Shown here: piece after piece, positions 1-64,000 of the stretch
How the letters are laid out: the number at the start of each line of letters is the position of its first letter
Position numbering within the stretch: the stretch's first letter is position 1
Notes under the pieces: generated by a model
Databases searched by the model: none
The model's input: the letters and a program-made list of their open reading frames with translations, nothing else
Told to the model about the DNA's origin: nothing
Assembly (NCBI GenBank): GCA_903813345.2
Contig: CAIIXF020000002.1
Span: forward strand, 22,396,455-22,460,454
Reading direction: 5' to 3'
Source: Owenia fusiformis
Lineage: Eukaryota; Annelida; Polychaeta; Sabellida; Oweniidae
Length of the DNA: 64,000 nucleotides
Made by a program: the position numbers and the translations under genes

Positions 1-134
1 GTTGTCAAAGATACAGAAATTCAGTAAGAGATTTCAGGGTTTTTTCATTCTTTTTAGTACTATTATTTACTAGACTTTCAAATTTCAGTTTGATTTTGCT
101 TATTTATAAAAATTTTATCCGACTTGTGTTTCAG

Positions 135-576
135 ATTGGCTATTGATGATGTTAAGAAAATGGAAATGAGGTTTGCGGAAAAACCCTGCCCCCAGCCTAC
201 CAAAGCGAAGACTCCCAATCCTGTGGAAGCCCCAACCCCAAAGCCTGTAAAAAACCCGACCCCAAAGTCTACAAAAGCCCAGACCCAAGCTGCAACTGCA
301 AGTACGTCAACTCAAGACAAAAACGTCACCATTTTTAATGAGGATGACGATCAGCAGATGGACGATTTCCGGGATAATATCGCACATAATATGTCGAGTG
401 GTCATGATGAGGAACTCGCAGTTCCAACAAAGAAGAAAAAGAAGAAGAAAACAGAGACACTAACTGAACTCCACAGAAGAGTTTTAAAATCCCAAGAAAG
501 ATTTCTATTGAAAAAAATGCCCAAAATTATTACAGGACTTGGCATTAGTATTTCCTCCTCAGAATCGTCAGATTAG
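135..576 (+). CDS. Terminal coding exon of an unrecognised lysine/proline-rich protein
   Basis: The exon follows a good acceptor (pyrimidine-rich stretch ending TTTCAG at 134) and enters in phase 2, so two bases of its first codon come from an upstream exon outside the window. It encodes about 147 residues and stops with TAG at 574-576. Visible parts in order: a short amphipathic start (LAIDDVKKMEMRFAEK), a proline/threonine/lysine-rich stretch with repeated TPKP-like words, an acidic patch (EDDDQQMDDF), a run of seven lysines that could be a nuclear localisation signal, and a basic helix-like C-terminus ending in a serine/aspartate tail. The composition suggests a nuclear or nucleolar protein, but I recognise no domain and assign no function. 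There is no ATG at its start, as expected for a 3' exon. A poly(A) signal follows 41 bases after the stop. Confidence 0.72.
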
Positions 577-616
577 CTTTACCACACTTGTATGATCATT
601 ATTATTATATATTAAT

Positions 617-622
617 AATAAA
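617..622 (+). other. Poly(A) signal AATAAA
   Basis: A canonical AATAAA lies about 40 bases downstream of the stop codon at 576, in an AT-rich 3' UTR. It supports 135-576 as the last exon of its gene. Confidence 0.6.
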
Positions 623-3600
623 AACCCAGTGAATACATAACAGAATATTATGTCCCTCTGATTATATAGTCAACAAATATCATTTCGTGTTCCAGAGTCG
701 GAAGCTTGAAACAATCCAATTGAATTAGGTAGATATTAACCTCAAAAATAAACTTTGAAAATACATAATTACAGTATCGATTTACAGTAACCAAGTCGGT
801 GTCGGGACTCTGTTGTCGAAGTCGGCGAGTTTGAAACAACTCTATTCATAATACATGGCTAAACAACTAAAACATATTCTTTCTAAAAAGCTGTTTATTT
901 TTTGTGATTGTCATCTATAATTTTGGAATATGATATTGCCAAAATAAACACAAAATTATATAAAGTAATATTTTATAACTTTAAGACAGATATAAGTTTT
1001 ATTAAAAGACTTAAAAGATCTTAAAGTGATAAAACATTTTGTTTAACTCAAGTTTCAAAAATTAATTCGTTATTTTGAGTTCCTTGCATATATGAATAAA
1101 AGTACAAATACTAAGTGAAATTCAAAAGCTGAATGAGCCTTTTATGGTTCATTATAAATTTCTTTACACATAGTTCTTTTGCTGACAATTGTACCAGAAT
1201 ATGACTAAACATGACGTCAAACGGAAACATGAAGTTAGTGTCCAGACAAGTATGTCTTGAGCAAAACGAGACAAAGCTTAAGAACATTAAAAACATAGAG
1301 ACCGATTTATTTATTAACGATGTCATATCCTACTTGGAATGCAGCACATTCATGTTGCGCTACAGAACAATCGCGACCACAATTGAGAAATAAAGCATGC
1401 ATTTTGGTCTTTTTTAACCCCATTAGAAAGAAAACAAAGAATTTTTTTGTGAGCTTCTTGTGGGATTGTCAAAGAGTGTCAAGATTACTAGATGTTTAAC
1501 AATATGTTTCCATTGAGTAATTCCGGTGCATTATTGAAGGTGCATTTTCAGTTTCATTCAGAAGTTTTGTGTGTTGAAGAAATCAAAAATCATAATGAGA
1601 CATTTAGTGTTAACATGTATTTCTGATATTTTCAATTTTTACTTCGTCTTACTGTTATTTTAAACGAAAGTAATTATTTTTTTGTTATCATAACTGGAAT
1701 CAATTTCTAGACAAGAATATTGTTATTCTAATAATGGTCAATAAAAGTTGACCATATGATCACAAAAACAAAGATTGTCCACATTCTCACATTTGAATAT
1801 GGTGCTATCGTTTGCCCAGGTGTGCATGCACTTGTAAAATCATCAAAATTTACTCTTCCCGTATATTATCAATGTGTGAATGAATGTATCTGTTTGACAA
1901 AGTGAGATTGAAGCTTTAAGGATTTCTCACTTCTTTTATGTTATACATGGACTTCTATTTACTTTAACCTTACTCAAATATGCTACTTTTTTCGATCGAA
2001 ACACGAATATGCCTTTTTCTAGATATCGCAAATCAGGTTTTAAGAGTTTGGTTTTGTAATTACATGTTACATGTATATAACAAATTGGTAGGGTTTTACT
2101 TATTGGTACGGTTTTTGATAGATTTTTAATGTTTAGATTCTGAATGGATTTGTTAAACATCTGAAAACAGAATTGATTTCATATGAATATAGAACAAGAA
2201 AGCACATGTGCTAGACGATTTGTTTGGTATTCAAAATAATTATTAGAAATATAATTTGGTCAGCTATGTTAAATACACTTATATGGCGAATATTACATTG
2301 TAGAAACTCATTGAATGATGAAAGATTATTTTCAGATGTTCAAAATAATATGACACTCTCCCCATGTAACCATCCTACAACTAAGAGGGGATGTGCATAT
2401 CCCATAATGCCTGGATATCTCTTTGTCATCTTCAGCTTTGATTAGGTTTTACGTACATCCATGTGGCATTATGGGAGTGTTTACTCTCCTTCAGTTATTA
2501 TTTATATCAAAAATTACTCAACTTGAAAATCATTTTCATGTCATCAAGATTTAAATTATATACTAGGCTTGACAAAGTGTGTATGTTGAATGCAGTGCTT
2601 GAAAATTATCACATGTACAGATATAACTTGTTGTCTGTTTGCATTTATTGTTAAAATAATATTACATTGTTGATTTCGGAACTTGCTTTCAGATTAATGG
2701 ACTTTTGAGACCAATTTTAGATAAATATCACAGTTGAAAAAGTCAAAATGTTGAATCCAATATTCAAAAATGGTCACATGTTAAGATGTAACTTGTTGTC
2801 TGTTTGGATTTGATGTTAATAAGCTTTTATCGTTGATTGCCTAGTAGGATGTTATTTGGCATGTGGTTTGTACATGATAATTGGTTTGTTAAAAATACAA
2901 TGGCTTAATGTTTATCTGACTCATACCATGCATCTGCAAAAATGAAGAGGAATTTCAAATATTTAAGCTCATTATATAACATTGGCTCAATCAGTGTTAA
3001 TGCATAGATTGATCTCATCAAATATTGTAGTATAAAGCGACCTAATTATTGGCCTAATTGATAGAAGTTGTTAATTAATATGATAAACTGAATTGATTTG
3101 TTGATTTCCTTGTATGTTTAGAAATGGCCAAATTTGATCTGTTATAACAAGGTGTAAAGTTCAAATGACTAAATACGTACTTGGGTATGGGAAATTTGGA
3201 TGATTTTGAATGCCTATGAACTACCTCTGAAGGTACGGCTCAAGACATCATTCATGCTCTTTTTCATCACAGAGATAGAAGGAATGAACAAAATCCAATA
3301 TCTTGAGGATGAAAATCTGATAAATATAACATTGTGTGATTTTCTGAAATATTGGTCTCACAGGTCTTTTTATTAAACTTTTCTATTAACCTGGAAAATG
3401 GTTCTAAAGGGAGTACTTATAAACTAAGAATTTTAGTTTGAAAAGGGTTGGAATTCAGACTTTCGCTTATTCTGTTTTCCATGGAGTCTATGTCTATGTC
3501 GTCTCCCAGACTGGTTCAACCTGATTGTTCCTATGAAAAGTAAGATAAAAGATTAAACCTATTTCGACCTCCCAGATATAAAAATAACAGAATTGTTAAC

Positions 3601-6600
3601 TTAACCCAAATGACTTTCGAATTTATTAGTAACGTTAAGTTCAAAGAAATTCAATTCAACTTTCAAAGCATTGTTACATTTTGACCAGTCAGAAAGTCTG
3701 CCATATTGGATTTTGAATGTAGCCCCATATAAAGCCTGAAATATACAATCATACATTATGTTAGATTTGTGGGTTAAATCCGACTATTCAGTCTTAAGGT
3801 ATTGCTACTGTTATTGTGACCAACTCTATTTGTTTCCTTACAGGCTTAAATTGTGACCAACCGTCTTTGAAAATCATGCGAACCTTTCAAAATAATCAAT
3901 ACAAAATAGGTTGAATTTCATATTGAAATTGAAATTTATTAATTTCCTCAAAAAACCACATGCATATTGAATGTATAGATTTCTAAAATTGTATGGACAT
4001 GAATTTCAGTATTTGAAAAAATATCATATTAAGGAAGCATAAAATCATTGAAAAAACCAGGCTGTTTTTGCAAGGAATTGTTCCCAGTATATGGATTTTG
4101 ATACAATTGTTAATCTGGTTCAAATCCATATTTAGCTTAGGTACTTAGCATAGCTAACATAACCTATATAGTCATATGGAAAATATGTCGTTCTTAATTC
4201 AACTTTTTCGTTTGTCTTAGCAAGATTGCTATTATGTGTATATGTACACTAGATTTGGTATTTCTAGAAACGGTACATTCAAATATTTTCATTTGTTCTA
4301 GGTTTCTGCTCTCGATTTTATTGCGATTTCTCTATTGAACAGTAGCCTGTATTTTTGTGTACTGAGCGCAGTGAGTGTTTGCTGCATATAAGGGATGTAA
4401 ATATATGACTTTAAAAGTCCTATTTGAGCTCAAGAAATGTGTTGGCCATTTCATATATTTAGATTTTCACTGCAGCGTTTCTTAGTTTTGTATCATATTG
4501 AAAAAATACATGCAGTTTAAATTTAGTAGGATCCCTTGTATTGCGCTCTATAACTTAATAAAAAATATGTTTTTTTAGATTGTTTTGTGTGTAATGGGCC
4601 CATCTTCATATTAATTTCCTTTGAAAGTAGATTCCATTTCACACTTTTGTTTTGTTAAACTTATTTTATACAAAATACATCTATAATGTATTATCTATCT
4701 ATGTGTATATAAAACATGTTAGAAACTGTGAAGTGTGAAAAACACATACATCTCTCGTGAAAGGTCAGACTATATTTTGCCCTCTTTTTGAAATTGGGGA
4801 CTTTTGAAAAAATTAAGTTACTCCCTTAAGGTAATTGACTGACTTCAGACAAAAACTTCAATTTGTCATGTCTCTTTTTAAAAAGGAAGAACTCAAATGA
4901 GTGGTCGGATTCAACACCCCTAGTTATAATTGTTTTGTTCTACCTCTACTTGGAATGGTTTAAGTCGCCAACTAATGGAAAAAGCCTGAAGAATTAAAAA
5001 CTTATTAAATGTCAATGATCACAAGAAAATTATATTTGTAAATCAGACCAATGTATTTAGACATAGATATCATACTGTGTTATAGTGGTTTTAAGGCCAG
5101 TTTTTTGGAAAACAATATACCTTTCAAATTTTCTTTTAATTTTTTCAAATTATTGTTACCTTACTGATTCAATCATATTTGATACAAATGTTATTAATTC
5201 TGATTAATTAATAAGCAGCACATAATGGGATTCTGGGAAACAGGCAAGTACTCATGTGATTTAGAATTCTGGGATATATCACCCACCTCCTCCTCACACA
5301 AACCATACATCCTCGCTCAGTTTACCAAATGTCTCATTTAGATTATGAAAGTAATTAACAATGTTTATTGACTGCTCTGGTGCCTTATGGTTTTGAGGCA
5401 TATTCTCAGTATATATGGGAGACAAAGTGGGGGGGAGGAGGTAGTCTCCTTCGGGGCCCTGGATTTGGCCATTTAGAATAATGTATTAACTTTATAGTAT
5501 ATTTCCGAGCAACATTATGGTTAAGACACACATGATGGTTTGATATTCAAAAACTTAAAAGATGACTAGACCTTAATATGGAATTCAAGTACATATTTAT
5601 TGTCCATGATCACATCTTATGTTAAGTAATGTTCACTACAAACCCCACAATCTCCTTATGTTGCATAAAACAGTGATCAAAATACCCGACCATGACAAAT
5701 CTGATATGTAAGGAATGTAAAGCTTATGACCCTTTAGCACATGTACCATGCTTTTCCATACAATCCACTAATTGAAAAACCCATTAGATTTATTATGACT
5801 AACGGAATCGGAATCATACATGTGAAATAATTTCACAGTGTTATATACTCCTTTCACCGACTTATATAAGGGAACTCCCCTGCTCTGCAAAATTTATTTA
5901 AACTTAAGAACTGGTAAGGTTATAATATATATTGTGTTTTATGTGTGTTCACTGTGTAATTGAAGTAGGCTTGCCATGACTGTATGCTATCAAACCCATT
6001 AGACATGACCCGTATAATGTTGTGATCACATAGAAACAAGACCTCCTTTGTTTGCTCATTTTACAAGTGATGAGAGATATTTACCAATTAGATAACTTGT
6101 TTAAAATACTTTTTTCATGAATAACATTGGAAACAAATCATACTACTGTATGTTCAGGTTCTATGTTTCATGAATGTGTCAGAAGTTACATGATGACATG
6201 GACATTATGGTAAAAAATTGGCTCATTTAAGTTATAAGAAAAACATGTATTTAAAAAACATGTTGTTTATATAATATGAGATTGTTGGTAGGAATGCATT
6301 TGTAATATCTGGTAGCATTCATAGGTACTGTGTATGTCAGAAATGAACTGTGTCAACGAGTATAAAAAGCTCAGTTTCATTCTGTTGAGTGCAAATAGTG
6401 ATGCTTCAAACGTGAATTTTACAATGGTCGGCAAATAAAAGGAAACGTGCAATACGCATTGGGTTCTTACAATACCAATATGATTTGTATATAGGATGTA
6501 TGAAATCTTTCAAAAGACAGGAAAGGAGTGAATAAAATATGATACAATAGTGGTTAAAATTTGAGATCGATATTGGGATACATTTAACCCTATTAATATT

Positions 6601-8574
6601 TGTTTTTGCTAGAAATGAAACTGGCACTTCTGCGAGTGTAACGCAACAGGCTCTATTGAAGTTTGAAATTCAACCGATTAGTATTTAATTCATTTGTGCA
6701 CTCACTCAGCCTAAGAGGGATCGATCAAAACAGATCAGCTTGACATCGCCAGAAAAGAGCTTATGCCAGACATATTCATGATACTCAACAATATCAGTCC
6801 TTTTATTTTGTTCAAATACTTGTTTACCCCTTGAAGTTGGATTTCAAAAATTATGAAATCTGAGTATGTTAAACTTATGAGGGCATTGCCCATATTTTTA
6901 GAGACATTTTTAGATTTTTTGAAATTCTTTTCGATATAAAGTTCAGCGTAATATTGCAAAATAAGCAAAAAGTTATTAAGTGGTACTTTGTCACTCAGTA
7001 TTGACTTGTACAACTTATGAGATTATATTTTGAGACATTATACAAACGTTCTCCCTAGATTTTGACACAAAGAAGAAAATTCATAGCTCTTCAAGCAGTT
7101 CCAAACTCAAACTGAAAGGCTCATAAGAGTAAACCCATCTGTATAGAGCTAGAGAGTCATTCAAAACTGAAAAAGGTACAACTCCAGTTTTTCTCAAAAA
7201 TACTTTCTATTGAATAGTCCTGCCAGTTGTCCATATTGTTGGCATTTTTGGCCTCACTGTTTGACATGTGAGGACATTTGAAAAGGGGACTACATCTACC
7301 TGCAATGTTACTCCACAGCTTCTTACGTACTTGAGGCTCTCTGGGGATTGTGGGTGTATTTGTATTGACAGGTAGTTGCTATACCTTTGTGCATTGAGTC
7401 ATGACTTGTTCATTTTCTACCACACGCATTATCAGCTTATCTGTTGGCAGGTAGCCGTTGTGACCATTTCCTTTTTAGTACTCATTGTTGGCTATTTCCC
7501 ATTTTCGTGTTGCTCATTCAGACTTTTTATGAGGAAGGTTTTAGCTAAGAAGTTCAATTATTTGTTGCCACAATCATTAGCATACTTTTCAATGTAATAT
7601 AAAATGATCACAATATAATGTGAAATCCTAAAATGGAAAAAAAACAACGTAAAAATGTCTTTGCCTCATTCATTTTCAATTCATTGATTCAGAGTCATTG
7701 TTTTTGGACCATTTCCCATGTTGAAGTTTCTGTGTTGATTCATGTGACATCATTTACCAGTACCATGACAACTGCCAATTTTGTTTTTCAAACACTGAAC
7801 TTTCTGTCTCCTTATGTTTATGTTTATAATCTAGTTGCCTGTCATATAACAATTTTTTATCAATAGCTTTCATATACGAGGAGGGACCCAGTCACAAATG
7901 GTATTTTAAGTGTCTCTAGAACAATGGATAATTTCACTGATTTCTACTCTTATTTTACATTTTAAAAAATTCTCTCAAGAGTGGGTGGATTTTCAAGTAT
8001 AGCATTAGTCACTTCAGAATCAATGGCTTGTGTCATCACTTGTATTAACCTTTGCAACTTTTACATCACACTTAGAGTTTATTCCTCCATATCTCACGCA
8101 GTCTGACTTTTATTGATGATATCATGTTAAGGGGTCCGTTCTGTAATTTGTTTATCAGCAGAACTAATTTGGTACCCATGATATGGTTCATCTTCATGCT
8201 GAGATGCTCTCGTTTGATTGGTCTACACAAGTCATGTGATTCTGTGATGGATTTTGGGTGGTCATTTTTTGTGTTTAACTGGGGGTTTGTTTCATGTAGA
8301 GGATATCAAATGTATATTTACTGGTAAAATGTCCCCCACTTAGTAATAATCACTGCTAATGGCAACATGTCTGTCAACATCTCTGGGTCCTTTAGAGACA
8401 GTTACTATGGCAACATCATCAATATGTAGTCAGGTATATATTTCTCACATCACTCTGTTCTTTCTCATGATTTCAATTTTGGAACTTTATATCACACTGT
8501 ATTATATGGGTATTCTTGTATGAATCTACAGTCACCATTCCCATATTTATTTTCTTGGGGATGTGTTGAAGAAT

Positions 8575-8587
8575 GGGGGGGGGGGGG
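8575..8587 (+). repeat. G13 homopolymer
   Basis: Uninterrupted run of 13 G on the plus strand in otherwise AT-rich intergenic sequence. It is one of several long poly-G tracts in the window. Confidence 0.9.
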
Positions 8588-9649
8588 TCTTCAAGTTCTT
8601 TGACATAGAAGGTAAATTGTTAAGTGTATTAAGTTGTTGGTCTCTGAAAGGTGTATTCATTCAAGGTATTTTGTTGTCTACACTTAAGGAGAGAACCATT
8701 TGAAAAAATTGTATTGGTGTCTAGAAATCGCTGACCAATACAAAGTATATCTACTCTTATGTCCATTGAAGACAATCATAATTTTCAAGAGTTTGCTTAA
8801 CATCATGGAAATTTGGAGATTACCACTATGTACACATTTCAGATCAATGTTCATGGGGGATTATAAATGCAAGTGTATAAGGAACAAACATGTGTTGCAA
8901 TCAAGTACTTTTAGCAGGGAAAATCAATTCAGTACATTGTCTTCCTGGTATTTCAGTTAATAAATTCAAATAATTGAGCGATAGTTACATCCTGCAAGTT
9001 TCAAAAATACTCAAAATCTCAGGGTAATATTATCAACTTTATCATTTGGATTAACACATGAGCTGAAGCACTTCTAAATTCAAGTATTCAAATAGGCGCC
9101 AAATTTATCATGTTTCTCAGTCTCAGTGTAAAGACTGGAATTTATTTTAGGAATAAATTTGCAGAGACTTTATAACAATAGAATTTTCCCCTTACATCAT
9201 CATGATTCCAATCAATTCAGGCATTCGTCAATATTTCTTTTTGCTCTGACATTTATTTCTCTTTGTCATAGTTTCCTCGTTTGTTTTTTCTTCTTTACCA
9301 TGGAAAGAGAGAAATTATGAAATCACCCGTTTAATTCAAACATGTTTGCATGATGATGTTTGAAAATGTACCATCGAACTGATTTGTTACATAGATTTGT
9401 TTGAATTTAATGTTTGTATTATGTCTTTTCTGTATTTATGTAATTTTGGAGTTTACAGGTATTTCTACTTCCATTTGTAAGAGTCAAGTACCTCGTATAT
9501 ATTATAAGGTATTACTCTGTCATAATGTAATAGTCAATGGTCTCGTTATTGAAATTCACTGCACCTTGTTATATTTTAATCTGGAGAGGTTTTATTGTGA
9601 AATCCTTCCATGATTGTGACATGTACCCCCTCCCCCATACCCTAGATTA

Positions 9650-9666
9650 CCCCCCCCCCCCGGGGG
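9650..9666 (+). repeat. C12-G5 homopolymer junction
   Basis: Twelve C followed directly by five G, preceded by C-rich sequence from 9625. This is the only long plus-strand C tract in the window, whereas G tracts are common. Confidence 0.9.
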
Positions 9667-12600
9667 TATATTGAATGTCTGATTTTTCTGGCCAGGCCAA
9701 AATGTTTCTTCCAGATGCAATTTTTAATGTCTATTCTTTCAAATGAAAGTACATATATATTGATCTATCTAAAATTGTTGATATTTATCCTGGATATTTA
9801 TTAAGAATTAAAAAAATCAAAGCCAATAATACAAACAGTAACAGATGGAAGTATTAATTTAAATGTATCTACCGAAATAAAATTAAAATTCATTAATTCT
9901 CGAAGTGCTCTCATTAACCAAAAATACTTTAATTTTATGTTCCATTGTTTGCAACAGGTTTTAAATAGAAATCATTTCTTTTTTTGTGATTATTTTTGGG
10001 GGTTAAAAAGAGTAGGTACTTATTTGGAACTTTCAATTTACCACATGTCATTTTTGAGATGAAAACTAGAACTTTTGTGAAAGTTAAGCCCCAGGGGTTT
10101 AAAATGTTTTTTGACCGTTTGGAGTTCATAGCAATAAAACTTAATCAAATACTCTTTCTTATTGCTGGATTTTAATAGCACCCCTTGTAGTTTCAAATCA
10201 TTGAAACATTTATCTTAGTATTATTAGTTTTTTAATGTTTAGAATGAAATGATATTTTCTTGGGAAAATTATAACTAAACTGGATTTTAAATGTTTTCTA
10301 GTTGTCTATCGGGGTCAGATATGTTTAGCCTGGTGCAGTATATAAAAACATGAAAATATAGAAATCCATACATTTTGTTTCACTTATTTTCCCAAGTTGC
10401 AAAAACTCAATCCAAAACTTGTATACACATCAAAAATGGATTATCCAAAGCTGGATACCATTAACCTTTCATAATACCATCTAACCAAAACCTAATGTAA
10501 AATCGCATCCGTATTAAACCTAACTTTTCTCGTTAGATTGTATTGTTTAAGGGGTGAAAGGATTTGGATTAAGGGAACTGTTATTTTAAATTTTTAAGTT
10601 AGTTACTGCAAAGAAAATGTCGGGTAGAATATCACAATGTTATAAAGGTATTTAAAAGGATTAAGGGTTGGTTTACATTGACTATATGTTATAGCATATT
10701 ATTCGGCTACTTGCCAGAAAATCGTTATTCCATATATATATTTGAATTTTAATATTGAAATGCAATAATTAGATTTTTGAGATAATCTTGAGTCTCTTGT
10801 AGGGGTGCCCCTTATTGTATGGTAAAGTGTGGCCATGAGCCATGTTCTTTATGGACACATACAGATCCTACCCAACATCCTTTCTCTAAGATTCTTTGAT
10901 TCTTATGAGCAACAGTGGTGTTCGTAACTTAAAATTCTGAGAAGACCATTGTTTACTTTTTTTAAAAACAATGACTTGCAACCAAATCATAAGTTACAAC
11001 AGTCAGTTCCAGAAACTGACTCCTGGGAAATGCTTTAATAAATCCATTTTAGTCCTTGATTGCTCCACTAAAGTGCTGTGAAAGACAGATGAGCAGTTTG
11101 ATTAAATCGTATTTTAGAAATCTAAGATGTGCATATTTCTTTACTATATTGAAGAATGTTAGTCAATGCAAATCAAGATGGCATCTGCAGAATGCATAAC
11201 TCAGCATCCCGTTATAATCTCTATTAAAGATGTTAGTTTAAGAAATTAGTGCATTAGAATATATAATTTTGTTGCTATACGTGTGTTCACCTGTTCCTAT
11301 ACATTCCTGGACGTAGGTAGACACAGCCAAACATTCGTGTTTAGACAATTACTTTATAATTCCCTAAAGCAGATAGTACTAACACACTTCATCATGTAAG
11401 AAAACACAATGAATACCAAACTACACCCCCTCTCTCCAACCTATGATATTTCTGCAGGCGTAGATATTTCATTGACATTTATGATGTCTTTAGAAATAGC
11501 CGATGTTGACCAGTGGTCATACTGCCTCTAGGGACTGCTATTAGATTCTGTCAAACATTATTCCTAACTATTGTTATAAATTCAACAATTTTAGACACCG
11601 GTAACTTAATATTTCATAAATTAGAAATTTGGAGAAATTATGGAATTAGACTAGATTTGTTATTGTAGTTTTTTCATTATTCTAAGTTATCCTAAGGGGC
11701 TATGCTGTACAGTGGTGATATCATGTGTTGAGATAATATACCCCAACATGAAAATTCCATCAGATCAATTTCAGACCATGATAGATATTCCAAATGGGAA
11801 TGTAGGTTATCTTTAAAACGGAACAGTTGTTTGGGTTATTTTACAAAAGTTCATTAAGATTTATTTTAATTTAACTATTTTTTAATTTCATTTACTTTGC
11901 CCGGATATAAAACACAGATGAAAGTCGTGTAAACGTCAAAAAAGGTTTTATGACATTTTATTGTCATCGCAGACATGATAAAATGTCAAACTTCATGGAG
12001 GGATTCTGTTTAAAAAGTTCTCTTTGTTAAGAAAAATTATACGAAATTCCAGAATTAGTTTGTTTTGTATTCTTGGCCTTTGATAAATGCATCCGTATTT
12101 ATAAATCTTCAAATTCATTGTATTTTATTTGATGTTTTCAATTATTCATTATATTTTCTTAACACTTCTTTTTCATACAGTTTGAAGTGATTATTTCAAT
12201 TCTTTAGGTCTACGTGTTAAAAATATCAACCATATTGAAACAGTACATATATAGAACATGTAATAACGGTTCAATGTTAGACCTCAGATACACATGTTAT
12301 AACATTAAGGAAATGCCTGTAATTTGAGATATATTTACATATCAACATAAATTAGAATTAAACATTTCCCTCTAACTCTGATAAATAGTTCGAAATATTT
12401 ATAAGCTTTCATTCATATGTTGATTGATGCAACCAAATTAAAAGGTCACATATTTAATCCAATTAAAATATAGTCACACCTTTATTTGTATTGTACATGT
12501 AATTAGAACCGTGAGTCCTTGAATTATGCAAGGTATTAGGTGTAATGTTACGAATTAAAATTGGAGATGATGCAATCTGATGAAAATAAATTTACACAAA

Positions 12601-13074
12601 TTATTGAGATTCCCCGTGAAATATTTTCAATTTAACTTAGTTGACAAAGTTTCTGAGAATTTTTCGGACACGGATATTCCTTCAATCATATGAAATACTT
12701 GTTGGTCCAATATGGTTCATTTAGGCTCGGACTATATTTTTATGTCATGTTTTTGATCATCTTTTTGACACCCCTGAACAACACATTAAGAAGTTGGGAT
12801 CAGTCGTGGACTTTCTCTTGAAAGCCCATGGATCAGTACACAGTATAAAATGGGTAAAAAGGCCATGATGAAAAAAATGAAAGAATACAAGTTATAACCC
12901 GAGGAGATGGAATATATTAATTCAATCATAGTGTTTGTTCTTTGTAGTACCTCAGTCTACACATGTGAGCAGTTTCACTTGTTTGCTTCCTAGGTAGTTA
13001 CAGCCATTGTATCTACAGATCATACTCTTTGTAGTTTCCTCCGCTCTAGAGGAGAAAATACTGGAGGGGGGTAC

Positions 13075-13151
13075 CCCAGAAGTCATAGATGAACTTGTCT
13101 CCTCTCGAAGTTCATCTTTACATGGAGATAAGTTCATCTATGAATTCTGGG
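13075..13151. repeat. Foldback repeat with 28-bp arms
   Basis: The arms at 13075-13102 and 13124-13151 are near-perfect reverse complements (CCCAGAAGTCATAGATGAAC against GTTCATCTATGAATTCTGGG at the outer ends) around a 21-base loop. Weaker complementarity (GGAGAAAATACT / ATATTCTCC) extends outside. It creates short spurious open frames on both strands. It is probably a small MITE or the core of one; no target duplication was identified. Confidence 0.65.
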
Positions 13152-14415
13152 ATATTCTCCTTCTCTTTTGCCATTCTTCAAACTTTACTTTTAGATAGAC
13201 AAAGGGGTAGAAGTCTCATTAATTTTGATTTCATGAGATTTTAAAAATTGGTTTAGTTTCATTCCTGAATGAATCAGGTCAGGTGTAAGTTGAAGCATTG
13301 ATATTATAGAATATTTTACATCTGCGGGAGTAGATAATATTTCATTTATGATCCTTTCTCAGATATGTTTCTTTGCTAAAACTTGTCATTCTTATCCAGT
13401 GAAATATCTAAAATGGCTATTTAGGTGTCCGAATTTCTATTAAAGAAAACAAGGAGGTATCTTTCAAGTCAAAGACAGGTATCTTTAACATCACTTATAT
13501 TGCAAATATCGGACAATTTATCTGAAGCTTGGACGAAAAACAACGTTTGCGATAAAAAATATCTTAAAATCTTAAAAGTGTGTAAAGAAATAAATTGATA
13601 TGATCAAAGACACTTTGTTTTTCGAGGGTCATAAATCCCAAGACAAATATAAAAAATAGATAAAAATGCCGGTCACTATGACCCGATACCCAGGTTAACA
13701 CAGAAGAGACCCTGATATCAAATATTTTCTCCATTTTCATTAAAATCTTATGAATTTGATTGGTTTCTTGATGTCATGTGATTAAAATTTGAATCCCTAA
13801 ATTTATCCTCCTGTGTTCGGATTACAAAGCAGAAAAACTTCATGACAAAATTCTCTCAGACTTTTTTGCTTTCATTTGCATAGCACCACAAAACATATTA
13901 AAAATACACAAAATGTTTTGAATTATTTACTCAGTGGTTTTGTATCTCTCTGTTCGTCTTGTTTTATTGCTTAATTGTCAGGATCTCGTGTTGACATGGC
14001 GATGTAGGACGAGGTTGCAATTATTGGTTTTCAAAAAAACTGTTTGTAAAATTCTTTTTTTCAAATATGTGATCCTTAAAGTGAGTAAACCTTTGGTTGA
14101 ATTAGCTTGTGGGTTTTATATGATTTTTAGGTCTTTTCTTTCTTGATACTCATCACATCGCCTTTCTAGCAACAGATTTTCTCATTTTCCCAATCATGCA
14201 TTCAAACATTCTAAATCAAACATCTGTCTATATCAATACATACTATATACATGATTCAAGCTGATAAGTCGATTTGAAGGAAAATGTTATACAAGATACA
14301 ACTTAGGAGTAAAACATGTTGTAAAAAGGAATTTATAGTATTTCTATGTAGGTGTATTTCAATAATTTTATTGAATACTTTAGAAGTACAAAAACTAGAT
14401 TAAGAATTAGTTTGA

Positions 14416-14515
14416 TAGTCTTGCATCCAGCCCCTAGACCCCATCCTCCTGTCTACTTCACCTCCTTGTAGAGGTGACTGTAAGGGAAGGTTCACAAGGA
14501 GTTTAAGCAAGACTA
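14416..14515. mobile_element. MITE, TAGTCTTGC family, copy 1
   Basis: A 100-bp unit starts TAGTCTTGC and ends GCAAGACTA, a perfect 9-bp terminal inverted repeat. The interior is partly self-complementary and C-rich on the left. The same ends and size recur at 15876, 42745, 43862 and 56925, which makes this a dispersed non-autonomous family. Superfamily is unknown. Confidence 0.7.
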
Positions 14516-15875
14516 TCCATTTAAAAACCTTTGTAGATATGAAATGGTACCATCTACTCATCTTGATTCGCAAGGTTTCATTCGCGCCAACTTCATGTGT
14601 TAAAACCTTATTGGAAGTCAAAGATGCTATCTACTGCTCTCTAAATCAACTGTCCTGGATGCACATTGTCTAATCAACCATTGAGTCTCATCTTACCTAA
14701 ATGGATGATAATTGGCATGATCAAAATGAATCCTCCCTTTATGAAAATATCTCACATTATATTTTCTCAATGAGAGGAATCAGCAAGGAAAAATTGAACT
14801 TTGTCTGTTTTACTATGTGGTATTTTTCTAGTTCTGTCTTGAATAGGAATCTAATGAATCATTTTTAAGTTTAAAAGATATCATTGATGATATGTTGCAA
14901 GAGTAACATAGTTTTTGAGGGTTCAAAGATGTTTAGGGTTCAGTTATGCGAGTTAAACCTTGTTTGATTTTAAGTCGTTCTGATTGATAGGATTTTTGTT
15001 GTTTTTCCTTGATCATGTGATGATGACATTAAGCTTAATGAAGGTTTGAGGGCTTTATATTTTGGTCAGTTGATCTGGTATATGCTATACATGTTAAAGG
15101 GTCATATATTTGCTACATATGACATATATGTTAAGGGCTTATATCCTTTCATATTCATGAAGTTTTTATTATTACATATTTATGTAGGCCAGTGTTTTCA
15201 AAAAATATTCATATTCAGGCACCATTTTATGTGTGTTCGATGGCCTCAATTTTCTCTGTCCCCGGAAATCATTTCTTGTGTATTTTGTAGCAAATTGTGA
15301 TTGCCAAGAACTTGCCAAATTGTGATAGGTGTAATAGATGTTGATATAAGAAATATTATCAAAATAAGTCCCAATATTTGCAATGTTATTCGAGTATGGT
15401 GGTCCACAATAAATGAACAAAGTGAACGAAAAAGTTTTGTTTAAAAATATCTCAAAAATGAATAGCTAACAAAATTTCACCAAGACCAGATAATTACTTT
15501 TTTCAAAGATAATATTAGTTTTTAAAGAAAATTGGTTCATCATATAGGATTAAGAGATATCATTTCATATCCACATTTGCTTCTATGTTTGCGTTAGGAT
15601 ACACAAACTGTGATATTTGAAAAACATAGAATTGATCACTTTTTGGTTGAATATTCCTTGTATATTATCAAAAATTCTTCATTTTTAGGATGTTACTATA
15701 TGTGTATGACTTTTGTGCACTTGAATTCGTATGACTTTTGTGTACTTGGAATTCATATGTTGAAATATATCTTGTAATCCTAATTACAAACACTTCTAAA
15801 TGAAACAAACACACAAATATTGTATGCATAGAGTATGTGTTGATATTATTAATTATATTCTTAAACAAACCAAAT

Positions 15876-15968
15876 GAGTCTTGCATCAATCCCTAAATTG
15901 TCCCACTTCAGTGTCTCTGGCAGTAAAAAATAGATAGTAGGGGGAGAGTAGATTTAATACAAGACTAA
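15876..15968. mobile_element. MITE, TAGTCTTGC family, copy 2 (diverged)
   Basis: Begins GAGTCTTGCATC and ends ACAAGACTA at 93 bp, with a GGGGGAGAG segment on the right side matching the purine-rich right half of other copies. It lies about 210 bases upstream of cadherin exon A. Confidence 0.55.
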
Positions 15969-16180
15969 ACACAAATCAAGGCAGTTCATAAGATATGAAT
16001 TACAATACATAATAAAAAATTGTAACATAAATATAACAGATTCTTTTAATTTCAAGGAATAACCCTTTGTTTAAAGAGAACTTTCCAGGATGAATTGTCT
16101 GGCTGATTTTATTTAAATGTACATGTGTCTACTTTATTTTGAATTCAAGAAGTAAACATCTCTTCTATCTCTTCTTTCAG

Positions 16181-16379
16181 GTGACTATCACACTTATTGA
16201 CAAGAATGACAGTCCCCCAGAATTTACCCCTCCTCATTATGATGTCACGATACCAGAGAATGCAGTCCCTGATACCACGGTTACCACTGTACGTGCTACA
16301 GATGCGGACAAGACAGGAAGTCTCACTTATAGCATAACTGCAGGAAACGACGGCTCTTTTAGAATCAGTTCAACATCAG
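16181..16379 (+). CDS. Giant Fat/Dachsous-class cadherin, exon A (partial gene)
   Basis: This 199-nt exon lies between a CTTTCAG acceptor and a G|GTAGGT donor and runs from phase 0 to phase 1. It encodes the end of one cadherin repeat (VTITLIDKND) and the first half of the next (SPPEFTPPHYDVTIPENAV...DGSFRISSTS). Calcium-binding motifs visible are DKND, PEN and ATDAD. Cadherin repeats of this kind form long extracellular rods that bind other cadherins at cell contacts. Fat and Dachsous use them in planar polarity and Hippo signalling. The linker reads DKNDS rather than the canonical DxNDN. No signal peptide or membrane segment lies in the window, so this is the interior of the ectodomain. Fat-type, Dachsous-type and other large cadherins cannot be separated from repeats alone. 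Confidence 0.93.
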
Positions 16380-19300
16380 GTAGGTCAATCTTCAACATTT
16401 AGTTTATCAGTATCTCCGACTTTTTTTGTGGATTGCGTTCAGCAGTCGGTGTTCGGCATCTGTAATAATGGCAGGTAGTGACAGTTAATGCCTTGTGTAG
16501 ATATTTGTTTGGCAAAGATATTGAATAATGCAAAAGTTGAGAAGATAATCATGTATGAGTGTTGATAATTAAACCATCTATAACAGCAGGCGCATTAATC
16601 TTAGAAAAAATCAGTAATATTATTGAATTATATGAAAAATTGAGCAGAAATGAGTAATGGTAAGAATCACAGCATGTCTAATAGCTTGTTATATGATATA
16701 TCATACTGGTATGTGTATAATAGGATAAAACATAATTAACTTTAGTTCCCTTATAATGTGTATCCTCCTCTTGTATGAATCAGTTTTTTGTGATCAGAAG
16801 AAACCATAGTGAGGCTGGTAGCATGAAACCTTTCAGCACCCTCATTTGTGGTATTTAACACTGCATGATTTGGTACAAAAGAATTGCTTCTTTTTCAATG
16901 TGGTTTATGCGAACATGTGTTTCAAAATAAGTCATTAGATAATTATCTATGGGGCAGTTGATAGTGGAAATAGGCTAATATCTTTTGATGTTTTTAATTA
17001 GCCGTTACAAAAACATTTTAGTTGTTTTCCTAATTGATTTAAGCACATCAGACTGTAAAGTTTTTATTTATTCTTTGACATTATTGCATAGGTTTAACAT
17101 GTGGTGTTACCTTTCTGTTATAGCAAATATTTTTTCAGACACAATCCCGATCTCAAGAGCTTTATGCACTCCTTATTTGGATCGATTCGATTTTTGAATA
17201 GCTATGATAAAACACCAATAATTGTTAAAAGAGATCAACATAAATAAGTATAATTGATTGATTACTTGTTTCTGGCACTTTCGTGAGGTTGTTTGGTGCA
17301 TTATTGTAGTGTAATTGATTGATCCAACTTCATGTATTCAGGGAAAACAGCATGAAATGTGGGTTAGAAGCTAAATATTTAATGACCCCCTTAACTAAAA
17401 AAATGTGAATTATAGTATAAAAACAATCAATATGATATGAAAAGGTTTCTTGCTACTAATGTTAATTCATGAACTATTGGAATTTTATTTTAATAAAAGG
17501 GAATAATTTCTGAATCATTATTATAGAAGTTGTATAAAAATGGGTTTTCTAGCATTAAAACAATCAGAATTATGAAAAAAGTGTCCAAACCTACCTACCC
17601 TCTTTAGTTTGTGATACTGGGAAGGGGGGGGGGGGGTGCGAGCTCAAGATTTATTTTTGCCAATTTATGCATACCATTGCTCATTATTTTCTCACCTGCC
17701 TGCACCCATTTTATGGTCCAATTTTATGAGGGTATCATAATTTTTCATTTTCTTCAAACAATATCTTATGATTATCAAGCAACTGTCCGGAACAATTAAA
17801 GTACTGATTCGACTTTGATAGCTTTGTATTAAACTTTCGAATACAAATTCTGCTCATTTCATATTTGAGGAAATATTTAAGTGCCTTTTGTGCCATTTGT
17901 TTCAGGTGTAGTGAAAAATCGATTAAGAATTTCATTTCTCCTAATTTGAAGTTCATATGCTCAGTTGCCTAAATGGGCAATTAAATTTCGTTTATGCAGA
18001 AAATTCTGCCCATGTGTAAAATTAAAATGCCTGATACTTCTAATTATGAAGTTTTACATCTTCATTTAGTATGGTGTCTGAACAACGCCCATTTTTTATG
18101 TGGACGGACCCCTGCATTGGTTTTGATGTTTTTTCTTGTCTTATTTTTACGATTCATGACTCAATTATTTCATGTGAACTGTTAAATCGTTTGATCATTT
18201 TAACATCAGACATGTTTTTTATTTTGTGTATGTTTTTATTTGTTATTTTCTTAATCTTTCGTAAATATGTTTTAATCATGTTTAATAGGCTTGTGATTTT
18301 TATGAGAAAAGCGTGAGAGCTTTGAAATAGGCACATGTCATGATTTATCTTTGTTAATCATATGCATTGTAACATGGCATTAATAAGAACTTTGAGTCTG
18401 TTTTCTGCTTGAGATTTACTAGGACACAATTCACATTGGTAAAAATCCCAATTATTTCTTTAATTCTAGTGATAAAATGAGGTTTATCCATTAGGACAAT
18501 AAGAAGCATCTGAATTAGAGAAACCCAATTAATTAATAATCTGTGACTTACTTATTGCCATTATTAAAGGTAGAAATTGTTAATTTCTCATTTTGTCTTC
18601 AAGATTAATGTCTTTAATGGAAGAATGGCAATTTACGGAGAAAATATTTTCTAAATTATCCAGTGATATTAAGGATATTATTTCACTATTGTTGTTTCCG
18701 ATAGATGCCTAATGAGAATATGAGGTGGCAAGAATGAGTAGAGCTACACCACATTTCAATTATACTTTCCCATAAAATTGAATATATTTTATTTATTGGC
18801 TTGTGTGCCATGAAAAGAATAACTGAAACGTCATAAAATTCATGTTTTATGAATTTCCACTGACACTTGAATAGATCAAGATTTTCAGACGATACTTCAG
18901 AATTTTCTTCAGGTACTTGACGATGTTCAGACGAACATTCAATAAATATTTAAATATTTCATATTTCAATCCAAAAACATCCATTTACATTTTATGTATC
19001 TTAGTCAGGCTTTTAATATCTAAAAGCCATCAATGGTTGGGTCTAAAAGGTGATCATAATTAGTCGATGTTCAACTTTCGTTTAACAACTTCATTGTTCA
19101 GCAAAATAATATTCAAAAAGTTTGAATAAAATATTCAAGTGAATTTAATCATTTGGAAGTTTTGACATTCCTAATTTATTATCAAACTATAGCAGGCTTC
19201 AAAAATTGTATTATTTCTGATTTTCTAGATATTACGAATTAATTCAACAATGTTATCTCTGTTTCCATGGTTTTTAATGCTTTTTAGTTCCCTCTATACA

Positions 19301-20071
19301 GTTATCTTTGATTGGTATAAACTAAATGTGGGACTGTTCAATTGTTAAAAAATATCATGTCCTTTTATGGGGAAAGCTCAACATTGTGAAAATACAAAAA
19401 CTGGTCAAGTTAGGTGATTCTGTCTTCTCCTGGTCAATTTACTCCAAAGAGAGTTGATAATATACTAAGATCTGGAAAAAAGGTAAAAATAAATCCCTGA
19501 GATCTGAGGGTATTATCCCTTGTCTTATAGCACACCTGGAGCCGATGATATTCAATTATGACACACTGTTATTAATGATTACCTGTATCGATGAATTATG
19601 AGTAATATATAATTATACATACTCACCTGTACTCACCTTTATGTACTACATTACTATAACATACCTGTCCATTCATAATTCATATAAGTTGGAGCACCTG
19701 CGTACAACATGTTTTTGAATATTCACTTGTAGATTGAATTAAACACTTGTAATGTATTGTGTAATCTTATGTTGTGCCTCTAAGCTAAAAACTACTTAAT
19801 CAAAAATAACTAGTAATTAGTATGTCATCAGAAGGGAACTAGAAATTGGCATGTTTTGGGTATATATGTGTGCATTAAAAAGATGTTTAGTGGAATACTT
19901 TTGTACGTAGTAATGTGACCCATAAATGTAATGTTTGAAATATACAGCTGTAAGTGGAACACCTTCCAAGTGGAACACTTTTTTAAGTACCAAAGGTGTT
20001 TCGCTTAAACATCTGCTGTTCTTTTGAAAGCTTGAGAGTTCTGTTAATTTACTGTTCATGTATATCTCCAG
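16380..20071 (+). other. Cadherin intron A-B
   Basis: 3.7-kb phase-1 intron bounded by GTAGGT and TCTCCAG. It contains a G13 tract at 17624-17636 and, 64 bases after the donor, a short segment (16443-16495) that resembles one just upstream of exon C. Nothing coding is evident. Confidence 0.8.
17624..17636 (+). repeat. G13 homopolymer
   Basis: Thirteen consecutive G in a cadherin intron, following a pyrimidine-rich CCTACCTACCC segment about 30 bases upstream. Confidence 0.9.
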
Positions 20072-20415
20072 GTCTGATAACCACTGTCGGGACTCTAGAT
20101 CGTGAGACAATCTCCCTCTACTCACTAACTGTGCGTGCTTACGATGGCAGCCAGAGCTCATTCTGCGACGTCAATGTCAACGTCACAGATATCAACGATG
20201 AATACCCACAATTCTTACAACAGTGGTATTACTTCGATGTGGCGGAGGACACACGTATTGATACAATTGTCGCAAGGATATCAGCGATGGATAAAGATCA
20301 AGGACAGAATGCATTGGTGCATTACAGAATGGAGTCGGAATGGGGTCGGGATAAATTCTCACTAGATGACAGCACTGGCATGATTAAACTTGTCGGGAAA
20401 CTGGATTATGAGCAA
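20072..20415 (+). CDS. Giant cadherin, exon B
   Basis: A 344-nt exon after TCTCCAG and before GTAAGT, running from phase 1 to phase 0. Its first bases complete the glycine codon split with exon A. It encodes GLITTVGTLDRETISLY..., the linker DINDEYPQF, and most of the next repeat through AMDKDQGQN to KLDYEQ. The LDRE, DIND and DKD motifs are the expected calcium ligands. The linker ends in Glu instead of Asn. A minus-strand open frame across this exon (19817-20161) is only its shadow. Joining to exon A is supported by phase and by continuity of the cadherin fold. Confidence 0.95.
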
Positions 20416-20490
20416 GTAAGTAGTGACGGTTTGTTCATGTTCGGAATATTTTCCATAATCGTGTTTTTATCCAGTTAAAAATGCATGTAC

Positions 20491-20654
20491 CAGTGATCTC
20501 CACAGGATTTTTCCCAAATGGGTGCAAGATTCTCATTTTCACAATTCAGTTCAAAATCGGTCAAAATATGCCCATTCTCGTGATTTTTCTCATTTTCAAG
20601 TAGGTGCAAATGGGGCGTGCTGCGCCCACTTGCTTTAATGTGTGGATATCACTG
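20491..20654. mobile_element. 164-bp MITE with CAGTGATNTCCAC ends, 5-bp TSD TGTAC
   Basis: The element begins CAGTGATCTCCACAGG and ends GTGGATATCACTG, an inverted repeat of about 13 bp with one mismatch. It is flanked on both sides by the direct repeat TGTAC (20486-20490 and 20655-20659). The right half contains a GGGCGTGCTGCGCCC palindrome. CAGTG-type ends with a 5-bp duplication would fit hAT-like (5-bp TSD) or similar families. The superfamily call is tentative. Confidence 0.7.
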
Positions 20655-21194
20655 TGTACTGACTAGATTTCCCTAAAATGCTTTTTGAATAACATATTTT
20701 TTGAATGCGACTAACTATTACATATAGTTGTATGTTATATTTACCATCGCCATGGCAATGTAAGCCGTAGCCTGTAAGTGATATTCTTCTGTTGTAAAGA
20801 CTGACCTGGTGCATATTTATTTTTATGAGATAAAACTAATATCTTAAAACCTGTCAGTAAAGAAACAGAATCAGTAAGAAAAATAAGAAAATGTGTATTT
20901 GATTCCATTCATCCCAGTGATTGTGTAAACCCTAACTACACCCAGGTGTATCTCTAACATGAGAACTACCTGATCAGACCAAATTACGCTTAATATACTA
21001 GGCTTCATACAGGGAACTACTTTTTTAGATGCTGTCTTGTTGTTCCTGCAGACAATATCTGTTCTCATTCAAAATTCATTGTCACTTTCTAGGTCAGAAG
21101 TGAATTTTACTGAAGCATGCAATGAAGATATTTGCCAACTAGTTTTATTATGTCCCCACCACATAGTGTGGGGCCATATTGTCGTCCTAGGCGC

Positions 21195-21247
21195 GTCCGT
21201 CCGTCTGTCTGTCTGTCTGGTTGTCTGTCTGTCCGTCCGTACGTCCG
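21195..21247 (+). repeat. GTCC/GTCT microsatellite
   Basis: About thirteen tetranucleotide units alternating blocks of GTCC and GTCT, near the left end of the 1.47-kb element. Confidence 0.9.
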
Positions 21248-21721
21248 GCAGTTTTCTCCAAAACCGCTACAGGTATCACCTTCTAATTTTCAGGAATAAC
21301 TTATGAGTGCCTATAGATGTGGATGAAAAAAATTTAACTCGAAACCTACTTCCTGTCGGCCATTTTGAAGTCAAATGCTAAAATCCTTGTCTGCAAACTT
21401 TAAGAAAAACTGCTTCACAGTTGCATTTAAAACTTTAACATCTTGTTCAGCTCACTTCATTCTAGATCTGATTAGGTTTTGGACCTGCTAGCTCAGTCAT
21501 GTCAGCCATTTTGAATGTCTTAAGAAAAGTTAGCGCGCGATAATACTTTGTATCATATTCAATGGTGTTTTTGAGTTTTCATACTTTAACTATTTAGTAG
21601 CTTTATAAATAATTTCAGATGTACTTTGCTGTAAAAGCCTACTTTATTGTTAACAGTAGTTATATGTGATAATTTTGTAAAAAGAAATCAGCAAATACTC
21701 ATAAGGACTTTTTTATTGTCG

Positions 21722-22540
21722 GCCATTTTGGATTTTTCGGTCCTAAAATCTTGTCTGTGAAGTCTTGTCTGCGCGTTTTCAGGTGAACCGTTTGGTGGAT
21801 CAATTTCAAATTTTCAGGGATGATTCTTAGTATAAAAATCTATATCTCATTAGTTTTTTGGCATTCTGGGTAAATGTCAAGGCAGCCATTTTGGATTTTC
21901 CGTCCTAAAATCTTGTCTGTAAAGTCTTGTCTACTCGTTTTCAGGTGAACTGTTTGGTAGATCAATTTCAAATTTTCAGGAATGATTCTTAGTATGAAAA
22001 TCTAGAACTCATTAGTTTTTTTGCATTCTGGGTAAATGTCAAGGCAGCCATTTTGGATTTTCCGTCTTAAAATCTTGCCTGTAAAGTCTTGTCTACGCGT
22101 TTTTAGGTGAACGTTTTGGTAGATCAATTTCAAATTTTCAGGGATGATTCTTTGTATGAAAATCTACATCTGATTACTTTTTTGCATTCTGCGTAAATGT
22201 TAAGGCAGCCATTTTGGATTTTCTGTCCTAAAATCTTGTCTGTAAAGTCTTGTCTACCCGTTTTCAGGTGAACCGTTTGGTAGATCAATTTCATATTTTC
22301 AGGGATGATTCTTAGTATGAAAATCTACAAACAGATTAGTTTTTTGATATTCTTGGTAAATGTCAATGCAGCCATTTTGGATTTTCCATCCTGAAATCTT
22401 GTCTGTAAAGTCTTCTTTACATGTTTTCTGGTTAACTGTGTGACGGATCAATTTCAGGGGTGGTTCTTAGTATGAAAATCTAGAACTGACTAAATTTTGG
22501 GCATTCTGGGTAAATTTTAAGGTGGCCACTTTGGATTTTC
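21722..22540 (+). repeat. ~162-bp tandem array, about five units
   Basis: The anchor GCCATTTTGGATTTT (last copy diverged) recurs at 21722, 21885, 22047, 22208, 22371 and 22525, spacings of 163, 162, 161, 163 and 154. Each unit also has AATCTTGTCTGTAAAGTCTT, a GGTGAACCGTTTGG-like word, and TCAATTTCAAATTTTCAGG. The final unit is shortened. It is embedded in the 1.47-kb element. Confidence 0.92.
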
Positions 22541-23620
22541 CGTCCTCAAATTGTGTTGGTAAAGTCTTGTCTACTCATTTTCAGGATAACCATTTCACGG
22601 GATCACCACTTGGTGGGGACATTTTGTACACATTTGTGTTCTTGTTTTCAATCTTTCCAAAATTTCATACCTGAGAATTCCAAAATGATTATTGATTGCC
22701 ATTCTATATTTCTAAGCTTATTTGAATTTATTACCATCCCCTTGTATAAACTACACTAATTTGCGGCTAATAATGCTTTTGAGCCTTGCACAGCACTAAA
22801 TAAATAAAAATAGACATATTTCTGTAAAAAAAAGGATTAAGGCATTTTCCGATGTCTGGTCCATTCCGGCTCTTACCATCGTGAGATATCACAGCCTTCT
22901 CTCAGTTTCCTTCCTTCTTGTGCATAGCAGAGATGGTCTGAGTATCAGAATGGGCTCTTACCCTTCTATGCTCTTTCTCCATCAACACTTGAGCATTAGA
23001 TAGGCTAAATACAGGCTAATATACCATAAAACCAGCCATAAAATAACCTTACCCTCCAAGTAAAGCCTCAAGTCTGGAAATTTGTAATAAAGTTAAGAAC
23101 ACGGGAACTTGTCAAAACTTACTTTTTGGTTATGATGGATTGATGTCAATATGACTTTCAGTGAAAGAACTAATATTTAATTTTGTCAAAGACATTCTGA
23201 TTAAATATACCTTTATTTTTTAAAGGTCATTCCATTTAGATATATTTTTAGAAGTGTGTATTCATGGTTTGAATTCAAAGTTTCATTTACATAGATCTAT
23301 TGTTCGTGAAAGTATCAGAAAAGAAGCAAGAGGCAAAAGCCTTTGTTAATTCCTCTATTGAAATACTGTTTCCCCTCCTATTGTGAGGTTTTGCTATATA
23401 TTTTCTCATATTCTAGGCACCCAGGGTATATTTTACCTGACCTTACCAGTGTATGAGTTAACATGTACATGTGGATGGTTTTCGGCAGAACTTGGTGTTT
23501 GGCATTCAGTGTTTGGTGTTTGGCATTTTGCAGTCAGTGTCTGTAACAAATAGCAGGTGGTGACATTTTGCATGTTAATGCCTTGTTACATCTTTATTAT
23601 TAAGATGTTTTACATTTCAG

Positions 23621-23822
23621 ATGGAGCATTATATAATGACAATGTCAGCTATTGATGAAGGCACATCACCCAAAACGAGCACTGTATCTGTTTATGTGAA
23701 CGTCCTGGATACAAATGACAACACCCCAGCTTTTAGTCAGTCAAGTTATAACCATGCTATCCTAGAGAATTCTACCATAGGAACTAGTGTAACCACTGTC
23801 ACTGCAACTGATAAGGATTCAG
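23621..23822 (+). CDS. Giant cadherin, exon C
   Basis: A 202-nt exon after TACATTTCAG and before G|GTATGT, running from phase 0 to phase 1. It encodes MEHYIMTMSAIDEG..., linker DTNDNTPAF, then SYNHAILENSTIGTSVTTVTATDKDS. The leading ATG is an internal methionine codon, not a start: it continues LDYEQ of exon B in phase. Canonical calcium motifs DTNDN, LEN and ATDKD are present. Confidence 0.95.
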
Positions 23823-26800
23823 GTATGTTGTCATAGCAATCATTTTATTGCCATAGTAACCAGGAGACAATTGTGTCATGGATGGAACAAAACAATTTCC
23901 TCTTAATATGTGCAAAGTATTTTGTATAACAAATAAGTTAAGTATTAATCAGCAAGTCTAGAAAAACTCCGTCTGCAGCCATTAAAATTCCATGGTCAAA
24001 ACTCAGATCATATTCCAGTTTTTCTGGTAAAAATTCCGTATTCTGTGGCCATTTGTTATAATCATAGCACCAGGATCACTTATGAAAAATCTAATGTCAC
24101 AAATGCCCCCTTAGAATAAGGTAATTTTTGTTCCCTAAGATTAACCAATGATTAATGTACAAGTTAAAACCTGATTAGGAACTGCTAAAATACGTGAATC
24201 ATCTTTGGGCCAAATTTTTTAAAGATTCTGACAAATGTTCCTGTCAATGTGTATATTTAATGTGTTTTTAGCTGATAATCTGGCCTAATTAGCTGATATA
24301 TAATACATGATTTAAAGGCTATTTATCATTTTGATGAATGTAGGGTCTCATTTTCACTTATCACTTACATGTGGGGATTGCATTTAACTGAACCTTGGAA
24401 AATATTATAGTTATTGAATTTCAGTCTCTAGAAGATAAGAATTTTTTCGTCTTATATTTCTGCATGTATGTGTATCAATATTTCGAATATGGTGCAGATT
24501 TTGATTTGTTTCCTCGTTGAGATTTAAGAATGGAAAATATGACAGAATTTCAAGAAATAAAACGAAGGGGATTGACACTGACCATTTGAGCTTATTAAGA
24601 TTATATACTTTACACTAATGACCCTTAAGTAGAATGATATCAATTATCCTACTATGAGGATTTAAGAACTTCTTTTCTGGAATAAGTCAAACTATGGCTG
24701 GTATATACAGTATGTGATATCTTGTATTTAATCTTTAAATACTAAATATTTTCTCTTTTTGTGATATTTCAAAAAAAAGTATGAAAGACAAATGCTGTTA
24801 AACGTTGCAATACATAAAATGTTTGACTTTGATATATTAGGTTTCAAAGGATCGTTTTGTATTTTAGATGATGGATCGTTTAGTGATTACCAAAAATTTA
24901 TCAATGTAACATAGCCTAAGTGACATATTAGAGATACATAGACCCTGATATGCTATCATTTTATCCCTACATTACACTAATGGTATATTAAATAGCTGTT
25001 TTTTTGTCTGTGGGAGACTCTTGCCTTTAATGTTATAAACATTTTTATTGTAAGATACCTCATAGAGTAGACCCAGGGTTAGATTTGCGGTTGAGCTTTC
25101 TTCCAAAAATATTTTTGAATGTCAGACTGTCATAGAAACTTACGGTTCTTCAGTTTTATACAATATCGCTAGACAATATTTGTTAAATAACTTCTTTAGG
25201 AGTGTTAAGATTTCCTGAAGTCCAGTCAATCTTTAATGTCTCTTGAAACGCAAATTTGATACTTAATGCTGAGTTAGTGTGACATAGAACAATTGAATTT
25301 AACTGAATTTGTCAGGTATCTAATTTCTTTGTTAAACTGACTCTTGGATTCGATTAAACTAACCGCAGGGAATACACATGCTTTTTATTTGTGTTTGAGA
25401 ATATTAAGAAATTATTCCAATTATATTTATGCTGATCGTTATGTCCATTCAATATTGACACAAGAAGTGTCCATTCAATAATTATTATGCTCCAAGAATT
25501 AAAGTTTCATCCTTTTAGAATTTAGACTATTTCTCTAATATATTTTTAAAGATTGTTTGATATTTTTGCATTTCTGTATAACAATACAGACGATTTACTA
25601 TATATCTGTTCATAGGTTTTTTCATTTTTTCCTTCTTTTTTGGTTTTATAAGTGAAAAGTTGTAATTTTATTTGAGGGAATATAGAATTGTACAAAATGT
25701 ATGAAACCATAGAAATACATCTGTTAGTATCTCTATTTGAAGAAATAACAATTGAATTGTGATTTTCAAATCTTCTCTGAGGATTTAGCCAGACTAGAAA
25801 TTATTAGTTAGTTAGTTCAAATGTTAGCCCAATAGAAAAGGTCAAGCTGCATGCAGAGTGGGTATGTAGAGTGGACACAGAGTCATTCCAAACCCCTGGG
25901 ATTTCACCTCTACCCCCTGGGTTATTTGCCACTTTAAAATTTGACCCTCTCGTGTAGCCACTCCCTACCCCTAAAGCCTGACATACGGACCAAACATACA
26001 ATACGAAACATACAATACAGTGCTAGAACAAAATTAGTTTAGTTATATTACCCCCAGCTAAAATATTCTTGACATTACCTCAAAAATAGAAAATCCTCTT
26101 AGATCAGACAACATTGGGACATTTGATGACAGAGTCAAGCCCCTGGATAAGGATCTGAATTCATAACTCAGAAATATCACACCCTGTAATATTATCACAT
26201 CACACTATAATCCTGTTACATTTCGATCCAGATCTGAAGTTTAGATTTAATTTTGACTAAGTTATGAGTAATGTTATTCAAAGACATTAGAATTTAACAA
26301 AACCGTTGAGTGTCTATGTTTCATAAATTGATATATTGAACTTGTAACTCTATCCCTGGTTTAACAGGGTTGTGACATATCATTTTGTAACCCATTCTGT
26401 CCCAGTCAGGAGCCAGGTCTATTTTGATTGATACCCCCTAATTTTAAAAGCTCACTTATCTTCCCATATTCAACAATATTTCTCATAAATATGAATGGGG
26501 CCTCAGATTTTTTGCCATTTTTGTACAATTTTGAGTGTTTACTACATATCTATTTACTTAACTTGTCATTAATTTCATCCTAAAAGGATCTATTTTGCAT
26601 TTGAAACCATGGCAACTGAGATATTTTTAGTACAATATCGCTTTAATAATATTACTTGTAAAGGACATGTGTTTTCTTATGAATATCAGGTTTTAATTCA
26701 TTCATGAATTTGTAATCTTATGCAGAATCTGAATAAATTTTATTCACTTCACTTCACTTTGTGAATCCTCAGTATTAAATTCATGAAAAAATCAAAATGT

Positions 26801-29800
26801 AAAGTCTTAAGTGAGATTGTAGAAGTTGAAATAATAGAAGATAGAGAAGAAGTATAAGAGTATGTTGTTTACTCATGATTTGTACAAATTTATAAAGTTG
26901 CTATTAGTGATGTCTTAAGGGGACAGTTTGGAGTCGTAAACTCCAGCAAAGTGCCCACCTCTGACCCCACATAGCGTACTGTCACCAGGTATCTGTGGAG
27001 CTGGGTTATTATTCACAGTATTTGAAGGGTTCTACTATAATCATCAATTTTATGTTCCTTTATGTTGGACTGTATGTATAGCACATGTACGTCTTTTTCT
27101 TGATCAATTTGTAAACTGTTTGAATGTTGACATTCTCTTGTGATATCTCGTTGGTCATGTAGATTTGAAAATATTATAAGAAAGTTTGCCCATCAGTATT
27201 GACCATAAAATTGCTACAACGAGTGTGAGTAAATAAATTAATGTTCAGTCATTTATTAAAATCTTCAGAAAAGCAATTTTTCACTTTTACTGGTCTTGTA
27301 CTGGACAATGATATCACTTTAATAGCATATTTAAATTGCCATGGTAACTATTTTCAAGTATCCATCATTTTTGTTGGACCATTTTGATTGTCATCCTAAA
27401 ACATGCAAATATGTTATTTGGGTGATTAGGCTTGAAATAGATAGAGGATTGTTGTTAAAAACGTATCGAATTAATGAGATATTTTACAATTAAATGGATT
27501 CCTATTTGTCTTTGAAATTATTAAAAATTAAACTTGACCTGAGTAGGAAAACGTGCCGAGTATCAATAGAACGGAGGTAAATAATTTATTTAACCGTTCT
27601 ACTTGGTGTCCAAGAATAAACATTGAGTGTGCTTCTTCTATTCTGCTACAAGAAAACAGGACAAAATAAACAATTTTTGAATTGAATGGGCTGCTTTGAC
27701 ATGGTCAGTGTGAAATCAAAACATTTTTCCTGGTACTTTTAAGACCCCTAAAATCACACATGGTAGCCTGCAAAACAAACAACTTTTTCTTTGTGTTTGT
27801 GGCAAAATTCGTCAATTTTAATAAATCAATTACCGGTCGATAATTAGTATGTCACACTCAGGTAGCCGAGTATTTAACAAATCTTTAGTATAATAGTGAA
27901 ATATTTCTTGTTGCCCCGCTGGTTTGAGACACAGATGTTGTATAGCGACCCCCTCTGTGATTCTGTGTAGATTCAACCTCAATTGAAGAAACACAGACTT
28001 AGCTAAAATCGCCAATTCAACGTAGTGCAAAATGGTCACATTTCACATTATGCTTTGTACTATTCTGATTTCTCGTTGACTATTAGGTGTTGTACAGTGG
28101 CTAAAAGCTCATGTTGGGCATCACAAAACATCTGAAGGTTCTCATCGAAACACTTGAAAATTTCTTTTGTTTTCAGGCCAGATTTACTGGTCATTGAAAA
28201 TGTAATTTTGACTCATTTTGACAAATTGCTAAATAATCAGGGCCAAATTAATAACGTTGACAAGTTCTTTAGTTCTATGTAAGGATGCGGAATATATTCG
28301 TCAATAACCATGTATGGACATTAAAAATGTGATGTATGAACTTACACGACATGAGCAAATTTGTAAATGTGTAAAGTACATCGAGGAACGATATGTCGTA
28401 TTATAAACAGATATTTTAATGTCTATTTTCAAATCTGTACCTCATTTTAAAGAAATTTATTTTTTGCTGATTTTTATATCAAACAGGTGGTGATGGTGAA
28501 AAACACTCCAAATTCACATAAAATGAAATATACCACTTAATCATAACTAGCAGTACTATATTTAAATATTGATCTTTGATGATTTGAAAAATAAATTTGG
28601 AGCGCCACAACCATTTTCCAAAAAAGATACATTAGGGTGATGACTAACATATTACATAAGAATATCATTATCCCACAAAGCTTTCAGTTGTGCTAGAAAT
28701 ATCTCAACTCCTCACAGAACCTCCCTGAGTTATGTTTTGGGGCAAAGGGTCACTTCTAATGAGCAATTTGTTCCATGTCTTTGATAAGAACAGATGAAAG
28801 CTCTTATAGATCTCGCAATCTTACAAATTACCCCATGTTCTCAATCTACCTGGTAACCCAACACAGTCACGAATTCTGAAGCAAAAATTCATGTTTAAAT
28901 ATTTTTGCTTTAGTTGCTTTCAACATCTCTTGAAGTATAAGTACCCGTTTGTGGACATGAAATTTCATAGCAAATCAAAGTTTAATGAAGTACATGTATA
29001 TAAGCTTTGTGGTTGGGAAAGATTCTGGGAGCATATGTGATCTTTCTGCAGACTGTGTTGAAGATAGTGCAGCATTAAGTGGATGGCTGCCATCAAAGGC
29101 TTCAAAGTGACTCATATTTGCTCCACTTGATCGACTCTATCAATACTCTTGGTAGACTTGTATCTACGAGTATGAATGCAAAGATACAAGTAGGAAATGA
29201 CAGCCATGTTTTCCAAATAATAAAATAGACCATGTAATATTATGCCATCACTGGTTGAAAATGATCTTTTGCCAAGATGCGACTTTCAGGAAAGGGAGAC
29301 ATTTATACTTGTTTAACATAAAGACTTTCAAAGATGAAAACCAATAAGTTCAAGATTCAAAAACTAAAACTTATCCTCTCACATTCAAAAATGCACCTGA
29401 TGGTGATGTTTGATTTGACACAGTGACATTGTTTATGCTACCAGTATTCAACACTTTTAAAACATTTTCAATTCATTGAGATGTCTGTTCTTATGTTCTA
29501 CATTAATGATACATTTATGTTCATCCTCCAAGCTCTCATAAAATCACTCATAAATCAGTCGTAAACTGACCATAATAGCCACGATAAATTCTTTGTGTAA
29601 AAGATACATCTCAGATATAAATGTACTTCTCAAAATAAAATAATTTTTATGGTCAATTTGCATTTAGAATGAATTCTCAGTTTCTGATGATGAGTTTTTG
29701 TAAAATCTCAAATATTGTCGTAAAAAAGATATTCGTTGTTATCATTAATCATATTTTCCCAGAAAAAGACATGCCAGTGAAATAAAATAATATTTTGGTC

Positions 29801-31019
29801 TTATGTGTAAATGAAGACTTTCCAAGATTTATATGTTGCTGGGTGACATTTTATTTGATATACAATTATAAAAAAGTCAGACATTTTGTTTTAATCAAGG
29901 AATGTATGAATGAGATGATAATGACCATTGAAATATTAAACTGAGGACATAAGTCATAATTATTACAGGACCTTAAATAGATTATCATCTCAGATTTCTC
30001 TGTTTTATTACGATTAATTAAAAAGCCAATAAGGTTGTGTCTCTTTATTACCCTGGGCAGCTGAATATATCAAGGAGAACATATCAAAGAGCGTGCGACT
30101 TACGATTATTTATATGCAATAACTGGAGGTCAGAAATAACCTAATATGGGTATTAAAAATAATTTCAGATCTAGTTTATTGAATGTCTTGAACTTGTGAT
30201 TTTATGTGTCGTTCTTTGTAATTATAACACTATGAGAAAAGGATCAATTCTTTATATGCTATAAATTTTCACTTTGTAACAATGGGTGTTTGGAGGTTGA
30301 AAGAAAAACTGTGAAATTGATATCGAAATCAATGATTAAGTTGGTATTTTGATACAGTTGGTGTTTGTGGAGAATACCATTAGTGATTGTATGACCCATC
30401 AACCAAGGAAAGAACCGTATCGGAATTTCTTTATCCATATGGTCATTTTCATCCTAAGAAATACTCACCTTTTCACATCAAAAAATTGGTCAGATTTTTA
30501 TCGTTCAAAAAGTTTCTTGATGGTATTATTAAAAAGATATATTAATGCATTGGTCTGAATTCTAAGGACTCAAAGAAGGTGAAAGTGCTAATTATTTCAG
30601 TACTATTCCTTTTTTAAAAAGTCGTAAAAAGTATGGTGCGAGCACGCTGAGACAGCTGTACATATAGAAGCTACTTGTGTCTAATAAAGCTGATTATGGG
30701 CGCTATAAAACCGAAATAAAAAGTTAAGACACATAAAAGACAGAGAAAATACCCCGTGGTTATCCCATATTGCATTTTATGATTGTTGACTTTGGTTGTT
30801 CCGTTCCTCGGTTTGGTGTCTCAAAAACTGGACAAAAGACAAAAGTGAAGGGCAACTGGGAAATTAAGGATAATTGGGCAGTTATTTATTCGATAAAGGG
30901 TTTTATTAAATGGTCTGAGACCAGGTGGACGTTACTAACTGTGAGATTTTTCATAATAACGAAAATATATTATTAGTGATCCATGAATTTGGTTTTCTAA
31001 TATGTTACTTGTTTATGAA

Positions 31020-31033
31020 GGGGGGGGGGGGGG
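31020..31033 (+). repeat. G14 homopolymer
   Basis: Fourteen consecutive G in the long cadherin intron. A second tract of ten G lies at 31786-31795. Confidence 0.9.
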
Positions 31034-32582
31034 CAATAATGCTAAAGTCAGTTCCCTACCTACAAATGTTAAATTAAAAAACAATAAAATTATTACGAAG
31101 CAAAAATACAAACCTATTAAAAAGCATTACTCTATAAAGCTATGGTATTGTTTAGTCCATTACGACAACATGTACACAGAAATTGCATGACGAAACTTGA
31201 AAATTATTACCTAATATGGAGTGTAATTTCTTCCTGAAGGTAATTACATTATATGATCTGATCCAATTATATTGTCAGCAACAATATCAACTATACACAT
31301 ATTCTATTCATTGCCATGAACTATATTCTACCCGTCTTGTACACCAACAAAACAAATGATTCAATTTTCAATAAAATGTTGATGCAGGTTTCATATTTAA
31401 CAAAATTGGTCATGAAATCAAGATAATTAAATTATTACATCTTGGGGTTTCTGGAGATCATCAATAGTAGAATTGTGTAATGGCTACCTAAGTAGATTGA
31501 TTCTAATTAATTTACTTTGAATAATTGATAGAGATTCATATCATTTAGGTAATATCTTGTATAAAGGTACAAACCAGATGATAGCTCCCTATTAGTCACC
31601 ATCAAATATTTATGATAGACCAATCTTGATTTCTTGTATTGCTATATGCTTGTATCCTGAATGATCAGAATATTTGCAGTATGATTGAAGGAATATTGGT
31701 GCTCTTTCATTAGTCTGATTTTGATTCTTTAAAGGAGAGACTCATCTATATGCCATCTTATGTACTATGCTCTGATACTCGGGGAGGGGGGGGGGTAACT
31801 GGTACAACAATATGATACACATGTGGTATTTGAAAAAATAGTCTTGCATCCATTTGAGATTATTTAAAAAAAGGATTATACCCAACTGAAAACCCATTTA
31901 CACCTGCTTGAAAATGTTACTTATCTTTGTGGTCAGAATCATGAAAATGAGAGTTTCCAACAAACTTGATGAAAAAATCCTGGAGAGAATTTTGACAATG
32001 AATATGACAAGATAGATGACCACCCGGGTGTTATAACAGGATGTTTCACTATCATACTTATTCAGCCTGACATGATTAACTTACATAACATATTATCATT
32101 CATTTGACATATGTTCCTTATTAGCTCAAATTCTAAATTAAAATAACATGATTTTAAGCTTTTTATTTTTGTTGGGTTGAAATATAAACAGATTTAACCC
32201 ATCCCATCAACATGCTGTCATAGTGACTGTTACCTTGGGAATTATATTCAACAATGTCAAATATGGGTTTAATTTAATCAATCTCGAAGGTTGACTTTAG
32301 ATATTCAGATTATAAGATATCTCATGGTTAAACACCGTTCTCTATTCAGTTCTAAATATTGCATAAATAAAGAATATATAATATCTGGTTTTATATATTG
32401 TTATTTTTACTTTCCCAGTGATTCGTATCTTAGGAGTACTTAGAAAATCTTAAGAAAACATCCAGCAAGATAAGAACTTTTTATATAAATAAAACAACAA
32501 GTAGGGGTTATATGCATGCCTGATCATCTAGACCCTGATAGGAGATAGTGTTCAATGGATGATGACGTATCAATGTTATTTT

Positions 32583-32830
32583 ATAATTATGATATTTTAG
32601 CCATAGCAAACGATGGTCAAGTGGACGTTTCATGGTTCAAATTGAATTTTCCATGGTCTGTTTTTAAACAATATCTTAAAATGTTGTAGTTCAGTAATTA
32701 ATATTTATTCAAATGAAATGACAGAAAAATGTTGTTTTTTAATTATGATATTTTCAAGCTAAACAATGGTCAAGAGGAATTCTCATTGTTCAAGTTGGAC
32801 TTTCCGTGCTTTGTTTTGTTTTGTGTTTTG
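32583..32830 (+). repeat. Imperfect ~155-bp tandem duplication
   Basis: AATTATGATATTTTAGCCATAGC... with GATGGTCAAGTGG is echoed about 155 bases later by AATTATGATATTTTCAAGC... with AATGGTCAAGAGG. Both copies continue into TTTTCC(A/G)TG(G/C)T-like and TTGTTTT-like words. Divergence is considerable. Confidence 0.5.
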
Positions 32831-32989
32831 AAACAACACTTCACTTTGTTTCAGTCAAGAAATAAATATTTTTCATTTTCAAAGTGTATACTATAATGTA
32901 AAAGAGATTGTTCACTCCAAGGTTACTTTTGAAGTTCAACTTCATGCAGCAAAAAAACAGTTTTAAATGAAATACTTCTGTTCTTTCAG

Positions 32990-33180
32990 GTATCAATGCA
33001 GAAATTCGCTACTCTCTCATAGGAGGCGCCACCGACAGTGAGTTCCGTATTGATGCGGAGAGTGGCACCATCTATACCAACAATCTACTAGATCGAGAGG
33101 CACAACGATTCTACAAGCTTGTTGTCAAGGCAACTGATCAGGCACAACCAGAAAGCAGAAGGTTTTCTAATACAACAGAG
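32990..33180 (+). CDS. Giant cadherin, exon D
   Basis: A 191-nt exon after TTCTTTCAG and before GTGAGA, running from phase 1 to phase 0. It encodes GINAEIRYSLIGGATDSEFRI..., LDREAQRFYKLVVKATDQ..., ending RRFSNTTE. It supplies the middle of one cadherin repeat with the LDRE and ATD motifs. It joins exon C through a split glycine codon and exon E in phase 0. Confidence 0.95.
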
Positions 33181-33375
33181 GTGAGACCCATAATGCAACA
33201 GACATAATGTCTAATCACGGTCCTATTATCATTTTGGAATCAAATAAAAATATTCTGTATTGGTCATGTGATAAGGGAAAAGCGAGGATTTGCATATTGG
33301 CTGATTTCAGAAATTGAAGCAATCAAAACGAAATATATTTTAAATGTGATTATGACATCACAATTGTTTTTTCAG

Positions 33376-34285
33376 GTGACTGTCATTCTACAAGATGTCA
33401 ATGACAACAGCCCTCAGTTCATATCCCCATCCAGCATCAAAGTCTCAGAGAACAGCCCAAGCGGGACACCTGTATTTCGTGTTGAGGCCACAGATCGTGA
33501 TGACAGCTCCAATGCAATCATTGAATACCGTCTCGTGACAAATCCTGGCGGGAAATTCGACATCAACCCGGTAACTGGTGATCTGAAAGTCAATGGTCAG
33601 ATCGATCGTGAAACCAGAGGGGAGTACTCGTTAAATGTAACAGCCACAGATAAAGGTCGTCCCGCCAAATCAGCTTGGCAAATGTTGGATGTTACCGTTA
33701 GAGATGTAAATGACAATCCACCCATGTTCGATCCTGAGTTTTACAGTACAACCATCGCAGAATCTGTCAAAACTGGTACTAGCTTACTGACAGTACGTGC
33801 CACAGACTTCGATATTGGTCAGAACGCTGAAATCAGGTATTTCATCGTGGGAGGTGACACAAACAGTGATTTCACCATTGATTCACATGTAGGTGAGTTA
33901 CGTACATTAAGACAGTTAGACTATGAAAGAAAAGCTAGTTATGAACTCCTGATTCAAGCTCAAGACCTCGGAGCCACCCCTCTGTCTGATACAGCAACAG
34001 CGACCATTACAATCACTGACATTAACGACTGTGCCCCGATCTTTGTCGATTCACCTTATAAGGCATATGTCCAAGAACACATGTCGGATTTACCAGTATT
34101 TGTGATGCAAGTTACCGCGAGGGATGACGATGCGCCATCTAATGCCCAGTTGAGGTACTACATTCAGAACCAAGGCCAGGATATATTCCGCATTGATCCC
34201 GACACCGGCATCATCAAAGCGCACCAATCTCTAGATCGTGAGAGCCAATCAGAATACAAGTTTACAGTCACTGCCACAGACTCAG
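33376..34285 (+). CDS. Giant cadherin, exon E (nearly three repeats)
   Basis: A large 910-nt exon after TTTTTTCAG and before G|GTAAGT, running from phase 0 to phase 1. It starts VTVILQDVNDNSPQF and encodes about 303 residues with linkers DVNDNSPQF, DVNDNPPMF and DINDCAPIF. It ends in LDRESQSEYKFTVTATDS, so the next exon should begin by completing a glycine-like codon. Calcium motifs include SEN, ATDRD, IDRE, ATDFD, LDYE and LDRE. The third linker carries Cys where Asn is canonical, an unpaired cysteine at a calcium site. The open frame extends upstream to 33268 only by reading intron sequence. Confidence 0.96.
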
Positions 34286-36388
34286 GTAAGTAACTGCATT
34301 TCTGTAGTCTTTTTGATGCTGAACACTTCCATGTGTGTTCCCCCCAGAAATGGGGCACCATGAACATGTTAAAACCTTTTATTAGTGAGTTTGTCTTGTT
34401 TATTTTTACTTATATTGTATAAATGTCACCCTAGAAATCTTAGAATGTGTGAAGTTGCTACCTAAAGACCATTGACATGATGTAGTTAGGTTATCAGATA
34501 ATTAATGGTTCCTTTTGCCATTTGCCACCACCCGTGCTATCATTTAGATAAAATGCTGCTAGGGTTACAGGGGCAGAGACAGATTGGCTGCATATTTAAA
34601 GAATTATTAAACAATATGCACCAATGACATAAATGTTACAATTCAGTTGGTGAATTCAAAGTTGGAGTTTTTAATTTTAAATGAGAAAGAACTAACATGT
34701 TATAATATGATCTAATTTGGATATTTCCTGAGTAAAGATGATGAAATCCAGTGAATTATATGTAGTTGAAAAGAAAAGAAAAATTCCACAAATCTACACT
34801 AAAATTGAGGTTGACACTCCATACTCTGTTATTAGGTGTAAATTGGCAACTATAAAACATGATCTGATGGCAGGCTAAGCCTGGGGCAGAGAGGGTCAAA
34901 GATTAAACAAATACACGTTTTTCACCCCTGTATCTCATCAGATCTAGGAATAATTTTGAGTAAAGCTCACAATGATCTCAGTCTTGATGTTGGTCAGTTT
35001 TTTGAATTAAATCGAGCTGAATATATGTTTGTCAAATATTGCCCATTGTTTCATTTCGATTCCAAGGATTGAGTCTTGCGATGGGGATGCTTAGTGCATT
35101 TAGATAATATTCATGGGGACAATATATTTTTTTAGTAGATCAATTTATGATTCTTTGAAAATTGTGTGATGACTTATTTTTGAAATAATGACATATGGTA
35201 TTTGAGAAACAGCCTGCTATTTTGATGGTTTTTGCCCCAAGACCAAGAGATTAATGGTAGGCATTTAGCTGTGACACTTTAACAAATCAAATTATACAAA
35301 GAGTAGAATACTTTGTGTTTTCCCATTCTAAGGAAGACCAAATTACTTAAAGTTCTCTTCGCTGGAATGATCAGATATATAGTACATTCTGCAGAAATGT
35401 ATAACACATGTGAAAGATCACAAAACCTGCAGCTTTGATTCTATGTTTTTGTGCTAGGGATAAACTTACATCTAGAATAATTGGCCTGAAGTGTGGGTTT
35501 AACATTAACCTGTCTCCCATCAGGGTATACATCAGATCTCAACGGATCATCATCAAATTACACGGATGGGCTTTCAATTCATTTTTTGTCGTGAGCCGAA
35601 ACTGTGAAATGAAGACAAGAAATACAGAGAGAACTGATGAAGGAACTGGTTTTTCTTTAAATGGGAGGTATTGGCCACCTCAAAACAAGAATTGGCCAAA
35701 TCCTCAAAACAAGAGGGATTCGGATTATACTAAATGGGGTTATCGATTCCTGCCTTCTGCTAATAAAATTCCTACATGCTGAGACTGTCATACTGATAGG
35801 GTTCTATGTGGTCAGTTCTTGGAGTGAATTGAAGGAAGTTTTTCTCTCATTTGATACATCGGCCTGTGTTAGGAATCGGCACTTGAATTGATGCAAATAT
35901 AGTATATATACAGAAAAATAAGGAGATATCACATTTTAGTATCATTGTCAAACTTTATTTAAGAATACTAAGCTTTTCTAAAGTAAGTCGCCACGTAAAA
36001 TCATCTGAACCTTGTAACTGTTTCATCATTGGATAGATTCTTATAAATCGTAAGCTGGTCCTAGACTGAAGAAAATAGGCTGTGCTGGTCTCAGTGTAGA
36101 ATATGTCTAGTCTGGGTCAGAATGCCTGCTTTACTAACTACTGGGTTACAATTTGGCTGGTCAGTGTTTACCTTGGGTAAGTGTATACCCCTATACACTA
36201 CATTCCTGCACACCTCTCTAGCTATTGCTCTCTTTTTGCTGCCTCTTATTTTACATGGTAAATTGAGTGTTTGTGACTTTTGGGACCACCTTATAGTATA
36301 GCTGTTCAGTTTAGAGAGAGAATTTACAGACAGTGTTCCCTGATATACTCCACATATTGAGTGGAGGTGGGAATGGGGGCTGGGGAGA

Positions 36389-36400
36389 GGGGGGGGGGGG
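36389..36400 (+). repeat. G12 homopolymer
   Basis: Twelve G at the end of a purine-rich segment starting near 36361. A second tract of fourteen G is at 36589-36602. Confidence 0.9.
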
Positions 36401-36588
36401 CTTGGGGGTGTCATAATGGCTCAATGCAAGACTATAAAATTCTTTCCTTTCCTTTTAATAGCAAGTATTAGCTTCCAAAAACAAATTATTTTGTGGAAGA
36501 ACTTCACATCTTGCATATGAAACTTTACAATTTAAGGTTTTACAAAATGAACCATTTTCTTAATTTCCGTGTCATGAAATGTAAGGAT

Positions 36589-36602
36589 GGGGGGGGGGGG
36601 GG
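36589..36602 (+). repeat. G14 homopolymer
   Basis: Fourteen consecutive G in AT-rich sequence, about 190 bases after the previous tract. Confidence 0.9.
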
Positions 36603-38633
36603 TTACATAGTTTACGATGAAGATTATAAGAAGTCTCCCTGCTAAGTTTGATGGCCATGGTAACTGATTTGTTTTCATTTCATTACATAGTTGATCTCAC
36701 AAATTACCAGGTCAAATAAATACAAAACCAGGATGGTAAATCTATCCATTATGTTTTCATTTTGGGGTAAACATAGTACCAAGGGACTATTACTTCTTGG
36801 ATATGCATTTATGGAAATAAAAAAACTTTGTTGAAACAGGATCCCAAAATTATATGATAACATGAATATGTGAATAGTAGTTGTGCACATAGGAAAACCT
36901 CTGTAAGAAGGGAGACACCAGCACCCTATAATTTCAAGTTATATGTTACCATCACTGTAATTTTCTAAACAAATATTTTATGTTCCCCGGGGTGTAAAAG
37001 TCAAAATTTTTCAAGCTTCACAAGTTATAAATCTTTTTCTCGACTGCATGTTGTTAAAAGTTCAGATTTTACATCATAAACAAAACCTCCCAGGTGATTA
37101 TTAAAGTATACCATGTCATGCTAGAAAGTCTTGCTTCCCATTTGCCTAACTGTTTCATTTGTCCAATTTGCCTAACAAGATGTAGCTTTGAGCAAAATGA
37201 AGTAATAAACTTGGTGCGAATGTTCAGAAATGTTAAGCTAAAGACAGTTAATGTCAGCTGCCCTGATTGTAGGAGTTATTAGCTGAAAATGGGTGTAGAG
37301 ACACCATGTTTGCCATTAGAGGGCCCAGAATGTGTTACTTTCAACCAAGTGTTGAAAGGAACTTGGAGGCCTCGAATATCATGAACATGCTTGAAAATAT
37401 GGTAGAAAATAACATTCAGATATTCATAGCATTTTCTCTGTTTTATCTCTAGAAGGACGGAAATGGATAGGACGTGGCTTACCATGATTAGAGAATAATA
37501 GAGATTTCTGTTTGCAGAATGTTCAAAATTCAATTTTAAAAGAAATGGTTTGGCATACTTATCTTATATTGAGCGTTTTAGTATTGCACCAGAATACGCT
37601 TCATACATGGTATTAAGCATTTTGAGAATTCAGCTAGAGGCCAATCCCCGAGGTTCAATTTCTGTGATGTAATTATTACAAGTTGCAAGAAGGTTAAGTG
37701 TATTTTGCCGAATATTCAATACCTTCACCTGTCTTGATTATAGCCTGAGGATATCTATTTTTTAACTTTTTCTTTTCTGTCAAGAGAGAACACAAAAGGA
37801 GATTTGGGTCAATTCGCCCATACTCGAAAGGAAAATGGGTAGACTCAATGATGTGTTAATTCTTTGATCTCATTACGATTCTTTGAAAGTCTTGGACATA
37901 TGTGAAATGTTTAGTTCACACTCAAGTGTGCCTTGGAAGAATTTGAGAACAAAACAACAATTAGAGACTGAACTAGCACATGTTTAGTCACTGTTTTAAG
38001 ATTAGAATACTGATAGTAAGGACTGTTTAACACCCCACTTGTCATAATAGGGTCATCTAACTTGAAAATGTCCAGGAATCTTGAAATGAATCTGATGTCA
38101 ATTTTGTTTTAACCTTCCCCTTAGGACCGGAGTCTGGTATCTTTTATGCAGACGAAGCTCTCTTTTTAAGAAAGAAATCAAATTATTAAAAATAGCAAGG
38201 TTCTTAATGTTACAAGGATAAATCACTATTCTGAGACAAATAGCCTAGTACTTATGACACATGTAGATGAAGTTCTCTTTCAAAGAAACAAAATTAGATT
38301 GGAAAGGGTATTTTAATTTTACCTTATTTGTTTCTGGTTTTGAAGTAGATTGTTGGTATTATGAGTTGGGGTCATACACCCTACCCTACCCTGGGGCTGT
38401 ATTTAAGTGGATTATCTCTCAAATAATCCTCTACCCCTTAGAGTGGGAGTCAGCCAGTGACCTTAAAGTTGAAGATCTACATCTATTAAATATTTTCAAT
38501 TTTAAGATTTGTTTTTATGAAAAGATGTATCCCATAATCTTGATTTTCCAGGAATTTATAGACTCATGGTTGGTACCAAAATTTCAAACAAAGTTTTCCC
38601 AGCAAATCTTCATGTATTCCCTTTGTAAACTTA

Positions 38634-39740
38634 GTACCCCACACACAATTTTGTCGCCTACTTTGGTGTATTGTAGAAAAATATCCAAAAAGAGTTTGCT
38701 TATAAAATTTGGCATACTTAAACTTGAAACATTTTGTGACACTCACATTTTTTTATTTGGAAATTTAAGTAATATTGACGAAAATCAAGCAATTTTAAAA
38801 TATTCATGTTTTAACAAAATTCGACGAAAATTTCCAGTTTTGCAGTTTTAAAGAGAGTTGAAATCATTTTGATTACATTTTGATTACAAACTTATAGCAT
38901 TATATATGGTTTGTCTGTTCTCTTAAGATATTGTTACTATGTGTTTGAGATGTTTAACTCCTCAACAGGAATATTGTAGGTGTGGTTTTATTATTGTTTA
39001 AGAGTGAAGACCCCTTTTAATACTTTCAAAACATGGACAGGTGCATGTATCATATGATTTGTTGGCTTTAAGTCTAAAAAGGTTTATCAGGGCACTGAAA
39101 CACATCCCTGCTTGGATTTCTATCCCATCCTACCACTACAGCATTTCCTACTGTCTCACTTGATTAAAAAAATCCTTTCCAGTAGCTCGAATCTCATAAA
39201 ATCTCAAGAAAATGGTTGTATTTTGTTTAATTCAATTAAGGCATTAATAACAGTGAGCTTTCACTCAATTTTTCGTTGGCCTACGATTGGGAGGCCATAT
39301 TCACCCAATACCTCACAGATGGCCACCGACGGCTTACCTTTTGTTGGAAATGATTCCCATGGATTAAACATGTGAACTTTCAGGGGTGACATCATAACAT
39401 CGTAACATTATAACAGTCACTCCTGCTTAGTTTAGTTTTTTTTTACCAGTGGATTATAATGGTGTTTAATAGGATAGGATTGACCAGAATATTCAAATCT
39501 TTTTGCAATCAAATTGTTACAAATTGTCTCAAAATTTAGCTTAATTTAGGTCAAATCTGTAAATGCGTAGCAATTTAGAAACCGAAGTCAAATTGTGGTG
39601 AAGTCATATTACTCCAAACAAAAAAATTTGAGTGTCACAAATTGTTTCAATTTAATGTATGCCAAATTTCATGAGAAAACTCTTATTGGATTTTTTTCTA
39701 CAACACATCAAAGTAGGCGACAAAATTGTGTGTGGGGTAC
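38634..39740. repeat. Inverted repeat pair, 127-bp arms, ~0.85-kb spacer
   Basis: Left arm 38634-38760 and right arm 39614-39740 are diverged reverse complements. Shared words include GTACCCCACACACAATTTTG, GTCGCCTACTTTG and TTTGTGACACTCA on the left, each found complemented on the right. This could be a non-autonomous DNA element whose exact ends I cannot fix, or two oppositely oriented copies of one repeat. It produces the spurious 194-residue open frame at 38267-38851. Confidence 0.65.
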
Positions 39741-42700
39741 TATGATATTCCTCACAAAGATTATAAAGACATACCCTCTCTAACTATCTTAAAAACTTTA
39801 AAATGCTTCAAATTCAAAATTTCACATTATGTTGCTATTGGGTATTATATGGTGTTATGATTGGTTGCATTATTAATATGATAATTGATAATAATTTAAT
39901 ATCATCACTCAAACATACATGACCTCTAGCAAGGCTAGACAGTTTAAGTGATTTGCACTAAAAATTCAAAAACTCAATTTTGAAATTCGATAAAAGTTTC
40001 AAAGTAATGCCTAGAACTATTTCAACTTTTCAAAACAATATTTCCAGGGTTTCAAAAAAATAATATGTAGAAAAAATTAACATGTCAACAGATTTTCCAA
40101 AGATTCTTTTGGCATTTTGTTATAAAAACTCCAACAATGATAAATACTGCTCAGAATGGTAACATTTTAGTTTGTTTAAATCATTAAACAAAGTGATCCC
40201 CCTACTGTTTTTGAGGGTCTTAAAATCATTCCTCAGGTGACTCGATTACCAGAAAAACTTAACTTATCAAAGAACGATACATTTTGAGTTATTTCAAACT
40301 GTTAAAACTGATGACTACTTGCTGTGACACAATTGAAGACAAATAAACAAGGAATGTAACATTTCACTAAATTAACTGTATAGGCACATAAAGTTACTTT
40401 TCGTTACCACCAATTGTCTTATATTACATAGGAAAAGTATCAAATATGTATTGTGGTCTATGTGACTTAGAATCTATCTGTTTTTCTTATAAAATTCGCC
40501 ATATGCTTGCAAACATTTCTGGTAGAGTTGTTCCAAAGAATTTATCAAATGTCAAACTAATTTGTGAGTTACTCGCTTGATTTCATACAATTTCACCGCA
40601 TTGTTTTGACTTAGGTTATGATTGGTGAAAAATGTGGCCCACCAATAAACATTGACGCCAGATGTAAAAATATTTTGGTTTTGAAGATTTTTATTTTCTC
40701 TTTATCTCCATAAATAATTGATCAGATTTCTAAGTTAATTTCCAAATCTTCATTTGATACATCTTTTTATTTGATACATTTTACCCATATTTGTTTGTCT
40801 TCAATAGTGGTTGGTCAACCATTGTTTACATCAATGGAGTGTATGGTCCACCATTGTTTAGCAGACGGTTCCAGATGCATTATGGTTGATATATTTTTGT
40901 CCAGCAGACGACTTTAAACTTTGTCACCAGGTGCATTATGGTCATCATATTTGTTAAGATCACTAATTTGGTAAAAGTATCATTTATTATTGGTCAGAAT
41001 AGTGGTGAATTTATCCTAAAAATCACCATAAGGGAAAAGATTTCTGAGTTCTTGTTACTACCTTCTCATTTGAAGATTCTCCTTCTAATTTGAAGATGTT
41101 CCCTTTCCTGTTTGTTTATTTATTTAATTTGCTCCAGATGAAATCACAACTTCAAAGAGGTAACATAATCAAAGTGGAGTTAACAGGGGATTTTAATAGT
41201 CAAACAGATGCACTGGTTACTTTGTTATTTTTTGACCATTTGTCGTTTGATGACCAATTAACTGAGCTATGTTGTAATTACTCCACCATCCCTCTGGTTA
41301 CCATGGAAATAGTTCTAGGGTACAATTGTTGGGATGGATTTGTATCTTTTATAGGTTCAACAGCCTCTACAATCTCTAGAGGAGTATGAGATACAAATTT
41401 TCCAAAAATGGAATGTTGATAAATCAGAATAAAGGTACCCCAAGCGTAGAGTTTAGTTTAAACTAAGATGAAGCCCTCTTTTAAGAAACAAAGTTGAACG
41501 AATGCATAGGGTAGAATAAAGGTATCCTGATATGGACAAAAATATAACAACCATAACATCAAATTCTACTCTTAGACACATAAAAGGCTCGTTAGAAAAA
41601 CACAGATAGAGCTCTATTTTAGAGAAGCAAAAGTGACACTAAAAAGGGTAGATCTAAAATTCAAGTCATGCTACATCATTGATATTTAAAGTCCACTAGA
41701 AGACTCACCTTAGCCTGAGTAGTACACTCTACTGTACTCAGTAAATTTAACATGCATGCTACTGATAAATATATCAAAATATTTATATAAACAATGACCA
41801 GGATACTCATTTATAATAACTTGACTCCAGAATATCTTCTATTCATCATATGTACAATAGAAAACATGTAGTTGACTTGTTCTAGACCAACTGGGTCGTG
41901 ATTCCAAATATAGATACGCATCAGGTTGGTTTTACACGGTTCATGTACCATTTTAATGTCGAGGGAATCATTTTTCAATCTCATAAGCAGAATTTTATTT
42001 TGTGTCATAATTTATAAATTTCACTCTTATCATAAATGGAATTTGCCAGGTTTTATGAACATTCTTTAATGTCTATGGGGATATCAGGAATACATTGAAA
42101 ATAAAATTTCTAAAAGATTTTTATCTTTTGGGAAACTCTCAAGAGTGTATGTTGTTAAGAATGCATACAGTATGATATTTTATCTGAAATGTTTTTTTAG
42201 TTCATAGGTTTGTTCCTTTTTATGTTGCTTTATTCATATTTTGAGATGCCCCCTTTGAGATTCTATCTTTTAATGCATCTCCCGTTCATTTAGTAATATA
42301 TCTGATCGACACATAAATCATACATACATGAAACATAACACAAACTTCCCAAAGGAAACAATAGCCAGAATTGAATAATTTGTGATCAATCATTGGTCGG
42401 AGACTCAGTTGACGTGGCAACAAAAGATCAAGATGGCCGATGGCCAGATGTGGCTGACCCATAGTTGATTATTGAAATTCCCTCTAATGATCTCTATGAC
42501 CTGAGGCTCTTGTCAACTTCTTGAATATGTTACCATACAGTACTTTATTTTGAATACTAACTTATTAGATTTGTTTTAAACCACTAGTGGTATGTGGAAT
42601 TGTAACATCAGGGGTGATGGTTTAGTGGTCTGAGGTTGAAAAGAATGGGGTTAATTTGGAGAGTGCAATATGGTTGTATCAGCAACAGTTAGCCCTCCAA

Positions 42701-42744
42701 ACACCTTAACCAATGTGGATACTCTAACACTGAAGTAATTGTCC

Positions 42745-42833
42745 TGTCTTGTATCAAGTACTGTTCCAACCCTCTCTTCTAAATCTCTAGGAGTGAGGTA
42801 TGTAGAAAGGGGAGGGGGATCAAGGCAAGACTT
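42745..42833. mobile_element. MITE, TAGTCTTGC family, copy 3 (diverged)
   Basis: Begins TGTCTTGTATCAAG and ends GATCAAGGCAAGACTT at 89 bp, with the family's CCCTCTC left half and GGGGAGGGGG right half. It underlies much of a spurious 90-residue minus-strand open frame. Confidence 0.55.
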
Positions 42834-43861
42834 TAAGATGTCTTCATACAGTTCAAATTCCCTTCCTATATGTTGGGTGGCATAACATTCTATACTGTAC
42901 CTAATTCTCTCCAATGCAGTCACTGGGGATCACCTACCTACCTCTAGATGCATCTGGCCTTAAAGCTGGAGCTTGTTCAACATGTGTGATCAACTGTTCT
43001 TTGTTTTTGCCTTCATCCCTTTTTTGCTCAATTTTCTGCTTAATTACACTCACTTGGCATAACTAATGTGAAATGAAAAATCTGCTGAAATTCAATTTCC
43101 TACAAATTCATTATTGAATATACAACCAGGTTACAATGTGCCAATTTACTATAAAATAAAAAAAATAGAACTAACACGCTGAACATTCACAATTTTTCCC
43201 ATAGAATTGATGATGTAATTATTCAAATATTCTTTAACACAAATAAATACATTGTCAAAGAATCCTAGAATGCTTTTTCTCAAGACGTACCAAGGAAAAT
43301 ATACTGAACATATGTGGACATTAAAATGAAACCCCATGCCTTTGTTTTCACTGTGGAGTAGTTAAAATACTATTTGATCCTCCCACAGTTAACGTTCTCC
43401 CACTTTATTTAGACTTTTATGTTCTTGGCAAAAAATATTATGTGTTTGCTTATCCATCTAATTCGAAACATTTGTAACAAAATGTTTTTGTAGAAAGTAA
43501 AAATAATATTGAAGAAATTTTGAGTTGAGGAACGTGTTATTAAAGTATATATTTGTCATTTTTTCAAATTATAAAGTATTTTATATATTTTTAGGATGCA
43601 TTTAGATGACCTGGTCTGTTATTTTCATCTATTGACAGATTGAACATTGACATAGACATTTAATACATCTTAAATGTTGATATATACATTAAGTACATCT
43701 AGCTATCTGTCAGATGTCCATCATTCAGCATTCATGGTTGGTCAGGCAGTCTCATCACCTTAACTCAACTCATATTCATTTACCTGGCGAAAATTCTGCC
43801 AAAATATCTCAAAACTGATCTTAACTGATATATATGATTTATAGCTTTCAATGAAGTGTGA

Positions 43862-43978
43862 TAGTCTTGCCTCAGACTGTGTACCCCCCTGTTTACTTCA
43901 ACTTTCCAATGCAACACATGTTGAAGGTAAAGTACACAGGGGCGGGGGTATACAATCTGAAGACTAAAAGCAAGACTA
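43862..43978. mobile_element. MITE, TAGTCTTGC family, copy 4
   Basis: Begins TAGTCTTGCCTCAGA and ends GCAAGACTA at 117 bp, with perfect 9-bp terminal inverted repeats. The interior has facing GTACCCCCCTGTTTACTT and GGGGCGGGGGTAT halves, so the whole unit can fold back. Confidence 0.7.
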
Positions 43979-45568
43979 AAATGTAAATGATCTGATGAGA
44001 CATGAACTAAAATATGAATAAAAAATGCCTGTTCAATCATAAATATTTTAGCTGCATTATTTTATGTTTGGATACTGTTTATCATAAATGTTTTAGTGAA
44101 AACTGTTGGATAAACATGTGGCATGATTTGGGAAAACTTGGAATGTAGAAATAATCAAGAAATATACAGCCGCATCTAAACTTAGGTGAAAATACTGGCC
44201 ATACCAGAATGATACTCTGAGTGGCAGACCGGTACCTCCGGGTAATCAATCAAGTTACCTATCAGCTGTATATATTTTCTGACGTGTTTAGACATTTGTT
44301 TGCCTCCAATGAAGTCTACTCTCATTGTTTTAAGCTATCTATTACAAACTGTGTACTAATCAGATACTTTATCTTACTTGTATTTTGTGTGTCTGAGGGT
44401 TTTAACATAATTATGATGTTTGGTTTTGACATATGGGGTTTGTCATGAATAACCACAAACAGATATCATCCGTCTGCATCTTCTTTAAACTTCACACTGA
44501 TTTACATGTATCAAGCCTCAAATCAAAAACCTTACTACTATTTTTTATGTCTGAAGAAATATATCTGCCTCGTAACCATCCATCAAAGTCAAAGAAGGAA
44601 TTTTACTAAATATTCAAGGTAAAATACAACTTTGGTTTCCCCCAGTGGATCATCAATCAAAATCATTCATCAGATTTTATAAATATTACATCAGTCATGC
44701 TGAAGACCAGCCTGGAACTTGGCAGGTTACAACTGTATGTAACCTCCTAATTTCAGGTTACTCATAAATCTAAAAAAGGCAAAAAATCTCATGAAATTGA
44801 TGACCTGGAAAATCTTGTGATATCTTAAAATTTATCTTAATTATGTTTTTTTCGCTTTAGAAATTCAAATTGATGAGGAAATGGTTTCTATTTGTGGTTA
44901 ATAGGGTTTAATAAAATGAGATTATATCGTGAAATAATTGAATTGAGACACTCCCTTCAAGATTCTCCAGCTAAGGTTAGATGAAGAATCATTCTTGAAA
45001 GAATGCTTCTAATGTTGAGACACAATATTGAGTTTGCAAATCAACCAATTTACTTTTAGGTACCTGACATTGATACCTGGGATTCTATTGGGTATCCAGA
45101 ATCAAAGGAGTAAAATCATCATATTGATATTGTACGGGAATGAGGCGGAATTGAGGGAAAGATAGGCTATCCACATCTTTTTGTATCAAATATTGTTTTT
45201 GAGAAGCATGGGCCCAGGCCCATACCCATTGGGTGTCTGAGAGGTTCAAACCCCTCCCCAGCCATTCAGGCAGTAAGAGCAATTGCAAGTGATTTGGGGC
45301 AAAGTTCTCAAATGTGAGTCCCCTCTCCTGAAGGTTTTGGAAAAGTGAAACCCCCTTCACAAAAGCTGGCTATCGACCTGGGCCATTTGAAATATCTGTA
45401 GAAATTGACATCATCAGTTTCCAATAGAAGACTCTCCAACCTGGAAGAGTTACAATTTCAATGTTTTATTGAAAGTGATGTTTGCTTTCATCTTGGTAGA
45501 GAATAAAGTATGAAGAAGTTGTGGCCAGTTTGAAGTCTTAGGTAGTGATGAAAACCTCCACTTCCTAC

Positions 45569-46037
45569 TAGTGTTGTCGCGATGTGCCATAATCGTACAT
45601 CGATGCATCGGCAATTTTCAGGAGTAAACATCGATGTACATCGCGATGTACATCGAGAAAACTCCGAGAAAAGTGCACTGAAATACCGAACGCTAATGCA
45701 CTAAAATAACGAACAGAACAAATTAATAAGAGTACGCTGGTACATCCGGGAACTTCTAGTAACGGTGAAATGAAAGTAAAAGTAATTTTTTTAGATTAAT
45801 GGTTCATTTCGACTAGCTAAAGCAGTTTTAAAGCGAAAGAATATCAGAAAACATTGGAAAATGAAATTAGTCATGAGAAAGGTAAGCGATTTGCGTCAAA
45901 ATAAGATAAGAAAGGGTGATTTTTAGCAAATTAATTTTTTTTAAAAACATCGATGTTTTGTTTCAGACATCGATGCATCGCCAGAATCAGCTTTGGCGAT
46001 GTATATCGCGATGTATCGATTAATCGCGACAACACTA
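45569..46037. mobile_element. 469-bp non-autonomous hAT MITE with 8-bp TSD
   Basis: Ends are TAGTGTTGTCGCGAT and ATCGCGACAACACTA, a perfect 15-bp inverted repeat. The flanks carry the perfect 8-bp direct repeat CTTCCTAC (45561-45568 and 46038-46045), the target-site length typical of hAT transposons. The subterminal regions are dense in ATCGATG, CATCGATG and ATCGCGATG words, probably transposase-binding repeats. No open frame is present, so it depends on an autonomous hAT elsewhere. The intact TSD and TIR point to a fairly recent insertion. Confidence 0.93.
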
Positions 46038-49000
46038 CTTCCTACATAAATAGAGATACATCTCTGGTGGCATATTGAACTGGGATGTTATGATCTGTCT
46101 CATGTTTACTGGGGCCTTGATGCTGTAGTCAACCACCAGCTTTTGCTAAGAGGCCTCACTTTTTAAAAAATTCCAGGGGGGCTTGTTGTCAACTTTGTCC
46201 CAGAAATGCCCAAAATCACATGATAAGTGCCCAGAATGGCATGATTTTGAAAGAATTTTTTTGTTGGGGGAGGGACCTGAACCCCATGGCTACGGGATAC
46301 GATGAGGTTTATCCATGTTGCCTTGTGTTATATGAACTTGTGAAGTTCATGTTGGAGGCACTGAAAAATATTTCATTGGGCATCAAATGAAATAATGAAA
46401 TTGGATGAGGCAAATTCAATAGGTGAGGCAAGGTACATGTAAATATTAATCCTACCATTGGACTTCATTTTCTCAATTTAATTTGAAAAATCATCACTTA
46501 TCAATAATTTTTCTGTCTCATGCCTACTTGTACTTCCACCCATGACCATTAATCATGCATTAAACAATAGCAAAAATGAGTTTGGTTGAATGGCATTGAA
46601 CATATGCTACTTTCAAAATGTGTCACACATTTTTTCACAGTTGCATTGCTTTTCCTCTCTATTCTAAAAACTTGAAAAAAGCTCAAATTCAAAGACTCAC
46701 TTTACCCAAGTTATGACTTTATTGCTTTCGCAGAGAAAATGTTGGTCTGATTAGCCCAGGAATGCATGGCGGGTCTTTTTGATGTTCACTTGCTTACGCC
46801 TGGCTGTCAAATTGTCAGTTCAAATATACCTGGGAGTGCTTTAACAGCTTCACTTTTACCATGGGTTTTGATGTGAGTGTTGTATTGAAGGTCGGTTTGA
46901 CTTTTTCGTTTGAAATTATGGGCATTTTGTATGGCTTGGGACTGAGGAATCTGGGCAAGTAATTAGGGTTAAATTCATTAGTTCTTAGGTTATTCTGACC
47001 ATATGTTTTATAAACAATATTGGCACTGATACTTTTTTATTAAGATTGGGAAATCTTAAAAGCGTCATTAATCTTGGAAAAAGTCAGTCAGTGACCTACT
47101 TTGTTGTTTAGGTCACATCGACTTAATTCACACCGACTTAATCCATCTGTTAAAACAATATGGGAATGTATTATATGATGGAGTATATGCTTTATGTTCC
47201 GTTTTAAGTCTTTCAATTTCACTTTTCAATGTCACCAACAAGAATTGGAAACATATTGTGATAGTCCCCATTTTTTGTGACCAGGGTATGGTATTTGGCA
47301 TTCACCGTTACACTTTTGTAACCATTTGCAATAACTGAACAGATGGATATATTTTCTCATATTAGTATGTTGTTAAAAACAATTCTTAAAGATTACTTTT
47401 ATATTTTTATGTCAAACATCAGTTGGAATTTTACTTTCTAGAAATTCAAATGTAATTTATTTGTCATATGTCCAACCATTTTATTGATAAACAAAGATGT
47501 TTATACAGTTAATTGTTGCCTCCATGTAATTACATATGAATATAGCCGTAGTCCATGACAACATGGCTATTACATATAACAACATACATACTAAATATGG
47601 TCATTAAGGTAACAATTAATTATTATCTTGGCTGAAATCAATTTAAGGAGAAAGTTTACATTTCGGTCAAAAATACCTTTTTTAGAAAACCTTAAAAAAG
47701 CTGTTTGGTAACTGTTATAGTTTTTTTACAACTGTATATCTAATACCAGTGGTCTCCTCAGTTTCCTTCCCCAGTTTCTTTTCCAATCATTCATATCCTT
47801 ATTTTGTACCTACTGTGGTCTATATCTCAATATTTCAATCTTTAAGAGAGTGCAAAAATTATAACAGAGTGGAAAATATTAACAGAGTGTGGAACCATGT
47901 GACATAATGCATGGGCGATCACTGAGTATTAAATATTTTTGGGGTAATTCACATTTCTGGGGATTAGAACTATAAGACACAATCATGCTCAATTTTCCTA
48001 TGAAGGTTAAATCACCAGATATCCATATTATCTACAACATACACAGTTTGTAATTTGAGTCTCTAAATGCTGTTTCATAACTCAGCAAAGAGTTGATAAT
48101 CCATGTCCCTAAATTAGCCTTATCCTGTAGGCCATTTGCTCAGGATTAAACAGATTAACTCTGGATTAACAGATTATCCCAAGCTACTGTGAAATATGGC
48201 CCTCTGGCTGGAATGGCACAGATGCAATATTAAGTAGAAACATTTTACAAATATTGGACTAAGACCACTTCAAATCACTTAAGAATTTTATGCTGTTTTT
48301 TAAATCTAAATTGTCATAGATACAGGGTGTCAGAAATATTCCTGGATTTTCTATTTGCTATGGCATGACCTATAGGCAATGATTTCTGAATCTAGCTTGA
48401 TGGGTCAATGTCTCCTCAAGTATTAAATTTGAAATATACAAATGATATAATATTAGAACAAATTCTCACATAAGAATTATAAAATACATGCATGGTACTT
48501 TGATTGATCAAGATATTATAATAGGATCAAGCAGATAAATTCTGGATGTTGGTTTTGCTAATCCATACACACACACTCAATCCACCAGCCCCATTAATGA
48601 CGAGATAATGTACAGATAATCCCTGGATTAATTAAATCTTAGATAATCCACTCATTTAAGCTGTCTTATAAACTTCCATGGGGACCTTGATATGCACACA
48701 GAGTGTGGGTTTTCGAGAAGATGCCTTATCAGGGTAAATGTTATTCTTTTGGTGAGCAATACTATTGTTCAGATAAAAAGAGGGTGTATTCCTTGTTCGT
48801 TATATCCCTTAGTTAGTTTCCATAATTTTTTTTTATTCCTATTGGTCAGATCAGTGGTTTATCAGTCATGCGATAGCATTGGTGCATCTTGGGATGGAAC
48901 CTCCTGTCTTGTTTAGTCTTGTAATTAATTTATTGTCTGGTTGATATGTTGTATAATGCTAGTCTGTTATTCCACTCAGGGGGTCAAGAGTTATCTTATT

Positions 49001-50303
49001 CATTTTTGGAGAGAACAATCGAATCATGTAACTTATCATTTTTTCATGATTTTCTTCATTAACCATTTTATACTTACAAAATTGGTGACAGAAAATACCA
49101 TTTCAGAAATTTTCATTAACATTACGGTATTTCATATCTTCCTCAACACAATTGTTGCCACCAATATCATTATCATTACCACCTTTTTCAACCAATTTGT
49201 TGTTCTGAATGAATGATTCACAAAATTCAATTATTTCAATGCATTTTTCCATCAGTATTATATTTTTTAACTGAATAGTTTCCTGACACCCTTGAATCTC
49301 AGAGTCTAGTAGTAATCACCGTAGATGAAGCACTCTTTTAGCATACTAAATCACATTCTTGAAAAGGCAACATTGTTAACTGCAAAACAAAAAATATGTG
49401 ATGAGTTTTGGAATGCTTTTTCATCAGGGTGATTTGATGTTATGAAATATTTCTGTAAATAGACTAACATTGACTTGAGGAATCACAATGTAAATAATTA
49501 CTAGATTGACAAATGGCAAAAAATATGACTTCTGTAAGAAACAAACTTGTCATGACTTTATTATACTGAAATGAATAATTGCTTGATTGTTTGGTTTGTT
49601 TTTAACTTGGTGAAATATTGAAAACAGGTTCATTTTTTGCTCAGTTTTAAGGCTGCGCATATATTTTCTTTTCTGGTCTAATTTTGTCTTATTGGGGTAT
49701 GTTTTAATATTGAATAATACTGTAAAATGTTCAATATTTCAATATGGCCTAGGCATTACATTTGCAATTTTATCATTTTTTGTAGTGCTATATCGTCGTG
49801 GTAATGGCTGTATTTGATGGGTTTTAGGAAGTTAGTCGTTACTGATTTATGTTCTCTTATTGATTAACATGTGTTGGTTATGATGGTCAGAGATTTATGA
49901 CAGACACACTTCAACATTTAAGTGACTCAATACCTTTCTATAATATGAAACATCCCAAAGTTTTCCCTTATATGCTATGCCATGACAAGAAAATGAAGAA
50001 CTAGTTTGACAAAAGATCCACTAGTATTTAATGGTCATTTATAAATTGAGTAAGTTTATTGAATGCCCAGATTTTACTTATGAATTTTTGGTAGACTTGT
50101 AGGCTTGATTTGCGAAGGGTTTATTGCTTGTTTTGGATATAATCTATTTGTGAAATTGGGCTATGAATTCTATATTTCTACAGCTCATCTCTTGACTGAT
50201 TTATATGTTTGGTCAGTTCAACATGTGCACCTATGGTCTGAGATATATCACTAACACTTGTGTATTTAGAGGCATCCGTGAGCATATTTTTTAATTAGGA
50301 GGA

Positions 50304-50615
50304 GTTTGTATCTTTCCCATTCTAACTTCAGATTTATCACTGGGTGCCATATTTCCTCTATTTTCCAATTGGTTGGTGTTTTTGAATTCGCATTAAGCAT
50401 CAAATAAGGTCCATTGCTCTTTTGCTCAGCATCTAGAACTGCACATATATTTTCTCTACCTTTTATATTTTTCATGGGGTATGTTTAGTACAAGTTTGTA
50501 TCTTTCACATTCTAACTTAAAGTTAAATTATTAGGTGCCGTATTTTCTCTATTCTCCGATTGGTTACTGTTCTCCTCAGTCACTTCAGAATAACATTAAG
50601 CATCGAATTATATTA
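50304..50615 (+). repeat. Imperfect ~190-bp tandem duplication
   Basis: GTTTGTATCTTTCCCATTCT at 50304 recurs at 50494 as GTTTGTATCTTTCACATTCT. Both copies continue with GGTGCC(A/G)TATTT, CTCTATT(T/C)TCC, ATTGGTT and CATTAAGCATC in the same order. Confidence 0.75.
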
Positions 50616-52317
50616 TCCACCAATCGTGCTTAGAAGGTGGGGTTTTCGGGTGCTTTTGTAAGTTGATTTGTTGAATAAGAGATATGGAGCATGTTTGATT
50701 TGTAAACATCATCTTGGGTCATAGAAAACTGTGCTGTTCAGTCAAACATAGATGCCCCATAAGTGTATAATTTCAGGATGTCGCTCATTCAGATGGTGAT
50801 GTGTGAAGGGAAATGTTTAAACAAAGAATTTAATGGAAAAGTGAGGAATTTGTGGGAAAAAAGCAATCGATGATATGCAGTTTTTCTTGAAATGTATAAA
50901 AATTGAAAGATGATGGGTAATTCATTTAAATTGAATTAAATTAATTAATTAATTTTTGTATGATTGTCAGTCTCATTTCAGAGAGATTCTATGGGTGGGA
51001 GATACCTGATACAAGTCATAGGCATCAAATTCCTCCAAATCTACCTCCATAGTCTAACTTTCCATATACAGTAGTCCTCTTCAATATACAGAGATAAGAC
51101 ATCATATATGTCAAACAATGTATGTCAATCCAGTGCAAAGGTTGCCAAAGTGAAAATGAAATATCATTAGCCATTTGTATCATTTGCTTCCAAAATGTAT
51201 AAATGTATAATAGAGAATAATGGCTTTAGACCGGCTTCATTAGTCTCCACCTACTCCTAAATACTTCCTGGGTCTTCAGTCTGTAGCTGTTTTCTTATAG
51301 GATATTATGTATAAGTGTGCATAACATTTTGAGGGATTTTATATAAAAAGAAGTAAATGTATCAATTGAAGTGCGCCTTAAGTTTGGATATATCTAAGTT
51401 GGGAAAAAAAGTAATTTCTTTGTTTTTGTTTCAATTAGGTTTTAATTTCTAAACAAAAATTGTTTGAATTTTCTGGTCTAGATTGACATGTTCCTATGCA
51501 CTGTGAGAAAGTTGATATATAACTTGAGTGTTTTTTGTAAATAAACATGTGGAATCTAAATGTCATGTTCCCACGTAATGCACATATAATAGTTAGAGTA
51601 GAGGGATTCGATGCATATGTCACCACAATAACTATAAACCTTGCTGATGACACAAATTCTTTTTCAAATTGAGAAATATGAGTGAATATTTTGACCACAG
51701 TATTTTACAATATTACTATTTGAGTTATGATAATTTTTGTTCTGAAAGCTTGTCATGATTCAAAGAGTGGTTTTTATCAGTTTCCAAATGTTGCCCATTG
51801 TGAGGTATTATTTGCCATATTCAACATTAGCATTACATATTTAACATTAGCATTAAAGAAAAGAAACATTTGTTCAAATAAAATAGCAGTTTCAATTTGA
51901 ACTTTTCTGTGTGGAATTCCCATGTTATTTCAATGAATAATCTGGCACTAGGGGGATGGGATATGTATTGGTAGGGGGCAGGTTTATTGATAAGATAATT
52001 GAAAGAGAAAGATAATCCAAGAAAGGACCATTGATGCTATTATCTCATGTTAGACCAGATGTCAGCAATAAACTGTTACCAGATATCATCATATTGTCTG
52101 GATCTGTACCCAAAAGGAACTATTTCTTTGAGTGATATGTTTTCTTTTAGGGGCTCATTTTGGTTGAATTCCTGCGATTTAACAATGCATGTTGTTCCAG
52201 TTTTGTTAAAGGCATCTATTGCCAACTAAATAACAATAGAATAAATAAAATAGAAAAATTGGAAAAATTGCAAATGGCGGAATAACTTAGAACTTGGTAT
52301 AATCTTCTAAAATCTAC

Positions 52318-52817
52318 NNNNNNNNNNNNNNNNNNNNNNNNNNNNNNNNNNNNNNNNNNNNNNNNNNNNNNNNNNNNNNNNNNNNNNNNNNNNNNNNNNN
52401 NNNNNNNNNNNNNNNNNNNNNNNNNNNNNNNNNNNNNNNNNNNNNNNNNNNNNNNNNNNNNNNNNNNNNNNNNNNNNNNNNNNNNNNNNNNNNNNNNNNN
52501 NNNNNNNNNNNNNNNNNNNNNNNNNNNNNNNNNNNNNNNNNNNNNNNNNNNNNNNNNNNNNNNNNNNNNNNNNNNNNNNNNNNNNNNNNNNNNNNNNNNN
52601 NNNNNNNNNNNNNNNNNNNNNNNNNNNNNNNNNNNNNNNNNNNNNNNNNNNNNNNNNNNNNNNNNNNNNNNNNNNNNNNNNNNNNNNNNNNNNNNNNNNN
52701 NNNNNNNNNNNNNNNNNNNNNNNNNNNNNNNNNNNNNNNNNNNNNNNNNNNNNNNNNNNNNNNNNNNNNNNNNNNNNNNNNNNNNNNNNNNNNNNNNNNN
52801 NNNNNNNNNNNNNNNNN
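52318..52817. other. Assembly gap (500 N)
   Basis: Exactly 500 ambiguous bases, a conventional placeholder length, so the true distance is unknown. Open frames reported through it are artefacts. The first exon of the THAP transposase or the element's left end could lie here. Confidence 0.99.
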
Positions 52818-53250
52818 AGTTTTCAACAGCGTGACATGCAACATTGGGAGACTTTGATGCATAGAAGATCACTGACCAATGTTTTGTTAATTTTTGGCTT
52901 TTTGTTGAGTTGTTGTTCATATTTTTACAGATCAAAAAGTGAAGAAGAATGACACAATCCTTTGCAAACTGACTTCATTGTGTGGAGTAGATAGTGAATT
53001 TTCTTCTACTATTCCATGCATTGAATGGTTTATTTGTGAGGATACAAACTGTCTTAATGAATGAAGCTAGCAGATGTACAAGCTGTATATTGATGGAATG
53101 AAACAGGATCAGGATTTTCTGGATAGGGAGTGAAATGCTAAATTAATGAAAAGTTGTTGTGTGATGTGTCAGAAAAGATGCAACTCACATAACTTACAAT
53201 GCATATCTTTTTAACCAATGGGACTTGAAATATATGTTTTGCCATAAGTA

Positions 53251-53409
53251 AAGTTGGTTCAGCTTCAGTGTTCTTTGAGTTGAGCAGGTTTCATTACTGT
53301 GGCTTCTGTGTGACCCATTTGCTGCCCATATAAAAGATTTGCTCAAAATGTCTACTGCCTCTCGTAGGCCAGTCTTACTTTGTCAACTCAAAGAACATTG
53401 AACCAACTT
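53251..53409. mobile_element. 159-bp foldback MITE with TA flanks
   Basis: Left arm AAGTTGGTTCAGCTTCAGTG... followed by TTCTTTGAGTTGA pairs with right arm TCAACTCAAAGAACATTGAA followed by CCAACTT. TA dinucleotides flank both ends (53249-53250, 53410-53411), as expected for a Tc1/mariner-type MITE. It lies 386 bases upstream of the transposase exon, probably in its upstream intron or 5' region. Confidence 0.7.
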
Positions 53410-53795
53410 TAGAAATGTCAAACAAGAACGAGAATTAGAACTCTATTTGCTAAAAAGTAATGCATTGTTAGTTAGGTTGCATTTTTTGAAACACCCTGTA
53501 CTATTTAGTTTTCTAAGAGAGTATCTCATGAGATCGATATCCGAATTCTAGATTGTTGAGGATTGTATAAATGAGCCAATTTTATTTTTGATTTATTCAT
53601 GACTGTAAGAATGACAAAATTGTTTTTCACGCCTTGGGTGCTTTATTGTGATCAGTTTGCTAGGCGAGTGGTATGTCAAATTTTTATCATCCTAATAAAT
53701 CTTGAAAAATATAATGTTTGAACTCTGCTCAATTAAGTACAGTAAAATGATTGCCATAAAAGATGCAAATGTTTAAGCCAATTCATTTTTTCCAG

Positions 53796-55245
53796 CTTGA
53801 TACCGTTTCCATCCAAAAAGAAAAAGGAGAAATTAAGGAACAAATGGATGAGCAAAATTGGAAGGGCGGATCCCAAATCAACCAAGTGGTCTGACCTTTT
53901 GGAGCCATCACCTGATCACAGAGTTTGTTCTCATCATTTTCAAGATGGCAAGCCAACAGACTCCAACCCTCTTCCAACACTTCAACTCAGATCAAAACTG
54001 AAACATGAATCTGAGTCCCAACGTACCCAGAGAAGCGTGAAGAGAAGAAAGTTGATATTTGGAGAGTCAAATGAGCAACCCTTGCCACCCACAAATTCGA
54101 CAGAACAAGATTTCACCTCCTCGCCACCATCTGTACCAGAAACTGAAGATGACCCAAAAGTGCCTAACTTGTCCAAACCCTTGGGAAGTCCAGGGCTGGT
54201 GTTCATAATTAACATCCTACTGAATCTGTTAAGAAAAAAAACAATAGAAAACAAGGCCCTCCAAAAAGAAAATGAAGACCTGAAAAGAAAGACAAGGAAA
54301 CAGCAAGATCCAACAGTTTTTAACAGATTAAAGGTCCCAAAGGACTATCTATTTTATACAGGGCTTTCCTCAAAGGAAATGTTTGACAATTTGCATAAGT
54401 TTATAGCCCCATTTGTACGCAGACGATGGAAGGGCCTTAGTAGAGTCAGTACCAAAGTCAGAAAGTTTACCCGTGTCCCCAAGAAGTTCGGACCCCAAAG
54501 AAAGCTTTCAGGAAAAGAAGAGTTCCTGTTGACATTAATGAGATTACGCCTTGGTCTAGTATCTAAAGATTTGGCCGACAGATTCAATGTTTCAGTTACA
54601 CTTGGAAACCAAATATTTCATAGCTGGTTAACAGCTATGGCGAAAATCCTAGACAAACTGATTTTTTGGCCATCAAAGGAACAGGTTATTCTTTCAAAGC
54701 CTGCAAGATACAATCACCTGGTTGATTTAAGGTCAATTATTGACTGCTCTGAGATTTTTCTGGAAACTCCAAAGGACCCAAAGCTTCAGGCAGCTACTTG
54801 GAGTGAATACAAACATCACAATACAGGGAAATTTTTAGTTAGTGTGGCTCCAAACTCTGCCGTAACATTTGTGTCCTCTGTATACAATGGGAGAGCCTCA
54901 GATAAGGCAATTGCTATGGATTCTGGATTTATGGAAAAATTGGAGCCTTATGATATGGTCCAAGCTGATAAAGGCTTTAACCTAGATGAGGAATGTGCGG
55001 CACGAAGTGTCAATATACAAGTGCCTCCAGGTAAGCGTGGACAGGCACAAATGTCCATGGCTGCCAATAGGAAAACCAGTAGAGTTGCGAATCTAAGAAT
55101 TCTGGTGGAGCAAGTGATTAGAAGGATAAAATCTTTTCGAATAATCAAATATACTGTGCCCATAAAATTAGTTCCAGCCTTGGACAAAATAGTAAAGGTG
55201 TGTTGTGCTTTGAGCAACCTCAAACCTCCTATTTACAAGTCCTGA
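53796..55245 (+). CDS. THAP/DDE_Tnp_4-type transposase, main exon (5' exon missing)
   Basis: This 1450-nt exon follows acceptor TTTTTTCCAG and opens with one base completing an upstream codon, then LIPFPSKKKK; no ATG start is plausible here. Counting L as residue 1: residues 3-62 are the back part of a THAP zinc finger (FP, W17, C44-x2-H47 in VCSHHF), while the leading C-x(2-4)-C pair must be on an unseen upstream exon. Residues 145-170 form a coiled-coil-like KENEDLKRK segment. Residues 235-278 match a helix-turn-helix (RKLSGKEEFLLTLMRLRLGL...LADRFNVS). Residues about 310-473 are a PIF/Harbinger-like RNase-H-fold transposase, with candidate catalytic D316 (IIDCSE), D391 (QADKGF) and E438 (VEQVIRRIK), plus GRASDK at 365-370. 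The frame is intact to TGA. It probably cuts and pastes a transposon whose other gene may be the facing YqaJ gene. Domesticated use is possible but unsupported. Confidence 0.92.
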
Positions 55246-55373
55246 GTTTTTGATGAGGTTGACTTGTATACCAATCACACTTGGGGATCAGAAAAAATGA
55301 GCGGATGGGGTGTAGCCAATTTCTGCTAGAAATTCAACAAAGCAAGATTCATTTTTTCATCATTATGTTTATG

Positions 55374-55379
55374 AATAAA
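55374..55379 (+). other. Poly(A) signal AATAAA for the transposase gene
   Basis: AATAAA lies 129 bases after the transposase stop codon, on the same strand, with no better candidate closer. Confidence 0.5.
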
Positions 55380-55493
55380 GCGCTAAAAGAATATGTGCAT
55401 GGTATGGTAAAATCTGGATTTAATGATTTCTTTAAATAAGTTTACATACACTAGACCTATAAAAACATTTTAAAAGAAATCAAAAATAATTAA

Positions 55494-56255
55494 AGGCCCC
55501 ATATAAAGTTTAAACCACTTTGGCTTATATTGTAGACTTTTTGTTCCAAAATTTGTGAATTTATTTAAAACTATCTTTTAGAAGTCACTCATATCTTCTA
55601 ATTAGACACAATTCATACCAATGCATAGCATTCATCCTCCCATGTTTTTTGCCGAAAAAATGAAGAAAATCGGTTCATAAATAAGCGAGAAATGAACTTA
55701 TCAATGCATAAAAATGGTTCTGAGAAAAACGCATTTCAAAATTTTAGTTCTCATAGAAACCAATGGTACAATGATATCTAAAACATAATTTATTCTTCCT
55801 TTTAACCTGGTTAGACAATCAACATTGTTTTTTATGGAAAGTCTAGCATATTTAGAAAAATTGACATCGAAAAAAAAATTTCAATTTTTTTCAAAAAGTT
55901 TTTGCTACCTTAGTGACATCACTTATGTTTCAAAATATTTTTGATATGCTAAAACATTGAAGTGGCCCATTAAATATGGCATTTTATTATTGAAATAGTG
56001 TGTCCTTTGTTCAATCTTTGCATTGGTGTTAAAAAGATAATCTTTTTTGAAATGCATTAAGAAATATTTGATGATTAAGAAATTTCAACTCTTTTTGAAA
56101 AATGGTGGGAAATTTGAATATTTGAAAAATGAAATGCCCACAACTTTTTTTCAAATTTTTTTTTTTTTGTTCAAAAATCTCTAAAATCACTTTTTAAGTC
56201 CTGACAAATAGTAAATGAATGATAAAAAAATATTTTCAAACTTTAGACAGGGACT
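55494..56255. mobile_element. 762-bp MITE flanked by TTAA
   Basis: Left end AGGCCCCATATAAAGTTT and right end AAACTTTAGACAGGGACT are imperfect inverted repeats (AG(G/T)CCC...AAAGTTT). TTAA flanks both sides (55490-55493 and 56256-56259). The interior is AT-rich, non-coding, with many TTTTCAAAAA-type words. TTAA target choice suggests a piggyBac-mobilised element. It lies 248 bases after the transposase stop codon. Confidence 0.75.
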
Positions 56256-56924
56256 TTAAAATTGAACATTTCTTACTGAGATAATTTATCAAATACCCAA
56301 ATTCATGTTGTGTCCCACCATACTAATCCACTATTATTAATTCAATATTATGGAGCTGAATTACTGAATGTGAATGTACAAATGCATTGAAGGAATATCA
56401 ACAGGAATTTTTCTAAAAAATCAATGAGACATGAATGAGTGAATTTTCGCAAATTGCTGTCAAAATAAAAACAGTTGGGTCACAGTTGTACTGTCAAATG
56501 TTTTGAGTTAAACATCTTTATCCATTTTCTGATCAATTTACGAGATGAAATAAAACAAAACATGTGTAAGCCCACAGCTAATAATAGTTATGCTGTACAA
56601 CATAAAGCTCTGATGATTAAGTTCAATAAGTACATAAGACAAATATTTTGATAGGACAAGTTCAATATGATTTATTCAATTTCTTCTTGTTCTCCAAAGA
56701 GACATAGATCTTTAGAAAGTGTTGCTAAAATATGACTTTTAGTACAAACAATCTCATAGTATTACATACATGTACATTGTCATTTCTACCCTTACAGAGT
56801 TTAAATTCACTGCTCTACATAATGCAATCAACAAAGTACAGTGGATATACATGTACATTTACCTGTAAATAGAGTTTAAATGTATTTTTTCAACAAAGTA
56901 CAGTGGATACATAGAATGTTATTG

Positions 56925-57019
56925 TAGTCTTGCTTTATGACTCTGCCACCTCCCGCCCCTTAACAACAGATTGTAAAATAGAAAAGGAGGAGGGTGTCCA
57001 GGATCTTTGAGCAAGACTA
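56925..57019. mobile_element. MITE, TAGTCTTGC family, copy 5
   Basis: Begins TAGTCTTGC, ends GCAAGACTA (perfect 9-bp inverted repeat), 95 bp. The inner CACCTCCCGCCCC and AGGAGGAGGGTG halves can pair. Together with copies 1 and 4 it defines the family's consensus ends. Confidence 0.75.
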
Positions 57020-58434
57020 TCTTATTGAAAATAGAGGAGTTTCTAAATGATTTTGAAATCTCGCTTATTCTCGTTTTTTCATGAGATTTTAAGAGATTTG
57101 CACATTTTCCTCTAATGACTTACTTTTCTTTCTTTTTAATAGCATATTTGAATTCAGTGATATGTTTCCTACCATAATAGCTTTGATTTACACATTTATG
57201 ACATTTAAATCATTCTCCATGACATTTTAAAAAAACTTGGGCCAAATCTCCATTGATGTTATGCCGCTAAAATTCTTTAAAACAATGGTTTAATCGTATG
57301 ACAACCAACATTTTCATGTTTAATCACAATATGTTCATTGACAGGATCTTTTAATAGTATGTCATTCAAGTTTCAGACAGATTTAACTAACACTCTTTGT
57401 TAAATCATGAAATTAAGTGTCTATTGCAAGCTTTTAGCATAGAACTCAATGGAAGGTTGGCCCAAGATGAACAAAGGTGACATCTATTATGTCAGCTTTA
57501 TTCAGCTTTATTTAGCTATTTAGAAACTATACTATTGTGCTGAAATATTGAAAGTACAATACACTATGTCAGATATCCATGGATAACGTGTATATACATT
57601 TACCTGTAAATAGAGTTAAAAGTATTTTTTGCCTCGTAGGCACAAGAAAAATGGAAAAATTGTATTTCAAAAAAAAATTCAAATTGTATAAGAAATAATT
57701 AAGTCTTGTATTTCAAGAGCAAGATGCTTTAAGAATAAATGGTCCAAATATGTCAGCTTTTCACACCTAAATTAACTTACTTGGAATTTATTGTGTGAGT
57801 TAATGCAATCATACATGTGAATGCTATGAAGCATAGAAAATTAAATCATACCATGTATTGGCTTGCTAGGAATAGGTTCCTAGTAGTTATACTGCTTGAA
57901 AAGCAACAGATAAACTGGTTGTACAATTTTTCACTCTTAGATCATTTCACACAAACTTTATATCATACAATAACAAGACTAGTAACAATCAAAAACATTT
58001 AAATATACATGTATAAGCATACAGTATGTACAACAGCTACACGATTTCATGATTTATGTCAAATAAATGACCTCATATTTTATATTCTGGCCATTGCCAA
58101 AGACCTCAAAATCTCTGTCTTTGTTCACTAAATATGTTTTCATATTTTACAATATTTACATCTGGAAAGCTACGATTTTTTCCCTTTATTAGTGCACAAT
58201 GCGATCTCACAATTGTCATGGAAACAGTAAAATATGAAAGACCACTACAAATACAAACAACAATAACATTGTAGACGAAATCTTGTTTTCCACTGTAAAT
58301 CTTGTGCACTATTTAGAGAGAATTGTGTACAGTGAAACCTGTATCTGAACTCATCACTAACTCGAACACCTTCCAATCTGAACACTTTCTACCAGTCCCA
58401 TTTTCCTCCTAATGACCCTAAAGTTAATTAGTAT

Positions 58435-58755
58435 TTACTTGCAGTTACAGCATTTCCACAAGTCAGTTGCAAGTGCAACATCAATGATGTTCACACAAGT
58501 ACCATGGAACCACAAATGACACACAGTGCACTCGAGACTTTCATCAGAAGTGCTCTGTGGCTCATTCGTGACTTCTTCCCTACAGACACCACAAATATAA
58601 ATGTGTTGAGAGGATGCCCTTGCAAGAGGACCTCTTTTACCCTTTGAATGAGATTCCATTTGAGGGAGTTTACTTGCAGCGCTCACAGATGGACTCCCAG
58701 CATAGGAATGATCAATTTGAAATTCACTGGACAGACTTTTATCCACCACCCTTAA
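58435..58755 (-). CDS. YqaJ gene, C-terminal part with PHD finger (3' half of a split exon)
   Basis: Reading minus from the TTAA at 58755, this part begins LRVVDKSLSSEFQID... and stops with TAA at 58437-58435. After a low-complexity serine/lysine linker, a PHD finger occupies about 58593-58438: C-x2-C-x17-C-x2-C-x4-H-x2-C-x14-C-x2-C, with the usual Trp two residues before the last C-x2-C. PHD fingers often read histone tails, so the protein may link nuclease activity to chromatin; that is inference. The open frame continues upstream only through transposon sequence (MENNMENHEFPWK... is translated repeat). Its natural partner is the YqaJ segment at 60883-61857, with which it is in the same frame once the intervening element is removed. 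Confidence 0.88.
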   Translation of the reverse strand, partial: LRVVDKSLSSEFQIDHSYAGSPSVSAASKLPQMESHSKGKRGPLARASSQHIYICGVCREEVTNEPQSTSDESLECTVCHLWFHGTCVNIIDVALATDLWKCCNCK

Positions 58756-58950
58756 GAAAAAAGCCATGGTAACCATGGTATTCCATTTTGCGCCCATGGT
58801 AATCCATGGTTTTCCATGGAAATTCATGGTTTTCCATGGAAATTCATGGTTTTCCATGTTATTTTCCATGGAAATTCATGGACGCCCATGGTAATCTTCC
58901 ATGGATATTTACCATGATTTTCCGTGGTTTGGTAATTGGTTTTTAATGGA
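58756..58950 (+). repeat. Left terminal inverted repeat of the TTAA element
   Basis: About 195 bp, matching the reverse complement of 60690-60882 with short indels. It contains around ten CCATGG-like words and a duplicated GGAAATTCATGGTTTTCCAT unit. The inner boundary is approximate, near TCCGTGGTTTGGTAATTGG. Confidence 0.85.
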
Positions 58951-59439
58951 TGTGTCATGGAGATGTAAAATCAACAATTTTGGTAGGATTTGTATTTACC
59001 AAAATCTCCAAAATGAATGTTTTGATGATATATCCCAGTTAGACTGAGACTTATCATTGAGAAAAAAGGGTGGACATTTCATTTTGAAGGTATAGCAAGA
59101 ACATTCATCGAATGTTAGACTCAGCTTACAAATGAGAAAATATGTGAAACAGCAGAGCAGAGAGTAGGCCACAAGATTTCAAAAACAATTGTGCAAAGGT
59201 CTTTTGTGTAGATCAAGACTAGATAGAAATTGCTTATTTTTTAGGCCAAACACTTCTTTCCTTTGAAAAAGATTAAGTCAAACTAGCCCAAGCTCTGTTT
59301 TATTTCAATACTTTCTTTAATTTTCAGTTTTAAAAATCAATATGAAGTAATTTAAGAAATAAATAACTCATTTTCTTAAATTACATTTCGTACATTTGAG
59401 AATACAATCAAAAACCATGGTTTCTTTCTTTGAAGTTGA

Positions 59440-59600
59440 GAAAACTGCAATCAAAAGCCATGGAAGACGGTTGATTGCAATCGAAAGCCATGCTTTTCCA
59501 TGGTTATTTCTTTGATGTTTTGGAAAGTGCAATCAAAAGCCATGGTTTTCCATGATTATTCTTTTGATCTTTTGAAAGTCCATGGTTTTCCATGGGCTAT
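59440..59600 (+). repeat. Internal CCATGG subrepeats
   Basis: The word GCAATC(A/G)AAAGCCATG recurs at about 59447, 59479 and 59529, each followed by a CCATGG-bearing segment and TTTGAT(G/C)TTTTG(G/A)AA. It extends the CCATGG theme of the terminal repeats into the element's interior. Confidence 0.7.
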
Positions 59601-60530
59601 TTGTTTGGTCTTTTGGAAGCAGAAAAATGAATAATACATTCTGTTTCTAAATGAACTTCTCCAAATTAAGTCCCATTCAACTTTTATAAGCATATTATCT
59701 GAAAAAATCCACAGAAAAGTATATATACTTTTACAGAATTTTGACTTGAAATTGAGATGGGGGATTAAACACAAGCCTATGGCTGCAAACTGAAATGTTA
59801 TACCTAAGTGATAAAAATTCAATTTGTCTAAGAATATTATATTTAAAAAGAAGTTGCATGAAGGAAGGGGAGGGGTTAACAACACCATTTGGCTTAAAAC
59901 ATGAAACATAGTATAAGTAATTAAAATTGATTTGTCTTTGAATAGGAATAAATAATCATTTGCATAATTTTTAAATATTTGGTTGCCATTATTCTATGTT
60001 AATTAGGTGTCTTAACTCTCAAATTAATGTCAAAAGATTAATCTCTTTACAACAGATTATAAGAGTTCATTTGCATAATTCTTAAATATTCTGATCTTAA
60101 TTGTTATTATATATGATAATCTTACTCTTTCTAATGCTCCCTCTTCAGTAATTATTATTGTCTGTGAGTGTAGACAATGCAAGTCAAAAACTCATTGTTG
60201 ATCAAATAAAACCATATAGGATTTGCTCCAAGTAAAAATGTTTATTCAGTCTGCAATAAGGGAATCCAGTGAGCTGATTTTATCACTTTTTTTGTCTTTT
60301 TTTACATAAGTGCCAAAGTTAAATGATAGCAAATCCCAGCAAACAAATTATTACTTTTAATTGTGGGGTCAAATCATCAATTAAAAAAATATTAAGTAAA
60401 CAGTTCTTTGTCATATGACACTATGTACAGAATGTACTAAACATATATTCAGATTGTAAAAACATGGTTGTATTTCAGGCCTGAAACCAGCTTTTGTCAA
60501 GAAGGTTGACTTTCTCAAAGATTTTGGGGT

Positions 60531-60539
60531 GGGGGGGGG
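60531..60539 (+). repeat. G9 tract
   Basis: A GGGGT then nine-G run inside the TTAA element, in the AT-rich stretch before the right inverted repeat. Confidence 0.85.
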
Positions 60540-60689
60540 TGTCATATTCTTTTATCTATGATTAATGAGACTAATTCTCAATCCAGCTTGGATTCATTCG
60601 TTAAAATATTGATTCAATTTTGAAGATTTTGGTAAAAACAAAACCTGCCAAAATTGTTTCTTTTACAACTCAAGTGTCATGGTAAAAAC

Positions 60690-60882
60690 ATGGCATGTTC
60701 ATGAAAAAACAATTACCAAACCACCAATTACCACGGAAAATCATGGTAAATATCCATGGAAGATTACCATGGGTATCCATGAATTTCAATGGAAAATACC
60801 ATGAAAAACCATGACTTTCCATGGAAAACCATGGATTACCATGGACGCACCATGGAATACCATGGTTACCATGGCTTTTTTC
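60690..60882 (-). repeat. Right terminal inverted repeat of the TTAA element
   Basis: Reverse complement of the left repeat with short indels; the outermost 30 bp match exactly. A minus-strand frame from the YqaJ gene reads 18 bases into it before a TAA at 60868-60866. Confidence 0.85.
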
Positions 60883-61857
60883 TTAAGGGCAATTCACCGT
60901 ACAGAAGCTCTGAAGCAACATGTTGCCTCCAAAATGAAATAAGCGTAGGTAGTAGGCTATCCCAGTAAGAATTGTCAAAATGAATCCTCTCTAGGAAATA
61001 GCCATGTGTTGTATATACAAAAAAATCACAAAAGGATTTCTTCGTTACACCCATCTGCCCCTGTACTTGTGCAAAATATGGTGATGATTTCGAAAGCGTT
61101 GAATTCGCAGAGCCTGGCTTCAAGGGAATGAGGTGGGACCAATTGAGATGGGAAGGCTTCTGGTCCCTAATGGAATATGGGCATTTGATTTCACACAGTC
61201 CAACCTCGCAGCAATTACAGTTAACTACTATGTCTGGTGAAGCACCAATAAATGAAAATTCCTCCATTACTTCAAACCCTGCATCAGTGATTGTTAGCTT
61301 TGAGTGTTTCTTAGAGGCAACTTTTTTGTAGGATAATTTTGCATGGGCTTCCATGTCTTTGCCATGTTTAAGAGCAGGTGTTTGGTGACAGGTATCGTAT
61401 CCCATCACTGCCCTCACCAATGAGGTTGTATCAGCCGATGAATTTTTTAGTAAGGTTGCCGATCTTGTTTTCACTCTGTTGAAGATACTTGCGGTAATGC
61501 GCCCTTTCCTTTGATTGTGCCACTCTTTCGACGCATGCTGATCTTGTGTGGCGTTGAATAGGGAACTCCTCTCAGCTGCATTTAGTTTCAACGCAGCTTC
61601 CAGGTCTGACACTGACACTGGATGGTTAAGTGATTTCGCAACTTCAACTGGAGCCAATGGGGCCACTACAACATGTGGGACTTGCTCTTTCGTAGCCTTA
61701 AAGAGTTGGTTGACACATGATTTTGGGGCACATTGTCCAACTATTTCAAATAAATCCGTGGAAACACGTTCAGAAGAGACATAGGCTTCATCAGCCGCAC
61801 TAAATGTGCTGAAGCTTGTGGCCAACTGCTTCATAGATGTCAAATGGTTGTCTCTAT
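60883..61857 (-). CDS. YqaJ-type nuclease, central part (5' half of a split exon)
   Basis: On minus the exon starts after acceptor CTGATTTCAG at 61858; its first two bases complete an Asp codon begun in the exon ending at 63834. It encodes about 322 residues up to YGELPL at the TTAA site. The YqaJ viral-recombinase fold (PD-(D/E)XK nuclease) shows its motifs in order: EWHNQRKGRITASIF (about 61530-61485), GKDMEAH with Glu, GASPD with Asp near 61234, CEIKCPYS with Glu-x-Lys near 61192-61184, and YFAQVQGQM with Gln-x-Gln. These are the expected metal-binding and catalytic residues, so the nuclease core looks intact. By analogy to lambda exonuclease relatives it would digest DNA. The downstream PHD finger is now separated by the 2.1-kb TTAA insertion. 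The more N-terminal open frame to 61951 is intron read-through. Confidence 0.92.
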
Positions 61858-61858
61858 C

Positions 61859-63833
61859 TGAAATCAGATTTGAATAAGTAAACAATTGCAATATCTTGAT
61901 GGCATTTAAATTAATTCTGCTTAAACTTGCCATTGTCCAGTCAGTATACAAAAACTTTAGAATCTTAAGTTAAAAATCCTTTTAATGCAGACACTACTGT
62001 GCTAATGTAAACCATGGGCATCAATCAATCTATTGAAAGCCCATGTGTAAACAGATATTTTATTCATTTTCAAGTGAGAGATAACTTTTAATTTATTTTC
62101 AATTGAGGGATAATTCAAGCAAAGGAATTCAGATGAGAGGAAATGTCCCTATCAAATTACACAATACATGTACATCTGTACATGCAGCTAAACAATACAA
62201 AGGACCGTGAGTTGTTTTTAGAGTGAATCTGTGGAGCTTTTTCATGCATTTCGCTTGTATATAAAAAACATCAATACACTTTAAAACATATTATTGTTGA
62301 CTATAAGAGTGCACCTTAAAATCCTAAAAAATATTTCTCATTTTCAAGGATTATCGATGGAATAACACCCAGGCATTGTTATTTTTCAAACTTCAAACTG
62401 TAAATGGCACCCCTTCCTTAATTCCATCTGCTTGGAACTATACTATTGGATTACTATGGGTAATAGGGTAGTAGAAGGGTAATAGGATTATGGTGCAATC
62501 TTATAGTCAATAGAATGTTTTAAAGTGTATAAATGTTTTTTGGATGAAAAACACAAGCGAAATACATGAAAAAGCTCCCCAGATTCACTCTAAAAACAAC
62601 TTGGGTCCTTTATAAATACTTCAAAACACTCCTTTTAGTTTATACTTTCCCAAAATATTTCAAATATTCATCCATCATCCATCGAATAATTGTTTGTGTT
62701 GTATGTGATAGTCTCACCAACATATTTATGTGTGCCCAGTAATACACACAGGCCCAACATAACTATGAAAGTAATCTTGATCACATCTCTTTGGTTGAAA
62801 CTGCCAGCTTCTTTACCTTCCATCCCAAAGGACTCATGGAACAAAGTAAACAAAAATATGTTATAACGATTTAACAAACTAGAATGATTAAGATAAAGAA
62901 TCCACTGTTGAAAGATAGAATCAGACTGACATGATCCCTGCATACAATACACATCAGGCAAAGGAGTATCGAGTTTCAATAATGGCTGCCAATCTTCCTT
63001 GAAGGAAGTTGAAAGTTTTCATGAAGTAAAATATGGAGTCTCAGGATTTTTAAACATGACCCAGAAAACATGAGATCCTGAGCTAAAATATTTTAAAATT
63101 GAATATGTACGCTAGTTTGAACTATATCTGATTCTATCTTTATTATTCTATGATGCTATCTGATGTAAGGTACACTTTGTTTATTTGTCTAGTTAGCATA
63201 GGATTATGAATGAAAAAGGAATGGTCAAAAGAAAATCAAGTACAGTATTCAAAAGAGGATTGCACATAAACTACTGTTGATGAAAAATGAAGTAAACAAT
63301 AAAACCAAAGTGACCTCAGACCATTTAAATGCATATAAAAATCATTAAATGCTCAATTGAATTGCAATCAAATAGGGCTAGTCCCAAATTTAAATAATAA
63401 ATCAACATAAATCTAACAATTTAATACAGTAGTAGATTGGGTTAATTTGGCGCAACTTAATTTGGTGATTTTGCCATTTTTGGCATATTGGTGGCTATTT
63501 AATTTGGGTGACACCAGGGTGTGACATTGCTCTGACGCCACAATTTCAAAAAAATACAAATTGTTACATCCATTCCTACAATTATTATTATATCTAGAAG
63601 TCTTTTATTATTGAAACGATTCCCCTGAGCCAATGTAGAATTGGGAATTTCTGATTATCACTCTCATCCTTTTTAGATTTGTTAAAACTGACTTAAACAC
63701 ACCAGACAAAATTCCAAGGGATCCTTTTTAAATTATGGCGAAGATGTAAAATGGAATTACTTTCTATTTTTCCAATTTAAAGGGGGTGCCAAATTAACCA
63801 AATCTACAGTACTGCAAATAAGCTTTTAATTAC
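61859..63833 (-). other. Intron of the YqaJ gene
   Basis: About 1.98 kb between donor AAG|GTAATT (minus, after 63834) and acceptor TTTCAG (before 61857). The phases agree (1 and 1) and the joined codon is GAT. It contains a 0.4-kb foldback MITE and otherwise AT-rich non-coding sequence. The exact acceptor base is 61858, so the intron is 63833-61858. Confidence 0.8.
62197..62612. mobile_element. ~415-bp foldback MITE in the YqaJ intron
   Basis: Left arm from AAAGGACCGTGAGTTGTTTT with TTAGAGTGAATCTG and GAGCTTTTTCATG pairs with the right arm ending AACAACTTGGGTCCTTT. Arms run about 62199-62330 and 62480-62611 with modest divergence. TA lies next to both ends, compatible with a Tc1/mariner-type MITE; the exact end base is uncertain by two. 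Confidence 0.75.
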
Positions 63834-63999
63834 CTTGGTTAAAATACTGCTCTTTTTTCCATGTCTGCTCAGAGAGTTTAATAGGGGCATTTGGATTGGC
63901 TGATTCCCCAGGAACATTCCACTTACACAAAGAGGATGTGCATGTCGGGTTGGTATTGCCAGACCGGACAGCATACTCCACTCTGAATAGAAGGCCTGC
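63834..63999 (-). CDS. YqaJ gene, upstream exon (partial, runs off window end)
   Basis: Too short to stand out as an open frame alone, but clearly coding. Minus strand from 63999 gives 55 codons beginning AGLLFRVEYAVRSG, then CTSSLCKWNVP with a Cys-x4-Cys-x-Trp motif, and ending KKEQYFNQ plus one base before donor GTAATT. Phase and residue (GAT, Asp) join it to 61857. From memory, animal YqaJ proteins have a similar ALLFxxEAAVR...CTS-x3-CxW segment upstream of the nuclease, often after a SWIM-type zinc finger; this supports the assignment. The start of the gene lies beyond the window. Confidence 0.82.
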
Positions 64000-64000
64000 A

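Follow-up and report, generated by a model that had tools for sequence, protein, structure and literature searches.

ISL2EU elements are described, in passages of two papers, as carrying a THAP-HTH-DDE transposase gene together with a YqaJ gene and as being flanked by AT duplications (PMC4482050; PMC9179366). The role of the YqaJ protein is called unknown in a passage of the first of these (PMC4482050). The passages of PMC4482050 and PMC9179366 contain neither a tail-to-tail orientation of the gene pair nor a transposon protein in which YqaJ is joined to a PHD finger; subscription papers and Repbase lie outside that scope. We have analysed 64 000 nucleotides of the genome of the annelid Owenia fusiformis (the window), which contain a gene pair of the same kind. 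As in ISL2EU (PHIS, Harbinger-like) elements, a THAP-HTH-DDE transposase gene accompanies a YqaJ exonuclease gene within an animal genome. In contrast to those elements the pair extends over ~12.9 kb as far as it has been read, with introns and nested insertions; no terminal repeats have been found, and a PHD finger is present at the C terminus of the YqaJ protein. One insertion divides the YqaJ gene. Our analysis indicates that it is very probably a young non-autonomous DNA transposon with a 2-bp target-site duplication, inserted into an older ISL2EU-type (PHIS) element at the final exon of its accessory YqaJ gene.

The nested element has its own points of comparison. The piggyBac and Kolobok transposons generate a TTAA target-site duplication, that of Tc1/mariner is TA, and EnSpm/CACTA elements have CAC termini and a short duplication of 2–4 bp. 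Like piggyBac and Kolobok, the nested element has a TTAA near each end, yet these lie inside its terminal repeat, and it duplicates 2 bp whose sequence varies. It shares with EnSpm/CACTA a short, unselective duplication and subterminal repeats, but its termini are CCC and not CAC in the 21 copies read. The non-autonomous DNA transposons with long repeats similarly lack a long ORF, and the element resembles them in its repeats, its short duplication and its near-identical dispersed copies; it differs in its ends CCCTTAAG and in the unselective nature of the 2-bp duplication.

Results

An exon divided between YqaJ and PHD-finger sequences

The components of the gene pair are as follows.

53746–55245, plus strand: ORF of the THAP + HTH_Tnp_4 + DDE_Tnp_4 transposase; the part before ~53797 is probably intron, as judged by eye
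58435–58748, minus strand: 3′ part of the interrupted exon, comprising linker, PHD finger and stop codon
60890–61858, minus strand: 5′ part of the interrupted exon, with the YqaJ nuclease domain; splice acceptor AG directly upstream, assigned by eye
63856–64000, minus strand: upstream exon of the YqaJ gene, aligning with a paralogue over its SWIM-like region and extending beyond the end of the window

In window-based coordinates the upstream exons of the YqaJ gene occupy 63856–64023 and 66430–66636, positions beyond 64000 having been read in a further stretch (L021). A reading of the sequence alone had proposed that the element splits one exon, separating a YqaJ nuclease from a PHD finger; domain matches on either side bear this out. 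PF09588 (YqaJ) lies on the upstream side (Pfam E = 5.9e-14), and PF00628 (PHD finger) on the downstream side (E = 5.7e-5; 23.5 bits, just below the curated cut-off of 24). The Cys4-His-Cys3 zinc pattern is present in the finger, with ligands assigned by eye. When the element is taken out a single open frame results, with no internal stop in the joined sequence, as had been predicted. The joined exon measures 1281 nt from acceptor to stop, correcting an earlier figure of 1292 nt.

In its present state the ORF encodes 330 amino acids from the splice acceptor, terminating in ...GELPLRKKPW. The protein is therefore truncated within the element and loses its PHD finger, in agreement with the earlier prediction, but the stop follows seven element-encoded codons (seven residues after GEL) and not six.

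The ends of the nested element

The nested element and its parts, none of which is assigned to a strand, can be defined as follows.

58749–60889: nested non-autonomous transposon, CCCTTAAGAAAAAAGCCATGG...CCATGGCTTTTTTCTTAAGGG, 2141 bp, with CCC/GGG in 20 of 20 other copies
58749–59014: left terminal inverted repeat, CATGG-rich
60617–60889: right terminal inverted repeat
58752–58755: left TTAA of the sequence-only reading, within the terminal inverted repeat
60883–60886: right TTAA of the sequence-only reading, within the terminal inverted repeat
58747–58748: left copy of the 2-bp target-site duplication, CA, by analogy with six aligned empty sites
60890–60891: right copy of the 2-bp target-site duplication, CA, by analogy with six aligned empty sites

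Both TTAA sequences and the long inverted repeats inside them were correctly recognized in the sequence-only reading. The repeats are ~260–280 bp in length and start CCCTTAAGAAAAAAGCCATGG; in the family consensus the two arms agree at 87% over 278 aligned columns. The same reading took TTAA as the target-site duplication, and so placed the element at 58752–60886 and deleted 2131 bases. Comparison with other copies leads to different boundaries. We compared the ends of 21 copies, i.e. that of the window and 20 of the 24 others, each fetched with 100-bp flanks. CCC and GGG lie directly outside the TTAA positions in all 20 of the others as well as in the window copy. Because CCC/GGG is common to the copies outside TTAA, the true ends are at 58749 and 60889. 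Thus TTAA is an internal part of the terminal repeat, and CCC/GGG forms the outer boundary. TTAA itself is altered by one base at both ends of one copy (L008) and at the right end of another (L014), with CCC/GGG unchanged in each. A scan of the genome for the terminal pattern TTAAGAAAAAAGCCATGG, allowing up to one mismatch, returned 206 matches and none for the reversed pattern used as control. Adding CCC before the pattern leaves 193 matches in the genome, and CCC is exact at 99 of the first 100 terminal-pattern places listed.

Duplication of the target and unoccupied sites

A direct repeat of 2 bp is found outside CCC/GGG at 16 of the 21 sites, compared with 32 of 420 mispaired flank controls, and no other length of duplication stands above the rest at these sites. 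The five sites that do not match are those of L011, L014, L017, L019 and L020. The duplicated sequence is varied and unselective; it is TA at just three of the 16 matching sites, which excludes Tc1/mariner.

The flanks of the 21 sites were joined with one copy of the 2-bp sequence and compared with the genome. The best 40 of 6136 candidates were scored, so that further empty sites are possible for all 21 insertions. Of 41 matches listed, 38 cross a junction, and these derive from six of the 21 insertions; the other three span no junction, being the window's own two halves and one short match. The 38 junction-crossing matches mostly show no difference in length; some differ by 1, 3 or 4 bases, and none by 12. 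One unoccupied place per insertion was then retrieved and aligned for these six. The 2-bp model fits all six, while the TTAA model adds 12 bases, and with them 12 more gap columns. The residue expected under the TTAA model, CCCTTAAGGG, is absent from all six.

These data bear directly on the possibility that a TTAA-specific element (piggyBac- or Kolobok-like) entered a host gene and duplicated TTAA. Such an origin would account for the perfect TTAA at both ends within a perfect terminal repeat, and for the restoration of the frame by removal of 2131 bp. Yet CCC/GGG stands beside TTAA in 20 of 20 other fetched copies, and the missing CCCTTAAGGG refutes it for the six insertions with aligned empty sites. 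The CCC/GGG flanks, the 2-bp duplication and the empty sites together rule out piggyBac and Kolobok, and we regard this explanation of the window insertion as scarcely tenable.

No empty relative of the window site is present among the matches listed (best 40 of 6136 candidates). The six aligned sites suggest by analogy that CA is the duplication there, and that the empty site would be regenerated by removing 2143 bp. The junction is thereby shifted by 12 bp. Joining by removal of 2131 bp retains 12 spurious bases, equivalent to four extra codons, and the frame survives this because the error is a multiple of three. On the 2-bp model those four codons would never have been part of the gene.

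Copies, age and mobility

The genome searched comprises 498 Mb in 525 contigs. Copies covering query positions 1–2135 occur in at least 25 places including the window (best 40 of 131 candidates). Leaving out gap columns (38 for the window copy), the window copy differs from the majority consensus of 21 copies by substitution at 12 of 2118 positions (0.57%), of which 11 are private to it. The other copies differ from the consensus by 0.33% to 0.85%, in a sample that is biased to young copies by having been drawn from the best matches. Judged by its 0.57% divergence the insertion is young, as the sequence-only reading had supposed. With a divergence so low it is plausible that the window site carries a polymorphic insertion allele.

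The longest open stretch in the family consensus is 93 amino acids, and the element is therefore taken to be non-autonomous. No transposase partner was found among long-spaced pairs of ends and EnSpm places (first 100 of 193 terminal matches). Four long-spaced end pairs were fetched; ORFs were listed for three, and L033 was studied by DNA comparison alone. Stop-to-stop ORFs of at least 90 amino acids number two in a 6.8-kb relative (L031), 114 and 109 amino acids long, and one, of 93, in L032; L034/L035 has none of 120 amino acids. EnSpm (PF02992) is matched at 14 places in the genome, nine of them with equal scores. Two of these nine copies were read and are 99.9% identical over 8.5 kb, with shared homology that reaches the edge of one fetched stretch. 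CCCTTAAG is absent from both, only one family end being inside both stretches. Nine of the 14 PF02992 places lie on C1–C7, and among the matches listed the nested family has no exact terminus closer than 100 kb to any of them.

The interrupted gene and its transposase neighbour

The ORF at 53746–55245 matches PF05485, PF13613 and PF13359, and the transposase and YqaJ genes converge tail to tail. The same arrangement recurs in the genome. A DDE match lies within 8 kb of the YqaJ match in 26 of 41 cases including the window, and all 26 are tail to tail; a rough uniform estimate predicts ~0.003 such neighbours per YqaJ match. For the remaining 15 of 41 there is no listed DDE match within 8 kb. 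Since the interrupted gene is paired tail to tail with a THAP-DDE transposase, an arrangement seen at 26 of 41 YqaJ matches, it is most likely a transposon gene, i.e. the accessory YqaJ gene of an older ISL2EU-type transposon. It had earlier been treated as an ordinary gene; its reading frame is indeed continuous, but its probable identity is different. In two related families, with two copies of each, the points where homology ends are compatible by eye with AT duplication. We would place both genes of the window within one mobile unit.

For the window copy itself no convincing terminal repeats or target duplication were found around the pair, where a gap of 500 N occupies 52318–52817; there are three short terminal-repeat candidates, where shuffled sequence yields 0.45 on average. 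Nor was any full close relative of the gene pair found, the best other YqaJ being 32–36% identical and the best DDE 40%. Higher values, 64–83%, occur elsewhere in the genome only in fragments of the THAP and linker part. Without a close relative, the pair may be a relic that no longer moves, or may have been domesticated. Under domestication the THAP-DDE and YqaJ-PHD genes would be host genes of ISL2EU descent that are no longer mobile, and the insertion would give a loss-of-function allele of one of them. It would be in keeping with a pair that is found once, whose exons read without stops and contain introns between them, and around which terminal repeats were not found. Against this, the tail-to-tail order of the related families is kept, together with the DDE and YqaJ domains, and an exonic insertion in a single-copy host gene would in most cases be expected to be deleterious. 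We consider a domesticated host pair unlikely, and an ISL2EU-type transposon gene the better description.

PHD fingers in two YqaJ families

The sequence-only reading had suggested comparing paralogues across the junction, and the outcome is divided. At 17 of 18 paralogous YqaJ loci the frame stops 0–26 residues past the end of the match, and in these no PHD-like Cys4-His-Cys3 pattern occurs in the next 1400 bases (989 for L046); an exon lying farther off may encode one. Some of the loci are near-duplicates (L030, L040 and L047; L026 and L046). In the remaining case (L045, within L051), and in a second copy of it (L050), the YqaJ ORF runs uninterrupted into a PHD finger.

Could the PHD half never have belonged to a YqaJ gene, and the frame be open through the junction by chance? 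The 17 loci that end without a finger are what this would predict. However, in base shuffles the PHD side was open in the joined frame in just 2 of 2000, and the L045 family demonstrates YqaJ and PHD within one uninterrupted ORF. We find a chance frame very improbable, and take the two halves of the window exon to belong together.

The fingers of the two families have different affinities. That of the L045 family scores below the Pfam cut-off (E = 0.0029; 18 bits, cut-off 24) and matches solved ING proteins (E = 9e-9). The window finger matches solved PHD fingers of MLL3, PHF8, PHF2 and pygopus with E from 4e-5 to 4e-4, the MLL3 score being the sum of two weak stretches. Outside YqaJ genes it has one weak relative in the genome (C12:18773465; 33%, E = 6e-4), in a stretch (L029) from which YqaJ is absent. 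Direct alignment of the window finger with the ING-like finger gave no match (E = 1.6). In a YqaJ tree the two PHD-bearing families are united in 0% of 200 bootstrap trees; the backbone of this tree is weakly supported (60/64), and its well-supported branches are compatible with a single origin of the PHD finger. Comparison of the sequences thus suggests two separate captures of PHD fingers by YqaJ families.

The tryptophan that precedes Phe-His in a PHD finger bears on histone binding. The window finger retains it (WFHG), like those of PHF8 and PHF2; in the ING-like finger KFH replaces the WFH of ING4. The PHD tail lost to the insertion probably bound chromatin.

Discussion

The events at this locus can be placed in a plausible order. 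The gene pair would be a mobile ISL2EU copy, or be derived from one. The nested element, presumably moving by cut-and-paste under the action of an unseen transposase supplied in trans, would have entered the YqaJ gene at its final exon, duplicating the 2-bp sequence CA. The insertion would have removed the PHD tail. The interrupted protein ends at a point similar to that of 17 of the 18 paralogues, and therefore a nuclease of the ordinary ISL2EU length would be left.

Nested transposons are common, and the insertion in itself is ordinary. It shows how TTAA at both ends can mimic a site of the piggyBac type, where other copies and empty sites expose its origin within a repeat.

A side point is the presence of PHD fingers on ISL2EU-type nucleases, which is worth a test. 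Tentatively, and with less than even confidence, we propose that these nucleases captured PHD fingers at least twice at the same C-terminal location, one PHF2/PHF8-like and the other ING-like, that the finger may steer integration or its timing, and that in the window a younger transposon cleanly truncated it to leave a nuclease of standard length. The fusion of PHD fingers to YqaJ in two families of one genome suggests a testable connection with chromatin.

A second YqaJ-PHD family and other repeats in the genome

The combination of a YqaJ nuclease with a PHD finger is found in a second ISL2EU-like family of the same genome, in which YqaJ and an ING-like PHD finger lie within a single ORF. 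Two copies were fetched, with these regions at L050:2362-3084 and L051:3999-4721. The ING-like PHD finger of this family has a match in the PDB (E = 9e-9), and a DDE transposase gene adjoins the YqaJ-PHD ORF, tail to tail. The PHD finger of the window has a further, weak match (33%) on contig C12 (L029:3047-3208), in a stretch that is without YqaJ.

A slice of the window transposase (53887-54214) matches six further places in complete or partial form, at 80-92% DNA identity; these pieces may have been captured, or may be remnants of decay. A run of exactly 500 N (52318-52817) lies upstream of the transposase ORF and is probably either a gap from scaffolding or sequence that was withheld. One intron of the YqaJ gene contains an imperfect inverted repeat at 62196-62614, with arms of ~131 bp that are 81% identical, possibly a small hairpin element. 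Elsewhere in the window, stop-to-stop ORFs at 19987-20478 and 33208-34293 on the plus strand resemble cadherin repeats by eye, and probably belong to an ordinary host gene.

Relatives of the nested element and an EnSpm-type family

The nested element has a 6.8-kb relative (L031, G000:C4:14995500-15002700) that shares its ends and has partly inverted pieces inside; the ORF listing gave no long ORF within it. A separate family, represented by nine places of equal score, encodes an EnSpm-type transposase (PF02992) in an open frame of 608 aa. Because the two copies read (L058 and L059) are 99.9% identical across 8.5 kb, this family has probably been active recently.
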